This document shows, piece after piece, positions 1-64,000 of a DNA stretch of 64,000 nt. A program made the position numbers and the translations under genes. The stretch covers positions 62,001-126,000 of the forward strand of contig CALAGN010000041.1 in the NCBI GenBank assembly GCA_937891785.1, read 5' to 3'. Within the stretch, counting starts at the first letter, position 1. Each line of letters opens with the position of its first letter. Source of the DNA: an uncultured Octadecabacter sp. GTDB lineage: Bacteria; Pseudomonadota; Alphaproteobacteria; Rhodobacterales; Rhodobacteraceae. The notes under the pieces were generated by a model that did not search any database, had not been told where the DNA came from, and saw nothing but the letters and a program-made list of their open reading frames with translations.

Positions 1-605
1 GTGATCTGTCTGGCGCGACATTGCCGCCGATGACCGCTGAAATCAACGCGATACAGCGCTTGTCTGAAACGGGGCATTGGGTTTTGCCGGTGCTGCCGGA
101 CGAAGGACCGCCGATTATGTTGATGGCCTATAGTGCCACACCACCCGTCTTTGATGGTCCCGAAGATCGCAACGGGCTGCGCAACCGCGACGAAACCCGG
201 TTCTGGCAATTGTTCCTTGATGGGGCCTGGAGCGATCCGCCTGACGGGCATTTCATTGTGATAGGCAACGCGAATCTAGACCCAAGTGACGGCCAAGGTT
301 TCAGCGAAACCATGGCGGCCCTGTTGTCCGACTCGCGCTTGCAAGACCCACAGCCAGCCAGCCGTGGCGCGATGCAGGATGCAGACGCGGCGCATCGTGG
401 CGATCCGGCCCGTGATACGGTCGAGTGGCCAGCTGATGGGCCGGGCAATCTGCGCGTCAGTTATGTGATCCCCTCGTCCGACTGGCAGGTCGCAGGTGCG
501 GGCGTGTTTTGGCCCGCTGCCGATGATCCGGCCGCGGTGCTATTGGGCGCCGACGGGCTTGCTGCTGGTGCGCACCGTCTTGTCTGGGTGGACGTCAGCG
601 GGTAG
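1..605 (+). CDS. Endonuclease/exonuclease/phosphatase family protein, C-terminal part (5' truncated by window)
   Basis: The reading frame is open from base 3 to the TAG at 603-605, so the start lies outside the window. About 200 C-terminal residues are visible. The closing region, with an NLRVSYVIPS stretch, a VFWPA stretch and a terminal HRLVWVDV, resembles the end of EEP-superfamily proteins of Rhodobacteraceae, where the late His belongs to the catalytic centre. The N-terminal metal-binding half cannot be seen, so the substrate is unknown. The 3' end overlaps the end of the convergent dehydrogenase gene by 66 bases. The family call rests on remembered similarity of the C-terminus only. Confidence 0.6.
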   Translation, partial: DLSGATLPPMTAEINAIQRLSETGHWVLPVLPDEGPPIMLMAYSATPPVFDGPEDRNGLRNRDETRFWQLFLDGAWSDPPDGHFIVIGNANLDPSDGQGFSETMAALLSDSRLQDPQPASRGAMQDADAAHRGDPARDTVEWPADGPGNLRVSYVIPSSDWQVAGAGVFWPAADDPAAVLLGADGLAAGAHRLVWVDVSG

Positions 606-1448
606 GCCCGCAAGCATCACTTCACGCACATTGATCGCACGAAAACCGGGTAACAGACGGTCGAACTTCGCCGCACCGATCCAATGTGACATGTTCCAAA
701 GGTAGTGCATCTCGCGCATTTCACGCGCCAGTTCCCAGACCGGCGATAGCACTGTAAACACCCACCACGGAAAGGCAGACACCCCGTAGGTTTTGCCCGT
801 GGCGTCATCAAGAACCGCCTTGAAATCGTTGATGCTAAAGGCGTGGCCAGGAAACGGGACGTCTTCAAAATTGGTTAATTCTGCGCGCATTTCCGCGAGC
901 GCAACCGCGGCACGCGCCCAATCGGGCAGGTAGCAATAGGCGTGCAACACATCGGACGGCCCCATCGCGGTCAGTTTCGGTTTGCGTACATCACGCAGCA
1001 TCATCATCGACATGGCGTCGCCGTTTCGCATCGGGTCAATGAAACTGCCCGCGCGCAACACAATCGTTTGCACACCTGACGCTGCAAAGCTCTGTTCCAT
1101 TTCGACACGGACGCGGCCTTTGCGGGTCACAGGTGCCTGCGGTGTGTCTTCGTTCAACTCGCCTCCCTTGGCGCCAAAGTTATAGACATTGCCGGGGATA
1201 ACCACGGTCGCACCACTGGCCTTGGCCGCTGCAACGACCTGCTGGGTTATCGCAGGAATCGTGTTTTCCCAGTCATGATAGGCGGGCGGGTTTAGCCCGT
1301 TCACGATCACATCCGCGCCCATCGCCGCCTGCGTCATATCCGATCCGCGATCATAGCGGCGCACGGTCCAACCAGCGTTCATAAAGGCTTGGGCGGCGTG
1401 GCTACCGATCTTGCCAGTCGCCCCTAGAATCAAAACGGTCTGTGTCAT
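540..1448 (-). CDS. NAD(P)-binding Rossmann-fold protein (NAD-dependent epimerase/dehydratase or NmrA-like)
   Basis: The product is about 302 residues starting MTQTVLILGATGKIG, where GATGKIG is the dinucleotide-binding loop right at the N-terminus, as in atypical/extended SDR and NmrA-like proteins. The frame is open further upstream to 1535, but the ATG at 1448 places the Rossmann strand at residue 3 and is preferred. The substrate cannot be read from the sequence. It is divergent from a LysR regulator 93 bases away, which suggests that regulator controls it. Its 3' end overlaps the convergent upstream gene by 66 bases. Confidence 0.75.
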   Translation of the reverse strand: MTQTVLILGATGKIGSHAAQAFMNAGWTVRRYDRGSDMTQAAMGADVIVNGLNPPAYHDWENTIPAITQQVVAAAKASGATVVIPGNVYNFGAKGGELNEDTPQAPVTRKGRVRVEMEQSFAASGVQTIVLRAGSFIDPMRNGDAMSMMMLRDVRKPKLTAMGPSDVLHAYCYLPDWARAAVALAEMRAELTNFEDVPFPGHAFSINDFKAVLDDATGKTYGVSAFPWWVFTVLSPVWELAREMREMHYLWNMSHWIGAAKFDRLLPGFRAINVREVMLAGLPADVHPDKTVRTSSKPVGAQ

Positions 1449-1529
1449 GGTTTGCCCTCTTGGTGTGTTATTGCGATAAGATGGGCCATGCCTATTAGAA
1501 TGGGAATTGCCGAAAATCGCAGATCGTGT

Positions 1530-1547
1530 ATTCATTTATGAATGAAT
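1530..1547. promoter_or_regulatory. Palindrome at the LysR start, candidate operator
   Basis: ATTCATT-N4-AATGAAT is a perfect 7-bp inverted repeat; a second reading is ATTCAT-TT-ATGAAT at 1530-1543. It lies between the divergent dehydrogenase and LysR genes and overlaps the LysR start codon. This position fits autoregulation by the LysR protein. The sequence is AT-rich compared with its surroundings. Function is inferred from position and symmetry only. Confidence 0.45.
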
Positions 1548-2438
1548 AATTCCCTAAATACCCTCGACTGGTCCCTCGTGCAGGCCTTCCTTGCCGTGGC
1601 TGAAACGGGCAGTCTTTCAGCGGCCGCGCGGAGTTTGAAGGCAAGCCAGCCCACGCTTGGCCGTCAGATCAAAGCGATTGAAACACAGCTTGGCGCCACG
1701 CTGTTTCATCGGCAAGCACGCGGCTTTGCCCTCACGGAAACTGGCGCAGCCCTCGTGGCCCCCGCGAGTGCTATGCGTGATGCGATGCTGCAAATCACCC
1801 TGACGGCCGCAGGTCGCGAGGCGAAACTGGCCGGCACCGTCCGGATCACGGCCAGCATGGCGACCTCGCTTTATCACTTACCCCAGATCGTTGCCGATAT
1901 CCGCATCGCTGAACCTGATATCGCGATAGAGCTAGCCCCAAGCGACGACAGCCGCAATCTGCTGTTCCGGGAGGCCGATATCGCTGTGCGCATGTATCGC
2001 CCCAAGCAGCTTGACCTTGTCGCCCAGCACATCGGCGATATCCCCCTAGGCGTCTTTGCGGCGAAATCTTATGTGGCACGGCGCGGTCTTCCCACGGGCA
2101 ACCAAGACCTGATGGCCCATGATTTCGTTGGGTTTGACGCTAACCCCGCGATTATCGAAGGGTTCCGCGCGGCAGGCTTTCCCGTTGACCGCGACTGGTT
2201 CAAAGTGCGCTGCGACGATAACGCGACCTACTGGAACCTTGTGCGGGCCGGCTGTGGCATCGGCTTTGCGCAGACGTCGCTTGGTCGCGACGACCCCGAT
2301 ATCGTCGAGATTGATCTGGGCTTTCCGATTCCGCCGCTCCCGATCTGGCTTACAGCGCACGAGGCGATGCGCCAAACTCCGCGCGTGCGCCGCGTCTGGG
2401 ATATGCTTGCAATCGGCCTGCGCCCCTTGGTCACTTGA
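1542..2438 (+). CDS. LysR family transcriptional regulator
   Basis: The 298-residue product has the usual LysR length. The N-terminal winged HTH is clear (FLAVAETGSLSAAARSLKAS followed by QPTLGRQIKAIETQLG, residues ~15-50), then the linker helix and a periplasmic-binding-like effector domain. The start at 1542 is used because an ATG at 1538 in another frame stops at once. It is divergent from the dehydrogenase gene at 540-1448, the usual arrangement for a LysR protein and its target. The effector is unknown. Confidence 0.9.
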   Translation: MNNSLNTLDWSLVQAFLAVAETGSLSAAARSLKASQPTLGRQIKAIETQLGATLFHRQARGFALTETGAALVAPASAMRDAMLQITLTAAGREAKLAGTVRITASMATSLYHLPQIVADIRIAEPDIAIELAPSDDSRNLLFREADIAVRMYRPKQLDLVAQHIGDIPLGVFAAKSYVARRGLPTGNQDLMAHDFVGFDANPAIIEGFRAAGFPVDRDWFKVRCDDNATYWNLVRAGCGIGFAQTSLGRDDPDIVEIDLGFPIPPLPIWLTAHEAMRQTPRVRRVWDMLAIGLRPLVT

Positions 2439-2493
2439 TCCTGCGCGCGCGACGGGCTAGGGCAAACTAACAATTCAGCCAAAGGAATGCAGC

Positions 2494-3597
2494 ATGTCTA
2501 ACCCGTCCCTTCTTATTCTTGCCGGTGACGGTATCGGCCCCGAAGTCATGACCGAAGTGAAGAAAGTCATTCACTGGTATGGCGACAAGCGCGATATGGC
2601 ATTTGACGTGTCCGAAGACCTTGTTGGCGGTGCAGCCTATGACAAGCACGGCACCCCGCTGCACGATGGTACGATGGCAAAAGCCCAAGAAGTCGATGCT
2701 GTTTTGTTGGGTGCGGTCGGCGGCCCCGCCTATGACAACCTTGATTTTTCGGTTAAGCCGGAACGCGGTCTGCTGCGCCTGCGCAAAGAAATGGACCTGT
2801 TCGCCAACCTGCGACCCGCGCAGTGTTTCGACGCGCTGGCCGATTTTTCGTCGCTCAAGAAAGATATTGTGGCTGGTCTCGATATCATGATCGTGCGTGA
2901 GTTGACCTCGGGCGTCTATTTTGGCGAACCGCGCGGCATCCATCTTGAGGACAACATGCGCGTCGGCATCAACACCCAGCGCTACACGGAAGCCGAGATC
3001 GAGCGCGGCGCGCGGGCAGCCTTTGAACTGGCGATGAAGCGCGACAAGCGACTTTGTTCGATGGAAAAGGCAAACGTCATGGAAAGCGGCATTCTGTGGC
3101 GCGACGTCGTGACCGAGGTCCACGCGGATTACCCCGAGGTGGAGCTGAGCCATATGTATGCCGACAATGGTGCCATGCAACTGGTGCGCGCGCCCAAGCA
3201 GTTCGACGTTATCTACACCGACAACCTGTTCGGCGATATCTTGTCCGATTGTGCTGCGATGCTGACCGGATCTTTGGGCATGCTGCCATCAGCGTCACTT
3301 GGCTTTCCCATGGCGAACGGGCGCCCCAAGGCCATGTATGAACCCGTACATGGCTCAGCCCCAGATATCACTGGGCAGGGCAAGGCCAATCCGATCGCTT
3401 GCATCCTTAGCTTTGCGATGGCGCTGCGTTATTCGTTTGACCAAGGGGCCGAGGCTGACCGCCTTGAAGCCGCCGTGGAAAAGGTGCTGGCAGACGGGCT
3501 GCGCACCGCTGATCTGATCGGTGAAGAAGGCGTTGCCCCAATTTCCACCACGGAAATGGGCGACGCGATTGTCGCCGCCCTCGACGCCAGCCTTTAG
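2494..3597 (+). CDS. leuB: 3-isopropylmalate dehydrogenase
   Basis: LeuB oxidises and decarboxylates (2R,3S)-3-isopropylmalate with NAD+ in leucine synthesis, in the cytoplasm. The 367-residue protein begins [13 protein letters not shown] and carries the family's Arg-rich substrate region ([18 protein letters not shown]), the YADNGAMQL segment and the metal-binding Asp stretch [10 protein letters not shown]. The length matches the family. An AAAGGA ribosome site precedes the ATG. It is monocistronic here, followed by a strong terminator hairpin; leuC and leuD are not in the window. Confidence 0.97.
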
Positions 3598-3618
3598 GGC
3601 ACACGGAGTTGCGTTATA

Positions 3619-3652
3619 ACGGCCCTGCATACGTGCGGGGCCGTTTGTCGTT
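3619..3652 (+). terminator. Rho-independent terminator of leuB
   Basis: An 11-bp stem (ACGGCCCTGCA paired with TGCGGGGCCGT, one G-U pair) closes on the stable tetraloop TACG and is followed by a T-rich TTGTCGTT. It starts 22 bases after the leuB stop and there is no other gene it could serve. Confidence 0.8.
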
Positions 3653-3719
3653 GCCGGGGGATTGACCTAAAGGTTGCTTTGCCCGTACCAGTTTGCGCTA
3701 ACACCCGATTGGAAACCCG

Positions 3720-4682
3720 ATGTCGCAAAACGCAAAAGGCGCGCTTCTGGCGCTATTGGCTTTCGCTGTCTATGCGACGGGTGACGTAACCGTGAAGGTG
3801 CTTGGCGGGATATATTCCCCTATTCAGATCATCTTTTTTAGCGGGTTGTTCAGCTTTCCACTGGCGATGTTCATGATCATGCGTGATCCCCAGCCGGGCA
3901 CGTTGCTGCCGGTGCACCCGTGGTGGACCGCGTTTCGCATGGTCGCCACACTGGTAACGGGTGTCAGCGCATTCTATGCGTTTTCGGTGCTGCCATTGGC
4001 GCAGACCTATACGATCCTCTTTGCGTCGCCCTTGTTGATTACCTTGCTGGCTATTCCACTGCTGGGCGAACGGGTGGGTATCCGCCGTGGTCTTGCAGTC
4101 ATGGTCGGGCTTGCGGGTGTTCTTTTGGTCCTGCGCCCAGGCGAAACAGACCTGAGCGCCGGGCACATTGCGGCCCTTGTCGCGGCGTTTGGTGGGTCAT
4201 TTGCTTCGGTTATTGTGCGCAAGATTGGCGCTGATGAACGCCCGATTGTCTTGATGCTTTATCCCATGGCCGCGAATTTTATCGTTATGGGTGCGCTGCT
4301 GCCGTTTATCTACATCCCGATGCCGATCGAGCATCTTGGTCTCGTGGCTTTGCTTGCGATTTTCGGCACGGCGGGTGGCCTGATCATCATAGCGGCCTAC
4401 ACAGCAGGCGAGGCCGTCATCGTCGCCCCCATGCAGTATTCGCAGATCCTTTGGGCGACCTTCTACGGCTATCTGTTCTTTAGTGAATCGATCAGCATGA
4501 ACACCGCAGTGGGCGCGGCAATCATTATCGCAAGTGGCCTCTATATTGTACTGCGGGAAAGCGGCGGATCGGCGTCACAGAACACGCCTGTCCTGCGCAC
4601 GCGATCCCGCCCCGAAACGGGCACAAGCCTGCGGGTCGGGTCATTTCTCAAGATACGGTTGGGGCGGAAAGCGGGTCAGTAG
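3720..4682 (+). CDS. DMT-family (EamA) transporter
   Basis: The 320-residue protein has about ten hydrophobic segments in two EamA-like halves, beginning GALLALLAFAVYATGDVTVKVLGG. Such carriers export metabolites across the inner membrane, but the substrate cannot be told. No strong ribosome site is seen before the ATG. The last ~35 residues are basic and polar, a cytoplasmic tail. Its stop lies 3 bases from the end of the convergent ccoS gene. A second DMT carrier is at 32284-33249. Confidence 0.88.
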   Translation: MSQNAKGALLALLAFAVYATGDVTVKVLGGIYSPIQIIFFSGLFSFPLAMFMIMRDPQPGTLLPVHPWWTAFRMVATLVTGVSAFYAFSVLPLAQTYTILFASPLLITLLAIPLLGERVGIRRGLAVMVGLAGVLLVLRPGETDLSAGHIAALVAAFGGSFASVIVRKIGADERPIVLMLYPMAANFIVMGALLPFIYIPMPIEHLGLVALLAIFGTAGGLIIIAAYTAGEAVIVAPMQYSQILWATFYGYLFFSESISMNTAVGAAIIIASGLYIVLRESGGSASQNTPVLRTRSRPETGTSLRVGSFLKIRLGRKAGQ

Positions 4683-4685
4683 ATC

Positions 4686-4847
4686 CTAATCCTGCGCTGG
4701 TTCGTCGTCATAGTCCGTTCGTAAGATGCGCGCGCTGTCACCGTCGGGATCATCATATTGGTTCGACTTGAGCGTCCAAAAGAACGCAGCAAGGCCAACG
4801 CCCCCAAGGATAAGACTGATCGGGATAAGGTAGCTCAGGACTTCCAT
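4686..4847 (-). CDS. ccoS: Cytochrome cbb3 oxidase assembly protein CcoS
   Basis: A 53-residue ORF reading MEVLSYLIPISLILGG at the start, with one membrane helix, the FFWTLKSNQYDD segment typical of CcoS, and an acidic tail. In Rhodobacter CcoS is required for inserting the cofactors of cbb3 oxidase. The start codon overlaps the ccoI stop (TGATG), pointing to translational coupling. It is the last gene of ccoGHIS and is easily missed because of its size. Confidence 0.92.
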   Translation of the reverse strand: MEVLSYLIPISLILGGVGLAAFFWTLKSNQYDDPDGDSARILRTDYDDEPAQD

Positions 4848-7036
4848 CAGCGGGTCCGTAACGCATTGAGCGAGACCACAATAGAGCTGGTGGACATAGC
4901 AATCGCAGCTGCAAGCGGTGTAGCAAAGCCAAAGACGGCTATTGGCACGGCGATGCTGTTATAAAGTGCAGCAACAGCAAAGTTTTCCAAAATGCGTCCG
5001 CGCGCGGACCGCCCGATACGCAATGCATCCGAGATATGCGAAAGATCGGGCGAAACCAGCACCACATCGGCGGCAACACGCGCGGCCGCGAGGGCCGACG
5101 CGGGTGCGATGGACACGTGTGCCAGTGCAAGTGCTGCGGTATCGTTCAATCCGTCGCCAACCATCAACACACGTTTGCCAGCGGCTTGGCGTTCCTCAAG
5201 CACGGCGGCTTTTTCGGTCGGCAACACGCCTGCGCGCCAGTTTTCAATGCCAAGATCATTTGCAAGCCTGCGGACAGGTTCCTGCGCATCACCGGACAAA
5301 AGCATGATCGAAACGCCGCGTTTGCGCAGAGCATCCATAAGATCGTGCGCGCCTTCGCGCAGGGTATCGACAAATGCGAACGACACAGGTGCGGTGCCTT
5401 CAATCGCGAATTGGGTCGCGCCGGACTCGTCGTTGCCACTGACCCACACAGCGCGGCCAAGCCGGACAACCTTGCCGTTCAGCTTTCCTTGGACGCCAAG
5501 GCCGGGGTGTTCGACGATATCGCTTACTGCGACATCCGGCAGGCCACGTCCACGCGCCGCCGCAACGATGGAGGCGGACCGCGGGTGCGAGGATGCATCG
5601 GCAAGTGCGGTGGCAATCGCAAACGCTTGTTCAGGGATCGTGTCAGGATCAAGCAGTTCCGGCGTGCCTTTTGTCAGTGTGCCGGTCTTGTCAAAGATGA
5701 CTTCGTCCACTTCAGCCAGCCGTTCAAGCGCCGTCGCATGTTTGACCAGAAGCCCGTTGCTGAACATCCGCCCTGACGCCACAGTAGACACCGCAGGCAC
5801 AGCAAGACCCAGCGCACAGGGGCAGGTGATGATCAGCACGGCCACAGCGACATTTAGAGCAACGCGCACGTCCCCGCCCGTCAGCCACAGCCACAGGAGA
5901 AAGGCCGCAAGCGCCAACAAATGTACCGCGGGTGCATAGATGCGCGCGGCACGATCAGCGAGTGAGTTATATTTGGACTTCGCATCTTCGGCGACGGACA
6001 CCATATCGGCAAGACTGTGCAGTAGCGTGTCTTGGCCAACGGCGTCGGCACGTACCAACAGCGGGCCTGTCAGGTTCACTTCGCCCGCGCGCACCGCTGC
6101 ACCAATCGTCACGGCGACGGGATCGGTTTCACCAGTCAGGAAAGCGCGATCAAGTTCGCTTGCGCCTTCGGACACGGTGCCGTCAACGGGGACGCGCCCG
6201 CCAGGACGCACCATCAGAGTGTCACCGACGGCAATGGCCGTTAGCGCCACGGTTTCGGCCACACCGTTTACCATGCGCAAGGCAGTAGGCGATTCAAGGG
6301 CGGCCAGTTCAGCCGCCGCTGATCGTGCCACGGTGCGCATCTTTTGATCCAGATAACGCCCCGCCAGCAGGAAAAATGTCAGCGATAGTGCGGCATCGAA
6401 ATAGGCGTGTTCGCCATGGTTCATCGTTTCAAACAGCGACATGCCTGACGCCAGTAAGATTGCCAGTGAAATTGGCACGTCCATGTTCAGGCGATACGCC
6501 TTGAGGGCCGACCAAGCATTCCAAAAGAACGGCTGCGCAGAAAAGGCGATTGTCGGCAGGGCGATCATCGCGGAAATCCAGTGGAACAGGTCGCGGGTGG
6601 CATCGGTTGCCCCCGACCAGACCGCCACGGACAACAACATCACGTTCATCATCGCAAAGCCAGATACGCCAAGGCGCATCAGCAAATCGCGCGCCGCAAG
6701 ATCGCTTGTGCCTGCCGATAACGTGGCGCTGTCTAATGGCTGTGCTTGGAACCCCATCGCAGACAAGGCCGCCGTCAAATCTGCCGCCTCAAGCCCCTCG
6801 GCTACATGCACGGTTGCGCGCTTGCGGGTCAGGTTCACCCGCACATCGTTGACGCCCTCAAGCGACATCAATCCGCGTTCGACACCCGATATGCAGCTCG
6901 CACAATGGATCGACGGCAAGGATAGCTGAATCTCGGTGCCAATCGTCTCGGCCCGCTTAAGGGCGCGTGCACTCATCACAGGTGCCGCAAGGCATCCGGG
7001 ACAGGCGGCAGCACCGGGGGTTTCGCTGATTGTCAT
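4847..7036 (-). CDS. ccoI: Copper-translocating P1B-type ATPase CcoI (FixI)
   Basis: CcoI moves copper across the inner membrane for the CuB site of cbb3 oxidase. The 729-residue protein has an N-terminal CPGC (~12-15), an HMA-like domain with HCASC (Cys45, Cys48), the CPC transmembrane ion site (ITCPCALGLAVP), the phosphorylation motif DKTGTLTKG, and GDGLNDTAALA of the hinge. The soluble N-terminus is Cys-rich as in FixI. It starts 9 bases after the ccoH stop and overlaps ccoS by one base. Confidence 0.96.
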   Translation of the reverse strand: MTISETPGAAACPGCLAAPVMSARALKRAETIGTEIQLSLPSIHCASCISGVERGLMSLEGVNDVRVNLTRKRATVHVAEGLEAADLTAALSAMGFQAQPLDSATLSAGTSDLAARDLLMRLGVSGFAMMNVMLLSVAVWSGATDATRDLFHWISAMIALPTIAFSAQPFFWNAWSALKAYRLNMDVPISLAILLASGMSLFETMNHGEHAYFDAALSLTFFLLAGRYLDQKMRTVARSAAAELAALESPTALRMVNGVAETVALTAIAVGDTLMVRPGGRVPVDGTVSEGASELDRAFLTGETDPVAVTIGAAVRAGEVNLTGPLLVRADAVGQDTLLHSLADMVSVAEDAKSKYNSLADRAARIYAPAVHLLALAAFLLWLWLTGGDVRVALNVAVAVLIITCPCALGLAVPAVSTVASGRMFSNGLLVKHATALERLAEVDEVIFDKTGTLTKGTPELLDPDTIPEQAFAIATALADASSHPRSASIVAAARGRGLPDVAVSDIVEHPGLGVQGKLNGKVVRLGRAVWVSGNDESGATQFAIEGTAPVSFAFVDTLREGAHDLMDALRKRGVSIMLLSGDAQEPVRRLANDLGIENWRAGVLPTEKAAVLEERQAAGKRVLMVGDGLNDTAALALAHVSIAPASALAAARVAADVVLVSPDLSHISDALRIGRSARGRILENFAVAALYNSIAVPIAVFGFATPLAAAIAMSTSSIVVSLNALRTR

Positions 7037-7045
7037 CGCGCGCCC

Positions 7046-7498
7046 CTAGCGTTCGACCAGAACGACGACGCGCTGGCGAAAGATCGTGCCATCTGCGGCT
7101 ATTGCTTCGAAACGCAGGTTCCAGTTGCCAGCGGCGGTGACGACAGGTGCGCGATAGACTGCACCGTCAAACACGAAAGCCGGGATCTGGTCGTCGCGCA
7201 CGCTTGTGGCGCGCCCGAATGTGCCGGTCACATCGGCAACCTGCACCGGATCGCCATCGACGTTCGTGATCGTCAGTTGCAGTTCTTCCTCGTGGACTTC
7301 GGCATCAATTGACCAACCAAGTGCTTCTTGGGCGGCGCGGTCGTCGTCAAAGTGCTGGCTGGCGACATAGGAATTCGCCACCTCAAGGCCGGGAAAAGTC
7401 CTTACCGCCGAGTAGGCAAGAAACAGATTGACGGAAATGATGACCCCAAACGCCGAGGCCATCATGTAGAAAACCTTGCGGCCAGTAATCGGAGCCAT
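7046..7498 (-). CDS. ccoH: FixH/CcoH family cbb3 oxidase assembly protein
   Basis: A 150-residue protein with one N-terminal membrane helix (FYMMASAFGVIISVNLFLAYSAVRTFPGLEV) and a beta-rich periplasmic domain including a GNWNLRFEA strand. CcoH stabilises cbb3 assembly intermediates. The characteristic NSYVASQHFDDDRAAQEALGW segment follows the helix. It lies between ccoG (2-base gap) and ccoI (9-base gap). Confidence 0.93.
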   Translation of the reverse strand: MAPITGRKVFYMMASAFGVIISVNLFLAYSAVRTFPGLEVANSYVASQHFDDDRAAQEALGWSIDAEVHEEELQLTITNVDGDPVQVADVTGTFGRATSVRDDQIPAFVFDGAVYRAPVVTAAGNWNLRFEAIAADGTIFRQRVVVLVER

Positions 7499-7500
7499 AA

Positions 7501-8934
7501 TCAGTTCCCCTTTCCGTTAAAGATTGTATCCTGATGGGACCGATCGCCACTTTCAAGGTCTTCGACCCAGAAACGGATATCTGTGCGTTCGGCTGCAGAG
7601 GCTGCTTCACCACGGCCTGACATCACATAAACGCGGACCAGCGTGGTTTCGTCTGCCGCGACGGTAACGATAGTGTCAGAGGCTTCTTCGCCTTCCACTT
7701 CAACACGCAGCACGGCATCGGATGTCGCGGTAATCTCGAATTCGCGCATATCACCATACATGTTGCGCAGGCGAATGTCGTAGGCATTGCGAATACTACC
7801 GTCAGACAGGGTTACGAACTGCGGATTGCGCACTGGCGCGACCGTCATGTCGATCTCGGACCGGATGAACAGCGCGAATAGCAGGCCAAAGCCGACCAAC
7901 GACCACAGGACCGTATAAAGGATCGTGCGAGGCCGGAAGACGTGTTTCCAAACTGGCAACGGTGCGCCGCCAGCGCGTTCGACAGGCTCGTCTTTGAGGG
8001 CAAAGTAGTCGACCAATCCGCGTGGCTTGCCAGTCTTGGCCATGATGTCATCACAGGCGTCGATACAAAGGCCACAGGTGATACATTCCATCTGCTGGCC
8101 GTCACGGATGTCGATCCCCATCGGACAGACATTCACGCAGGCCATGCAGTCAATGCAATCGCCCATCGGTTCGCCTGATTGCACGGCGTCGGAATCCTTG
8201 CGGGGTTCACCTCGCCATTCGCGATAACCGATTGTGATGGTGTCTTCGTCCATCATAGCAGCCTGAATACGTGGCCAAGGGCAGGCATAGATGCAAACCT
8301 GTTCGCGCGCGATCCCACCGAAAAAGACGGTCGCTAACGCAAGAATAGCCATGGTTGTGTAGGCTGCGGGATGCGCCGTGCCATTTAACAAACCGACTGC
8401 AAGCGTTGGTGCGTCGGTGAAGTAGAACACCCATGCGCCACCAGTCGAGAGGCCAATGATCACCCAGATGAACCATTTTGACAGCCGTAGCCGCCATTTT
8501 TTGAGATCCCACTTTGATTTCCACAAACGGACCCGCGCATTGCGGTCACCTTCAAGCCAGCGCTCGGTTGCGATGAAAAGATCGGTCCAAACGGTCTGCG
8601 GGCAGGTATATCCGCACCAGACGCGGCCCAGTGCCGATGTGAACAAGAACAGACCCAGACCTGCCATAATCAAAAGGCCGGCGATGAAGTAAAATTCATG
8701 CGGCCAAATCTCGATCCAGAAGAAAAAGAACCGGCGATTCGCAAGATCAATCAATACGGCCTGATCAGGCAAGGCAGGCCCACGGTCCCAGCGAATCCAT
8801 GGAGTGATATAGTAGACCCCAAGCGTGGCCAGCATGATCAGCCACTTCAATGAACGAAACGTCCCCTTCACCTTGCGGGGAAAAACGGGTTCGCGTGCTT
8901 CGTATAGGGAAGGTGGGGTCTCTGACGAGCTCAT
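7501..8934 (-). CDS. ccoG: Cytochrome c oxidase accessory protein CcoG
   Basis: CcoG is a membrane iron-sulphur protein reported to reduce Cu(II) during cbb3 maturation. The 477-residue product has several membrane segments, the CGYTCPQTVW and CPWPRIQ motifs, and a double 4Fe-4S region (CIDCMACVNVCPMGIDI followed by ECITCGLCIDACD). An Ig-like periplasmic C-terminal domain follows. It is the first gene of the ccoGHIS unit and has an FNR box 65 bases upstream. Confidence 0.96.
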   Translation of the reverse strand: MSSSETPPSLYEAREPVFPRKVKGTFRSLKWLIMLATLGVYYITPWIRWDRGPALPDQAVLIDLANRRFFFFWIEIWPHEFYFIAGLLIMAGLGLFLFTSALGRVWCGYTCPQTVWTDLFIATERWLEGDRNARVRLWKSKWDLKKWRLRLSKWFIWVIIGLSTGGAWVFYFTDAPTLAVGLLNGTAHPAAYTTMAILALATVFFGGIAREQVCIYACPWPRIQAAMMDEDTITIGYREWRGEPRKDSDAVQSGEPMGDCIDCMACVNVCPMGIDIRDGQQMECITCGLCIDACDDIMAKTGKPRGLVDYFALKDEPVERAGGAPLPVWKHVFRPRTILYTVLWSLVGFGLLFALFIRSEIDMTVAPVRNPQFVTLSDGSIRNAYDIRLRNMYGDMREFEITATSDAVLRVEVEGEEASDTIVTVAADETTLVRVYVMSGRGEAASAAERTDIRFWVEDLESGDRSHQDTIFNGKGN

Positions 8935-8998
8935 ATCTGGGTATCCTGAAACATCTGTTCGCTGTGATGTCTATGCGGCCACCCATGCTGCAACTGCA

Positions 8999-9012
8999 TT
9001 GATATGGATCAA
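8999..9012 (-). promoter_or_regulatory. FNR box upstream of ccoG
   Basis: TTGATATGGATCAA is a perfect match to the FNR consensus TTGAT-N4-ATCAA. Its centre is 71 bases before the ccoG start codon, which would allow a class II activator position with a leader of about 30 bases. fnrL lies 5 kb away in the same window. The ccoGHIS operon is therefore probably induced at low oxygen separately from ccoNOQP. Confidence 0.85.
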
Positions 9013-9045
9013 GAAGGTATGCCGCATCCCCAAATTTAAACCTAC

Positions 9046-9086
9046 CAAAGAAAAACCCCCGAAAGGCGCAAGCCTCTCGGGGGTTT
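9046..9086 (-). terminator. Rho-independent terminator of ccoNOQP
   Basis: On the minus strand AAACCCCCGAGAGGCT pairs with GCCTTTCGGGGGTTT and is followed by TTTTTCTTTGG. One arm is at 9053-9067 and the other at 9071-9086. It lies about 75 bases after the ccoP stop and before the ccoG promoter, separating the two cco operons. Confidence 0.85.
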
Positions 9087-9088
9087 GG

Positions 9089-9122
9089 GACCCTGCGTTA
9101 AGTGCGAACAGACCGCAGGGTC
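9089..9122. repeat. Inverted repeat between ccoP and its terminator
   Basis: GACCCTGCG (9089-9097) and CGCAGGGTC (9114-9122) form a perfect 9-bp stem with a 16-base loop, immediately upstream (in ccoP transcription) of the terminator hairpin. It could stabilise the 3' end of the ccoNOQP message. No poly-T follows it, so it is not itself a clear terminator. Confidence 0.6.
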
Positions 9123-9161
9123 GTTATCTGTCAGGGCCGCTGCAAGGCCCGGGCAGAATTC

Positions 9162-10046
9162 TTATTCGCCGCCACCAAGCTGGTGAACATAAGCGGCTAC
9201 CGCATTGATTTCGGCCTGATCAAGGCCGCTACCGACGCGATATTCGGCGGACCATGCGGGCATCACGCCAAAGCGGGCATAACGGACCGTTTCAGTAATG
9301 GTGGCTTCGTCGCCGCCATAAAGCCAGATCGCGTCCGTCAAGGTTGGCGCGCCTAGGGCGTCCATGCCTTCACCGGCATCGCCATGACAGGCTGCGCAGT
9401 TGTCATAAAAGACGGTCGCGCCCAGTTCTGCCGCTGCAGGATCGTGGTCTTGGCCGGAAATCGCGAGAACGTGATTGACCACGCCGGTGATTTCTTCGTC
9501 GGTCAGGATCTCGTCAAAGGCAGTCATTTCCGAATAGCGCGAGTCGAGTGACTGTTCGTTGCGCACACCGTGGGTCACCGTATAGACGATGTCCTCGATT
9601 GTGCCGCCCCAAAGCCAGTCATCATCCAGCAGGTTAGGAAAACCTGTCGTACCAGCCGCACCAGACCCGTGACATTGCGAACAGTTGGCGCGGAAGATTG
9701 CGCCGCCGCCGTTGACTGCAAAACCATGCAGTTCAGCGTCGTCCGTAATTGTGGTCAGATCAACTGCAGCAAGTTTGGCTATCAGTTCAGCGTTTGCGGC
9801 ATCTACAGCGGCGATGTCTTCTGCCACTTCGGCGCGTGTGGAATAACCCAGCAAGCCAGGTGTTGCGCCTTTGATCATAGGCCATGCCGGATAGGCGATG
9901 GTGTATAGAATCGCCCAGACGATTGTCGCGTAAAGGCACCAGACCCACCACTTTGGAAGGGGGTTGTTGAATTCCTCAATCCCGTCCCAGCTGTGGCCAG
10001 TCGTTTCGACTTCGTCTTGCTTTTTGTTGTCTTGTTTCTTGCTCAT
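9162..10046 (-). CDS. ccoP: cbb3 cytochrome c oxidase subunit III (dihaem cytochrome CcoP)
   Basis: CcoP is a membrane-anchored dihaem c-type cytochrome that passes electrons to CcoO/CcoN. The 294-residue protein shows the family's N-terminus (GHSWDGIEEFNNPLPKWW then a membrane helix) and two haem c motifs, CSQCH and CAACH, each in a cytochrome c domain with a downstream Met ligand region. The start codon overlaps the ccoQ stop (ATGA). Confidence 0.97.
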   Translation of the reverse strand: MSKKQDNKKQDEVETTGHSWDGIEEFNNPLPKWWVWCLYATIVWAILYTIAYPAWPMIKGATPGLLGYSTRAEVAEDIAAVDAANAELIAKLAAVDLTTITDDAELHGFAVNGGGAIFRANCSQCHGSGAAGTTGFPNLLDDDWLWGGTIEDIVYTVTHGVRNEQSLDSRYSEMTAFDEILTDEEITGVVNHVLAISGQDHDPAAAELGATVFYDNCAACHGDAGEGMDALGAPTLTDAIWLYGGDEATITETVRYARFGVMPAWSAEYRVGSGLDQAEINAVAAYVHQLGGGE

Positions 10047-10237
10047 GACTGACCCTCCGGGTCGCTAGTGCTGCTGTCAGCGGGGGCATCTTCGTGCCGG
10101 AAAGGCAAGTTCGCGGCGTCATTGTGCAGCTTGCGGCTGCCCGGACGGAACGCAAAAAAGATAACTCCCATGAAGAAGACGAACAGGGCAAGAAGCACCC
10201 AACTGTCCGCAATCTCGCGCAGGATGTGATAGTCCAT
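10043..10237 (-). CDS. ccoQ: cbb3 oxidase small subunit CcoQ
   Basis: A 64-residue protein with a single membrane helix (SWVLLALFVFFMGVIFFAF) followed by the basic/polar FRPGSRKLHNDAANLPF tail typical of CcoQ/FixQ. CcoQ stabilises the assembled oxidase, notably in oxygen. It sits between ccoO (11-base gap) and ccoP (4-base overlap). Confidence 0.95.
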   Translation of the reverse strand: MDYHILREIADSWVLLALFVFFMGVIFFAFRPGSRKLHNDAANLPFRHEDAPADSSTSDPEGQS

Positions 10238-10248
10238 CTGATCTCCTC

Positions 10249-10974
10249 CTAGCGGCTAGCGTCTGGCGTGAAGGTCGAGAAATCGACCAACGTGCCAAGC
10301 ATCTGAAGGTAAGCGACCATCGCATCCATTTCGCTGACGCCCGGTTGGCCGTCAAAGTTGCGCACCTGCGCATTTGGATAGCGTTCCAGCAGGCCATCGA
10401 AGTCGCCGAACGGGTCAATTTGCACCATAAAGTCGGCACTTGCTGACGCGATCATCTCTTCTGTGTAGGGCACGCCAACCATGGCATGTGTGCTCAACAG
10501 ATCTTCGATGTAGGTCGGCTCGATCAGTCTTTGGGTGAGGTAGCCATAAGGCGGCATCACCGATTCCGGCACGACAGACTGTGGATCAGTCAGGTGTGCA
10601 ACGAGCCATTCATCCGAATACCGGCCACCGACGCGGGCAAGGTCAGGCCCTGTCCGCTTGGAGCCCCACTGGAATGGATGGTCATACATCGATTCCGCAG
10701 CCAGCGAGTAGTGGCCGTAACGTTCGACTTCGTCGCGCATCGGGCGGATCATCTGACTGTGACAGACGTAGCAACCCTCACGGATATAGATTTCCCGTCC
10801 AGTGAGCTCCAGCGGGGAGTAGGGGCGCATGCCCTCTACTTTCTCGATGGTGTTCTCCAGATAGAAAAGCGGTGCGATTTCGACGATACCACCGACGGTG
10901 ACAACCACAAAGCTGGCTGCCAACAATAAGGTCGCGTTCTTTTCAAGAACCTTGTGACGATCAAGGAAAGCCAT
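10249..10974 (-). CDS. ccoO: cbb3 cytochrome c oxidase subunit II (monohaem cytochrome CcoO)
   Basis: The 241-residue protein has an N-terminal membrane anchor and one haem c site, CYVCHS, followed by the conserved stretch from [14 protein letters not shown] to [20 protein letters not shown]. It forms the core oxidase with CcoN. The gene starts 12 bases after the ccoN stop. Confidence 0.97.
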
Positions 10975-10986
10975 GTTCTTTGCTCC

Positions 10987-12579
10987 TTATTCTGCTGGTG
11001 CGGTGACGATTGCGGCAGACTTTTTGCCGAATGCTGTCATCCACAGGTTATAGGTCATGATCAGTGCGCCGGTGAGATACATAAGCCCGCCAATGCCGCG
11101 AACCACATACATCGGGAACTTGGCGGATACGGTGTCGGCAAAGGAGTTCACGAGGAAGCCCTGTGCGTCAACTTCACGCCACATCAGACCTTCCATGATC
11201 CCCGTGACCCACATTGAGGCCGCGTAGAGGATGATGCCGATAGTCGCGAGCCAGAAGTGCCAGCTGACAAGTGTCAGGCTATAAAGGCGCTGCTTGTTCC
11301 ACAGTTTCGGCGTCAGGAAGTAGAGCGCCGAGAATGTGATCATGCCGTTCCAGCCAAGCGCACCCGAGTGAACGTGACCGATGGTCCAGTCAGTGTAGTG
11401 CGACAGCGAGTTCACCGCGCGGATCGACATCATCGGACCCTCGAATGTGGACATACCGTAAAAGCCCAACGAAATAACCATCATACGGATGATAGGATCG
11501 GTGCGGATCTTGTCCCAAGCGCCGTTCAGCGTCATAAGACCGTTGATCATACCACCCCAACTGGGCATCCAAAGAACGATCGAGAAGACCATGCCAAGTG
11601 TGCCAGCCCAGTCGGGCAGCGCGGTGTAGTGCAAGTGGTGTGGACCAGCCCAGATATAAAGAAAGATCAGTGCCCAGAAGTGGATGATCGACAGTTTATA
11701 TGAGAACACAGGCTTTTCGGCCTGCTTGGGCACAAAGTAATACATCATCCCAAGGAAGCCGGCTGTGAGGAAGAAGCCCACGGCGTTGTGGCCGTACCAC
11801 CACTGCGTCATGGCATCCTGAACACCCGAGAATACACTTACAGAACGCGAGCCAAGGAACGACACCGGAATGGCGAGGTTGTTGACAACGTGCAGCATGG
11901 CGACAGTGACGATGAACGACAGGAAGAACCAGTTGGCCACATAGATGTGCGGCTCTTTGCGCTTCATGATCGTGCCAAGGAAGACGATCAGATAAGCGAC
12001 CCAGACGACGGTCAACCAAAGGTCAACATACCATTCCGGTTCGGCGTATTCGCGCGATTGTGTGGAACCCATCAGGTAACCGGTCGCAGCAAGCACGATA
12101 AACAGTTGATAGCCCCAGAAAACGAACCATGCTGTGTTTCCGCCAAATAGGCGCGCGGCGCTTGTGCGCTGAACCACATAGAAGGATGTCGCGATCAACG
12201 CGTTACCACCAAAGGCAAAGATAACCGCCGACGTATGCAACGGACGCATGCGTCCGAAGTTTCCATAGCCTTGCAGGAAATCGAAATTCAGTTGCGGGAA
12301 AGCCAGCTGGAAGGCGATCCAGACTCCGACCAGAAAGCCGGTGACGCCCCAAAAGGTTGTTGCGATAACACCGGCACGGATGACACCATCCATATATCCG
12401 GTTTCAACGGGGCCTTTTTCGTCCCCTGCTTTTCTGACTGACCAAATAAACAGCCCGGCCGCGACGGCCATGACGATCAGTGCGTGGATTTGATAAGCCA
12501 AATCCCTCGCCCAGTTCGCCGCCAAAGCTGCGCCAAGGGCAATAACCCCAAATAGCGCAATCTTGATCCAATCCCACAT
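10987..12579 (-). CDS. ccoN: cbb3 cytochrome c oxidase subunit I (CcoN)
   Basis: CcoN is the catalytic haem-copper subunit that reduces oxygen and pumps protons. The frame is open to 12741, but the ATG at 12579 gives [23 protein letters not shown], the usual alphaproteobacterial start, preceded by GAAGGGA; this gives 530 residues. About twelve or more membrane helices are seen. [13 protein letters not shown] holds active-site His residues, and [12 protein letters not shown] the late haem-ligand helix. A FNR box lies 92 bases upstream of the chosen start. Confidence 0.97.
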
Positions 12580-12670
12580 GACATGCGTTCCCTTCGTTTG
12601 CCGCACACGGATTCGTGAGCGACTTTTTTTCTTATGTTTTGGCGTTTCCCATTTCAAGGAGCGGGTCGCC

Positions 12671-12684
12671 TTGATCCATGTCAA
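12671..12684 (-). promoter_or_regulatory. FNR box upstream of ccoN
   Basis: TTGATCCATGTCAA matches TTGAT-N4-GTCAA, a form used by alphaproteobacterial FnrL sites. Its centre is 98 bases before the ccoN start codon in the divergent ccoN/uspA intergenic region. It most likely activates ccoNOQP at low oxygen. Confidence 0.82.
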
Positions 12685-12702
12685 GTTTTCCCAGCGTACA
12701 TT

Positions 12703-12716
12703 TTGATAGGACTCAA
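12703..12716 (+). promoter_or_regulatory. Second FNR-like box in front of the universal stress gene
   Basis: TTGATAGGACTCAA matches the FNR consensus TTGAT-N4-ATCAA at 9 of the 10 defined bases. Its centre is 68 bases before the start of the universal stress gene and 32 bases from the centre of the stronger ccoN box. It may serve the rightward promoter, or both. Confidence 0.55.
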
Positions 12717-12776
12717 AAGCGGCAGGTTCCTGCCCTGCCAACCTAGGTGGAACATTTGCCTGAAAGAGGATTGGTC

Positions 12777-13622
12777 ATGGCCTATAAGACGCTCACCCTT
12801 GTCGTCACCAACAAAGACGCGGACGGCGCTGCTCTTGCAGCTGCGCAGGGCCTTGCGCGTCATCACGACGCGCACCTCGATGTATTCTGCGTCGGTGTTG
12901 ACCCCGCGCGCTACGAACCCTTGCCCGCAGGTTCAGCCGCTATCGTAATGGAAACAGGTGCAGCCGAGGCGCGCGCCCATGCCCAAGACATGGCCAATTG
13001 GGTCGAAGGCGAATTGAGGAATTCGGGTTTGGCCTATGCTGTTCAGGCGTCGGTCGTTCCTAACCTTGGCCTTGACGCTATGATTGCGCGGCTCACACGT
13101 TATAGCGATCTTGCGATTGCGGCGCAGCCTTATGGCCAAGGAGCTGGTCATATGCAGGTCAGTGCGCTCGAGGCGTCACTGTTCGGCACAGGCGTGCCGA
13201 TTCTTGTGATCCCACCCACGAGCAAAGCCAACTATGCGGCGCCATTTGAGCGCGTTGTTATTGCTTGGAATGAAAGCAATGAAGCATTCGCAGCAATCCG
13301 TAAGGCAGTACCAATTCTTGCAGCTGCCGATCGTGTCGATGTTGTTCTCGTCGATCCGCCAAGCCACTCGCCCGAACGCTCCGACCCCGGTGGGGCGATC
13401 TGCTTATTGCTTGCCCGTCATGGGGTTCGGGCCGAGGTTTCGATCTTGTCACGCACATTGCCGCGGGTATCCGAGGTCATCGCACGTTTCGCCCAAGATC
13501 GGTCTGCGGACTTGATTGTTATGGGCGCCTATGGCCACTCGCGTATGCGCGAAGCAATTCTGGGCGGTGCAACCCGCGATATGCTTGAAGGGGCAGAGCT
13601 GCCCTTGTTTATAGCACACTGA
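12777..13622 (+). CDS. Universal stress protein (tandem Usp fold)
   Basis: The 281-residue protein is long enough for two Usp domains. The second keeps the nucleotide-binding loop (LIVMGAYGHSRMREAILGGATRDML near the end); the first, starting YKTLTLVVTNKDADG, is degenerate. The ATG at 12777 is chosen over upstream starts because GAAAGAGGA precedes it. In Rhodobacteraceae a usp gene commonly sits beside cco and fnr genes. It is divergent from ccoN and faces an FNR-like box, suggesting expression at low oxygen. Confidence 0.88.
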   Translation: MAYKTLTLVVTNKDADGAALAAAQGLARHHDAHLDVFCVGVDPARYEPLPAGSAAIVMETGAAEARAHAQDMANWVEGELRNSGLAYAVQASVVPNLGLDAMIARLTRYSDLAIAAQPYGQGAGHMQVSALEASLFGTGVPILVIPPTSKANYAAPFERVVIAWNESNEAFAAIRKAVPILAAADRVDVVLVDPPSHSPERSDPGGAICLLLARHGVRAEVSILSRTLPRVSEVIARFAQDRSADLIVMGAYGHSRMREAILGGATRDMLEGAELPLFIAH

Positions 13623-13663
13623 TGCAAAGCATGATGGCCCAGCATGACCAGATCAATTCTTGT

Positions 13664-14404
13664 TCAGGTAATCACGCCACCATCCATGTCGTCACCGGTT
13701 TCCATCACCAACCGCGACATTTCTGGTACTTGAACGCTTCGTTTGCCGTTCAAAGTGATAATTCCCTCCCGCTTGAGGGCAGAAATCTGGCGGCTTACGG
13801 TCTCGAGTGTCAGTCCAAGGTAATCGGCCATCGCCTCACGCGTGAGCGGAAGTTCAATCGTAACCATGCCGCCCAATGCCGCCAAGCCGATGCTCGCTTC
13901 GCGGCGGGCAAGGATCGTCAGCATGCTGGCGATTTTTTCCCGCGCGGTCTTGCGCCCAAGGATCAGCATCCATTCGCGTGCCGCGTCCAATTCGTCCATC
14001 GTCATCTCAAGCAGGCGTTCAGAGACATGTGGCATGGCAACCAGCAATTCCTCAAAGGGTTTGCGGCGAAAACAACACATGGTGACATCGGACACAGAAG
14101 TCACGTCATAGGGCGAACGGGAACGGCCCGGACGACCGATAAAGTCGGACGGCAGCAGCAGGCCAACCATTTGGGTGCGCCCGTCCTCCATGGTTTGGCT
14201 AAGCGAAGAAACTCCGCGCACCACGGATGCGACAAACGGCATGTCATCGCCCGCCCAACAGATCGTCTGACCTGCGGCGTAATTCCGATAAAACTTGATC
14301 TCTTCAAGACGCTCGAGCTCGTCGGTTTCACACCGCGCGCAAACAGCCCGATGGCGTATGGGACAGTCCCCGCATTTGACCTCGGCGGTCATATTTTTGG
14401 CCAT
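13664..14404 (-). CDS. fnrL: Oxygen-sensing Crp/Fnr regulator FnrL
   Basis: FnrL carries an oxygen-labile 4Fe-4S cluster and activates microaerobic genes when oxygen is low. The 246-residue protein has the Cys pattern C11-x2-C14-x7-C22-x2-C25 and an internal Cys pair at 110/111. It also has the effector-domain segment EDGRTQMVGLLLPSDFIGRPGR and a recognition helix with ETVSR, whose Glu and Arg contact TTGA half-sites. The TTGAT boxes at 8999 and 12671 are its expected targets. It is divergent from hemN, the common arrangement. Confidence 0.96.
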   Translation of the reverse strand: MAKNMTAEVKCGDCPIRHRAVCARCETDELERLEEIKFYRNYAAGQTICWAGDDMPFVASVVRGVSSLSQTMEDGRTQMVGLLLPSDFIGRPGRSRSPYDVTSVSDVTMCCFRRKPFEELLVAMPHVSERLLEMTMDELDAAREWMLILGRKTAREKIASMLTILARREASIGLAALGGMVTIELPLTREAMADYLGLTLETVSRQISALKREGIITLNGKRSVQVPEMSRLVMETGDDMDGGVIT

Positions 14405-14430
14405 TTACGTGCCCCCTGTTCGCAATCGGG

Positions 14431-14471
14431 CTTTGTCCAGTCTAACTCGGGTTTTGTCCAATGTAACTCGT
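14431..14471. repeat. Paired direct repeats between fnrL and hemN
   Basis: CTTTGTCCAGTCTAACTCGG (14431-14450) and TTTTGTCCAATGTAACTCGT (14452-14471) agree at 16 of 20 bases and are offset by 21 bases, two turns of the helix. They fill most of the 85-base divergent region and end 18 bases before the hemN start. They are not good FNR boxes (three or more mismatches). A regulator binding side by side is one possibility. Confidence 0.6.
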
Positions 14472-14489
14472 TTTTTCAAAGGATTAGAA

Positions 14490-15845
14490 ATGCCCTCCGT
14501 TAAACGACTTCGCGATCTAGGTCTATTTGACGCGCGCGCGCCACGCTACACAAGTTATCCACCAGCTAACCATTTTTCAAACGATGTCACCCCGGAAACG
14601 ACTGCAGATTGGATTCGCGCGATCAAACCAGGTGCGCGTGTCTCGCTTTATCTGCATATTCCCTATTGCCGCCGGCTGTGTTGGTTCTGTGCGTGCAGAA
14701 CCCAAGGCACCACAACTGATCGCCCGCTTGTGCCCTATCTTAAGCAGCTCAAAGACGAGTTGGCGCTTGTCGATACGCAGTTACCGCAGGATGTTGTGAT
14801 TAGCCAAATCCACTTGGGTGGCGGCACGCCGACACTCCTTCCGCCGCATATGCTCCGCTCCCTTGGCGAATCCTTGCGGGGTTTCCGCACCGAGGCCGAA
14901 GACTTGCAATTCTCGGTCGAGATCGACCCGACCGAAGTCGATCAGGCCCGCATCGATGCATTGATGGACATCGGCATGACGCGCGCCAGCATTGGCGTGC
15001 AGGATTTTGACCCAGAAGTTCAGGAATCGATTGGCCGCATCCAAAGCTTTGACACCACAAACGACGTGGTTGGCATGCTGCGCAAGGCTGGCATCAAAAG
15101 CCTGAACATGGACATTCTATTCGGCCTTCCTCACCAGACAAAGGGGCGGATGACCGACAGCGTGCAAAAGGTGCTGTCGCTGACGCCGGACCGTGTTGCG
15201 CTTTATGGCTACGCCCATGTGCCTTGGATGGCCAAGCGGCAGGTGATGATCCCAGCCGACGCCTTGCCTGACGCCGAAGAGCGGCTGGAGTTGTTTGATA
15301 CAGCGCGCCGTCTATTCATTTTGGATGGGTATCGTGAGATCGGCATCGACCACTATGCCCGCGAAGGTGACAGTCTTGCCGATGCGGATCGCGCAAAGAC
15401 GATGCGCCGCAATTTTCAAGGTTACACAGACGATAATTCTGATGTTTTGATCGGCATGGGCGCCTCCGCCATCTCGCGCTATCCGCAAGGCTACGCGCAG
15501 AACAGATCGTCGTCGTCCAGTTACGCCAAAGCGATCGAACAGGGGCAGTTTGCCACAGAACGCGGTCACACGATGAGTGATGAGGACCAACTGCGGGCCG
15601 CGATGATCGAGATGATCATGTGCCGTTTTGAGCTGGACCTCGATGAACTGTCGGAAGAATTCGGCGAACCCATCGCCGCTCTGCGCGAGCGGATTAATTC
15701 CTTGCGTGAACGCCTAGGGGAATTTGTGGAAATGCGCGGCAATGTGATCCGCATCACGGAAAGCGCCCGTTTGGTCGCACGGATCGCCGCGCAAGAACTT
15801 GACGGCTACGTCATGCCCGAAGGACGTCATAGCCGCGCACTTTGA
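14490..15845 (+). CDS. hemN: Oxygen-independent coproporphyrinogen III oxidase
   Basis: HemN is a radical SAM enzyme that decarboxylates coproporphyrinogen III to protoporphyrinogen IX without oxygen. The 451-residue protein has HIPYCRRLCWFCACRTQ, giving the cluster motif C60-x3-C64-x2-C67. It also has GGGTPTLLPPHML for SAM binding and a C-terminal HemN-specific domain. The frame is open upstream, but the ATG at 14490 gives the family N-terminus with RAPRYTSYPPA. It supplies haem for the neighbouring cytochrome oxidase at low oxygen. Confidence 0.96.
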   Translation: MPSVKRLRDLGLFDARAPRYTSYPPANHFSNDVTPETTADWIRAIKPGARVSLYLHIPYCRRLCWFCACRTQGTTTDRPLVPYLKQLKDELALVDTQLPQDVVISQIHLGGGTPTLLPPHMLRSLGESLRGFRTEAEDLQFSVEIDPTEVDQARIDALMDIGMTRASIGVQDFDPEVQESIGRIQSFDTTNDVVGMLRKAGIKSLNMDILFGLPHQTKGRMTDSVQKVLSLTPDRVALYGYAHVPWMAKRQVMIPADALPDAEERLELFDTARRLFILDGYREIGIDHYAREGDSLADADRAKTMRRNFQGYTDDNSDVLIGMGASAISRYPQGYAQNRSSSSSYAKAIEQGQFATERGHTMSDEDQLRAAMIEMIMCRFELDLDELSEEFGEPIAALRERINSLRERLGEFVEMRGNVIRITESARLVARIAAQELDGYVMPEGRHSRAL

Positions 15846-15906
15846 CGCGCCACGTCTTGCGCCTGCCCTGTGCCAATGCCAAAGCAGACGGCAGGGGGAT
15901 GTCAAA

Positions 15907-17079
15907 ATGCGTCTTGGTCTTGTTGTCTTGGTGCTGGCCTATGTGCTCAGCCAGTTTTACCGCGCCTTTCTGGCCGTCCTTGCCCCCGTGCTTGCTACGG
16001 ATATCGGCGCGACCCCCGAAGACCTCGCGCAGGCGTCGGGCCTTTGGTTTCTGGTCTTTGCGGCGATGCAAATCCCTGTTGGTGCGGCGCTGGACAGCAT
16101 CGGCCCACGGCGCACAGCTGCAGGACTGTTTGCGTTGGGCGGGGCAGGTGGCGCGCTGGTCTTTGCGATGGCCACAACCCCCGCACATATCTCCATCGCG
16201 ATGGTATTGATCGGGATTGGCTGTTCGCCAGTGCTCATGGCGTCCTACTACATCTTTGCGCGGGTCTATCCGGTGGCGGTTTTCGCGACGCTCGCAGGGG
16301 CCGTAATCGGCTTTGGGTCGCTCGGCAATATCGCCAGTTCTGCGCCGATGGCTTGGGCCGCTGATGCATTCGGCTGGCGTGAAACGCTGTTTGTCTTGGC
16401 GGCCGTCACGTTGTTGGTTGCGGTGCTGATCTACGCCACCGTTAGTGACCCGGAAAAAGTTGAGCACAGCCAAAAAGGGTCTGTCCTCGACCTGCTGAAA
16501 ATTCCGGCGCTTTGGCTGATCTTTCCTATGATGTTTGTGAATTACGCTCCTTCCGCTGGCCTGCGCGGACTTTGGGCGGGGCCATATGCGGCGGATGTAT
16601 TCGGCGCAGACGCGATCCGCATCGGTCAGGTGACGCTGATCATGGGGCTAGCGATGGTTGCGGGCAATTTTCTTTATGGCCCGTTGGACCGTCTGTTTGG
16701 CACCCGCAAATGGGTGATCTTTGTTGGCAACCTGATGGGCGCGCTGGGCTGCTTTGCCCTGTTTGCGACCCCCGACACTTCCATCTGGTACTCCGCCGTT
16801 CTGCTGGGTGTCGTCGGGCTGTTCGGCGCGTCCTTTCCGGTGCTTATCGCCCACGGCCGCGCGTCGTTTCCGGCGCATTTGACGGGGCGAGGGGTAACAT
16901 TAATGAACCTGTTCGGGATCGGCGGTGTTGGCCTGATGCAGTTCGTGACAGGGCGGATCTACGAAGTTTCGTCAGAGGCGGGCGTGACCCAAGCCTATCA
17001 GACAATATTTTTGTTCTACGGCCTATTGGTCTGCGCGGGTCTTACGATTTATGCTTTCAGCAAAGACCGCACCGACTAG
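15907..17079 (+). CDS. MFS transporter
   Basis: A 390-residue protein with about twelve hydrophobic segments and a major-facilitator start (LVVLVLAYVLSQFYRAFLAVLAPVLATDIG). A longer reading from 15799 would overlap hemN and add a polar, unlikely N-terminus, so the ATG at 15907 is used. It begins 61 bases after hemN and may be co-transcribed. The substrate is unknown. Confidence 0.85.
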   Translation: MRLGLVVLVLAYVLSQFYRAFLAVLAPVLATDIGATPEDLAQASGLWFLVFAAMQIPVGAALDSIGPRRTAAGLFALGGAGGALVFAMATTPAHISIAMVLIGIGCSPVLMASYYIFARVYPVAVFATLAGAVIGFGSLGNIASSAPMAWAADAFGWRETLFVLAAVTLLVAVLIYATVSDPEKVEHSQKGSVLDLLKIPALWLIFPMMFVNYAPSAGLRGLWAGPYAADVFGADAIRIGQVTLIMGLAMVAGNFLYGPLDRLFGTRKWVIFVGNLMGALGCFALFATPDTSIWYSAVLLGVVGLFGASFPVLIAHGRASFPAHLTGRGVTLMNLFGIGGVGLMQFVTGRIYEVSSEAGVTQAYQTIFLFYGLLVCAGLTIYAFSKDRTD

Positions 17080-17144
17080 TCTCCCCTTCCCCTTGGCCCT
17101 CAATGCCGCTATGCAGCACGCGGTTTAATCAAGGAGCCAGATAG

Positions 17145-18167
17145 ATGGGCTATAAAGTCGTCGTTGTCGGCGCTACGGGTAACGTAGGTCGTGAAATGCT
17201 GAACATTCTGGACGAGCGCCAGTTTCCCGTGGACCAAATTGCCGTATTGGCAAGCCGCAAGTCATTGGGTACCGAAGTTTCGTTTGGCGACAAAACCCTG
17301 AAAACCAAAGACCTTGATACCTTTGATTTCACGGGTTGGGATATCGCCCTGTTCGCTGTCGGCACGGACGCGACCAAGATCTATGCGCCCAAGGCCGCCG
17401 CAACTGGCTGCGTAGTCATCGATAACTCGTCACTTTATCGCTATGATCCCGACGTGCCGCTGATCGTGCCCGAAGTGAACGCTGACGCGATTGTTGGGTA
17501 TTCCAAGAAAAACATTATCGCTAACCCGAATTGCTCTACCGCGCAGATGGTTGTGGCCCTCAAGCCGCTGCATGATCGCGCCAAAATCAAGCGCGTTGTT
17601 GTGTCGACCTATCAATCCGTTTCCGGCAGCGGCAAAGAAGCCATCGACGAATTGTGGAACCAGACCAAGGGCGTCTATGTCCCCGGTCAGGAAGTCGCGC
17701 CACGCGTCTATCCCAAGCAGATCGCGTTTAACGTGATTCCGCAGATCGACGTGTTCATGGACAGCGGCGATACCAAAGAAGAATGGAAGATGGTCGCCGA
17801 GACCAAAAAGATTCTTGATAAATCGATCAAAGTCACCGCGACCTGCGTGCGGGTGCCTGTGTTCGTCGGCCATTCGGAATCGATCAACATCGAGTTTGAA
17901 GAGTTTCTCGACGAAGACGAAGCCCGCGATATCCTGCGCGAAGCCCCCGGCATCATGGTGATAGACAAGCGCGAAGACGGTGGCTACGTCACCCCGATTG
18001 AATGCGTTGGCGACTACGCGACCTTTATCAGCCGCATCCGTCAGGACGTCACAATCGACAACGGCATCAACCTGTGGTGCGTCAGCGATAACCTGCGCAA
18101 GGGCGCTGCCCTGAATGCGGTGCAGATCGCAGAAGTGCTGGGCGTGAGAGTGCTGAAAAAGGGCTAA
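17145..18167 (+). CDS. asd: Aspartate-semialdehyde dehydrogenase
   Basis: Asd reduces aspartyl phosphate to aspartate semialdehyde, feeding Lys/diaminopimelate, Thr and Met synthesis. The 340-residue protein has the NADP loop VVGATGNVG (~8-15), the catalytic cysteine in NPNCST (Cys130), and the later SGSGKEAIDEL segment. The length fits the family. An AAGGAG ribosome site precedes the ATG. It appears to be monocistronic. Confidence 0.97.
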   Translation: MGYKVVVVGATGNVGREMLNILDERQFPVDQIAVLASRKSLGTEVSFGDKTLKTKDLDTFDFTGWDIALFAVGTDATKIYAPKAAATGCVVIDNSSLYRYDPDVPLIVPEVNADAIVGYSKKNIIANPNCSTAQMVVALKPLHDRAKIKRVVVSTYQSVSGSGKEAIDELWNQTKGVYVPGQEVAPRVYPKQIAFNVIPQIDVFMDSGDTKEEWKMVAETKKILDKSIKVTATCVRVPVFVGHSESINIEFEEFLDEDEARDILREAPGIMVIDKREDGGYVTPIECVGDYATFISRIRQDVTIDNGINLWCVSDNLRKGAALNAVQIAEVLGVRVLKKG

Positions 18168-18267
18168 TACCCCTTATTTAATGCTAAGAATTTTGATCCG
18201 GTGGCGCACAACTGCGTTGCCGGATTCAAAGATGTAGCCGCTGCAGCAGATGTGATAAGCTGCGCCT

Positions 18268-18774
18268 ATGTCTTGGAGAATTATAAAAACAATCTTGATC
18301 CTGCCCGGCACGGCTCTGGTCTACGTGCCGCTTCTGATCCACTATTTTAGCGGCGGTTGGCCGTTCGGCGGGTCTGTAGGTGGGACGTTGGCTTGGATCG
18401 TTGCTGCGGCGTTAGCTGTCCCAGCGATTGCACTGGCGGCCACGACCATGCGGCTGTTTATCCACCAAGGTGAAGGGACACCGGCCCCTTGGGACCCGCC
18501 AACAAAATTCGTCGTGAGCGGGCCCTATAGCTACGTGCGAAATCCGATGCTGACATCGGTCATTATTTTGATCATTGCCGAGGGGATCGCGTTCAACAGC
18601 ACCGCCCTGTTGGGCTGGGCGGTAGCGTTTTATGCTTTTAATACCGCCTACTTTATCGCCTCGGAGGAACCAGCACTCGCGCAGCGTTTTGGCCGCACCT
18701 ACCTAAGCTACAAATCTGCCGTGCCGCGGTGGCTGCCAAATCGTTGGCCATACGAGGCGCCACACGGCGACTAA
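18268..18774 (+). CDS. Isoprenylcysteine carboxyl methyltransferase-like membrane protein
   Basis: The 168-residue protein has about four membrane segments and the ICMT/PEMT-like C-terminal pattern: VSGPYSYVRNPM, then a Glu-Glu-Pro segment (SEEPALAQRFGRTYLSYKSAVPRWLP). Bacterial members are SAM-dependent methyltransferases of mostly unknown substrate. Asd ends 100 bases upstream and no clear terminator is seen between them. Confidence 0.8.
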   Translation: MSWRIIKTILILPGTALVYVPLLIHYFSGGWPFGGSVGGTLAWIVAAALAVPAIALAATTMRLFIHQGEGTPAPWDPPTKFVVSGPYSYVRNPMLTSVIILIIAEGIAFNSTALLGWAVAFYAFNTAYFIASEEPALAQRFGRTYLSYKSAVPRWLPNRWPYEAPHGD

Positions 18775-18884
18775 CCGCTGAGTTGTGTCGCGATACGCTC
18801 TTTTAATTGCCGCCTCGCCAAGGATTGCACTTTGGCCTGCGTCACATTCCTATGACATCGTTAACGCACCTTAAGGAGTATCCC

Positions 18885-20534
18885 GTGTTGCGCCCGATTC
18901 TCGCTTCCAGCCTCATCGCCCTTCTTGCCGCCGCGCCCGCGTTGGCCGACACGTTCGAGGCCCCCGCCGATATCACCGCCGTGACGATCTATCCCCAAGG
19001 TGCAACCGTCGTGCGGCAAGTCATCTTCGATGTGCCCGCAGGCACCCACGAGGTCATCGTGCCCGGTCTGCCCGCAAACACCATCGCCGAAGCCCTGCGC
19101 GTGACGCCCTCGGATGGCGTGCGGATCGGAGCGCTGTCATTGGCAAAGGGGCGGCAACCCGTGACCGACGACACCCCCAGCGATGCTGTCGTGGCTGCGA
19201 CAGCCGAGGTTGAACGCCTTGAGCAAGTCCTGCGCGACCACGACACCGCCATTTCCATGATCCGCTTGGCGGTCATGGCCGCTGAAGAACAAGTCGCGTT
19301 CTTGCGGGGACTAAGCAATCAAGATGGTCTGGCAGCCACATCCCCCGACGACATCCGCGCACTGGCGCAGCTTGTTGGCTCTGAAACCTTCGCTGCACGC
19401 CAGTCAGCGCTTGAAGCCGAAGTTGAAGCCCAAGCCGCGTTGCGTGACCGCGCCGATGATGGCGAATTGTTGGACAGGGCGCGCCAGGCTCTTGCCGCGC
19501 TAACAGCCCCTGTCAATCAGGGTGCGGTGCTGAGCCTGACCGTGCAAACTCAAACAGACGGCCCTGTCACCTTGGATATTTCCACCATCGTCGGCGATGC
19601 CTACTGGCGGCCAACTTATGACCTACGTCTGACGCGCGGCGACACCCCGACGCTGGACATTGATCGCAACGTGCTGGTCACCCAAAACAGTGGTGAAGAT
19701 TGGGACGGCGTTGCGCTAACCCTGTCCACGGCCCGTCCGGGCGGGCAAAGCCAAGCGGGAGAGGTCTACGGCATACGCCGCCAGATCGTGAGCGAGGAAG
19801 ATCTACAGAGGGATCGCGCGCAGGCAGCTGATAGCTATGGTGGCCTTATGGCTGCGCCGCAGATGGAGGTGTCACCAGTCGTAGTTCTGCAAGAAGCCGG
19901 CATGTACACCAACCTGATGGGGGCAAACGTGACCTATACTTACGGCGGCGAAGTCACGATCCGTAATGGTGTCGATGATTTGCGCCTGACGCTGGATACG
20001 CAAACCGTGACGCCGGATGTTTGGGCTGCCGCCGCGCCGATGGGTGACGACAGCGCCTATATGGTCGCTGAACTGGTCAACACCACGGGCGAAGTTTTGC
20101 TTCCCGGTGATGCGCTGCTGATCGCTGATGGTAGCCTTGTCGGATATACGCAACTACCCCTGATCGCAGCCGGTGATGACACCAAAATTGGCTTTGGCGT
20201 GATCGACGGCATCAGGTTGAACCGCATCGTGCCTGACCGGACCGAAGGCGATATTGGCGTGCTATCGCGCAGCAATCAACAGACAGAAACGGTTGTTATG
20301 ACGGTCGAAAACCTAACGGGCGAAGACTGGCCCATCCGCCTGCGTGATCGCATTTATTATTCCGATCAGGACGATCTGGTCGTGGAATACACCGCGAGCC
20401 TGCCGGTGAGCGAGCAAGACCCCGACGGGCGGCGCGGCGTGTTGGAGTGGCAGTTTGATTTGGCGGCAGGTGCTAAGCAGGAAATCCGCCTTGAGCATAG
20501 CCTGACTTGGCCAACAGGCTATGTGCTGCGATAG
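18885..20534 (+). CDS. Secreted DUF4139 domain protein (MuiA-like)
   Basis: A GTG at 18885 follows AAGGAG with a 6-base gap and yields a clean signal peptide ending AAAPALA, so it is preferred to the earlier start at 18807. The mature protein has an N-terminal beta domain (ITAVTIYPQGATVVRQVIFDVPAG), a helical coiled-coil middle (~95-190), and the C-terminal DUF4139 beta domain with DAYWRPTYDLRLTRG. It ends LEHSLTWPTGYVLR. The family, including MuiA of Streptomyces/Pseudomonas-type annotations, has no settled biochemical role. Confidence 0.82.
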   Translation: MLRPILASSLIALLAAAPALADTFEAPADITAVTIYPQGATVVRQVIFDVPAGTHEVIVPGLPANTIAEALRVTPSDGVRIGALSLAKGRQPVTDDTPSDAVVAATAEVERLEQVLRDHDTAISMIRLAVMAAEEQVAFLRGLSNQDGLAATSPDDIRALAQLVGSETFAARQSALEAEVEAQAALRDRADDGELLDRARQALAALTAPVNQGAVLSLTVQTQTDGPVTLDISTIVGDAYWRPTYDLRLTRGDTPTLDIDRNVLVTQNSGEDWDGVALTLSTARPGGQSQAGEVYGIRRQIVSEEDLQRDRAQAADSYGGLMAAPQMEVSPVVVLQEAGMYTNLMGANVTYTYGGEVTIRNGVDDLRLTLDTQTVTPDVWAAAAPMGDDSAYMVAELVNTTGEVLLPGDALLIADGSLVGYTQLPLIAAGDDTKIGFGVIDGIRLNRIVPDRTEGDIGVLSRSNQQTETVVMTVENLTGEDWPIRLRDRIYYSDQDDLVVEYTASLPVSEQDPDGRRGVLEWQFDLAAGAKQEIRLEHSLTWPTGYVLR

Positions 20535-20578
20535 CGGTTACAAAAGACTGCGAGGGGCCAATTAGTCCGGGCCCTTCG

Positions 20579-20887
20579 CTAGAATCGTTCTGCCCGCAGC
20601 ACTTCGCAATCGCTGACTGTGACAACGCCCATGTGCCGTTCAACGACTTTGAACGCGGCCTCAAGCAGAGTATCAAGCCGTTCAGGCCGGATGATACAGA
20701 CGACTTGCATCATACCGGAACGGCCAACCTGACCTTCGCGTGTCCATTGCCCCGAGCGGCCAGACCCTCCGAGAACGGGCAAGATTGAATAGCCCTGCAC
20801 GCCCGCTTCGGTCAGAGCATTGGTTAAACGGCGCTCCATCGGTGCTTCGATGATGATCGCCACACGTTTTGCCTTGTGCGTTTCCAT
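20579..20887 (-). CDS. PII-like signalling protein of the SbtB type
   Basis: A 102-residue PII-fold protein with a beta-alpha-beta start (KRVAIIIEAPMERRLTNALTEAGVQGYSIL), a glycine-rich T-loop with GGSGRSGQWTREGQVG, and a second repeat ending VERHMGVVTVSDCEVLRAERF. The start overlaps the SbtA stop by one base (TAATG). In cyanobacteria SbtB binds SbtA and senses adenine nucleotides. The C-terminal disulphide loop of some SbtB proteins is absent here. It is not a GlnB/GlnK, as the canonical uridylylation loop is missing. Confidence 0.82.
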   Translation of the reverse strand: METHKAKRVAIIIEAPMERRLTNALTEAGVQGYSILPVLGGSGRSGQWTREGQVGRSGMMQVVCIIRPERLDTLLEAAFKVVERHMGVVTVSDCEVLRAERF

Positions 20888-21870
20888 TAGTTGACCCCCA
20901 CGATTGCGCTGGCCACCGCAACATACAGCGGGATGCCAATGGTAAGATTGAACGGAAATGTGACGCCCAGCGATAGCGTCAGATAGATCGACGGGTTCGC
21001 TTCGGGCAGGGCCACGCGCATGGCCGCCGGAACGGCGATGTAGCTTGCCGATGCAGACAGCACCATCATCAGCGCGACACCCCCCGCGGACAGCCCGATC
21101 AACAATCCAAAGCCAAGCCCGATCGTGCTGCCAATCAGTGGCATCAGAACTGCGAATGCCACGGTTGCCATACTTATCTGGCCACGCACTTCCCGCAGGC
21201 CCCGACCCGCGACAAGCCCCATATCAAGCAAGAACAGGCACAACACACCCGTAAACGGCGCAACGATAAAGCTGGCGATCTTTTCCAACCCGTCTTGTCC
21301 GGTGATTGCGCCAATCGCAAATGAACCCACCAAAAGAACAATGGACCCGTTCAACATAATTTCGCGCAGAAGGGTCGCGTCCATCCGACCACCATCTGGC
21401 GCACCACGTGCAACCAGCCACAGGGCAGAAAGGATCGCGGGGGCCTCCATCATGGCAGCAACAGCAACCATGTATCCTTCGGAATCAATCAGACGGCTTT
21501 CCAGCACGGACGTCGCCGCGACAAATGTCACGATTGATATCGACCCGTAGTGGGCCGCGACCGCGGCGGCATCAAGCCGGTTCAGGTTTGTCATCACACG
21601 CAAAAGGCCAAAGGCGATGAACGGCAGGAAGAAAGAAAGCACAACGCCCGCCCCAAGGCTGGCAATCAATCGGGCGTCAACACCGTGGGCGGCGACGCTC
21701 GCCCCGCCCTTAAAGCCGATTGCAAACAGCAGATATAGCGAAAGCGTTTTTGCCGCCGCCTCGGGTACGGAAAGGTCTGATCGGGCAAGTGCAGCAGCGA
21801 CACCAAGAACAAAAAACAAAATCACAGGAGAAAGCAGGTTCGTGGTGGCAAGGTCGAAGATATCGGCCAT
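20887..21870 (-). CDS. sbtA: SbtA-type sodium-dependent bicarbonate transporter
   Basis: The 327-residue protein has about ten hydrophobic segments. It begins LLSPVILFFVLGVAAALARSDLSVPEAAAKTLSLYLLFAIGFKGG, with SVAAHG further on, the family signature. Central AAHYGSISIVTFVAA and the second-half repeat match SbtA. SbtA imports bicarbonate with sodium. Here it lies between a carbonic anhydrase gene (56-base gap) and an SbtB-type gene (1-base overlap), which supports an inorganic-carbon role. Confidence 0.88.
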   Translation of the reverse strand: MADIFDLATTNLLSPVILFFVLGVAAALARSDLSVPEAAAKTLSLYLLFAIGFKGGASVAAHGVDARLIASLGAGVVLSFFLPFIAFGLLRVMTNLNRLDAAAVAAHYGSISIVTFVAATSVLESRLIDSEGYMVAVAAMMEAPAILSALWLVARGAPDGGRMDATLLREIMLNGSIVLLVGSFAIGAITGQDGLEKIASFIVAPFTGVLCLFLLDMGLVAGRGLREVRGQISMATVAFAVLMPLIGSTIGLGFGLLIGLSAGGVALMMVLSASASYIAVPAAMRVALPEANPSIYLTLSLGVTFPFNLTIGIPLYVAVASAIVGVN

Positions 21871-21926
21871 GTCAAAATCCCTTACTGGACTTAGAGTAAT
21901 TAGAGCGAAAGTGACCCAAGGAAAGG

Positions 21927-22574
21927 CTAGACTGTCACAAAACCTGCCGAAGCCGGATCATAAGCCTCGAGTGTGCCTTCGCCGATGTCGGTCCACATGC
22001 CATGGAGCGATAGCATTCCGTCTTCAAATGCCGCTTGCACGAATGGAAACGTCATCAGGTTTTCAAGTGATACCAAAACGGATTGCTTTTCCAGCTCACG
22101 CAGACGGGTGCTGTCGTCGCCTTTCTCCAGTCGTTCAAAACCAGGGCGCAGAATATCCATCCACCGGCCTACAAAGCTTGTCGATTTTTCCAACTCGGGG
22201 GCAAGACCGCTGCACATTTCGTAACATCCCTGCACGCCACCGCAATTGGAGTGACCGAGCACGATCAGATGCGCAACCTTTAACGTGGTTACCGCATATT
22301 CGATCGCGGCAGATGTGCCGTGGTGATCGCCGTCTGGCAGGTATTGAGGGACAAGGTTTGCGATATTGCGGTGAATAAAGAACTCTCCCTGATCCGCTCC
22401 GAAAATCGACGTTACATGCACGCGGCTGTCACAACATGACACGATCATCGCACGCGGGCGCTGGCCCATTTCGGCAAGGTGGCGATACCAACTGCGGTTA
22501 TCCTCGAACGAGGTGGCTTTCCAGCCGTGGTAGCGTTTAATCAGGTAATCGGGGAGTGGTTTGGCGTGGCGCAT
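21927..22574 (-). CDS. Beta-class carbonic anhydrase
   Basis: The enzyme interconverts CO2 and bicarbonate. Zinc ligands are visible as C47-x-D49-x-R51 (SCCDSRV) and H108-x2-C111 (GHSNCGG), with the FIHRNIANL strand between them. The ATG at 22574 is preferred to a GTG four codons upstream because GAGAG lies 5 bases before it. At 215 residues it fits the family. It is the first gene of the carbonic anhydrase-SbtA-SbtB operon. Confidence 0.94.
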   Translation of the reverse strand: MRHAKPLPDYLIKRYHGWKATSFEDNRSWYRHLAEMGQRPRAMIVSCCDSRVHVTSIFGADQGEFFIHRNIANLVPQYLPDGDHHGTSAAIEYAVTTLKVAHLIVLGHSNCGGVQGCYEMCSGLAPELEKSTSFVGRWMDILRPGFERLEKGDDSTRLRELEKQSVLVSLENLMTFPFVQAAFEDGMLSLHGMWTDIGEGTLEAYDPASAGFVTV

Positions 22575-22684
22575 TTGAACTCTCACTGGTTTGCGCCCTA
22601 AATAGGCTGAATTTTCGGGAATTTCGAGAGATTTCTGCGGCGCGCATCAACCGATTGGGAACCATCACGGCATATGAGGGTGAT

Positions 22685-23098
22685 ATGAACCTTGACCCAA
22701 ACATATGCGCTTTAGGCGGCAACGACATTATTGCGCTGCGGCCGCTGGATTCGCTGCGCATCGACCCTGTGCCAATCGCGCAAATGGTCGATACCTTGGG
22801 TGAAATCGCGGCCGAAGAAGTAATATGTTGCGCGCTCGAAGATTTGACACGTCATTTGCGCAGGATAAGTGACTTCCATTTGGCGTGTGATTTTACCAAC
22901 GTCGCCGCTCGCGCGAGGGCCGTCGTTGATCTGGCCGATCGTATAGGGCTTCCGAACCTTGCCAAAGTCGCGCGCGATGTAACTGTCTGCGTAGTGAGCA
23001 ATGATGATACCGCCGTCGCCGCCACCGTCGCACGACTGATCCGTTTGTCTGATCTGGCATTGTTCGAGGTTGGAACACGCCAGAACCAAGGCGGATAG
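22685..23098 (+). CDS. Hypothetical protein, helical
   Basis: I do not recognise the family with confidence. The 137-residue reading from the ATG at 22685 (MNLDPNICALGGNDIIALRPLDSL) is mostly amphipathic helix, with Cys pairs near residue 47 and two Asp-rich turns. An earlier frame start at 22556 would overlap the carbonic anhydrase gene. It is divergent from that gene and lies 61 bases before the leucyl aminopeptidase gene, reading the same way. Confidence 0.6.
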   Translation: MNLDPNICALGGNDIIALRPLDSLRIDPVPIAQMVDTLGEIAAEEVICCALEDLTRHLRRISDFHLACDFTNVAARARAVVDLADRIGLPNLAKVARDVTVCVVSNDDTAVAATVARLIRLSDLALFEVGTRQNQGG

Positions 23099-23159
23099 GC
23101 CTCTTGCGGGCGCGGCATAACGCGCTAGGGTCAGGTCATATATCACCGGAGCCGCTACG

Positions 23160-24557
23160 ATGTTAATCCCTGCACCAAACCCGCGGTTTGCACCATCCTC
23201 GCCGGATTCAATTGCGCTAATCACCTGCACGCCTGACACTGTAGACGCTGCGCTGGGTGCCTTGCCAAAATCGCAGGCAAGTTGGGCCCGCGCCCAAGGA
23301 TTTCAGGGCGGCGTGGCGGACTGCGTTGTGCTCCCGAATGCTGAAGGTGGTCTTGCTGCTGCCCTGATCGGGTTGGGTGATGCAAAGGCGCAAAAGCGCG
23401 ATCGCTTTTTGGCGGCTGCCGCGATGCGAAAATTACCATCCGGGGTCTATCAATTCGCAGATGGATTGGCTGGCGCCGCCCTGGAAGAGGCTTGCCTTGG
23501 CTGGCTTTTGGAAACCTATCGGTTTGACCGCTACGCTGCGCAAAAACCGATGGCCGCGCAGCTGGTCGCGCCTGATGGTGTCGATGCCGAACGCCTTGAA
23601 ATCATCGCAGCCGGTGAATTCCTGACCCGCGATCTGATTAACACGCCGGCCTCTGATATGGGGCCGGATAACCTTGAGGCCGCGGCGCGCGGTCTCGCCA
23701 ACACGCACCAGGCCAAGATCGACGTCACAACTGGTGACGCTTTGCTTGCGGCGAATTTTCCGATGATCCATGCCGTTGGACGCGCCGCCGATCGCGCGCC
23801 GCGCTTGATTGATATGCGCTGGGGCAAGGCCGGACCAAAACTGACTTTGGTGGGCAAGGGGGTGTGTTTTGACACCGGCGGGCTGAATATCAAACCCGGT
23901 GCGTCGATGGGTTTGATGAAAAAAGATATGGGCGGCGCGGCTGCGGTTCTTGGCCTTGCGCATATGATTATGGCGCTTGGACTACCCATGCAGTTGCGCG
24001 TGTTGATTCCGGCCGTGGAAAACAGCATTGGCGGCAACGCATTCCGCCCGCAGGACATTCTGACAAGTCGCAAAGGGCTTACGGTGGAAATCAACAACAC
24101 TGACGCCGAAGGGCGCTTGGTATTGGCAGATGCGCTGGCTTTGGCGGACGAAGACGCGCCAGACCAGATTATTTCGATGGCGACACTGACGGGCGCGGCG
24201 CGCGTGGCGGTTGGCCCCGATATCGCGCCGTTCTTCACCGATGATGATGGCATGGCAAACCACATTGCGGCGGCTTCCCGCGCCGTGGCTGATCCGGTGT
24301 GGCGGATGCCATTTCATGACCCCTACGAGGCGATGATCGAACCCGGTGTGGCCGATCTGGACAACGCGCCCAAAGGTGGGTTCGCAGGTGCGACTACCGC
24401 AGCGCTGTTCTTGCGACGCTTTGTGGACACGGCACCCTATACACATTTTGACATTTACGGCTGGCAACCCACCGCCGCGCCCGCGCGCGCCAAAGGCGGG
24501 GTCGGGCAAGGCACGCGCGCATTGCTGCACGCATTGCCTGACATCTTGGGTTTTTGA
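23160..24557 (+). CDS. Leucyl aminopeptidase family protein (M17)
   Basis: A cytoplasmic dizinc aminopeptidase. The 465-residue protein has the metal/substrate motif VGKGVCFDTGGLNIKPG and the signature NTDAEGRLVLADAL in the C-terminal catalytic domain. The N-terminal domain is short and divergent, as in PepB-like members. Its stop overlaps the start of the NlpC/P60 gene (TGATG), so the two are probably translated together. Confidence 0.93.
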   Translation: MLIPAPNPRFAPSSPDSIALITCTPDTVDAALGALPKSQASWARAQGFQGGVADCVVLPNAEGGLAAALIGLGDAKAQKRDRFLAAAAMRKLPSGVYQFADGLAGAALEEACLGWLLETYRFDRYAAQKPMAAQLVAPDGVDAERLEIIAAGEFLTRDLINTPASDMGPDNLEAAARGLANTHQAKIDVTTGDALLAANFPMIHAVGRAADRAPRLIDMRWGKAGPKLTLVGKGVCFDTGGLNIKPGASMGLMKKDMGGAAAVLGLAHMIMALGLPMQLRVLIPAVENSIGGNAFRPQDILTSRKGLTVEINNTDAEGRLVLADALALADEDAPDQIISMATLTGAARVAVGPDIAPFFTDDDGMANHIAAASRAVADPVWRMPFHDPYEAMIEPGVADLDNAPKGGFAGATTAALFLRRFVDTAPYTHFDIYGWQPTAAPARAKGGVGQGTRALLHALPDILGF

Positions 24558-25378
24558 TGGACCGCCGACTTACCCCTGCCAACGGGCGCGTCGCGGCTGC
24601 TTTGCTTGAGGGGCGGGTTGCGGCTGACAAATACGTTCAGGGCTGGACGCAAAGCGTGATCCTGCCCGTGGTTGATCTTTGTGCCCAACCGCACGGCGCG
24701 CGTGACCGACAGTTGCTCCTTGGCGCGCCCGTCACGGTGTTCGAGGACCACGAAGGCATTTGTTTTGTGCAGTCTAATTCTGACGGCTATGTCGGGTACA
24801 TTCCGCACCACGCGCTGGGTGAACCAGCGGTGATGACCCACCGTGTTGCGACCCCAGCAACCCACGCCTACGCGTCTGATGATCTGAAATCGTCCAACCG
24901 GATGCATCTGTCATTCGGCGCTCAGGTTGAGGTGTTGAACGAACGCCACAAGTTCTTTGAGACTACGCATGGCTTCATTCCTAAGAAACACCTGCGCCCG
25001 CTTTCGCAGCCATTTTCGGATCCGGTAACGATTGCACAAATGCATTGCGGCGCGCCCTATCTATGGGGCGGCAACAGTATCTTGGGTATTGATTGTTCCG
25101 GTCTGGTCCAAGTCGGACTGCGCGCATGCGATATCGCCTGCCCTGCCGATAGCGACTTGCAGCTTGCCGATCTTGGGCACAACATCGCGCAAGACGCACC
25201 TTTGCAACGCGGTGATCTGTTGTTCTGGAAGGGGCATGTTGGCCTGATGGTTGACCCTGACACGCTACTTCATGCCAATGCGCATCAAATGGCTGTCACC
25301 TACGAACCTGTGGCGAATGCGATTCTGCGAATCGCGGCGCAGGGGGATGGCGATGTGATTTCGCGCAGGCGGTTATGA
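24557..25378 (+). CDS. NlpC/P60 family peptidase with SH3-like N-terminus
   Basis: A 273-residue protein with two bacterial SH3-like segments (~30-150), then an NlpC/P60 domain with the catalytic Cys in GIDCSGLVQVGL and His in KGHVGLMVDPDTLLHANAH. Such enzymes cut stem peptides of the wall or recycled muropeptides. No signal peptide is seen. This suggests a cytoplasmic recycling role, consistent with coupling to an aminopeptidase. The ATG overlaps the upstream stop. Confidence 0.9.
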   Translation: MDRRLTPANGRVAAALLEGRVAADKYVQGWTQSVILPVVDLCAQPHGARDRQLLLGAPVTVFEDHEGICFVQSNSDGYVGYIPHHALGEPAVMTHRVATPATHAYASDDLKSSNRMHLSFGAQVEVLNERHKFFETTHGFIPKKHLRPLSQPFSDPVTIAQMHCGAPYLWGGNSILGIDCSGLVQVGLRACDIACPADSDLQLADLGHNIAQDAPLQRGDLLFWKGHVGLMVDPDTLLHANAHQMAVTYEPVANAILRIAAQGDGDVISRRRL

Positions 25379-25720
25379 TTAATTGACGGCGCGAATTAGT
25401 TTCCGCTCTAGCACCCGCAACACCTGTTTCAGGTCATTGCCGCGTTTAAGGATTTGCCCATCCATTCCGACGACAGCGTATTGCCCCTGCCTTACACGCA
25501 GGCGCGGGCGCTTTTCAATCCGGTAGATCGGGTTCTCAGCAGAGCGGCGAAACACCGAAAAAACTGCGACTTCGCGCAAGCATGAAATCCCGTAGTCGCG
25601 CCATTCGCCTGCGGCAACCATGCGCCCGTACAGCCCCAGAATCGACCCCAATTCGGTGCGGTGAAAAGCGACCTGCTCGGGTATTGCGCCTCCGAAAGGC
25701 GAGATATTTTGCACTGTCAT
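25379..25720 (-). CDS. DUF2794 domain protein
   Basis: A 113-residue protein with the conserved alphaproteobacterial core from FHRTELGSILGLYGRMVAAGEWRDYGI through the VAVFSVFRR stretch to YRIEKRP. Its function is unknown. A longer frame to 25783 adds unlike residues, so the ATG at 25720 is used. Its stop abuts the stop of the convergent NlpC/P60 gene. Confidence 0.85.
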   Translation of the reverse strand: MTVQNISPFGGAIPEQVAFHRTELGSILGLYGRMVAAGEWRDYGISCLREVAVFSVFRRSAENPIYRIEKRPRLRVRQGQYAVVGMDGQILKRGNDLKQVLRVLERKLIRAVN

Positions 25721-25837
25721 GAGGTCAGAGTTGCGCCGAAACGATTGCAAATCAAGTAAATGCTGGTTTCCAGACAAAGGCATCCGTAAATGGCCCCGCT
25801 TTTGCCCAGATCTTGCCCGATTGAGCAGGCATCAAAG

Positions 25838-25951
25838 GATCAGCGAAACGATCCTGATACTGCGATAACAGCCCCCACCCAGTTAGTGGTGTCAGGATCT
25901 CGCAACGTGAACGAGGCCCCTGCGCACGCTGCGTGGGGGCCCTTTCGTTTT
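25838..25951 (+). ncRNA. Candidate small structured RNA ending in a terminator
   Basis: This stretch has no credible ORF but three hairpins in order. GATCCTGATAC (25850-25860) pairs with GTGTCAGGATC (25889-25899), eleven pairs with one G-U. CTCG-N9-CGAG follows at 25899-25915. Then comes a terminator at 25915-25951. GGATC at 25838-25842 can also pair with GATCC at 25850-25854, giving an alternative fold. No gene on this strand lies upstream that needs the terminator, because the NlpC gene ends 536 bases earlier with a convergent gene between. No clear promoter was identified and the RNA family is not recognised. Confidence 0.4.
25915..25951 (+). terminator. Rho-independent terminator
   Basis: GGCCCCTGCGCA and TGCGTGGGGGCC form a 12-bp stem (two wobble pairs) with a CGC loop, followed by CTTTCGTTTTC on the plus strand. 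It abuts the 3' end of the convergent I78 gene. The T-run is on the plus side only, so it is oriented rightward. Confidence 0.7.
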
Positions 25952-26250
25952 CAGCCGCACCAAATTCGGCGGATGCGTTGGTCTTCGGGGATATCAAAAT
26001 TAATACGCTCGCTGCGGTAGTCCGCTGTCACAGGCATTCCGGGCCGGATCAGCCGCACCTGTCCAAGGATCAAAACCCGTTCAAGCGCTGTGGCAGGTTG
26101 CCCGATCAGGTCCGCGCGCGGGGCTGCATGACAGGTATCATCGCCGATAATTGGCATCTGGGGCAACGGAATCTGCTGATCGGGGAGCGTCCCAACCGGC
26201 GCTTCACAAGCGGCCAATGCAACTAACACTATGAAGAAAAACCTTTTCAT
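25951..26250 (-). CDS. I78 family peptidase inhibitor-like lipoprotein
   Basis: A 99-residue protein with a lipoprotein signal (MKRFFFIVLVALAAC, lipobox Cys15). The I78 core follows: DTCHAAPRADLIGQPATALERV, then RLIRPGMPVTADYRSERINFDIPE and a final RRIWCG, with two Cys that could bond. I78 proteins resemble the Aspergillus elastase inhibitor. It probably sits in the periplasm on a membrane. It is divergent from the formaldehyde dehydrogenase gene. Confidence 0.85.
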   Translation of the reverse strand: MKRFFFIVLVALAACEAPVGTLPDQQIPLPQMPIIGDDTCHAAPRADLIGQPATALERVLILGQVRLIRPGMPVTADYRSERINFDIPEDQRIRRIWCG

Positions 26251-26351
26251 ACCAATATTTTAGATACTCGTGCATGAAATGGCAAGATTGAGCGTTGATC
26301 TTGTGCTTTGTTTGGCGGACTCTGCCGCAAAATAGACGAGAGGATATCATC

Positions 26352-27464
26352 ATGCGAACACGCGCCGCCGTTGCCACCGCTGCAGGAAAACCGTTGGAAG
26401 TCATGGAAGTGAACCTTGATGGCCCGCGCGCCGGCGAGGTTCTGGTCGAGATCAAAGCGACCGGCATTTGTCATACTGACGAATTCACACTGTCGGGCGC
26501 TGATCCCGAAGGGCTGTTTCCGGCGATTCTGGGCCATGAGGGCGCGGGTGTTGTGCTCGAAGTCGGTCCCGGTGTGACCAGCCTGAAACCCGGCGATCAC
26601 GTCATCCCGCTTTACACGCCCGAATGTCGTGAGTGCGAGTATTGCTTGAACCCGAAAACTAACCTGTGTCAGGCGATCCGTAGCACCCAAGGTGCGGGTC
26701 TGATGCCTGATGGGACCAGCCGCTTTTCCATGCTCGATGGCACTCCGATCTTGCACTACATGGGCTGTTCGACCTTTGCCAATCACACTGTTCTGCCTGA
26801 AATCGCGCTTGCCAAGGTCCGCAAAGACGCACCGTTCGATAAGATTTGCTACATCGGTTGCGGCGTCACAACGGGTATCGGTGCAGTCATCAACACCGCC
26901 AAAGTCGAGATCGGCAGCCGCGCGATTGTGTTCGGGTTGGGCGGTATCGGATTGAATGTGGTCCAAGGCCTGCGCCTTGCTGGTGCCGACCAAATTGTCG
27001 GCGTTGATCTGAACCCCGACAAGGTCGCTATGGCGACACGTTTCGGCATGACCGATTTCGTGAATCCGTCCGAAGTTGACGGCGATCTGGTGGCCTATCT
27101 TGTGGCGCTGACAAAGGGCGGCGCGGATTATACGTTCGATGCCACGGGCAATGTTGGTGTTATGCGCACAGCGCTGGAATCCGCGCATAAGGGCTGGGGC
27201 GAAAGCATCATCATCGGCGTGGCCCCCGCGGGTGCCGAGATCAGCACACGCCCTTTCCAACTGGTAACAGGGCGTAGCTGGCGCGGCACGGCCTTTGGTG
27301 GTGCGCGCGGGCGCACCGATGTGCCCCAGATTGTCGACTGGTACATGGAGGGCAAAATCGAGATCGACCCGATGATCACCCACACAATGCCGCTGGACGA
27401 CATCAACAAGGGCTTCGACCTGATGCACGCAGGCGAAAGCATCCGGTCTGTGGTTCTTTACTAG
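26352..27464 (+). CDS. frmA: S-(hydroxymethyl)glutathione dehydrogenase / class III alcohol dehydrogenase
   Basis: Oxidises S-hydroxymethylglutathione, the glutathione adduct of formaldehyde, with NAD+. The 370-residue zinc enzyme has the catalytic zinc region [17 protein letters not shown] and GHEGAGVV, the structural zinc Cys set [15 protein letters not shown], and the NAD motif [13 protein letters not shown]. The ATG at 26352 follows GAGAGG and gives the family N-terminus. The next enzyme of the pathway, fghA, is at 30975. Confidence 0.96.
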
Positions 27465-27478
27465 ACAAGCATTATCAA

Positions 27479-27505
27479 GGCGCCTGGGGTTGTACCCTAG
27501 GCGCC
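27479..27505. terminator. Hairpin shared by the convergent frmA and tetR 3' ends
   Basis: GGCGCCTGGGGT and ACCCTAGGCGCC form a 12-bp stem (one G-U) with a TGT loop. The TetR stop codon (TAG at 27499-27497) lies inside the right arm. No long T-run follows on either side, so it may act in both directions weakly or only protect 3' ends. Confidence 0.5.
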
Positions 27506-28114
27506 ATAGCGCGCCAGAAATGTGGTGACAGCACCCTGTGCGACTCGTTGTTTTTCCGCATCGGTAAAGCTTTCGGCCATGTTGAAAATCGCCCGTGTGA
27601 AAAGATTGGCTTTGCACAACTCGTGGAACTGGTCGGCAGCAAGGGCAACATCATCAATGACAAGTTCACCGCGCGCGACCGCTTTTTCGAAATAGTCTAC
27701 GAGACGTTCACGGATCAGGGCAGGGCCACTGTCATAGAACTCTCGGCCTAACTCGGGAAAGCGATCGCTCTCGGCGACGCAAATACGGAAAATGCGTTGC
27801 CCAACTTCTGATGTGATAAATTCGATCATGTGATCTGCGGCTTTAAGAAGCACATCCGCCACAGGTGCAGCCACATCTATTTTCTCGGCAGCATGGTCCG
27901 CTTGGCGGCAGCACTCGCCCTTGGCGACTTCCATAAACAAAAGGCGCTTGTCGGGGAAATAGCTATAAAGGGTCGCTTTGGACACGCCAGCAGCGCGGGC
28001 GATGTCGTCAACGCTTGCACCCTCAAAGCCGCAGGCAAGAAATACCTCGGTCGCGCCGGCAAGGACCTGATCGAATTTCCGACCCTTTTTTATTGTGCTG
28101 GTGCCGTCTGGCAT
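27497..28114 (-). CDS. TetR family transcriptional regulator
   Basis: A 205-residue regulator with the TetR HTH (ATEVFLACGFEGASVDDIARAAGVSKATLYSYFPDK, ~18-55) and a helical ligand domain. The ATG at 28114 follows GGAGG at a good distance; the frame is open further upstream to 28186. A TAAACT-N4-AGTTTA palindrome lies about 28 bases upstream, probably its own operator. It is convergent with frmA and divergent from mbfA; the ligand is unknown. Confidence 0.9.
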   Translation of the reverse strand: MPDGTSTIKKGRKFDQVLAGATEVFLACGFEGASVDDIARAAGVSKATLYSYFPDKRLLFMEVAKGECCRQADHAAEKIDVAAPVADVLLKAADHMIEFITSEVGQRIFRICVAESDRFPELGREFYDSGPALIRERLVDYFEKAVARGELVIDDVALAADQFHELCKANLFTRAIFNMAESFTDAEKQRVAQGAVTTFLARYGA

Positions 28115-28141
28115 GCGCGCCCTCCATTTGTTCGACCATGA

Positions 28142-28157
28142 TAAACTGTTTAGTTTA
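28142..28157. promoter_or_regulatory. Palindrome upstream of tetR, candidate operator
   Basis: TAAACTGTTTAGTTTA is a perfect 6-bp inverted repeat with a 4-base spacer. It lies 28-43 bases before the TetR start codon, where a repressor would block its promoter. TetR proteins of this kind often bind AAACNGTTTAGTTT-like sites. Assignment rests on symmetry and position. Confidence 0.6.
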
Positions 28158-28248
28158 ATTCGGGCAAGTGCTGTCGGCGCGCGCACCGACTTACAAACTC
28201 GAAGAACTGATCACTTTAGCCACTTGCAGCTAAGTATGGGGATGTTAC

Positions 28249-28265
28249 TTTAGAATGGCTCTAAG
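28249..28265 (+). promoter_or_regulatory. Irr-type iron-control box upstream of mbfA
   Basis: TTTAGAATGGCTCTAAG contains TTAGA-N5-TCTAA and resembles the alphaproteobacterial iron control element bound by Irr (TTTAGAA-N3-TTCTAAA). It ends 13 bases before the mbfA start, so a bound protein would block transcription or initiation. In rhizobia Irr represses mbfA when iron is low. The left arm matches well and the right arm has mismatches. Confidence 0.6.
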
Positions 28266-28277
28266 AAAGGGACAGCT

Positions 28278-29255
28278 ATGATACCGGGTATTTCTTCTCG
28301 CCGCCGCTTCCGCGATTTGACTGAACAAGAAGTTCTCGCGCTCGCGATCTCTTCTGAGGAGGACGACGCTCGAATCTATCGCAGTTATGCCGAAATGTTG
28401 CGCGCTGAATTTCCGTCTTCTGCCGCCGTGTTTGATGGCATGGCCGCCGAAGAGGATGAACATCGTCGCCTTCTGATTGATCTGCATACGAAGCGTTTTG
28501 GCGATGTCATCCCGCTGATCCGACGCGAACATGTGTCGGGGTTTTATGCGCGTCGGCCCATCTGGTTGATCGAAAACCTTGGGATTGACCGGATCCGCAA
28601 TGAAGCCGCGCAGATGGAACGAGACGCCGAGCGTTTTTACCGTTCCGCCGCTGCCGCTACGACAGACGCGCAAACGCGCAAGCTTCTGGGTGATCTGGCC
28701 GCTGCCGAGGCGGGCCATACCCAAGCCGCAAACGCGCTTCAAGACAAGCACCTTGATGATAGCGCCCGCGGTACCGAGGCCGAGGTCGCGCATCGCCAAT
28801 TCGTGCTGACATGGGTGCAGCCGGGCTTGGCCGGGCTGATGGATGGGTCTGTGTCGACCCTCGCGCCGATCTTTGCAGTTGCGTTTGCAACGCAGAATAC
28901 CTGGACGACCTTCCTTGTGGGCCTCGCAGCCTCGGTCGGCGCGGGCATTTCGATGGGCTTTACCGAAGCAGCGTCGGATGACGGTCAGATTTCGGGGCGC
29001 GGTTCGCCGGTCAAGCGGGGCATCGCGTCTGGCGTCATGACCACGGTTGGCGGATTGGGGCACGCGATGCCTTATCTGATTACCGATTTCTGGACCGCGA
29101 CGGTGATCGCGATCATCGTGGTATTCGTCGAATTGTGGGCAATTGCGTGGATTCAAAGCCGCTACATGCAAACGCCGTTCTTTCGGGCTGCATTGCAGGT
29201 TGTTGTCGGTGGTGCTCTCGTCCTTGCGGCAGGTGTGCTTATCGGGTCGGGGTGA
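28278..29255 (+). CDS. mbfA: Membrane-bound ferritin MbfA (iron exporter)
   Basis: A 325-residue fusion of an N-terminal rubrerythrin/ferritin-like domain and a C-terminal VIT1-type membrane domain. The first carries iron-binding Glu/His motifs (SSEEDDARIYRSYAEM, AAEEDEHRRLL, AAAEAGH); the second has about five helices beginning LAGLMDGSVSTLAPIFAVAFA. MbfA exports iron and protects against iron and peroxide stress in Agrobacterium and Bradyrhizobium. An Irr-like box sits just before the start. The length and domain order fit the family. Confidence 0.93.
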   Translation: MIPGISSRRRFRDLTEQEVLALAISSEEDDARIYRSYAEMLRAEFPSSAAVFDGMAAEEDEHRRLLIDLHTKRFGDVIPLIRREHVSGFYARRPIWLIENLGIDRIRNEAAQMERDAERFYRSAAAATTDAQTRKLLGDLAAAEAGHTQAANALQDKHLDDSARGTEAEVAHRQFVLTWVQPGLAGLMDGSVSTLAPIFAVAFATQNTWTTFLVGLAASVGAGISMGFTEAASDDGQISGRGSPVKRGIASGVMTTVGGLGHAMPYLITDFWTATVIAIIVVFVELWAIAWIQSRYMQTPFFRAALQVVVGGALVLAAGVLIGSG

Positions 29256-29332
29256 CGGGTTTTTTCAAGAGTTCGGGTGAAAAACCTACAAAGACTTTTG
29301 CCCTCGCTGAAACCCGGTGTTAAGCTTGGGTC

Positions 29333-30262
29333 ATGTGGGAAATATTTCTTCAGACGGTGCCGTTTTTTGCGTTGATCGGCCTAGGCTACGGCGCGGGTCG
29401 CACAGGCTTTTTCACGCCCGAAGCGACGGCTTACCTGACGAAATTCGTCTTTTACTTTGCGCTGTCGGCGATGCTGTTCAGTTTTTCTGCGAATTTGTCG
29501 CTGGCTGAAATCATCAATTGGCCGTTCATCTCTGCCTACCTTTTGGGGACGATGACGATTTATTTGGTGGCGACAGGTGTGGCGCTATTGCGCAATCGTG
29601 GCATCGAAGAAGCCGCTGTCGAAGCACAGTGCGCCGTAATCGGTAACGTCGGCTTTCTAGGTATTCCAATGCTGGTGCTGCTTTTGGGTGAAAACGCCAT
29701 TGGTCCTGTGATGATGGTCTTGGCGGTTGATCTGATCGTCTTTGGCAGCCTGATTGTGATCCTAATCACGGGATCGCGCGACGGTCGGATGTCACTGGGC
29801 GTTCTGCGCACGGTCGGCCTTGGCCTGCTGAAAAACCCGATGATCGTCGCGATTAGCCTTGGCTTGATCGTTTCGGCGCTTAGCCTGCCTATTCCTGCTC
29901 CGATTAACCAATTCCTGTCGATTCTTGGCGCTGCGGCGACTCCTGGCGCACTGTTTGCTATCGGTGCGTCGCTTGCGGGTAAATCCGCCGAACGGCTCGC
30001 TGTGGCTGGCTGGCTGTCCTTTGCCAAGCTGGTCCTGCATCCCGCTGCCGTTGCGTTTGCCGCGCTGGTGATGTTTCCCGTCGAACCCTATGCGGCGGGT
30101 GTGATGATTGTCGCGGCGGCCTTGCCTGTGGCCGGAAATGTCTACATCTTGGCGCAGCACTACGCGGTCGCGCCGCATCGCGCCTCTGCCTCGATCCTGA
30201 TTTCCACAGTGGGCAGCGTGTTGACAGTCTCCGGTGTCATGGCCCTTATTCAAAAACTCTGA
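29333..30262 (+). CDS. AEC family transporter
   Basis: A 309-residue protein with about ten membrane segments in two halves, starting WEIFLQTVPFFALIGLGYGAGRTGFF, typical of auxin-efflux-carrier-like permeases. A GNVGFLGIPMLVLLLGENA segment matches the family core. The substrate is unknown. It opens a rightward run of seven genes with short gaps; a second AEC gene is at 46976. Confidence 0.88.
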   Translation: MWEIFLQTVPFFALIGLGYGAGRTGFFTPEATAYLTKFVFYFALSAMLFSFSANLSLAEIINWPFISAYLLGTMTIYLVATGVALLRNRGIEEAAVEAQCAVIGNVGFLGIPMLVLLLGENAIGPVMMVLAVDLIVFGSLIVILITGSRDGRMSLGVLRTVGLGLLKNPMIVAISLGLIVSALSLPIPAPINQFLSILGAAATPGALFAIGASLAGKSAERLAVAGWLSFAKLVLHPAAVAFAALVMFPVEPYAAGVMIVAAALPVAGNVYILAQHYAVAPHRASASILISTVGSVLTVSGVMALIQKL

Positions 30263-30274
30263 TCCGGAGCATTC

Positions 30275-30970
30275 ATGTCCGAAATCGCCCCAACCTATCA
30301 AGCCTTGCCGCTGCCAGACCGACGCGATGTCAGTGACGCGGAAATGACCCGTGACGCTAATCGTTTTTATGACCTGATGAAGACGCGGCACACAATCCGT
30401 GAGTATTCGCCGCGTCCCGTTCCAGCCGAAGTAATTTCCACATGCATCCGCGCCGCTGGCACCGCACCCAGTGGCGCCAACCAGCAACCTTGGCATTTTG
30501 TAGCGATCTCTGATCCGGCGATGAAATCGCGTGTTCGCGCGGCTGCCGAAGAAGAGGAAGTTAAATTCTACGACGGCGGCGGCGGTGATGCATGGCTTAA
30601 GGCGTTAGAGCCTATTGGGACCGGCGCAGATAAGCCGCATCTGGATATCGCGCCTTGGTTGATTATCATTTTTGCCCAGCGTTGGGGCGAACGTGATGGA
30701 GAGCGGATCAAGCACTACTATGTCCCCGAAGGTGTCGGTATCGCCACTGGCATGTTGATCACTGCGCTTCACACGGCGGGGCTCTCTTGCCTGACCCACA
30801 CGCCCAATCCGATGAAGTTCCTGAACGATCTGTGCGACCGTCCCGATAATGAAAAACCGATCATGATTTTGGCCGTGGGCCACCCGAATGACGAGGCCAC
30901 CGTGCCTGCTGTCGCCAAAAAGAAGAAACCGCTGGACGAGATCATGACCGTCTACGCGGCCAAGGAGTAG
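30275..30970 (+). CDS. Nitroreductase family protein, iodotyrosine deiodinase-like
   Basis: A 231-residue FMN protein with the signature RHTIREYSPRPVPAEVISTCIRAAGTAPSGANQQPWHF. The later part (KHYYVPEGVGIATGMLITALHTAGLSCLTHTPNPMKFLNDLCDRPDNEKP) resembles bacterial iodotyrosine deiodinase homologues more than NfsB-type nitroreductases. The physiological substrate is open. It lies 12 bases after the AEC gene and 4 bases before fghA, so it is probably in the same transcript. Confidence 0.85.
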   Translation: MSEIAPTYQALPLPDRRDVSDAEMTRDANRFYDLMKTRHTIREYSPRPVPAEVISTCIRAAGTAPSGANQQPWHFVAISDPAMKSRVRAAAEEEEVKFYDGGGGDAWLKALEPIGTGADKPHLDIAPWLIIIFAQRWGERDGERIKHYYVPEGVGIATGMLITALHTAGLSCLTHTPNPMKFLNDLCDRPDNEKPIMILAVGHPNDEATVPAVAKKKKPLDEIMTVYAAKE

Positions 30971-30974
30971 CCCC

Positions 30975-31805
30975 ATGGAAACCATTTCCGAAAACCGCTG
31001 TTTCGGCGGCACCCAAGGCGTCTATTCGCACAAATCCGGCACCTGTGGCGTCGATATGACCTTCGGGTTGTTCCTGCCAGAAGAGGCCGAACACGCCCCC
31101 GTGCCGGTCTTGTGGTATCTGTCTGGTCTGACCTGCACCCACGAGAACGCGATGGTCAAAGCTGGCGCGCAGATATGGGCCGCGGAACACGGGATTGCGC
31201 TGTGTTTTCCCGACACCTCGCCGCGCGGCGAAGGGGTCGCGGATGATGATGCCTATGACTTGGGGCAGGGCGCGGGCTTCTATGTGAATGCCACGCAGAA
31301 ACCTTGGGCGCCACATTTTCAAATGTGGGATTATGTGGTTGATGAATTGCCCCGCTTGATCACTGCGAATTTTGCGATCGACGAAAACCGCCAGTCGATC
31401 ACCGGTCATTCTATGGGCGGGCATGGCGCACTGACGCTGGCCATGGGCCTCCCGGGGCGTTTCCAGTCCGTGTCGGCGTTTTCGCCAATCTGTAACCCGA
31501 TGAACAGCGACTGGGGCCGTAAGCAATTCGCGGCCTATCTGGGTGACGACGAGGCCAAATGGGCCGCCCATGACGCTACCATGTTGATGGAAAAACAGGG
31601 TTTTGACGGGCCGCTACTGATCGACACAGGCACCGCCGATCAATTCGGTGATCTGCTGAAAACCGAAAGCCTTGCCGCCGCTATCGCCACCCGCCGCCAG
31701 CCCGCGCAACTGCGGCTGCAAAAGGGTTACGACCATAGCTATTTCTTCGTAAACACATTCATCGAGGACCATGTCGCGTTCCATGCCGAGGCGCTGTATT
31801 CGTGA
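30975..31805 (+). CDS. fghA: S-formylglutathione hydrolase
   Basis: Hydrolyses S-formylglutathione to formate and glutathione, the step after FrmA. The 276-residue esterase-D-like protein has [14 protein letters not shown], the oxyanion region, and the nucleophile elbow GHSMGGHG (Ser146). A late Asp (DTGTADQF) and the His in GYDHSYFF complete the triad. It is 3.5 kb from frmA and separated from it by other transcription units. Confidence 0.95.
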
Positions 31806-32263
31806 TTTATATCGACGCCGATGCCTGCCCCGTAAAGGCCGAAGTTGAAAAGGTCGGTACCCGCCATGGCGTGCGCATCTTCGTCGTCAGCAATGGCGGG
31901 TTGCGCCCCTCGCAAAACCCGCTCGTGGAAAACGTGATCGTGCCCGACGGGCCCGACGTCGCCGATATGTGGATTGCAGACCGTGCGGGCGCGGGTGATG
32001 TGGTGATCACCGGCGACATCCCCTTGGCCGCAAAATGTGTCGAGTCAGGCGCGCGCGTGCTGAAACACAACGGCGAGGCGTTGACCCAAGCCAACATCGG
32101 CAACATACTCGCGACGCGCGACCTGATGGCCGATATCCGCGCGGCTGATCCGTTCCGCCAAGGCGGCGGCAAGGCGTTCGGCAAGGCGGATCGCTCAAGG
32201 TTTCTGGACGCATTGGAACGGGAATTGCGGGCCGTGTCGCAAAGCGGCAAGACGGCACCCTGA
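31802..32263 (+). CDS. YaiI/YqxD family protein (DUF188)
   Basis: A 153-residue protein starting with GTG that overlaps the fghA stop (GTGA). It shows [17 protein letters not shown], then [38 protein letters not shown] and a basic C-terminus. This is a PIN-like fold family with acidic residues that could bind metal. Its function is not established. Confidence 0.9.
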
Positions 32264-32283
32264 TCGTTGGGTCAAGTAACCCA

Positions 32284-33249
32284 ATGACACGGCTTTTAAC
32301 CCTTTCTCCATTGATGCTTGGTGCGCTAACGGCTTCAATCGCCGTCTTCTTTTTCTCGATCAACGATGTCGCGATCAAGTTTCTGTCCGGGGGCTATGCC
32401 CTGCACCAAGTGGTCCTGTTCCGCTCGATCCTGGGTCTTATTTTTCTCGCGGCGTTTGTTTTGCCCTTCGCAGGTGGCCTGCGGGTCTTACATACCAAAC
32501 GGCTGGGGATGCACGTCTTGCGCGGGGCCTGCGTTGTCTTTTCGAACATGACGTTTTTCCTTGGCCTTGCGGCAATGCCGTTGGCCGAGGCCGTTGCGAT
32601 ATTTTTTATCAGCCCACTGGTAATCACCGTCTTTTCAGTCGTCTTTTTGGGTGAGACCGTCGGGCCACGTCGCTGGTTCGCAGTGGCCATCGGATTGCTT
32701 GGCGTGATCGTCGTGCTGCGCCCCGGCACGCATGCGTTTCAGATGGCCTCGCTCTTCCCGCTTGCGGCCGCGTTTGGCTATGCGGGGCTGCACATGTTGA
32801 CCCGCAAGATCGGCACCACGGAATCTGCTGCCACCATGTCGGTTTATATTCAGGTGATGTTTGTTTTGGTCAGCCTTGTGATGGGTCTGTTCTTTGGTGC
32901 TGGACAGTTTGCAGATCAAACTGACCCGTCCATGGCGTTCTTGTTTCGCGCGTGGATTTGGCCAGACCCGTCCGATTACCCGATCCTACTTCTATTGGGG
33001 GCATGTTCGGCGATTGGCGGTTTTTGCATCTCGCAAGCCTACCGCGCAAGCGAGGCCGCATTGGTCGCGCCGTTTGAATATCTGGCGATGCCGCTGTCGA
33101 TCCTCTGGGGCGTCCTTGTCTTTGGGGAATGGCCCGATTTCATCAGCTACCTTGGCATCACGCTGATCCTTGGTTCGGGCCTTTATATGATATGGCGCGA
33201 ATGGCGGGTAGGCAGCGGGCAGATAGATACACCCCAAGCCCGCCGCTAG
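32284..33249 (+). CDS. DMT-family (EamA) transporter
   Basis: A 321-residue protein with ten hydrophobic segments in two EamA halves, starting LGALTASIAVFFFSINDVAIKFLSGG. It lies 20 bases after the DUF188 gene in the same direction. It resembles the carrier at 3720 in architecture. The substrate is unknown; metabolite efflux is likely from the family. Confidence 0.87.
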   Translation: MTRLLTLSPLMLGALTASIAVFFFSINDVAIKFLSGGYALHQVVLFRSILGLIFLAAFVLPFAGGLRVLHTKRLGMHVLRGACVVFSNMTFFLGLAAMPLAEAVAIFFISPLVITVFSVVFLGETVGPRRWFAVAIGLLGVIVVLRPGTHAFQMASLFPLAAAFGYAGLHMLTRKIGTTESAATMSVYIQVMFVLVSLVMGLFFGAGQFADQTDPSMAFLFRAWIWPDPSDYPILLLLGACSAIGGFCISQAYRASEAALVAPFEYLAMPLSILWGVLVFGEWPDFISYLGITLILGSGLYMIWREWRVGSGQIDTPQARR

Positions 33250-33303
33250 CCCTTTTGGTCTTGGCGCGAATGGGTTTAGATGGGGGCAACCAGAGGAGGT
33301 TCC

Positions 33304-33924
33304 ATGCCTATCCAAGCCGTCATATTCGACATCGGCAACGTCCTGATCGAATGGCAACCCGAGCGGTTCTACGACGGCGAAATCGGCGAGGATCGCCGCC
33401 GTGCGTTTTTCGACACGCTTGATCTGCACGCGATGAACGATGACGTGGATCGCGGCGCGCCTTTTCGCGAGCGCATCTATGCCGAGGCGGAAAAGCACCC
33501 CGAATGGCGCGCCGAAATTCGCATGTGGCACGACCGCTGGTCCGACATGGCGACCCCGACGATTGATCATTCCGTGCGGTTGTTGCGCGCATTGCGCACC
33601 AAGGGCGTCCCGGTCTTTGCCCTGACGAATTTCGGTGTCGAGACCTTTGAGATTGGCCGCGTCAGATATCCGTTCCTCAACGAGTTTGACCGCCATTATG
33701 TGTCGGGACACATGCGCGTGATAAAGCCCGAGCCGTTGATTTATCAGATGGTCGAACAGGATTGTGGCATCACTCCCGAGGCCCTTCTGTTCACGGATGA
33801 CAGGATCGACAATATCAATGTGGCGACCACACGCGGCTGGCAAACGCATGTATTTGACGGGCCGCAGCCATGGGCAGATCGCTTGATCGCCGAAGGACTA
33901 CTAACCGAGAGGGAAGCAAAATGA
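33304..33924 (+). CDS. HAD-IA family hydrolase (YihX-like)
   Basis: A 206-residue protein with motif I FDIGNVLIEW (Asp9), a helical cap, motif II as ALTNFG, the motif III Lys in RVIKPEPLIYQ, and motif IV LLFTDDRIDNI. The Gly two residues after the nucleophile is as in YihX-type sugar phosphatases. The ATG at 33304 follows AGAGGAGG. It overlaps the next gene by ATGA. Confidence 0.88.
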   Translation: MPIQAVIFDIGNVLIEWQPERFYDGEIGEDRRRAFFDTLDLHAMNDDVDRGAPFRERIYAEAEKHPEWRAEIRMWHDRWSDMATPTIDHSVRLLRALRTKGVPVFALTNFGVETFEIGRVRYPFLNEFDRHYVSGHMRVIKPEPLIYQMVEQDCGITPEALLFTDDRIDNINVATTRGWQTHVFDGPQPWADRLIAEGLLTEREAK

Positions 33925-34832
33925 CCGAGATGATCCCATTTGCCGAAGGCGAAAAAAGACTGGATTGGATGGCCCTGACCCGCGCTATTGCCGCAGGTCA
34001 CGATCTACCAAAGGCGAAGGTCGAGGATGTGTTCATCTACCGTGGTAACGACACCCTATTGAACCGGTCGGCGTGGATTGATGGCATGGGGTTGGCGGTG
34101 AAATGCGCGACGATTTTTCCGGCCAATCGTGACGTCGGCAAGCCTGCTATAGGTGGCGCTGTCAGCCTGTTTTCCGACGATGATGGCAGCCTTGAGGCAA
34201 TTCTTGATTTCCACCTTGTGACGAAGTGGAAAACCGTAGGCGACAGCCTTTTGGCGGCCACACGCCTTGCCCGCAAAGATAGCCGCAACATATTGATTGT
34301 CGGTGCGGGAACCGTGGGACACGGGTTGCGCGCGGCCTATGCCACGGCCTTTCCTGATGCACGGTTCACCATCTGGAACCGGTCACCCAAGGGCGCGCAG
34401 GAATTTGCGCAAGATTTCCCCGATGTCGCGATCGCCGATGATCTGGAAACTGCCGTGCGTGCGGCAGACATTGTGACCTCGGCAACGATGACAACAACGC
34501 CCATTATCAAAGGCGAATGGTTGCAGCCGGGCCAGCACATTGACCTGATCGGTGCGTATCGCCCCGACATGCGCGAGGCTGATGATGCGGCGATCAAACG
34601 CGCCCGCGTCTTTGTCGACAATCGCCACACAACGATGGATCACATCGGTGAACTCAAGACCCCATTGGCCGAGGGCGTGATCACCCGTGATCATGTGGTT
34701 GCGGATTACTACGATCTGGCGTCGTTCACCCGAAACAGTGCATCCGAGATCACGCTTTTCAAAAACGGTGGTGGCGCGCACCTTGATTTGATGGTCAGCC
34801 GCTACATCCTCGACGCATGGAAAGGGCAATAA
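33921..34832 (+). CDS. Ornithine cyclodeaminase / mu-crystallin family protein
   Basis: A 303-residue NAD(P)-dependent protein with an N-terminal substrate domain (WIDGMGLAVKCATIFPANRDVGKPAIGG) and a Rossmann domain with LIVGAGTVGHGLRAA. Family members include ornithine cyclodeaminase, imine reductases and ketimine reductases, so the reaction cannot be assigned. Its start overlaps the HAD gene stop. It ends the rightward operon begun by the AEC gene. Confidence 0.87.
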   Translation: MTEMIPFAEGEKRLDWMALTRAIAAGHDLPKAKVEDVFIYRGNDTLLNRSAWIDGMGLAVKCATIFPANRDVGKPAIGGAVSLFSDDDGSLEAILDFHLVTKWKTVGDSLLAATRLARKDSRNILIVGAGTVGHGLRAAYATAFPDARFTIWNRSPKGAQEFAQDFPDVAIADDLETAVRAADIVTSATMTTTPIIKGEWLQPGQHIDLIGAYRPDMREADDAAIKRARVFVDNRHTTMDHIGELKTPLAEGVITRDHVVADYYDLASFTRNSASEITLFKNGGGAHLDLMVSRYILDAWKGQ

Positions 34833-34862
34833 TGGGATCGGATTTGTGTTGCGTCCGCGTGA

Positions 34863-36101
34863 TTAGGCAGGGACCAGCTCGACGCGTTTTTCACGGATCG
34901 GCAGGTGCACGATGGCGCTGAACGCGCCGACCCCAACCCCAGCCCACCAGACGGCCGTATAGCTCCCGTAGATGTCAAAAAGACGCCCACCAAGCCACAC
35001 GCCAAGGAAGCTGCCCAACTGGTGGCTAAAGAACACAATGCCGTAAAGCGTACCCATGTAACGCAGCCCGTAAAGATGCGCGACAAGGCCACTGGTAAGG
35101 GGAACAGTCGCGAGCCACAGGCTTCCCATCAGCGCTGAAAACACCAGCACTGTGGTCGGCGTCATTGGCGTCATGATGAACCACGCAGCGACAATTGTGC
35201 GCGCCAGATAGATGCCCGCCAGCAGGTATTTCTTGGAATACCGTTTGCCTGCCCAGCCCGCCAAAAGCGTGCCGATGATATTGAACAACCCGATCAGCGA
35301 AATCGCCGCCGCACCTAGTGCGCTAGTCGTCGAAATCCCGATACTGGTCAGCATCCCGCCAACAGGGATTGTCGCGCAAGCCTCGGCGACAAAGGCGGGG
35401 AAATGCGCGGTGATAAATCCAAGCTGATAGCCGCACGAAAAGAAGCCGATAAAGATCAGCGTGTAGGATGGATCCTTGAAGGCGCGCTTCAAGATCACGC
35501 CCATCGACTCTTCCAGCTCGGCCTTTGAGGCGCCGATCGGCGCGCGCATCATTGGCAGCACGCAAAGCGTGGCAAGGATCAAGCCGGCAAAGGTCACGAA
35601 CACCATTTGCCAAGACATGATGCCCAGTAGAAATTCCGCCATTGGCGCGCCGAACACCTGTCCGGCTGATCCGGCTGCGGTGGCGATCGCCAGCGACATA
35701 GATCGATTTTCGTCAGACGAGGCCCGCCCGACCACGGCAAGGATCACGCCGAACCCCGTGCCTGCGATGCCGAAACCAACCAGTACTTCATACATCTGAT
35801 GCGCAAACGGCGTGGTCGCGCCTGATGACAGCAACAAACCGGCAGCATAGAATAGCGCGCCGATAATGATCGCTTTGCGGTCACCGATCTTTTCCGCGAC
35901 GGCGCCAAAGATCGGCTGGCCAATCCCCCAAGCCAAATTTTGAATCGCGATAGCAAGCGAGAATTCCGCCCGCATCCAGCCGAATTCCTCGGCAATCGGG
36001 ATTTGAAACATGCCGAAAGACGCGCGGATCGCAAAGCCCATCATGACGATAATGCAACCGGCAAAAAGGACGGGGGTGATCAGAGGGGCGTGGCTTTTCA
36101 T
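34863..36101 (-). CDS. MFS transporter
   Basis: A 412-residue protein with twelve membrane segments, beginning ITPVLFAGCIIVMMGFAIRASFGMFQIPIAEEFGW, like monocarboxylate/oxalate-formate antiporter type MFS carriers. GTG at 36104 and ATG at 36101 are adjacent, and neither has a strong ribosome site. It is convergent with the OCD gene (30-base gap). The substrate is unknown. Confidence 0.86.
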   Translation of the reverse strand: MKSHAPLITPVLFAGCIIVMMGFAIRASFGMFQIPIAEEFGWMRAEFSLAIAIQNLAWGIGQPIFGAVAEKIGDRKAIIIGALFYAAGLLLSSGATTPFAHQMYEVLVGFGIAGTGFGVILAVVGRASSDENRSMSLAIATAAGSAGQVFGAPMAEFLLGIMSWQMVFVTFAGLILATLCVLPMMRAPIGASKAELEESMGVILKRAFKDPSYTLIFIGFFSCGYQLGFITAHFPAFVAEACATIPVGGMLTSIGISTTSALGAAAISLIGLFNIIGTLLAGWAGKRYSKKYLLAGIYLARTIVAAWFIMTPMTPTTVLVFSALMGSLWLATVPLTSGLVAHLYGLRYMGTLYGIVFFSHQLGSFLGVWLGGRLFDIYGSYTAVWWAGVGVGAFSAIVHLPIREKRVELVPA

Positions 36102-36154
36102 CACGCGACATGATGCCAGAACGTCCCCTGCGTCAATTCAGAAGTGGTGAGGCG

Positions 36155-36630
36155 TTAGGCAACGATTGCTGATGCCTGTTCTGAACTCCAGCCATAGACG
36201 TCTTCTTGAAAAGTTAGATCGCCTTCTGTGACCTCACGCTGGTCCAGCAATACCGCGCCCGCTCGGTGATTGCCGCTGACCATCAGTGCCGTGAACGCCT
36301 GCTGATCCACCACAGCCGCCAACAACGCGCCCCCGATTCCGCGCCCCTGCTTGGTTTTCAATACGTAAAGGCTGCTAAGCTCCTCGTGGTATTCTTGCGC
36401 GGCAAGCGGCGCGCACGTTGCTGCCCCATAACCGCAAACCCGACGTTGGGTGCATAAGCGATGCGCAAGTCGGGGTTGGTGATCAACTTGGGCCAAAGCG
36501 CACGCCGGAACGTCAGGTCACGCGCGGCGATTTCACTGTCAGGCAGTAGCCCGCGATAGGCTTCATCCCACGCCTGCACGTGAATGCGGGACAGCGTTTC
36601 GATATCCTCAAGGTTTGGCCGACGGATCAT
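36155..36630 (-). pseudogene. GNAT acetyltransferase gene interrupted by a frameshift
   Basis: The start (MIRRPNLEDIETLSRIHVQAW, from 36630) and the acetyl-CoA-binding half (YVLKTKQGRGIGGALLAAV, ending at 36155) are in different frames. They join if one G is added to the run of four at 36424-36427 after GFAVMG. The joined product would be about 159 residues, normal for GNAT. It is either a recent one-base deletion or a homopolymer sequencing error. It is divergent from zapE. Confidence 0.8.
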
Positions 36631-36693
36631 TTGCGAACGGCGCCTGTGTTGCCGCACCTTTTCAACGCCATTCTGCACCGCTATCACCACCCC

Positions 36694-37749
36694 ATGACCG
36701 TCCAAGAAACATACCGCGACCGGATCGCCGCAGGTGAACTTCACCATGACCCCGCACAAGAGGACGTGTTGGATGAACTGGAGCGTATCCGCGCCGTCAT
36801 GGCCGAACCCGTCAAACGCGGTCGGCTGTTTCGCAAGGCGCCAGAGCCGCCAAATGGTCTTTATATATGGGGCGGTGTTGGGCGTGGGAAATCCATGCTG
36901 ATGGACCTGCTTTTCGGGTTGGTCCAAGCCCCCAAACGACGCGCGCATTTTCACGCCTTCATGCAGTGGGTGCACGAAGAGATGAATGTTGCCCGCAAGC
37001 GCGGCGTGGATGATGCTATCGCGCCGGTTGCCGAAAAGTTGGCGGCAGAGGTCCGGTTCCTTGCGTTTGATGAAATGCAGATCAGTGACATCACGGACGC
37101 GATGATCGTCGGTCGTTTGTTCGAGGCCCTGTTTGCGGCGGGGGTTGTGATCGTCACTACGTCAAACCGCCCGCCGGATGATTTGTATAAGAACGGGCTG
37201 AACCGTCAATTGTTCCTGCCGTTCATCGGCTTACTGAAAGGCAAGCTGGTGATCCATGAGTTGGTCAGCGAAACCGATTACCGCCAAGGAGTATTAGAAG
37301 GCACGCCGAGCTATTTCACCCCGAATGATGCTGTTGCGCGTGCGCAAATTAATGCGGTTTGGGCAGGCCTGACAGAGGGGCAAGCGCAACCGCTGACCCT
37401 GCGCACCAAAGGGCGCGATGTGGTAATTCCGGGGTTTCACAATGGCGTTGCAAGGGCCGGGTTTCACGATCTTTGCGGGCAGCCGCTGGGTGCAGGCGAT
37501 TACCTTGCATTGGCTGCCGCTGCACGGGTGCTTGTTCTCGAAGATATTCCGCGCCTAAGCCGTGCGAACTTTAACGAAGCCAAGCGGTTCGTCACGCTGA
37601 TTGATGCGCTTTACGAGGCGCATGTACGCCTGATTTGCACCGCTGCGGCAGCGCCCGAAATGCTTTATGTCGAAGGCGAAGGCGTGTTCGAATTTGAACG
37701 CACCGCCAGCCGCCTGCGCGAAATGCAGGGGGCTGATTGGGGGCGCTAA
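36694..37749 (+). CDS. zapE: Cell division ATPase ZapE (AFG1-like)
   Basis: A 351-residue AAA-type ATPase with Walker A GGVGRGKSMLMDLLF, Walker B RFLAFDEMQISDITDAM and a sensor region VIVTTSNRPPDDLYKNGLNR, all as in ZapE. ZapE binds FtsZ rings during constriction in E. coli, and the mitochondrial relative is AFG1/LACE1. The frame is open to 36580, but the ATG at 36694 gives the family N-terminus (YRDRIAAGEL). Confidence 0.93.
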   Translation: MTVQETYRDRIAAGELHHDPAQEDVLDELERIRAVMAEPVKRGRLFRKAPEPPNGLYIWGGVGRGKSMLMDLLFGLVQAPKRRAHFHAFMQWVHEEMNVARKRGVDDAIAPVAEKLAAEVRFLAFDEMQISDITDAMIVGRLFEALFAAGVVIVTTSNRPPDDLYKNGLNRQLFLPFIGLLKGKLVIHELVSETDYRQGVLEGTPSYFTPNDAVARAQINAVWAGLTEGQAQPLTLRTKGRDVVIPGFHNGVARAGFHDLCGQPLGAGDYLALAAAARVLVLEDIPRLSRANFNEAKRFVTLIDALYEAHVRLICTAAAAPEMLYVEGEGVFEFERTASRLREMQGADWGR

Positions 37750-38069
37750 CTCGGTCGCTGCGTTCCGGGCCAAAAGGTGCTGACCTGTGCGAATGCGATC
37801 AGGACTGGAAAGCGTGCTGCGATAATAGAACAGTTTGTTGGGCTGATAATCGGCTTCGACAAGGTTGCGGATCGCCCTTGGGCTTTGGTCGCACCAGGTA
37901 CCGTTGCAGAACAAGAGCCGCGCACGCACGTTCGAGAAATCAAGCCTGCCATCAGTGGCCGATACCGCGCCCAGCGCCCGCGCGGGTGTCATGCGCGACT
38001 TGCGCTGTAAAGCATCTGACCCGTCAATAAGCCGAACAAATGCGCGATGGCTGCGATGTATCGCATCAT
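37746..38069 (-). pseudogene. Decayed rhodanese-like gene
   Basis: The stretch LGAVSATDGRLDFSNVRARLLFCNGTWCDQSPRAIRNL (start near 37992) is the second half of a rhodanese domain with the CNGxWCxQSP active-site loop. No complete ORF contains it. Upstream, in another frame, a signal-like MMRYIAAIAHLFGLLTG begins at 38069. Downstream, after FYYR, a shift of one base back to that frame runs to a TAG at 37746, overlapping the zapE stop. The first half of the domain is missing. I read this as a gene with a deletion and shifts. Confidence 0.5.
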
Positions 38070-38346
38070 GTGATCTTTGCCCAAACACTGCGCACCATAT
38101 TTTGTTGAATCCGCGGGCAGGCGGGGTGTGCTTAACTGCTCTCGCAAGATGCAGCATGATTTGCCAATTCAAATCAGACCTAGATCAAAGTTAAGACTGT
38201 ACCGTTTCGGCAGTTTTGCAATGATTGTGTGAAAGGCCAAAAACAAGAGGACGAGCTTGCCGCTCGCCCACTCGCCCTGCCAAAGTCTTGTTCGATCATG
38301 GTCGAAAATATAATGCCACCACACTAGGCGCTTAGATGATTCGACG
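38070..38346. other. Intergenic stretch, no gene seen
   Basis: No ORF here is credible on either strand. It holds one exact FNR half-site (ATCAA at 38184-38188) with a poor partner (CAGAC at 38175-38179), and otherwise nothing recognisable. The AT content is higher than that of the neighbouring genes. Confidence 0.5.
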
Positions 38347-38892
38347 TCAACTGGCTGATTCACGAATCACTTTGACTTCTTGCGTTGGAAGCCACGACAG
38401 AAGCGCCGCGCCGCCACACTGCATTGTGGCACCAGCCAAAAAGACGGGAAAGTCGGTGTAGCGACTAATGCTGGATGCGGTCACGAACTCCCCGTTCACG
38501 CATAAATCTCGGGCGTTGGTTCCAGAGTTGAACCCAAAACCGGGTGCGCCGCAGTCGTCAACAAAACCGCTCGCATTCCACGCTTGGCCGCTCGGCCCAT
38601 TATGTATCCCGCCAGTTGGAAACGTCATTCCGACCGGATCAAAACGCAGGTGCCATGCGGTCGTTGATGTCAGGTCAGACATGTCCCAGCGGCCGATTGG
38701 AAGGCTACGATGAAACCCCGTGATTGAAAACGCGATCACATCGTCTTGCGTCACGATCCCCGTTAACGCGGTGTCCGGCACTGTCATGGCTCCGGTCATC
38801 GTGTAGTCGTTCGCGCCGACCCAGCAGAACTCGAAATCCGCAGCTTGCGCTGGCGCGGTCAGCGCCACCGTCAGCAGCGCCGCGCGGATCAT
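38347..38892 (-). CDS. Secreted hypothetical protein
   Basis: A 181-residue protein with a signal peptide ([17 protein letters not shown]). The mature part is rich in aromatic and Gly residues and has four to five Cys (FEFCWVGAND, DDCGAPGFGF, RDLCVNGEF, TMQCGG), suggesting disulphides and a beta fold. I do not recognise the family. Its start overlaps the folC stop by four bases, so it is probably the last gene of accD-folC. Confidence 0.65.
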   Translation of the reverse strand: MIRAALLTVALTAPAQAADFEFCWVGANDYTMTGAMTVPDTALTGIVTQDDVIAFSITGFHRSLPIGRWDMSDLTSTTAWHLRFDPVGMTFPTGGIHNGPSGQAWNASGFVDDCGAPGFGFNSGTNARDLCVNGEFVTASSISRYTDFPVFLAGATMQCGGAALLSWLPTQEVKVIRESAS

Positions 38893-40160
38893 CCGTTTTC
38901 GCGCAGGACATGTCCTGCAAGGTAAAGCGAGCCGCAGATAAGAATGCGCGCGTAGGGGTCATCGGCAGTGATCGCCACCAGCGCGCTGTCAAGGCTATCG
39001 GCCACCTGCGCCTGCATCCCTACGTCGCGTGCAGCCTTGGCCGTCACATCAGCGGGCAGGGTGTTCGCCTCGCCGGGTATCGAGACGGCAGTCAGGCTTT
39101 GCGCGACCTTGGCAAGGGGTGCAAGATAGCCAGTGATATCCTTGGTATTCAGCATCCCGCAAACCAAATGCGTGGGACGTTCCGGCAGGGCCGCCAGTGT
39201 CCGCGCCAACATTACACCCGCCGCTGGATTGTGCCCACCATCCAGCCACAGATTGGCCAGATGAAAGCGCTCTACGATCCGGCCTTGCGTCAGGTGCTGC
39301 ATCCGGGCTGGCCAGAACACATTGACCATCGCCGCTTCGCAGGCTGCTTCGTCACACCCTAACTGACGCAATGCGGCAATCGCCGCCCCGGCATTTGTGA
39401 TTTGGTGCGGACCGAGCAGGGTTGGCAGGGGTAGGTCCAACAGGCCGGTTTCATCTTGGTAGATCAGCCGTCCGCGTTCTTCATTCACATGCCAGTGTTG
39501 TCCGTAGACCAGTAGCGGCGCGCCAAGACGCGCGGCGCGCGCTTCAATCACATCCAAAGCCGCATCATGCTGCGGGCCCACGACACAAGGCACACCACGC
39601 TTGATGATCCCTGCCTTTTCGCCCGCAATCTCGGGCAGCGTGTCACCTAGAAATTGCTGGTGATCCAGATCGACGGGCGTGATTACCGTCAAAGCGGGCG
39701 TATCAATCACATTGGTCGCATCCAAACGCCCGCCGAGACCAACCTCAAGCAGGGTGTAATCCGCAGGCGTGCGTGCAAAGGCCAGTAGGGCCGCCGCCGT
39801 GGTAATTTCAAAATAGGTGATGTTGCCGCCGTCGTTGGCGCCATAGCATTCATCCAGAACGCGGGTCAGGTGATCCTCAGAAATCAGATCACCGGCAAGC
39901 CGGATGCGTTCATGAAACCGTGCCAGATGCGGCGAGGTGTAGGCGTGGACGGATTTTCCGGCCCCTTCAAGCCCCGCGCGGATCATCGCTTGGGTGCTGC
40001 CTTTGCCGTTGGTTCCCGCCAGATGGATCACGGGGGGCAGGCTGTCTTGTGGATTGCCAAGTGCCACGAGCAGGCGCCACACACGATCAAGTGTCAGGTC
40101 GATCACCTTGGGATGCAGCGCCATCATCCGTTCCAGAACGACATCAGAGCCGGTTGTCAC
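38889..40160 (-). CDS. folC: Folylpolyglutamate synthase / dihydrofolate synthase
   Basis: Adds glutamate to dihydropteroate and to folates. The 423-residue Mur-ligase-like protein has the P-loop [15 protein letters not shown], then [28 protein letters not shown] and the C-terminal [11 protein letters not shown]. It overlaps accD by ATGA. The accD-folC order is common in proteobacteria. Confidence 0.96.
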
Positions 40161-41074
40161 TCTTTTGCGTCCTTGGTAGGTGCGGCTTCGGCTTCGGGTG
40201 CCGGAAGTTCACCCGATATCACAGTGCCAAGGCCCAGCAGCATCCGCGCGATCGTGATCAACTCGTCACGCATGTCGGTTCGCGGCGTGACGCGGTCCAG
40301 CATCCCGTGATCAAGCAGATATTCGGCACGCTGGAATCCTTCGGGCAGTTTTTCGCGGATCGTCTGTTCAATCACGCGCGGACCCGCAAAACAAATCAGC
40401 GCATTGGGCTCGGCGATATGCACATCACCCAGCATCGCGTATGATGCCGTGACGCCGCCCGTAGTCGGGTGGGTCAGAACGACGATATAGGGCAGGCCCG
40501 CTTCTTTCAGCATCTCCACGGCAATCGTGGTACGCGGCATCTGCATCAGCGCCAAAATGCCTTCTTGCATGCGCGCGCCACCAGCGGCGGAAAATAGTAT
40601 CAGGGGGCATTTTTTCATTACCGCGCGTTCGGCGGCGGCAATGATCGCATTGCCCACATACATCGACATCGATCCGCCCATGAAGGAAAAGTCCTGCGCG
40701 GCGGCCACGATCGGCGTGCGCCCAATCTCGCCCTCGCCCACCAGCATCGCATCTTTTTCGCCAGTGTTTTTCTGCGAGGCTTTCATCCGGTCGGGATAGC
40801 GCTTCTGATCGCGAAAATGCAGCGGGTCGGCGGTGGGTTCCGGCACCTCCACTTCGGTAAAGATGCCGCCGTCGAACAGGGCCGCAAAACGGTCGCGCGG
40901 GGAGATATACATATGGTGCCCGCAATTGGTGCAGACGTTCAGATTGTTCGACAGTTCGCGGTGAAACAGCATCGTCCCGCATTCATCGCATTTTGACCAC
41001 AGATTTTCCGGCACCTCGCGGCGTGAAAATATCGAGTTGATCCGGGGACGGACGTAGTTGGAAATCCAGTTCAT
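40157..41074 (-). CDS. accD: Acetyl-CoA carboxylase carboxyltransferase subunit beta
   Basis: AccD with AccA transfers the carboxyl group from biotin to acetyl-CoA, making malonyl-CoA. The 305-residue protein has an N-terminal zinc ribbon (CDEC...CTNC) and the crotonase-like core with [19 protein letters not shown] and [15 protein letters not shown]. The ATG at 41074 gives [10 protein letters not shown], the family start; the frame is open to 41224. It is divergent from ilvD. Confidence 0.97.
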
Positions 41075-41195
41075 AGGGCCCTCGCGCTTTGAATATCCGA
41101 AATAGGACGGGCAGCGGGGAAATGCAATCAGCCGCTTGTGGTGGTCGCGGCGGTCTCTTAGACCTTTGCCAACAGTTTTTGCGAAGGAACACACC

Positions 41196-42929
41196 ATGTC
41201 AGCCGGACGAATCGATAAATCCAAACTCCCAAGCCGTTATGTAACCGAAGGACCGTCCCGCGCGCCGCACCGCAGCTATATGTATGCGATGGGTGTCAGC
41301 GAGGAAGAAATCCACCAGCCGCTGATCGGCGTGGCTACCTGCTGGAACGAAGCAGCGCCCTGCAACATCTCGCTGAACCGTCAGGCGCAAGCGGTGAAAA
41401 TGGGTGTGAAACACGCCAATGGCACCCCGCGCGAATTTACCACGATCACTGTGACGGACGGGATCGCGATGGGCCACGAAGGCATGCGATCATCATTGGC
41501 TTCGCGCGAAGCGATTGCCGACAGTGTCGAACTGACAATGCGCGGCCACTGCTATGACGGTCTGGTCGGCCTTGCGGGCTGCGACAAATCCCTTCCGGGC
41601 ATGATGATGGCGATGGTGCGTTTGAACGTGCCTTCAGTGTTTATCTATGGCGGTTCGATCCTTCCGGGGCGATTGAACGGCAAAGACGTCACCGTGCAGG
41701 ATGTGTTCGAGGCCGTGGGTCAGCACCAAGCTGGCAATATGACCGACGCCGAGCTGGAAATTCTGGAACGGGTGGCCTGCCCAACGTCGGGCGCTTGTGG
41801 TGGCCAGTTTACCGCCAACACGATGGCCTGCGTGTCCGAAGCAATCGGCCTTGCCTTGCTAAATTCCTCCGGTGCGCCTGCACCTTACGAAAGCCGCGAC
41901 CAGTATGGTGTGGCATCCGGTGATGCGGTCATGAACCTGCTGCACAAAAACATCCGCGCCCGCGATGTTGTCACCCGCAAGTCGCTTGAAAACGCTGCGC
42001 GCGTCGTGGCCTGCACAGGTGGATCAACGAACGCAGGACTGCATCTGCCCGCCATCGCCCACGAGGCCGGCATTGATTTTGACCTGTTCGATGTTTGTGA
42101 CATCTTTCGCGACACGCCCTATTTCGTTGATCTGAAACCGGGCGGCCAATACGTGGCCAAAGACCTTTACGAAGTCGGCGGCGTGCCTGTCGTCTTGAAA
42201 GAACTGCGCAAGGCCGGTCTGATCCATGAGGATTGCATCACCGCTAGCGGCGAAACCATCGGCGAAGCGCTTGATAAAATCACAGGGGAAGCTGACGGAA
42301 AAGTCATCTATTCCGTGCAGAACCCGATCACACCAACAGGCGGTGTTGTTGGCCTACGCGGAAATCTTGCCCCTGACGGCGCGATCGTCAAAGTGGCGGG
42401 AATGACGGCTGAACAGCAGGTCTTTTCCGGCCCCGCGCGCGTGTTCGAATGCGAAGAAGACGCGTTTGAGGCTGTGAAAAAGCGTGAATACAAAGAAGGC
42501 GAAGTGCTGGTCATTCGTAACGAAGGCCCCGCAGGCGGCCCCGGAATGCGTGAAATGCTATCGACTACTGCGGCGCTGTCCGGTCAGGGCATGGGCAAGA
42601 AGGTCGCGCTGATTACCGATGGACGGTTCAGCGGCGCGACCCGTGGTTTCTGCGTCGGCCATGTTGGCCCCGAAGCCGCGCACGGTGGTCCGATTGCTAT
42701 GCTGAAAGACGGTGACATCATCACGCTTAACGCAATTACAGGCGAGTTGAACGTCGATCTGACAGACGCCGAATTGGAAGCACGCAAAGCCGATTGGAAA
42801 GGCCCGCGCGAAACGATCTACACCAGCGGTGCGGTCTGGAAATTCGCAAAACTCGTCGGCTCGACCCGCTTGGGTGCGGTGACCCATCCCGGTGCAAAGG
42901 AAGAACGCCACATCTATATGGACCTGTAA
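41196..42929 (+). CDS. ilvD: Dihydroxy-acid dehydratase
   Basis: IlvD dehydrates dihydroxy acids in isoleucine, valine and pantothenate synthesis using an iron-sulphur cluster. The 577-residue protein has [15 protein letters not shown] and [22 protein letters not shown] with cluster Cys residues, and the C-terminal [22 protein letters not shown]. The ATG at 41196 follows GAAGGA; the frame is open to 41136. Its length is that of the long-form family. Confidence 0.97.
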
Positions 42930-42935
42930 ATCGTG

Positions 42936-43604
42936 ATGGGGTTTCGCCCAGTCGTTCTGGGAGGCGTCATTCTGGCTTTGACCGGCTGTGGCGAAGCATT
43001 CCAGACGACGGGTTTTGGCTTGATGTCATTGCTGGTCAGCGCTGGGGATGCAACAGATGAGGGCACCCGGACGTTGGCCCTTTTGGATGGGGAAGCGTTT
43101 GCGCGCGGACCCGCAGGGTATTGCGTTGATCAGGGTGCCAGCCGTTCGGACGACGGTTTTGCAGTGATGGTCGGCTGCGCACTTTTGTCCGGGCGGGCGG
43201 CGAGCATGCCGACCACAGACGGATTCATCACCTTACAGGTCGGTGCGGGTGGAACCGCGAGTGTTACAGGGTCCGAAGAGACGCTCCGCGCTTTTCTTGA
43301 AACCGACGCAGGCAAAGCCGTTTTAGGCGGAAATGGGGCAGCCAGTGACGTGACTTTGCGCAACGTCGATATGACGCCGGGCTTGGTGACGGCGCATTTC
43401 GATGACGCGTCCCTTGGTTCCGAACTCGGACTAGAACCAAGGCTTTGGCAGGGATTTCTTGATCTTAATGGGCGGATGGCGACGGTGACTGTACGCAGCT
43501 TTGCGCGCAATCCGCTGGGCGCGCGCGATGGGACGGCGCTGTTGAACGCGACAATCAGTGAAATTCGCGCGGCAAACGCGTCAATCGCCGCCCCAGACGG
43601 CTAA
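42936..43604 (+). CDS. Hypothetical lipoprotein
   Basis: A 222-residue protein with a lipoprotein signal (LGGVILALTGC, lipobox Cys18). The mature part is beta-rich, with two further Cys (GYCVDQG, GCALLSG), and ends in a helical/strand region. I do not recognise a family. It starts 6 bases after ilvD (GTG at 42933 and ATG at 42936 are both possible), so it is likely co-transcribed, though no functional link to branched-chain amino acids is evident. Confidence 0.65.
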   Translation: MGFRPVVLGGVILALTGCGEAFQTTGFGLMSLLVSAGDATDEGTRTLALLDGEAFARGPAGYCVDQGASRSDDGFAVMVGCALLSGRAASMPTTDGFITLQVGAGGTASVTGSEETLRAFLETDAGKAVLGGNGAASDVTLRNVDMTPGLVTAHFDDASLGSELGLEPRLWQGFLDLNGRMATVTVRSFARNPLGARDGTALLNATISEIRAANASIAAPDG

Positions 43605-43606
43605 GC

Positions 43607-43629
43607 ACTGTTTCCTTTTGGTAAACAGT
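43607..43629. repeat. Inverted repeat after the lipoprotein gene
   Basis: ACTGTTT (43607-43613) and AAACAGT (43623-43629) form a perfect 7-bp stem that extends by two C-G pairs if one T is bulged. It begins 2 bases after the stop codon. Only TTTGG follows, so it is a weak terminator at most. Confidence 0.45.
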
Positions 43630-43683
43630 TTGGCAGTAATAGTGTAACTGATGCGCTGCCATCTCCAATGAACGAGTGTTTGA

Positions 43684-44454
43684 ATGCCCCGCCGTCTTGG
43701 CCTTTTGGAACGACTATTGCAGCGCCGCGTATTGGCCAATTGGGCAAGGGCGGCCCGCAAGGCTGCGGGAGCGGAATTGTCGGTTCTGCGTGCACAGAGG
43801 TACAGTGCCCGCCAGTTGCGCCAAAAGCTGGATGAGCTGACCTATGTGGCCGACAGCCGTCTTGCGCTGCCGCGCATCGGATCTAACGCATTTGCCAAAC
43901 CGGGTGGCACTGATTGGTCGTGGCGGCCACAGCTGTGGCGTGGCCCGCTGGCGTCCAAGGGCATGTCTAACGTGCAAAGCAAAACGAGCTTTGGAGACGA
44001 AGTCACTATTTTCCACGATTGCCGCATCTCTGAACTCACACTCCGCCAGTTGCGCAACACCCGCGAAGTCGACCTCGCGCCGTTCGGCTTGCGTATGGAT
44101 GTTTTTCGTTTTGACGGATCGTTTCTGAGCCTTGTCCTCGACCTACCACCAGAGTCTTGCGACGGCCTCAAGAAACGCCATCTTGTGCGCCTTGACGCAA
44201 ACATCGAGCTTGAAAAGCCGCTCGAGATTTTCGCTCGCCTGAATATCAAGCACGGGCCCAATACGGAGCAAATCGTGCGCGAGCTTCCACTTCATCAAGA
44301 AGAAGTCATGGTTGAATTTGACCTCGCCTATTCCAAGCTGAACGAAAAGCGGGTTGAACGTATGTGGGTCGATCTGATTTTTGAGGGCCCCGAAATGAAT
44401 CAAGTCACGATCCGCGACATTACCTTTTGCCGCCATCCGCGCGCCGAATTGTAA
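43684..44454 (+). CDS. DUF6478-type protein of unknown function
   Basis: A 256-residue protein with a basic helical N-terminus (~1-60, LLERLLQRRVLANWARAARKAAG) and a beta-rich C-terminal domain with DVFRFDGSFLSLVLDLP and VERMWVDLIFEGPEMNQVTIRDITFCRHPRAEL. It resembles proteins annotated DUF6478 in Rhodobacteraceae; that assignment is from memory. No signal peptide is seen. It is followed 11 bases later by a smaller gene after AAAGGAGG, so the two form a unit. Confidence 0.68.
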   Translation: MPRRLGLLERLLQRRVLANWARAARKAAGAELSVLRAQRYSARQLRQKLDELTYVADSRLALPRIGSNAFAKPGGTDWSWRPQLWRGPLASKGMSNVQSKTSFGDEVTIFHDCRISELTLRQLRNTREVDLAPFGLRMDVFRFDGSFLSLVLDLPPESCDGLKKRHLVRLDANIELEKPLEIFARLNIKHGPNTEQIVRELPLHQEEVMVEFDLAYSKLNEKRVERMWVDLIFEGPEMNQVTIRDITFCRHPRAEL

Positions 44455-44465
44455 AGGAGGCTGCC

Positions 44466-44843
44466 ATGAGCGAGATTACTCTTACGAAAACCCGCCTGAT
44501 CGCTGGCGTTTGGGAAGGTGTGTTGACTCAAGAGGGTGAGGGAAATTTCCAACCCACACTGCGCGTCACCCATTTAGATCAACCCGTTGAAGGTGTCACG
44601 GCGCAGGAGGATCAGGCTGCGGGCCATTGGATCGTTCGCGTGCCGGTCCCTGCCAGCCTGATTTCCGACGGGCTGCAGACCTTTGTAATTCGCGAGGCCG
44701 TGACGGACGAGGTTCTCGCCAGCTTTGCCCTGCTTGCTGGCGATGCCTTGGCCGAGGATATCCGTGCGGAAATGAACCTGCTGCGCGCCGAACTCGACAT
44801 GCTGAAACAGGCGTTCCGCCGTCATTGCGTCGAAACAACCTGA
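44466..44843 (+). CDS. Small protein of unknown function paired with the DUF6478-type gene
   Basis: A 125-residue protein with a beta-rich start (EITLTKTRLIAGVWEGVLT) and a C-terminal amphipathic helix (EDIRAEMNLLRAELDMLKQAFRRH) suited to a coiled coil. A very strong ribosome site (AAAGGAGG) precedes the ATG. The frame is open to 44427, but that would overlap the upstream gene. The function is unknown. Tight pairing suggests the two proteins act together. Confidence 0.7.
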   Translation: MSEITLTKTRLIAGVWEGVLTQEGEGNFQPTLRVTHLDQPVEGVTAQEDQAAGHWIVRVPVPASLISDGLQTFVIREAVTDEVLASFALLAGDALAEDIRAEMNLLRAELDMLKQAFRRHCVETT

Positions 44844-44906
44844 CGCCGCGTTGCGCGTGACCTTTGCGTCAACGCAAGCCAATGTGGCTCCAAATATACG
44901 GAGTGA

Positions 44907-46934
<2,028 letters not shown>

Positions 46935-46975
46935 GCAGCATTGCCCTTGCGCTTGGGTGGAATTACGGAGTGGGT

Positions 46976-47884
46976 ATGGTTTTTGTCACAATCCTGCTTG
47001 GGCTTATGCCCTCGTTTTTGATGGTTGGCCTAGGTGGCGTGGTCCGCACGAGGCTATCGGTGGACGCATGGCAAGGGCTGGACAAGCTCAACTTCGAAAT
47101 CCTGTTCCCGACCTTAATCTTTGTTGCCGCATCCGGACGTCCTATTGCGCTGGCCGATGTGGTGACGATTGGCCCAGCCGTCTGGGCGATCCTATGCGCT
47201 GGCGCTGCTTTGGGATATCTGTCACGACGTTTCGGGCCCGAAAGGTTTGTTGATTTCGCCGGTGCGTGGCAGACCGCTTGGCGCTTCAACACAGCGATGG
47301 CATTTGTCGCCGTTATGACTTTGCCAACGCCGCCGCTGGGCCTATTGGCGGTGGCGGTGGGTATGGCGATCCCAATGGCCAATGTATTTGCGGTGACGGC
47401 CTTATCGCGGGGATCAGGAAATTTTCTGACTACGTTGACACGAGTCATCCGCAATCCGTTTCTTATCGCATCGGTGGCGGGCGTCACTGTCGGACTTACC
47501 GGTTTGCATATCCCCACTGTAATTATGGCCCCTCTCGAAATGTTGGCGCAGGCAGCGATCCCCGTTGCGTTGATTTCAGTGGGTGCAACGATGAACTGGG
47601 GGGCCTTGACGCGACTGAACAGGTTCAGCGGTATCATCTGTGCGACCAAGCTGGTTATTCTGCCGATGCTGACTTTTGCACTGTGTTGGTTGTTCAAAGC
47701 GGATGGGCCGCTTGCAGCAACGCTCGTGTTGTTCGCAGCCCTGCCAACGGCGTCTGCGGCCCATGTTCTGGCATCAGGGTTTGGCGCAGACCGTGAACTT
47801 GCGGCGACATTGGTGGCACAGTCGACATTGCTTTCGGCGCTTAGCTTGCCTGTTTGGATAACCGTGATAACGCTCGCGTTCTGA
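46976..47884 (+). CDS. AEC family transporter
   Basis: A 302-residue protein with about ten membrane segments, FVTILLGLMPSFLMVGLGGVVRTRLS at the start and a FAALPTASAAHVLASGFGAD segment near the end as in AEC carriers. The ATG at 46976 has TACGGAG five bases upstream; a GTG two codons earlier is possible. It is 41 bases after the fadH-type gene. The substrate is unknown. Confidence 0.85.
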   Translation: MVFVTILLGLMPSFLMVGLGGVVRTRLSVDAWQGLDKLNFEILFPTLIFVAASGRPIALADVVTIGPAVWAILCAGAALGYLSRRFGPERFVDFAGAWQTAWRFNTAMAFVAVMTLPTPPLGLLAVAVGMAIPMANVFAVTALSRGSGNFLTTLTRVIRNPFLIASVAGVTVGLTGLHIPTVIMAPLEMLAQAAIPVALISVGATMNWGALTRLNRFSGIICATKLVILPMLTFALCWLFKADGPLAATLVLFAALPTASAAHVLASGFGADRELAATLVAQSTLLSALSLPVWITVITLAF

Positions 47885-48025
47885 CTGCAGAAACTCACCG
47901 TTTCCCCGTTTCTTGCCCCGCAACAGTCTTGCCAATACCCCGCAATTGTCAGGCGCGCGCCGCAGTCCTGCCCGAATTGAGGGCGATACAAATCCTCGAA
48001 CAAAGATGCAACCCGAGGAACGAGT

Positions 48026-48931
48026 ATGGATCGTCTGACCGAAATGGAAGCCTTTGCCACGGTTGTGGATCAAGGTGGATTTACCGACGCCGCCAAGAAG
48101 ATGGGGATTTCAAAATCCGCCGTTTCCAAGCACGTTTCTTCGCTCGAGGCACGCCTTGGTGCCCGCCTTTTGAACCGCACAACCCGCCGTGTCAGCCCCA
48201 CTGAGATTGGCCTGGCCTATTACGATCGCGCCCGCCGTGTTCTTAATGATGCCGGCGAGGCGGATGCGCTGGTCACGTCCATGCAATCCGCGCCATCCGG
48301 TCTGCTAAGGATCAGCGTGGCGACAGATTTTGGCGTCAACCACCTGTCGCCTGTCCTTGGTGACTTCTTGACAGAATTCCCTGATATCACGGTAAACATG
48401 GTCCTCAATAACCGCTATGTTGAGCTGATCAGCGAAGGGTTCGACATGGCGATCCGCATTGGTGAGCTGGAAGACAGCACCCTGCGCGCCCGCAAGTTAA
48501 CCGAAACCAGCCGCCGGATGATCGCCAGCCCGGCCTATTTTGAAAAGTATGGTCGCCCGAAAAAGATCGACGATCTGAATGCACACAAGCTGCTACACTA
48601 TTCCAACCAGTCCAACGCCGCCGTCTGGAAACTGACTGCCCCATCGGGAGAAAAACGTCAGGTGCGTACCTCTGGCGGGCTGACGGTGAATGACGGGCAA
48701 TCCCTGCTGAACGCTGCGATCAGTGGCCTTGGGATCGCCTTTCTGCCCAGTTTTCTTTATGCTGATGCGATGGCGCAGGGTCTTGTCGAAGACGCAATTC
48801 CTGATCTTCCGATAGACACGCAGGGCATCTATGCGGTCTACCCGCCGGGTCGTTTCACACAGCCCAAGGTGCGCGCTTTCATCGACTTCCTTGTGCATTC
48901 ATTTGCCGAAAAAGGGCCGAATGAATGGTGA
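48026..48931 (+). CDS. LysR family transcriptional regulator
   Basis: A 301-residue LysR protein. The HTH (FATVVDQGGFTDAAKKMGISKSAVSKHVSSLEARLG, ~10-45) is followed by NRTTRRVSPTEIG and an effector domain. It reads the same way as its upstream neighbour, so its target is not obvious from layout. A strong terminator follows. Confidence 0.92.
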   Translation: MDRLTEMEAFATVVDQGGFTDAAKKMGISKSAVSKHVSSLEARLGARLLNRTTRRVSPTEIGLAYYDRARRVLNDAGEADALVTSMQSAPSGLLRISVATDFGVNHLSPVLGDFLTEFPDITVNMVLNNRYVELISEGFDMAIRIGELEDSTLRARKLTETSRRMIASPAYFEKYGRPKKIDDLNAHKLLHYSNQSNAAVWKLTAPSGEKRQVRTSGGLTVNDGQSLLNAAISGLGIAFLPSFLYADAMAQGLVEDAIPDLPIDTQGIYAVYPPGRFTQPKVRAFIDFLVHSFAEKGPNEW

Positions 48932-48972
48932 CGTGTTAACACAATCCCATAGGGTGCAACGCCCAAACTTAG

Positions 48973-48997
48973 CGCAGCCTTCGGGCTGCGTTTTTTT
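48973..48997 (+). terminator. Rho-independent terminator of the LysR gene
   Basis: CGCAGCC and GGCTGCG form a 7-bp stem closed by a stable TTCG tetraloop, followed by seven T. It lies about 40 bases after the LysR stop and touches the 3' end of the convergent CDF gene. Its T-run is on the plus strand. Confidence 0.92.
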
Positions 48998-49904
48998 AAC
49001 CGATAAGCGGAGCGTCGACGCAAGCGTGCTTTGCGCACTCCAATTCAAGCGTCACGTGGGCGATCCCGAACTGATCAGACAACTGCGCCTTTATCGCTTG
49101 CTTTATTGCATCCGCCGCCAACCATGCACCGCCCCTGACAACAACATGTGCCTGAAACGCGGGGGCATGTTCCTGCATCTGCCAAAGATACACGTGGTGA
49201 ACGTCCGCGACGTCAGCCACATCCAACACTGTGGCAATCACGTCTTTGATTGCTAAATTATCGGGCGCACCCAGCATCAAGATGCGGATCACGCCGCCGA
49301 TCTCGCCAAATGACATCCACAGGATGTAACCCGCAATTAGCAACGTCACCGCCGGATCAACAAGCCGCCAGTCGTAAAGCAGGATCAGAGTACCCGCGAT
49401 AATCACGGCCACGGATGCCGCAGCATCGGCTAGATTGTGCAGGAACGCCGCGCGGATATTTACGCTGTCCTTGGACATGGAAAACGTCAGCAAGGCCGTT
49501 AGGGTATCAATGATCAACGCCAGTCCCGCAAGGATAACGACCAACCAACCATCGACAGGCTGCGGATCGAACATCCGCCATACGGCCTCGTACGCGAGAT
49601 AGATCCCGACGATGATGAGCGTGGTATAGTTTATCAACGCAGCGACAACCTCGATCCGGCCATAGCCGTACGGCATGTCAGCATTGGCAGGACGCCGTGC
49701 GATCTTGCGGGCGGCAAAGGCAATGATCAGCGACATGGCGTCCGACAGGTTGTGGATTGCATCAGCGATCAGCGCTAGGCTACCCGCAAAAATGCCGCCA
49801 ATGAACTGCGCAACGGTTAGCAACAAGTTCACGGCGATCGCTGCCCCGACACGACGATCGCCGGCATTGGGGTCGATGTGATGATGGTGATTATATCGGG
49901 CCAT
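48996..49904 (-). CDS. Cation diffusion facilitator family metal exporter
   Basis: A 302-residue CDF protein with six membrane segments and a His-rich start (MARYNHHHHIDPN). Metal-site motifs are IADAIHNLSDAMS in helix 2 and FLHNLADAAAS in helix 5. A cytoplasmic C-terminal domain contains VADVHHVYLWQMQEHAPAFQAHV, with Cys near the end. It exports Zn2+ or similar ions by proton exchange. The divergent MerR gene and its operator support metal-induced expression. Confidence 0.94.
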   Translation of the reverse strand: MARYNHHHHIDPNAGDRRVGAAIAVNLLLTVAQFIGGIFAGSLALIADAIHNLSDAMSLIIAFAARKIARRPANADMPYGYGRIEVVAALINYTTLIIVGIYLAYEAVWRMFDPQPVDGWLVVILAGLALIIDTLTALLTFSMSKDSVNIRAAFLHNLADAAASVAVIIAGTLILLYDWRLVDPAVTLLIAGYILWMSFGEIGGVIRILMLGAPDNLAIKDVIATVLDVADVADVHHVYLWQMQEHAPAFQAHVVVRGGAWLAADAIKQAIKAQLSDQFGIAHVTLELECAKHACVDAPLIG

Positions 49905-49942
49905 GATACGTCCTTGATTGCTATCTGGTATAAAACTAATGT

Positions 49943-49957
49943 CTCTAGTAGCTAGAG
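49943..49957 (-). promoter_or_regulatory. MerR-type operator in the CDF promoter
   Basis: CTCTAG-TAG-CTAGAG is a perfect palindrome. Read toward the CDF gene, it sits between TTGAAC and TAGTTT with 19 bases between them, the long spacer that MerR-family activators twist to open a promoter. It lies 39-53 bases before the CDF start and 20-34 bases before the MerR start. Confidence 0.82.
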
Positions 49958-49976
49958 GTTCAAGGGGTATTCTGAC

Positions 49977-50390
49977 ATGTTTTCAATAGGCCAACTGTCC
50001 AGCAAAACAGGCGTGAAAATTCCGACGATCCGCTACTATGAAGAAATCGGCATAATCACCAATGCGGGGCGCAGCGCGGGCAATCAGCGCCGCTATGATG
50101 ATGCGAGCCTGCGCCGTCTGGCCTTTGTGAAACACGCGCGCGATCTGGGTTTGCCACTTGATGCCATCCGCGAGTTGATCGCGCTGGATCACGGGGCCGA
50201 CCAACCCTGCGAGGATGCCCACCGCATCGCGGCAGACCATTTGCAGCACCTGCGCAGCCGCATTGCACGGCTGCAAACGCTGGAACGGGAATTGACGCGG
50301 ATCGCATCTGTGCACGATTCAGGCTATACGTCAGACTGTCAGGTTATAGCGGCGCTGGCCGATCACCACCTTTGCGAGATCTCGCATTAA
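49977..50390 (+). CDS. MerR family metal-responsive regulator
   Basis: A 137-residue MerR protein. The N-terminal HTH (FSIGQLSSKTGVKIPTIRYYEEIGII) is followed by a dimerisation helix and a C-terminal segment with Cys/His (QPCEDAH, TSDCQV, DHHLCEISH) that could bind Zn, Cd or Pb. It is divergent from the CDF exporter and very likely controls it. Its stop overlaps the stop of the convergent OmpA-like gene by three bases. Confidence 0.9.
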   Translation: MFSIGQLSSKTGVKIPTIRYYEEIGIITNAGRSAGNQRRYDDASLRRLAFVKHARDLGLPLDAIRELIALDHGADQPCEDAHRIAADHLQHLRSRIARLQTLERELTRIASVHDSGYTSDCQVIAALADHHLCEISH

Positions 50391-51343
50391 TCAGTTGAGG
50401 TCAGGATCACTTCCACCCGCCGATTGGCCTCGCGGCCTTCGGGGGTAAGATTTGATTGGACCGGAGCAAGAAACCCCATTCCTTCGGCCTGTAACTGTGC
50501 GCGGCTTGCGCCATAGTCGCTGACCAGCCGTTCAAGAACAGATCCTGCGCGCCACTTGGACAGTGCGATATTTCCATCCAATGCCCCTTCAGAATCCGTG
50601 TGCCCGACAAGTGCAACGCTGCGGTCCGGGTTCATGAAAAGATAGTCCGCCAATGTCAGAAGTGATGAAAACGGAGCATCGGCCAACTGCGCCGACCCGG
50701 TTTCAAACGTAAGATCCGAGAGAACCACATGGCCATCATGTTCAAGCATTTCAGCGAAATCACCCGTCGTTTCCGCACCAGAGGTACGCAGCGCCTGTGC
50801 GCCCGTTTGCGCGATTGCCTGCCCTTGGGTCGGCGGCCCGACTCGGGTGACTTGGACAAAGCCCGCGCGGCTGGTGCGACTGACCAGAAGGCTTAGTAGC
50901 TCGTTTTCCGAACCGGTGTTCCGTCTCGCGGCGAGGTATCGAAAATCGCCAAGATCCACGTGCATGTCGGGGGCTGGAATAACCGCCTGAGCAAAGCGGA
51001 AGTCAAATCCGCCACAGCCTTCAGTCTCGCAGGCAAAGACCACTTCAAACCCTTGGTCCGCCAACTGGTCGCGCAGCGGTGTCAGAATCTGTAAAGTTGT
51101 CAGGCCGCTCGCATCAATGCGCCATGCTTGGCGAGTCACCTCGCCCTCGCCTTCAAGGATCGCCATATTGCCTTGAATCCATTGGCCTGCAGGCATCGCG
51201 TAGCTGCCGACGGGTTCGATCTGTTCCGCTTTAAGGTAGGTGTTTCCCGGAAACTCAAGCGTCATCGCCCGAGCTGTGGCGGGTAGCAGCAAAAAGGTAA
51301 GGGCAGCGATCTGCGTTAAATTCAAATCACCGCGCCTGATCAT
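50387..51343 (-). CDS. OmpA-domain outer-membrane-associated protein
   Basis: A 318-residue protein with a signal peptide ending LLLPATARA and an unclassified middle domain with ACETEGCGGFDFRFA. Its C-terminal OmpA-like peptidoglycan-binding domain has LTFETGSAQLADAPF, VALVGHTDSEGALDGNIALSKWRAGSV and REANRRVEVIL. The ATG at 51343 is used; one at 51352 is also possible. It overlaps the AhpD-like gene by 17 bases. It likely anchors the envelope to peptidoglycan. Confidence 0.87.
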   Translation of the reverse strand: MIRRGDLNLTQIAALTFLLLPATARAMTLEFPGNTYLKAEQIEPVGSYAMPAGQWIQGNMAILEGEGEVTRQAWRIDASGLTTLQILTPLRDQLADQGFEVVFACETEGCGGFDFRFAQAVIPAPDMHVDLGDFRYLAARRNTGSENELLSLLVSRTSRAGFVQVTRVGPPTQGQAIAQTGAQALRTSGAETTGDFAEMLEHDGHVVLSDLTFETGSAQLADAPFSSLLTLADYLFMNPDRSVALVGHTDSEGALDGNIALSKWRAGSVLERLVSDYGASRAQLQAEGMGFLAPVQSNLTPEGREANRRVEVILTSTD

Positions 51344-51893
51344 GATAGGCATCGTTCGGACGCATATCCGTGGCTGATGCCACGCGGTTGGTCATGTTAT
51401 AAAGCCCTGCAACATTGGCGATGTCCCAAATATCGAGATCGCTGAAACCTGCAGCACGAAGGGCATCACGATCAGCTTCGACAATTGTCGAAGACGCGAT
51501 GGTCATCTTTTCCGCAAAAGTAAGCATTGCGGTTTGGCGCGCATCAAGCGGGGCCACGCGCCAATTCATCACCAGCATCTCGCCCAGCTTGGGATCACCA
51601 GACAGGGCGCGTACCGCCGCACCATGGGCTGTCAGGCAATAATAACACTTGTTAATCGACGACACGCAGACAGCGATCATCTCACGCTCAAGTTTGCTAA
51701 GGCCGCTGTCACTAAGCATCAGGTCGTTATAGAGCGCCGCAAAGGCATCAAGCTTGGCGATATCAAAGGCGTAGGCACGCAGGACGTTGGGGATCATGCC
51801 AAGCTTGTCATCACAGATATCAAAGTACTTTTGCGTGGCCGGAGGCAGTGGATCGACCATAGGCAGGTCAAGTGCGGTAGGTTTTTCTGTCAT
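51327..51893 (-). CDS. AhpD-like peroxidase-related protein
   Basis: A 188-residue helical protein of the carboxymuconolactone decarboxylase/AhpD superfamily. The redox motif CYYC lies in SSINKCYYCLTAHGAAVR and a preceding LSKLEREMIAVCVS helix matches. The C-terminal part (YNMTNRVASATDMRPNDAYH) is that of the uncharacterised peroxidase-related subfamily. It lies 6 bases after the GNAT gene. Its partner peroxiredoxin is not evident. Confidence 0.88.
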   Translation of the reverse strand: MTEKPTALDLPMVDPLPPATQKYFDICDDKLGMIPNVLRAYAFDIAKLDAFAALYNDLMLSDSGLSKLEREMIAVCVSSINKCYYCLTAHGAAVRALSGDPKLGEMLVMNWRVAPLDARQTAMLTFAEKMTIASSTIVEADRDALRAAGFSDLDIWDIANVAGLYNMTNRVASATDMRPNDAYHDQAR

Positions 51894-51899
51894 CTGATT

Positions 51900-52616
51900 T
51901 CATCCATGAATGCGATAATGGTAGTGTCCCACAACCGTCATACCAAGGGAAGCATAGAGCGATTTGGACGCAACATTGGCCTGCGTGGTGACCAGCGTCA
52001 TCGTGTGTGCCCCCAGCGCCTGTGCCCAAAGTGCGGCCGCAACCGTCATATGACGGGCAAGCCCGTTGCGGCGAAAATCTGTGTGAACCTCAAGCGCGTG
52101 GATCATCGCGTAGCCCTCGCTGATGCCGACATATGCGGTGCCTGCCGGGTGGTCGCCCACGCGGCCAAGAATCGTTGTTTTGGGACAACTCGCGCGCTCC
52201 ATTACGGCCGACCGCCCCGCCCTGATCCCGCCTTCAGCCCAAATCTCGCGTTGGGCAGCAAGAGGGGGCCAAACTTCGAATGTGGCACGCGGAGGTGGGC
52301 GCTGCATCGTCAGAACGTCCAGCGGCGCAGCCAACATGACCACGGGGTCTTTGATTGTGTAACCGCGCTGGGCAAGGGCCTGATCAAGGGCATCGTCACC
52401 TTCACCGATCATAAAGAGCGGAATCTGCGAGAGCGCACGAATCGCATCCTCGGCGGCACCAATATCGGCGTCGCGTGTAATCTGCGTCGCGGCTGAAACG
52501 CGGCTTCCGCCGCCCTGCCCATCGCGAATGATCCACCCTTCCACCTCTTGCACACTTGCGGCTGGCCACGTCGCCTCGTTCACGCGGGTCAGAGTGACGG
52601 CATCGGGGAGCATCAT
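51900..52616 (-). CDS. GNAT family N-acetyltransferase
   Basis: A 238-residue protein with a degenerate N-terminal half and a C-terminal GNAT core: ALEVHTDFRRNGLARHMTVAAALWAQALG for acetyl-CoA binding, then TLVTTQANVASKSLYASLGM. The substrate is unknown. The start overlaps the stop of the CinA-like gene by four bases. Confidence 0.87.
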   Translation of the reverse strand: MMLPDAVTLTRVNEATWPAASVQEVEGWIIRDGQGGGSRVSAATQITRDADIGAAEDAIRALSQIPLFMIGEGDDALDQALAQRGYTIKDPVVMLAAPLDVLTMQRPPPRATFEVWPPLAAQREIWAEGGIRAGRSAVMERASCPKTTILGRVGDHPAGTAYVGISEGYAMIHALEVHTDFRRNGLARHMTVAAALWAQALGAHTMTLVTTQANVASKSLYASLGMTVVGHYHYRIHG

Positions 52617-53335
52617 GCAGGAAACAACTCCGCAAGCTGCACCATCGCGGCATCAATTGCGCCACCATCGCTGCCACGGATCACGATATTTGCCCCGTAG
52701 GCCCCATCCTTTTGAAACGGATACGACCCAATCGACAGCGTCGGAAACGCCAGTGCAAGCTTGGCCAGGGGCCCCGCGATGTCACCCTCACCGCGGTCAA
52801 TCCGCAAGGTCTGTGATAGCAGCGGTGCGCCACCCGTCATAAGTGGCAAGACACTGGCAACCATCGCCTGAAATACCGATGGTACACCGGCCATCACATG
52901 CACATTGTGCAGCGTGAAACCGGGGGCCACGGACACGGGGTTATCAATCAGAACTGCGTCATCAGGTATCCGCGCCATCCGTTTGCGCGCGTCATTGAAT
53001 TCGGACCCCTGACGATCGTAGTGCGCCTGCAACAAGGCGGCGGCATCGGCACGTACATCGATATGTTTGTCAAAAGCCGCAGCAATACAGTCGGCGGTGA
53101 TGTCGTCATGGGTGGGCCCGATCCCGCCGCTGGTCACGACATAATCAAAGCCCTTCGACAATGCCTTGACGGCGACGACGATCGCATCTGCATCATCGCT
53201 GACAACGCGGACCTCCTTAAGATCCACACCGATTTTGGTCAATTCGCCCGCTAGGAAATACATATTCGCATCACGCGTGCGCCCCGACAGGATTTCATCC
53301 CCGATAACAAGCATGGCGGCAGTTGGATTGGTCAT
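52613..53335 (-). CDS. Molybdopterin-binding domain protein (CinA N-terminal type)
   Basis: A 240-residue protein with a MoaB/MogA-like fold: AMLVIGDEILSGRTRDANMYFLAGEL, then VVTSGGIGPTHDDITADCIAAAF and VMAGVPSVFQAM. It is the N-terminal CinA domain without the C-terminal nicotinamide-mononucleotide deamidase half. Single-domain versions are common in alphaproteobacteria, and their role is unclear. It heads a four-gene leftward unit. Confidence 0.9.
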   Translation of the reverse strand: MTNPTAAMLVIGDEILSGRTRDANMYFLAGELTKIGVDLKEVRVVSDDADAIVVAVKALSKGFDYVVTSGGIGPTHDDITADCIAAAFDKHIDVRADAAALLQAHYDRQGSEFNDARKRMARIPDDAVLIDNPVSVAPGFTLHNVHVMAGVPSVFQAMVASVLPLMTGGAPLLSQTLRIDRGEGDIAGPLAKLALAFPTLSIGSYPFQKDGAYGANIVIRGSDGGAIDAAMVQLAELFPA

Positions 53336-53377
53336 ATAGGGTTCTCCTTTGTGGTGCCGATGGTATAGATCTGGGCC

Positions 53378-54088
53378 ATGAAGTTTTCCACCTCTCTTGT
53401 TTCAGGTCGATTGATCCGGCGCTACATGCGCTTTCTGGCCGAAGTTGAGCTCGACAGCGGTGATATCATAAAGGCCCATTGCCCCAATCCCGGCTCGATG
53501 ATGGGGCTAAAGGATGCAGGGCTGCGCGTCTGGCTGGAACGCAATGATGATCCTAAGAAAAAACTCGATTATGGGTGGCGGTTGATTGAAATGCCGGATG
53601 GCGCTTGGGTTGGTATCGACACTAACTTGGCCAATCGGGTCGTTGGCGAAGGTTTGGCGGCAGCGGAGATTTCGCAGCTTGCAAGTTACGACACGATTCG
53701 TCCCGAGGTGAAATACGGCACCAACAGCCGCATTGATTTCCTGCTGCGTGGGGATGGCTGCCCTGACGCCTATGTCGAAGTCAAAAGCGTGACCCTTTCC
53801 CGCCAAACCGGCCTTGCCGAATTCCCTGATAGCGTCACAGCGCGCGGGGCAAAACACCTGCATGAATTGGCGAAGGTCGCCCAGAATGGGCAGCGTGCGA
53901 TCATGCTGTTTCTTGTGCAGCGCACCGATTGTACGCGCGTCACGCTTGCCGCCGATATAGACCCGACCTACGCCGCCGCCTTTGACATGGCGGCCAACGC
54001 GGGCGTCGAGGTCATTTGCCACGCCGCGGAAATCGGCGCGCAGGGTATCATTTTTGGTGCGCCATTGTCGTTTCTCAGGCGACCCTAG
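53378..54088 (+). CDS. sfsA: SfsA family nuclease-like protein
   Basis: A 236-residue protein matching SfsA along its length: RYMRFLAEVELDSGDIIKAHCPNPGSMMGL, then RIDFLLRGDGCPDAYVEVKSVTLSRQTGLAEFPDSVTARGAKHL with PD-(D/E)xK-like residues. SfsA was named for sugar fermentation stimulation in E. coli and later linked to nuclease activity. It is divergent from the CinA-like gene (42-base gap). Confidence 0.95.
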   Translation: MKFSTSLVSGRLIRRYMRFLAEVELDSGDIIKAHCPNPGSMMGLKDAGLRVWLERNDDPKKKLDYGWRLIEMPDGAWVGIDTNLANRVVGEGLAAAEISQLASYDTIRPEVKYGTNSRIDFLLRGDGCPDAYVEVKSVTLSRQTGLAEFPDSVTARGAKHLHELAKVAQNGQRAIMLFLVQRTDCTRVTLAADIDPTYAAAFDMAANAGVEVICHAAEIGAQGIIFGAPLSFLRRP

Positions 54089-54142
54089 AACTTTGTGCGC
54101 GCATGGCCTAAATAGCCCCCAAACGACATAAGGATCTGCGAC

Positions 54143-54952
54143 GTGAAAGAACCCAAAGGACGGCTTACCAAAGACGGCATTCGCATCTACGGCGAGGCTG
54201 ATTTTGCAGGCATGCACGTCGCTGGCAAACTGGCCGCGCAAATCCTTGACGAAATGGCGCCGCACGTCTTTGTCGGCCAGACCACCGGCGAAATTGACCG
54301 CCTGATCACTCAAATGGTCGGCGATGCGGACGCGGCCAGCGCGACCATCGGCTATCGCGGCTATCAGCATGCAAGCTGTATCAGTGTGAACCACGTCGTG
54401 TGTCACGGAATTCCGGGCGACAAAAAACTGAAAGACGGCGATATCCTGAACATCGACGTCACGGTGATCATTGATGGTTGGTATGGCGATACCAGCCGGA
54501 TGTATGTGGCCGGAGACCTGTCGCGCAAATCCGAACGGCTGATCCAGGTGACTCACGACGCCTTAATGTATGGGATCGAAGCGGCGCGGCCCGGCAACAC
54601 GTTCGGCGATATCGGTCACGCTATCCAGTCTTACGTCGAGGGCCAACGCATGTCAGTCGTGCGCGATTTCTGCGGTCACGGATTGGGCCGCGTGTTCCAC
54701 GCCCCACCCAACGTGCTGCACTATGGTCGTGCCGGAACGGGCGCTGTGCTGGAAGAAGGCATGTTCTTTACCATCGAACCGATGGTGAACCTTGGTCGCC
54801 CTGAAACCAAGGTGCTGGCCGATGATTGGACAGCCGTGACGCGCGACAAATCCCTGTCGGCGCAGTTCGAACATTCCATCGGCGTGACTGCAGGCGAGGC
54901 AGATATTTTCACGCTCTCACCCGCTGGAAAATTCCACCCTACCTACGGTTAA
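54143..54952 (+). CDS. map: Type I methionine aminopeptidase
   Basis: Removes the initiator Met from new proteins. The 269-residue dimetal enzyme has CISVNHVVCHGIPGD with the substrate-site His, NIDVTVIIDGWYGDTSRMY with two Asp ligands, GHGLGRVFHAPPN with a His ligand, and FTIEPMVN with a Glu ligand. It overlaps the 3' end of rsmD by four bases (convergent). Confidence 0.97.
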   Translation: MKEPKGRLTKDGIRIYGEADFAGMHVAGKLAAQILDEMAPHVFVGQTTGEIDRLITQMVGDADAASATIGYRGYQHASCISVNHVVCHGIPGDKKLKDGDILNIDVTVIIDGWYGDTSRMYVAGDLSRKSERLIQVTHDALMYGIEAARPGNTFGDIGHAIQSYVEGQRMSVVRDFCGHGLGRVFHAPPNVLHYGRAGTGAVLEEGMFFTIEPMVNLGRPETKVLADDWTAVTRDKSLSAQFEHSIGVTAGEADIFTLSPAGKFHPTYG

Positions 54953-55500
54953 GGTGCCCCCAGCAGCGTGATATGCGTGTCGCCATAGCGGCGCTGATCT
55001 TGCAGGGTGAACCCGCTTGGCGCGGGCTGCGGCGCGCTTTCTTCCCAGACGATCAGGGCATCAGGCGCGATCCATCCGCCCGCGTGTGCGGCGGTTAACG
55101 CGACCAATCCCAACCCCTTGCCATAGGGCGGATCAAGGAACACCAGATCACATGGCGCGCCGGTGTTCGGGGGCAGTCGTGTGGCGTCGCGCGCAATCAA
55201 CGTGCTGTCATCACCCCGTCGCGTCTTGGTGATATTCTCGCGGATCAGCTTTTGCGCGACACGCCCGTCATCAACAAACGTTGCGTGAACGGCCCCCCGC
55301 GACAATGCCTCGAGTCCCAGCGCACCCGTGCCGGCAAACAGGTCCAGCACCCGTGCGCCAGCCGGATGGCCATAGCCCAGCAGCACCGAAAAAAGGCTTT
55401 CACGCACGCGGTCGGACGTAGGGCGCAAATGCGCGCCAGCGTCCCCTTTGCCAACCGCCGCAAGGGTAAGCCCACGGTGCTGTCCAGCAATAATCCTCAC
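54949..55500 (-). CDS. rsmD: 16S rRNA (guanine-966-N2)-methyltransferase
   Basis: A 183-residue SAM-dependent methyltransferase starting MRIIAGQHRGLTLA. It has RPTSDRVRESLFSVL, the SAM loop VLDLFAGTGALGLEALSRG and the catalytic motif LVFLDPPYGKG. It modifies G966 of 16S rRNA. The start overlaps the upstream flavoprotein stop by four bases. Confidence 0.95.
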   Translation of the reverse strand: MRIIAGQHRGLTLAAVGKGDAGAHLRPTSDRVRESLFSVLLGYGHPAGARVLDLFAGTGALGLEALSRGAVHATFVDDGRVAQKLIRENITKTRRGDDSTLIARDATRLPPNTGAPCDLVFLDPPYGKGLGLVALTAAHAGGWIAPDALIVWEESAPQPAPSGFTLQDQRRYGDTHITLLGAP

Positions 55501-56708
55501 GCGCGCAACAGGGCTTTCATGTCGGTCGCGGGGTCAGCGATCAGCGCCGGATCAGGCGATTTCCCGCCCTCAATAAGCCGCTTGCCAACCATATAATCAC
55601 GCGGATCGTTCATCGCATCCACCGCAATCAACTGACCGGCGCGATAGTACCAATGCGACTGCCCGCCATGTTCTCCTTTGCGCTGATACACGGTGTCATA
55701 ACCCGTATTCAGCCCGGCGATCTGCAATTTGCAATCGTATTGATCCGACCAGAACCAAGGAGCGGCATCATAGGTCACATCGCCCCCCATCATATTTTGA
55801 GCGACGACTTCGGCCTGATCAATCGCGTTGCCGACGCTTTCCAGCCGGATGCGCGCGCCGCCAAATTCAAACGAGGCACAATCGCCCGCCGCCCAGATAT
55901 GCGGATCGGATGTACGGCCATGGATGTCAGTTGCGATCCCGTTGTCGATGGTCAGCCCCGCGCTTTCAGCCAGAATACTGGCCGGGGTGATCCCCACGCC
56001 GACAATTGCAAAATCAACATCAATCTCGGTCCCGTCCGTCAGACGCGCCCCTGTCACACGTCCATCACCAAGCAGACGATCAAGGCCCACACCTTCGCAG
56101 ATATTAACGCCGTGTTCGGCATGCAGTGCGCGGAAATAATCAGACGTTTCAGGGCAGGCGACCCGCTGCAAAATCCGGCTCGCCATTTCAACAAGCGTGA
56201 CTTTCAGCCCCTTTTTGGCCGCAACTGCTGCTGCCTCAAGCCCGATGTAGCCACCGCCAATAATTAAAACACTGCGCGCGTCGACAAATTCGGGAGCCAT
56301 CGCGTCAGCGTCCTGCAAATCGCGCACGGTATAAACACCGTCCAGATCGCCACCAATCGCAGCGGGTAGGGTGCGCGGGTGCGATCCGGTCGTCAGCGCC
56401 AGCGCGTCGTATGACACCGCCTCGCCTCCCTCTAGCGTCAGCAATTTGTTCGCCGCATCAATCGCCACAACCCGCGTGCCCATGCGCAGGGTAATGCTCT
56501 GATCGGCGTAAAACTCCAAAGGTCGTAGATACAGCCGCGCTTCTTCCATTTCGCCGAGTAGATAGGCCTTGGACAAGGGCGGGCGTTGGTAGGGCGGCAC
56601 GCTTTCGGCCCCAATCAGGGTGATATTTCCATCAAAGCCGAAACTCCGCAATTTCGCCACAAGTGACGCTCCGGCCTGTCCCCCGCCGACGACTACAAAA
56701 TGGCGCAT
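55497..56708 (-). CDS. FAD-dependent ferredoxin reductase-type oxidoreductase
   Basis: A 403-residue flavoprotein with an FAD loop VVVGGGQAGASLVAKL, YQRPPLSKAYL, an NAD motif LIIGGGYIGLEAAAVAAKKG and ATDIHGRTSDPHIWAAGDCASF. It ends in a reductase C-terminal domain. This is the putidaredoxin/rhodocoxin reductase group, which feeds electrons from NADH to a ferredoxin and then a P450 or dioxygenase. No ferredoxin or oxygenase lies nearby. The ATG at 56708 fits the FAD motif. Confidence 0.9.
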   Translation of the reverse strand: MRHFVVVGGGQAGASLVAKLRSFGFDGNITLIGAESVPPYQRPPLSKAYLLGEMEEARLYLRPLEFYADQSITLRMGTRVVAIDAANKLLTLEGGEAVSYDALALTTGSHPRTLPAAIGGDLDGVYTVRDLQDADAMAPEFVDARSVLIIGGGYIGLEAAAVAAKKGLKVTLVEMASRILQRVACPETSDYFRALHAEHGVNICEGVGLDRLLGDGRVTGARLTDGTEIDVDFAIVGVGITPASILAESAGLTIDNGIATDIHGRTSDPHIWAAGDCASFEFGGARIRLESVGNAIDQAEVVAQNMMGGDVTYDAAPWFWSDQYDCKLQIAGLNTGYDTVYQRKGEHGGQSHWYYRAGQLIAVDAMNDPRDYMVGKRLIEGGKSPDPALIADPATDMKALLRA

Positions 56709-56790
56709 TTGATCACCTCTCGACTGGTTATTCGGAAGCAGAACGCTACATTGGACAGCTAGGCAAACGCAATTCCCAATGAGGACCAAT

Positions 56791-57279
56791 ATGGCAACTT
56801 CCCCAGGCGACACCCTTTCCGAAGCAACCCTTTACCGCATGGGTGCGGACGGGCCGGAATCCGTTACGCTATCCAGCCTGACAAAAGGCCGTAAAGTCGT
56901 GATCTTTGGCCTGCCCGGCGCATTTACAGGCACCTGCACCACGGCCCACGTCCCCAGCTTTATGCGCACTCGCGATCAGTTCGCGGCCAATGGCGTGGAC
57001 GAAGTAATTTGCATCAGTGTCAACGACCCGTTTGTGATGAGCGCTTGGGGTGACAGCACTGGAGCGACGGCGGCGGGTGTGATGATGCTGGGCGATAGTA
57101 CTGCGGAATTTACCAAAAGTATCAGCATGGAGTTTTCCGCCCCACTTGTCGGCCTGATCGACCGCTCCAAGCGGTTCTCGATGTTGGTCGATAATGGTGT
57201 GGTCACGATCCTGAACGAAGAAGGAAGCCCCGGCGAATGCGAGATTTCAGCGGGCGAAACCCTTCTGGGTCAAATGTAA
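56791..57279 (+). CDS. Prx5-type peroxiredoxin
   Basis: A 162-residue thiol peroxidase. The peroxidatic Cys is Cys49 in LPGAFTGTCTTAHVPSF, where most members have PGAFTPTCS. EVICISVNDPFVMSAWG and EFSAPLVGLIDRSKRFSMLVDNGVV follow as in the type II Prx5 group. A late Cys (GECEIS) might resolve the disulphide. GAGGA precedes the ATG. A strong terminator follows. Confidence 0.92.
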   Translation: MATSPGDTLSEATLYRMGADGPESVTLSSLTKGRKVVIFGLPGAFTGTCTTAHVPSFMRTRDQFAANGVDEVICISVNDPFVMSAWGDSTGATAAGVMMLGDSTAEFTKSISMEFSAPLVGLIDRSKRFSMLVDNGVVTILNEEGSPGECEISAGETLLGQM

Positions 57280-57287
57280 ACGATCAA

Positions 57288-57312
57288 GGGCGCCCATCGC
57301 GGCGCCCTTTTT
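57288..57312 (+). terminator. Rho-independent terminator of the peroxiredoxin gene
   Basis: GGGCGCC and GGCGCCC form a 7-bp stem with a six-base loop, followed by five T. It begins 9 bases after the stop and abuts the 3' end of the convergent pterin dehydratase gene. Confidence 0.9.
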
Positions 57313-57590
57313 CATGCGGCAATTGCGTCCATTTTACGCGCCAGTTTCACGTCCAAGTGGGTCAGCCCGCCTGTGTCGTGTGTCGTCAATCCAACCTGCA
57401 CCGTTTTATAAACGTTTGACCATTCCGGATGGTGGTTCATCTTTTCGGCCCAGATCGCCGCTTGGGTCATGAACCCGAAGGCGGCGACGAAATTCTTGAA
57501 AACGAACGTCTTGTCCAGCCGGGTGCCATCCGCGCTCAAGACCCAGCCTTGCGCGACCAAGCCTTGCACGCCGTTTTCGATATCATTCAT
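57312..57590 (-). CDS. 4a-hydroxytetrahydrobiopterin dehydratase
   Basis: A 92-residue protein of the PCD/DCoH family with [17 protein letters not shown] carrying the two catalytic His, and [21 protein letters not shown]. It dehydrates the carbinolamine form of the pterin cofactor. No phenylalanine hydroxylase gene is nearby. The start overlaps the upstream gene stop by four bases. Confidence 0.93.
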
Positions 57591-58768
57591 TGATGATCCT
57601 CCTCGTTTGATTTGCGAAACGGGCCGTAGGACGTGAGTATCTCGATATCCTCGTCTATGGCATTTCGTTCGGCCTCAAGATAATTGGCCACCGCCCCGCG
57701 AAAGCCCGCGTCGCCGAACCAATGCAACGAATGTGTCGCTACGGGCATATATCCTCGCGCCAGTTTGTGCTCACCCTGCGCGCCGGCTTCGACTAATCGC
57801 AGGCCGTGTCGGATGGCGTAGTCAATCGCCTGATAGTAGCACACTTCGAAATGCAAGCATGCGTGATGTTCGCTGCATCCCCAATAGCGGCCATAAAGCG
57901 TGTCGCGCCCGATCATATTGAGCGCACCCGCGATGGGCACGCCATCGCGCTGGGCAACGATCAACAAGATATCATCGCGCAGTGTCTCGTGGGCAATGTC
58001 GAAAAACGCGCGCGTCAGATAGGGCGTGCCCCATTTGCGCCCGCCCGTGTCTTGATAGAATTGCCAGATGTAATCCCAATGATGCGGCTCGATCTGATCG
58101 CCGGTCAACGTGACGATCTCACCACCAAACGCCTGCGCTGTGACGCGCTCCTTGCGGATATTCTTGCGTTTGCGGGCAGATAGTTGCGCCAAGAACGCGT
58201 CGAAATTCGCATACCCATCATTGCACCAATGAAACTGCTGGCTGGTCCGGGGTAAAAGACCCATTTTAGCCCCCGCCAAGACTTCTGCTTGCGTGCAAAA
58301 CGTCACATGCAGCGACGACAATTCGTTATCGGAGGCAATCTGCATTGCGCCCTGCACAAGTGCTGATATGCCCCCAACTTCAAACCCCGGTCGCGTCAGA
58401 AACCGCCGCCCAGTTGCGGGGGTGAACGGTACGGCCATCTGTAATTTCGGATAATACCTCCCGCCCGCCTGCTCGAACGCTTGGGCAAAGTTGTGATCGA
58501 AAATGTATTCGCCCTGACTGTGATGCTTGGCAAAAAGTGGGGCAACGGCGATGACCTGCCCGTCTTGCTGCGCACTTAGGTATCGTGGTTGCCAGCCCGA
58601 TCTTTCGCCAACACTGCCGCTATCCTCGATCGCGCGCAAAAAGCGATAGGTCGTGAACGGATCATATGGGCGGCCACCATCCGCGACTTCAGGACAGGCG
58701 CAGGCATCCCAGTCTTCAGGTTTAATCCCAGCGATGCTGGGATGGGCTGTGATTTCGATTTCGTTCAT
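57587..58768 (-). CDS. GNAT-like protein of the DUF482 (peptidogalycan biosynthesis) group
   Basis: A 393-residue protein with [82 protein letters not shown] and [23 protein letters not shown]. All are hallmarks of this FemAB/GNAT-related family of unknown function. The ATG at 58768 is chosen; the frame is open to 58819. It lies in a leftward run between GDPD and pterin dehydratase genes. Confidence 0.85.
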
Positions 58769-58799
58769 GTCCGTGAGATTGGCTCTCGCCGCGTAGAGG

Positions 58800-59552
58800 T
58801 CAAGCGGCGTAGCCTTCAAATGTCACATTATCCGCGACGCGGCGCGCTTTGACCTCAGCTTGGGCCGACCGGATCGTCCAGCAAAACACCGCTGCACCCT
58901 GCGCCTTTAGCGCTGCCACGCGCGGGTTATCCAGATCGCCTGCCTGATGGCTGATAAAACATGCGCCGGTATTTGTGTAATCGGGAATTTCGCGCAACCG
59001 CGCGCGGGTCTTTTCCGGAATCGTCGGCCAATCCTCGGAGGGGAAATTGCATGTCGTAAGTCCGCGCGCAATATGCGGAGCGATCTGCGCCATGAGAGCA
59101 ACTGAATGAGGGTTGAACGACATCACCGCAATATCGCCCACATAATCTGCCACTGCCCGCGCTGTCGCTTTTTCCAGTTGACCAACGCTTTGGCCCAGCG
59201 CGCCATCCTGATCCTTTAGTTCGATCAAAAGCGGCACCGCGCCATCGACCTGTTGCAGGATTTGGCTAAGTGTCGGGATCGTATCAGTTCCACCCTTCAG
59301 CACGATCTGTCCCAATTCAGCCGCGCTGCGTTGGGCAATCGGGCCGACCTCGTCAGTTAGCCGATCAAGCGCGTAGTCGTGAAAAACCATCGCCTGCCCG
59401 TCACTGGACAATTGCACATCCAATTCGATTCCATAGCCGCCAGCAATTGCCGCAGCAAACGCAGCTGGTGAATTTTCGGGGCAAGCGCGATTGATGTCAT
59501 GGAAAGCGCGGTGTGCAAGCGGGCGGGTAAAGAATGACGACGGTAGGGTCAT
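58800..59552 (-). CDS. Glycerophosphodiester phosphodiesterase
   Basis: A 250-residue GDPD-type TIM barrel with LAHRAFHDINRACPENSPAAF (catalytic His and Arg-Glu-Asn pattern), GIELDVQLSSDGQAMVFHDYALDRLT and a late CWTIRS. No signal peptide, so probably cytoplasmic. It hydrolyses glycerophosphodiesters to glycerol-3-phosphate. It overlaps the RidA gene by four bases. Confidence 0.91.
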   Translation of the reverse strand: MTLPSSFFTRPLAHRAFHDINRACPENSPAAFAAAIAGGYGIELDVQLSSDGQAMVFHDYALDRLTDEVGPIAQRSAAELGQIVLKGGTDTIPTLSQILQQVDGAVPLLIELKDQDGALGQSVGQLEKATARAVADYVGDIAVMSFNPHSVALMAQIAPHIARGLTTCNFPSEDWPTIPEKTRARLREIPDYTNTGACFISHQAGDLDNPRVAALKAQGAAVFCWTIRSAQAEVKARRVADNVTFEGYAA

Positions 59553-60013
59553 TTGATCTGGAATATCCCTTCAATTTCGACAGCCACACCAAGGGGGAGG
59601 GAGGCAGCACTGACCGCAGATCGGGCATGGCGACCGATATCACCAAGTGCTTGGACCATGAAATCGGAACAGCCGTTGATAACCTTGGGCTGATCCGTAA
59701 AATCCGCCGTGGAATTGACAAAGCCTGTCAGTTTTACAACCTTAACCAGCCGATTCAGATCACCGTCACAGGCAGCGCGGACCTGCGCCAAAAGGCTAAT
59801 CGCACAGGCGCGCGCCGCTACGGCACCATCCTCGGCGGACATGTCGGCGCCCATGACACCCTTGATCAGCCCGTCCGGACCGTTTGAAATCTGGCCCGAG
59901 ACATAAACGATATCGCCGACCTGCACGAACGGCACATAGTTGGCCAGCGGGGCGGGAACATTGGGCAGGGTCACGCCCAGTTCGGCAAGGCGGGTTTCGA
60001 TCGTCGAGGTCAT
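59549..60013 (-). CDS. RidA family protein
   Basis: A 154-residue protein with LGVTLPNVPAPLANYVPFVQVGDIVYVSGQISNGPDG and a C-terminal RSAVSAASLPLGVAVEIEGIFQI. This is the longer RidA branch, whose members may hydrolyse reactive imines. The Arg that stabilises the substrate in canonical RidA lies in the RSAV segment. It is 59 bases after the HlyD gene. Confidence 0.88.
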   Translation of the reverse strand: MTSTIETRLAELGVTLPNVPAPLANYVPFVQVGDIVYVSGQISNGPDGLIKGVMGADMSAEDGAVAARACAISLLAQVRAACDGDLNRLVKVVKLTGFVNSTADFTDQPKVINGCSDFMVQALGDIGRHARSAVSAASLPLGVAVEIEGIFQIK

Positions 60014-60072
60014 GGCGCATCCTTTGCGGGGTGAAGTCGCGCAAAGCTAGCGGGGACGCGCAGCGGGGGCAA

Positions 60073-61371
60073 TCAACTCTCGCGGAAGGCGCGTGCGAAG
60101 TAGTCGGCCAGTGGTTTGGTGAGGTATGCAATCGGGCTGCGTCGTGCAGTGCGGATGAACGCGTCGACGGGCATTCCGGGGATCAGCACGAAGCCGTCGG
60201 GGAGGCGGCCGATTTCACCCTCGGCCAGAACAATCTCGGCGCGGTAGAATGATTGGCCTGTTGTTTCGTCCTGAAATGCATCGGGGGAAATCAGGCTCAC
60301 GCGGCCAAATAGTTCCGGCGTTTCGCGTTGATCAAACGCGGAAAAGCGCAAGGCCACCTCTTGTTGTGGGCTGATCTGATCAATGTCGGTCAGTGCGATC
60401 TTTGCTGTGATCACCAGCGGGCGATCTTGGGGCACAAGATACAGCAGCGGATCTGCGGCGCTCACGACAGATCGTTCGGCGAACACGCGCATCCCGTAAA
60501 CGACGCCCGATACGGGCGCGCGAATATCAAGGCGTTCCATGCGGCTTTGTAGGGTGCGGTGGCGTTCGCGCAGTTCCAGTTCGTTGTATTGCAGGTCACG
60601 CAGGCGGGTGATTGCCTCTTCGCGGCGCTGTGCGTCAAGTTTGAGCAGTTCAATCTCGATCTCGGTGATGCGCCCTTCGGCCTGGGCGATACTGGCGACC
60701 AACTCACCGGCCTGACCGCGCAGTGCTGCCTCCTCGCGTTGCAGGGCCATGACACGGCTGGCTTGGGCAAGGCCACGATCCAGCAGGGTTTGCTGACTGG
60801 CGAGTTCTTGCTGGATCAGGGCAAGCTGCGCTGCCAGCGCTTGTTCTTGCGCGCGAATCCCTTCGATCTGGCTAATGATCTGACCGCCGCGGCGTGCAAG
60901 CTGTTCCTTTTCCTGCGCAACGGAGTCTAGCCGCGCCTCGAACAGGCGCGTTTGACCCGCGCGCAGCTCGGTCGTTTCAACGCCTGCTGCGGTAAGCAGC
61001 GGGTCAAACGCCAAGGCATCGGTCAAATCGCGCTCGGCCTCGAAACGGGCGCGGCGGGCGACGATTTCGAACAATTGGCCTTCGACCACGGCCAGTTCGG
61101 ACTGCAGGTCTTGGGCGTCAAGCTGGATTAGCACATCACCAACGGCGACCATGTCCCCTTCGTTAACAAGGATAGCGGCAACGATACCGCCGTCGGGGTG
61201 CTGGATGACCTGCCGGTTTTGGTCCACCTCGATCTGGCCACTGGCAATGACTGCGCCGGTGATCTGCGCCAAAACGGCCCATGTGCCAAAGCCACCAACA
61301 AGCACGAAAAGTGCTAAAATGCCGATCAATAGCAGTCGTTTTGCCGACCATGTGTTGCGTGACTGGGTCAT
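60073..61371 (-). CDS. HlyD-family periplasmic adaptor of a type I secretion system
   Basis: A 432-residue protein with one N-terminal membrane helix ([25 protein letters not shown]), a biotinyl-lipoyl-like strand ([22 protein letters not shown]) and a long coiled coil (~110-290). A C-terminal beta domain contains [21 protein letters not shown]. It links the inner-membrane ABC transporter to a TolC-like channel. The ATG at 61371 overlaps the ABC gene stop; the frame is open to 61500. Confidence 0.92.
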
Positions 61372-63107
61372 GACACACCCCCGGCTGTGCCCGCGGCGTT
61401 TTTGATGACCTGGTGATTGCTGACCATGTCGGCCAGCACCTTGTCCTTGGGACCAAAAGCACGAACGACCCCGCCCTCGATCACCAACAAGGTATCGCAT
61501 TCCTGAATGGCGGCGGGACGGTGCGCCATGATGAACACCACGCGGCCCTCGTCCTTCATGACGCGGATCGCTTGGTTCAGGGCGGCGCTGCCATCGTTAT
61601 CAAGGTTGGAGTTCGGCTCGTCCAGCACCAGCATGACCGGATCGCCATACATCGCGCGCGCCAGCCCGATCCGCTGGATTTGCCCGCCTGAAAGACGCCC
61701 ACCATTGGCGCTGACGCGGGTGTCGTAGCCATCAGGAAGCTTGAGTATCATCTCGTGGGCGGCGGCGCGTTTGGCAGCCTTGATCACCTCGCTGTCGTCT
61801 GGTGTGGCGGACATGCGCGCGATATTGTCCTTGATCGTGCCGTCGAACAATTGCACGCGCTGCGGCAAGTAGCCGATGTGTTTGCCCAGCGTGTCGGGAT
61901 CGTATTGATCAAGTGCAGCACCATCGAGGCGGATTTTGCCGCCAGCGGGTCGCCACACGCCCGTCAGGGCACGCGCCAGCGTCGATTTTCCGGACCCAGA
62001 GGTGCCAATCACACCAACGGCTTGCCCCGGCTGCACATTAAAGCTGACCATGCGCAGCGCCGCTTGCTGTTCGCCCGGCGGCACGACTGTGACTTGGTGT
62101 GCGTCGATTACCGCCTTGGGTTTGGGGAGTTCGGTGCGCGGTGTCTCAGTGGGGATATCGCCCAGCAGGACGCCAAGATTGCGCCAGCCTTCGCGGCCCC
62201 GTTGCAAGATGGGCCACTGGCCGATCAGCAGCTCAATCGGGGCAAGGGCGCGGCCCAGCAGAATGGACCCGGCAATCATTGCGCCCGCTGTCACTTGGTT
62301 TTGCAACACAAGATAGGCCCCAAGGCCCAGCATGGCTGATTGCAGAAACAGGCGAAACGCTTTGGTCAGCGCTGTATAGCCGCCCGCCTTGTCGGACGCT
62401 GAAATCGTTGCTCCAAGCGAGTCGTCACGCGCATCTTGCCAACGCGCAAACGCCGCGTCCCGCATACCTAAGGCATGGACAAGTTCGCTTTCCGCGCGGA
62501 TTTGTTGGCCGGTAAGTTCGGCCTGATGAGTCATCTTGTTTGCGCGCTCAAGCGGGCGGCGCGTCGTCATCTGGTTGGCCAATGCGACCACAATCAGGAG
62601 CGCCCCACCACAAAGCGCGAGATACCCCATCAACGGGTGAAAAACGAAAATACCGATGATAAACAACTGCGCCCAAGGTAGATCAAACAGGGCCATCAAG
62701 ACCGGCGACGTGATCATCCGCTGCACGCTTTCCAGATCGCGCAGACCGGTCGCCGCTTGGGCAGGGGCGCGGTTCATCGTCGTGGCCTGCATGACTGCGC
62801 CAAACACCCGGCGATCCAGACGCGCCTGAAAACGTGCGCCGACACGCGCCATGATCCTGCCCCGCGTATAGTCCAGAATGCCCATCATCGCATAGAGAAA
62901 CGCGACCAGAACCGACAAGGCGATCAGCGTTTCCAAAGACCGCGAGCCAAGCACACGGTCATAGACGTTCAGCATATAAAGCGGACCCGCCAGCATCAGC
63001 AGGTTCACAAACAAACTGAACACCGCAACGACCCAATATAACGAGTGGCTCTCTGCACGCGCTGCGCGAAGTTCAGGGAGACCGTGCGCAGATGAGTTCT
63101 TTGACAT
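61368..63107 (-). CDS. Type I secretion permease/ATPase (PrtD-like ABC transporter)
   Basis: A 579-residue protein with six membrane segments in the N-terminal half and an ABC domain: Walker [15 protein letters not shown], signature [15 protein letters not shown], Walker [14 protein letters not shown]. It lacks a C39 peptidase domain, so cargo would carry a C-terminal uncleaved signal, such as RTX proteins. The ATG at 63107 is chosen (frame open to 63164). No RTX-like cargo gene is in the window. Confidence 0.93.
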
Positions 63108-63202
63108 GTGCACTTTTCCGCCCTGTTTTGCGGTTTTGTAGCGCTGTTTTGTGACACAAGCCACCTAATATTGTTTCCTATCTGACACGGGTGGGACCAG
63201 AC

Positions 63203-63222
63203 TTTGAAAGCACCCTTTCAAA
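63203..63222. promoter_or_regulatory. Dyad between the secretion operon and mlaA
   Basis: TTTGAAAGCACCCTTTCAAA is a perfect 8-bp inverted repeat with a 4-base spacer. It lies 96 bases before the ABC transporter start and 61 bases before the mlaA start, in the divergent promoter region. It may be an operator for one or both genes. No T-run follows, so it is not a terminator. Confidence 0.55.
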
Positions 63223-63283
63223 TCGTTGTCTTGCGTCTATGTGTGTTTCCACAGAAAATAATGCGCTGAAGGTTCCATTGCTA

Positions 63284-64000
63284 ATGACAAGAACAAAATC
63301 ATTCATGTTTGGTTGGGCCTTTTGTGCGGGCTTGGCGGTCAGCGCATGCTCACAGGCGGTGCCGGGTGCCGAATTCAACGACCCCTATGAGAACACGAAC
63401 CGCAACATCCACGAGTTCAACAAAAGCTTGGATCGGTTTGCCCTTCGGTCCGCTGGTCAGGTGACATCCGCTGCTCCTGAGATTGTCACAATACCCATTG
63501 CTAATTTTGCAGATAACGTCGGCCTACCGGGCATGATCGTGAACGGACTGTTGCAAGGGGATATCGGTGGTGCCGCTACAAATACCATGCGTTTTGTCTT
63601 GAATACGACCGTTGGATTTGGCGGATTGTTCGATCCGGCAGGTCAGATTGGCCTTATCGAAGAAAGCACAGATTTTGGAGAAACGCTGGCCGTATGGGGC
63701 GCGCCTGCGGGGGCATATATCGAATTGCCGGTCCTCGGCCCATCGACAGAACGTGATGCCATCGGCACGCTTGTTGATTTCATGATTGACCCTCTCGCGC
63801 GCTATGGCACCGCCGATCAGGTTGCCGCCGCGACGACAGCAAGCGTCTTGGATATTGCGATTTCGCGTGGGCGGTTTGGCGATACGTTTGATTCCGTGCT
63901 ATACGATAGTGCAGATAGTTACGCCCAAGCACGGCTTCTTTACTTGCAAAGCCGCAGGTTTGCGCTTGGAATAGAGGCCGAGAGCACCGACATCGACCCG
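63284..64000 (+). CDS. mlaA: MlaA family lipoprotein (3' truncated by window)
   Basis: MlaA removes misplaced phospholipids from the outer leaflet of the outer membrane. The frame from the ATG at 63284 is open to the window end, giving 239 residues. It has a lipoprotein signal (GLAVSAC, lipobox Cys22), the hallmark DPYENTNRNIHEFNKSLDRF, TMRFVLNTTVGFGGLFDPAGQIGL, DFGETLAVWGAPAGAYIELPVLGPST and RDAIGTLVD. A second ATG at 63305 is possible. Most of the family's length is visible. Confidence 0.93.
   Translation, partial: MTRTKSFMFGWAFCAGLAVSACSQAVPGAEFNDPYENTNRNIHEFNKSLDRFALRSAGQVTSAAPEIVTIPIANFADNVGLPGMIVNGLLQGDIGGAATNTMRFVLNTTVGFGGLFDPAGQIGLIEESTDFGETLAVWGAPAGAYIELPVLGPSTERDAIGTLVDFMIDPLARYGTADQVAAATTASVLDIAISRGRFGDTFDSVLYDSADSYAQARLLYLQSRRFALGIEAESTDIDP

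Follow-up and report, generated by a model that had tools for sequence, protein, structure and literature searches.

A carbonic anhydrase gene next to genes for an SbtA-related permease and a CPII-like protein in an alphaproteobacterial genome without a Rubisco match

The permease SbtA is a bicarbonate importer (PMC4275256). Its HCO3- site is described as comprising Ser114, Tyr140, Ser324 and Ser327, and main-chain Na+ ligands are described at Phe110 and Ala112 (PMC8352866). Its PII-type partner, SbtB, can end in a CGPxGC loop, although according to the same source this loop is conserved in some SbtB homologs only (PMC8352866). A further PII-like protein, CPII, is called carboxysome-associated in the title of its paper, and the titles of its PDB entries name ADP, AMP and bicarbonate as its bound ligands. 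The transporter and carbonic anhydrase (CA) genes of autotrophs have been surveyed, and for autotrophs it has been argued that an importer together with a cytoplasmic CA carries a risk of leakage (PMC10880623). The family is also known from other settings: two IIIa.3 and six LD12 SAR11 genomes carry an SBT permease (PMC10030771), and a Marivivens genome paper places the permease among carboxylate transporters (PMC11278965). That many heterotrophic bacteria possess SbtA-like proteins is already known (PMC10117731), as is the use of an inorganic-carbon system, MpsAB, in a non-autotroph (PMC6689103).

The window (the whole stretch of DNA analysed, 64,000 nucleotides from an uncultured Octadecabacter sp.) contains three genes in succession on the minus strand, spanning positions 20579-22574. 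On the basis of open reading frames and Pfam matches they encode, in this order, a beta-CA, a permease of the Sbt_1 family and a PII-like protein. The CA gene (21927..22574; Pro_CA, E 2e-43) has 1ddz and 1ekj as its best PDB sequence matches, and its product carries the motifs CCDSR and GHSNCGG, which correspond to the Cys-x-Asp-Ser-Arg and His-x-x-Cys of beta-CAs; the start at 22574 is an ATG, with an alternative in-frame GTG at 22586. The permease gene (20887..21870; 327 aa; PF05982, E 9e-116) follows after 56 bp (21871-21926), and its stop codon shares base 20887 with the start codon of the gene for the PII-like protein (20579..20887; 102 aa; P-II, E 2e-15) in the sequence TAATG. The succession of genes and the one-base overlap agree with the description in an earlier note on this DNA. 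No NCBIfam family was returned for the permease or the PII-like protein. A search around the operon gave no sigma-70-like promoter, against 1.8 expected from shuffled sequence, and the four terminator-like sites (2.9 expected) all lie inside genes. Convergent with the operon is a plus-strand gene for a MuiA-family (mucoidy inhibitor) protein with DUF4139 and DUF4140 (18807-20534). Elsewhere in the window are an ordinary minus-strand cbb3 oxidase cluster (COX1, FixO, FixP and FixG-like; 7501-12741) and, near it, a heavy-metal P-type ATPase (4847-7036).

The same three genes stand in the same order on a single strand in another genome of the genus (G480, locus L126). Relatives were compared further in two sets: the best 80 named loci out of 577 confirmed, a set weighted towards Rhodobacterales and taken with up to 6 kb of flanking sequence, and the best 30 loci of a class sample, with 1.5-kb flanks. 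A PII gene lies directly downstream of the permease in 77 of the best 80 named loci; in L092 a distance of 370 bp separates it from the matched part, and L097 and L108 showed none. The same holds for 27 of the best 30 class loci, with no PII gene found in L012, L022 and L034. Given the copy of the whole trio in the same genus and the permease-PII order in so many named relatives, the arrangement is not due to chance.

The permease resembles SbtA in fold. Its predicted model has a mean pLDDT of 89.5, and in a Foldseek search the top five rows were the five SbtA entries, at TM values of 0.74-0.86. These matches, together with the identical Pfam families and permease-PII gene order, are what would be expected of a genuine cyanobacterial-type SbtA/SbtB pair, as which the earlier note had read the two genes. 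The phylogeny gives a different picture. Trees were built with FastTree, with local support values, and included one cyanobacterial SbtA (assembled from two PDB alignment pieces), two SbtBs and 22 of the 30 class permeases. Synechocystis 6803 SbtA and 12 alphaproteobacterial sequences form a clade (support 1.0) from which the window permease is excluded; it groups instead with 21 further class relatives and the outliers L127, L128, L141 and L144 (support 0.94), while L140 and L143 fall outside both clades. The match to the SbtA structure 7cye is correspondingly weaker for the window permease (E 6e-25) than for an SbtA-clade member, L133 (E 4e-106).

Differences were also evident in the presumed substrate pocket. 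All four HCO3--site residues are retained in each of the 12 alphaproteobacterial members of the SbtA clade, whereas the window permease has Ser, Ala, Ser and Ala at these positions. The position of Tyr140 is occupied by Ala, Leu, Val or Met in 110 of 110 loci of the window's kind, its own included, and that of Ser327 by Ala in 108 and Val in one of the 109 readable sequences of the group. Ser114, in contrast, is retained in 110 of 110, and Ser322 and Ser324 each in 109 of 109 readable sequences. The first unwound crossover, HYGSIS (residues 107-112; 21535..21552, minus strand), corresponds to LFGAVS of SbtA, and the second, ASASYIA (residues 273-279; 21034..21054, minus strand), to ASSSDIS. 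Because it lies in a separate clade and the residues at the Tyr140 and Ser327 positions are replaced, we classify the permease from its sequence as a relative of SbtA and not as SbtA.

The PII-like protein leads in the same direction. Its nearest solved structure by sequence is CPII of Thiomonas (E 3e-8), compared with E 3e-3 for the best SbtB, and the PII protein encoded beside the SbtA-clade permease L133 matches SbtB instead (E 6e-22). The first 14 Foldseek rows for the model were CPII. A second fold search (VIA) likewise gave CPII in its first five rows (Z 12.8-13.2), followed by a Thermus PII-like protein (12.3), GlnK1 (12.0) and the best SbtB (11.6), a small margin of about 1 Z unit or less. 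In the tree, a group of nine (support 0.98), made up of two SbtBs, T1_L006 and six PII proteins whose genes adjoin those of SbtA-clade permeases, leaves out the window protein. CPII also falls outside this group, within a 96-row group (0.87); neighbouring nodes are weak (0.2-0.6), and the window protein is only slightly nearer to CPII (distance 3.11) than to the SbtBs (3.33 and 3.56). Thus, the proposal of the earlier note that the two proteins are SbtA and SbtB did not hold for either of them, and a genuine SbtA/SbtB pair seems very improbable. As names for this pair, SbtA and SbtB are contradicted by the phylogeny of both proteins.

The T-loop region of the PII-like protein (residues 38-57; 20717..20776, minus strand) has the pattern GGSGRSGxWxREGQ. 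Among 79 close relatives, the window protein included, Gly41, Gly43, Gly46 and Trp48 are found in all 79 and Arg50 in 76. The model has a lower pLDDT in this region. A comparison with the T-loop of SbtB, suggested in the earlier note, showed the two to be unlike. The C-terminus reads VLRAERF and has no CGPxGC loop. At the more distant class loci the T-loops of the PII proteins vary widely, so a single mode of gating for the whole group is not implied. A scan of viral contigs with the PII-like protein returned 12 stretches fitting a pattern, none of which encodes a relative.

Both predicted kinds of permease can occur in one genome. Sbt_1 matches were present in 77 of 248 genomes of the family, 65 of them with a match of at least 350 bits. 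Eight lower-scoring second copies were fetched from hosts that also have the high-scoring kind; all but L127, namely the seven copies L131-L137, belong to the SbtA clade. L127 and L128 represent a further Sbt_1 subtype with the motifs YGSVS and SASYIDAPAA and with Asp in place of Ser327; the stretches fetched for them showed neither a PII nor a CA gene. The window's own genome has, outside the window, a remnant of a true SbtA gene with internal stops (L125, C44:16158-16526), 3 kb from a contig end. Leaving aside a short overlapping stretch in a different frame, the alignable part covers 101 to 104 of roughly 350 residues; identity to the 13 SbtA-clade members is 53-71% over 66-87 residues, against at most 42% to the other rows shown. 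This genome seems to have lost SbtA and kept the sister-group permease.

The genome as a whole (3.32 Mb in 161 contigs, 99.99% complete) was searched for enzymes of carbon assimilation, as the earlier note had proposed. There was no match to the Rubisco large subunit, to PEP carboxylase or to the photosynthetic reaction centre; the corresponding control searches were positive in 5, 7 and 1 of 14 known genomes. The earlier note had reported no Rubisco gene in the window, and this now extends to the whole genome. Its description of the host as a probable heterotroph is supported by the three negative searches as a probability, not as a proof. Crotonyl-CoA carboxylase/reductase (ccr) was matched at 615 bits, over its cut-off. 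Pyruvate carboxylase had two matches with identical scores and frame lengths on different contigs, C100:5394-5996 and C111:18881-19483, possibly one gene assembled twice. The accD gene noted earlier in the window was confirmed at 40160-41224 by its Carboxyl_trans domain and ACC zinc ribbon. Pyruvate carboxylase and acetyl-CoA carboxylase use HCO3-, and crotonyl-CoA carboxylase/reductase uses CO2. Given these genes, the suggestion that the operon supplies bicarbonate for biosynthetic or anaplerotic carboxylation is plausible.

A sample of 385 alphaproteobacterial genomes was used to examine the relation of the family to Rubisco. Sbt_1 was found in 73 and a Rubisco-family match in 52; both occurred in 7, where about 10 were expected (p = 0.34). 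Rubisco-family matches thus accompany Sbt_1 in 7 of 73 genomes, in three of them only as weak matches (E no better than 4e-21), and occur in 45 of the 312 genomes that lack Sbt_1. In this class sample, Sbt_1 and Rubisco are not associated. The earlier note had considered the occurrence of the pair outside autotrophy to be noteworthy; with 66 of 73 Sbt_1 genomes showing no Rubisco-family match, and in view of the earlier report from heterotrophs (PMC10117731), it is not unusual.

The CA has a distribution of its own. The window CA was matched in 218 of the 248 family genomes, although six of these matches fall short of 1e-60 and might represent different CAs, so that the CA is near-core in the family, unlike the permease. 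In the window's genome the operon CA is the sole PF00484 match. Such figures could mean that the CA is a housekeeping enzyme of the family whose position beside the permease-PII pair is without functional meaning, and in 15 of the 40 genomes that could be judged from the CA places listed (out of the 65 with a match of at least 350 bits), CA and permease do lie apart. However, in 20 of the 40 they are within 200 bp of each other and in 5 more within 3 kb, compared with an estimated 0.2% or so if the position within a 4-Mb genome were random. A same-strand CA gene accompanies 47 of the best 80 named loci, upstream in 36 and downstream in 11, and 33 have no CA beside the pair. The upstream arrangement is found, for example, in Litoreibacter, Sulfitobacter, Tateyamaria and Rhodovulum, in a few cases at several hundred bases; the downstream arrangement occurs in Roseibium, Labrenzia, Thalassospira, Hongsoonwoonella, an alphaproteobacterium and Kiloniella (3.7 kb on). 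Both beta-CA motifs are present in all 51 CA rows beside a permease-PII pair (L049 counted twice). In the CA tree, the 11 downstream CAs form a group of 14 with those of L138, L029 and pea (support 0.95) that contains no upstream CA; the upstream row L049, a 51-residue fragment, lies outside both groups. The CAs behind the pair in Roseibium and Thalassospira are therefore of another lineage, and a meaningless juxtaposition seems improbable to us. Among the best 30 class loci a CA lies within the 1.5-kb flanks in 3, once on the opposite strand, and 27 have none. At L138 (G136) an SbtA-clade permease is immediately preceded by a same-strand CA gene and followed by a convergent PII gene; judged by gene order, linkage to a CA is also found in the SbtA clade. 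Of the genomes of the 47 named loci with a CA, 34 gave no Rubisco-family match and 13 did, 12 of these above the cut-off.

We interpret the trio, with a probability of roughly 0.6, as a module in which a CPII-gated Na+/bicarbonate carrier serves carboxylases in non-autotrophs. Since the carrier-sensor pair is common in relatives without Rubisco, its role is probably to manage bicarbonate for ordinary metabolism. The permease, from the sister group of SbtA within Sbt_1, would use the elevator mechanism that goes with its fold to move bicarbonate together with Na+ over the inner membrane. The PII-like protein, as a relative of CPII, would bind adenine nucleotides and probably bicarbonate, and its T-loop may dock on the permease and close it as inorganic carbon or the energy state demands. 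The CA, presumably cytoplasmic, would equilibrate HCO3- with CO2 and so feed both the users of HCO3- (pyruvate carboxylase, acetyl-CoA carboxylase) and the CO2-using crotonyl-CoA carboxylase/reductase. Substrate, Na+ coupling, direction of import, gating and metabolic purpose are what we infer here; in the openly licensed literature we found no transport measurement for the group of the window permease.

Alternatively, the permease might carry bicarbonate outward or in both directions, or carry another small carboxylate such as formate, and with the CA dispose of respiratory CO2 as HCO3- or steady the internal pH rather than feed carboxylases. A heterotroph would be expected to be a net producer of CO2, and the pocket is unlike that of SbtA at two of four residues. 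In addition, the one experimental study that we found in the openly licensed literature on a probable member of this group, Shewanella SO_3758, deals with formate tolerance: Zymomonas became more tolerant of formate with the wild-type gene, and the authors judged their modelling to fit efflux better (PMC12093963). Because of the altered pocket and this formate work, efflux or a different substrate has to be considered, but the CPII-like regulator and the linkage to CA in two arrangements favour bicarbonate, and SbtA, the nearest characterised relative, is an importer (PMC4275256). On balance we regard this alternative as rather unlikely and prefer the carrier module serving carboxylases. In a bolder extension of that reading, PII-gated inorganic-carbon carriers would come in a second kind besides SbtA/SbtB, to which the trio would belong; this kind would use a CPII-like sensor, be spread across Rubisco-less Alphaproteobacteria and perhaps act as a two-way bicarbonate valve closed at high bicarbonate and ADP. 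We offer this tentatively; if true, the valve would resolve the leak expected from an importer combined with a cytoplasmic CA.

The Pfam name of the family, Na+-dependent bicarbonate transporter superfamily, tempts one to call every member SbtA. Two clades can be separated: members of one have the SbtA pocket, and any neighbouring PII gene that was found encodes an SbtB-like partner; those of the other differ in the pocket, and their partners are CPII-like or divergent. The substrate and sensing of the second clade become a clear experimental question, and the clade offers a Rubisco-free setting for CPII-type regulation. Since Sbt_1 and Rubisco showed no association in the class sample, the family alone calls for caution before carbon concentration or autotrophy is deduced from it. 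In the openly licensed literature we found no report of a CA-Sbt_1-PII operon in Rhodobacteraceae and did not meet the pairing of this permease clade with a CPII-like sensor and CA; CPII and SbtA were named together there only through a reference-list citation of the CPII paper.

Compared with known systems, the window permease has in common with Synechocystis SbtA (Slr1512; PDB 7cye, 7egl, 8zor) its Sbt_1 membership, a fold with two unwound crossovers, the equivalents of Ser114, Ser322 and Ser324, and a PII-type partner gene. It differs in its clade, in having Ala for Tyr140 and Ser327, and in having Tyr for Phe110 and Ser for Ala112. The PII-like protein resembles SbtB (Synechocystis Slr1513; Cyanobium 7001) in its PII fold and Sbt_1 permease partner, but has a different T-loop, no C-terminal CGPxGC loop and a place outside the SbtB group. 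CPII of Thiomonas intermedia (PDB 5d4l, 5d4n-5d4p, 5drk, 5ds7) is its best match by sequence and fold, with His85, Gly87, Asp93 and Arg98 in common; identity is about 30%, however, the T-loops are different, and CPII is carboxysome-associated by title whereas the window protein is encoded in a genome with no Rubisco match. The proteins of MpsAB from Staphylococcus aureus differ from those of the trio. Like the trio, MpsAB is an inorganic-carbon system proposed for anaplerosis in a non-autotroph, and the available part of its description mentions no PII-like partner (PMC6689103). Finally, SO_3758 of Shewanella oneidensis was met only in work on formate tolerance. The residues cited for it, V99-S100, S268-A269-S270 and I272, agree with the crossover motifs V/I-S and S-A-S-x-I and fit I111-S112, S274-A275-S276 and I278 of the window permease; by this motif agreement SO_3758 probably belongs to the same group.
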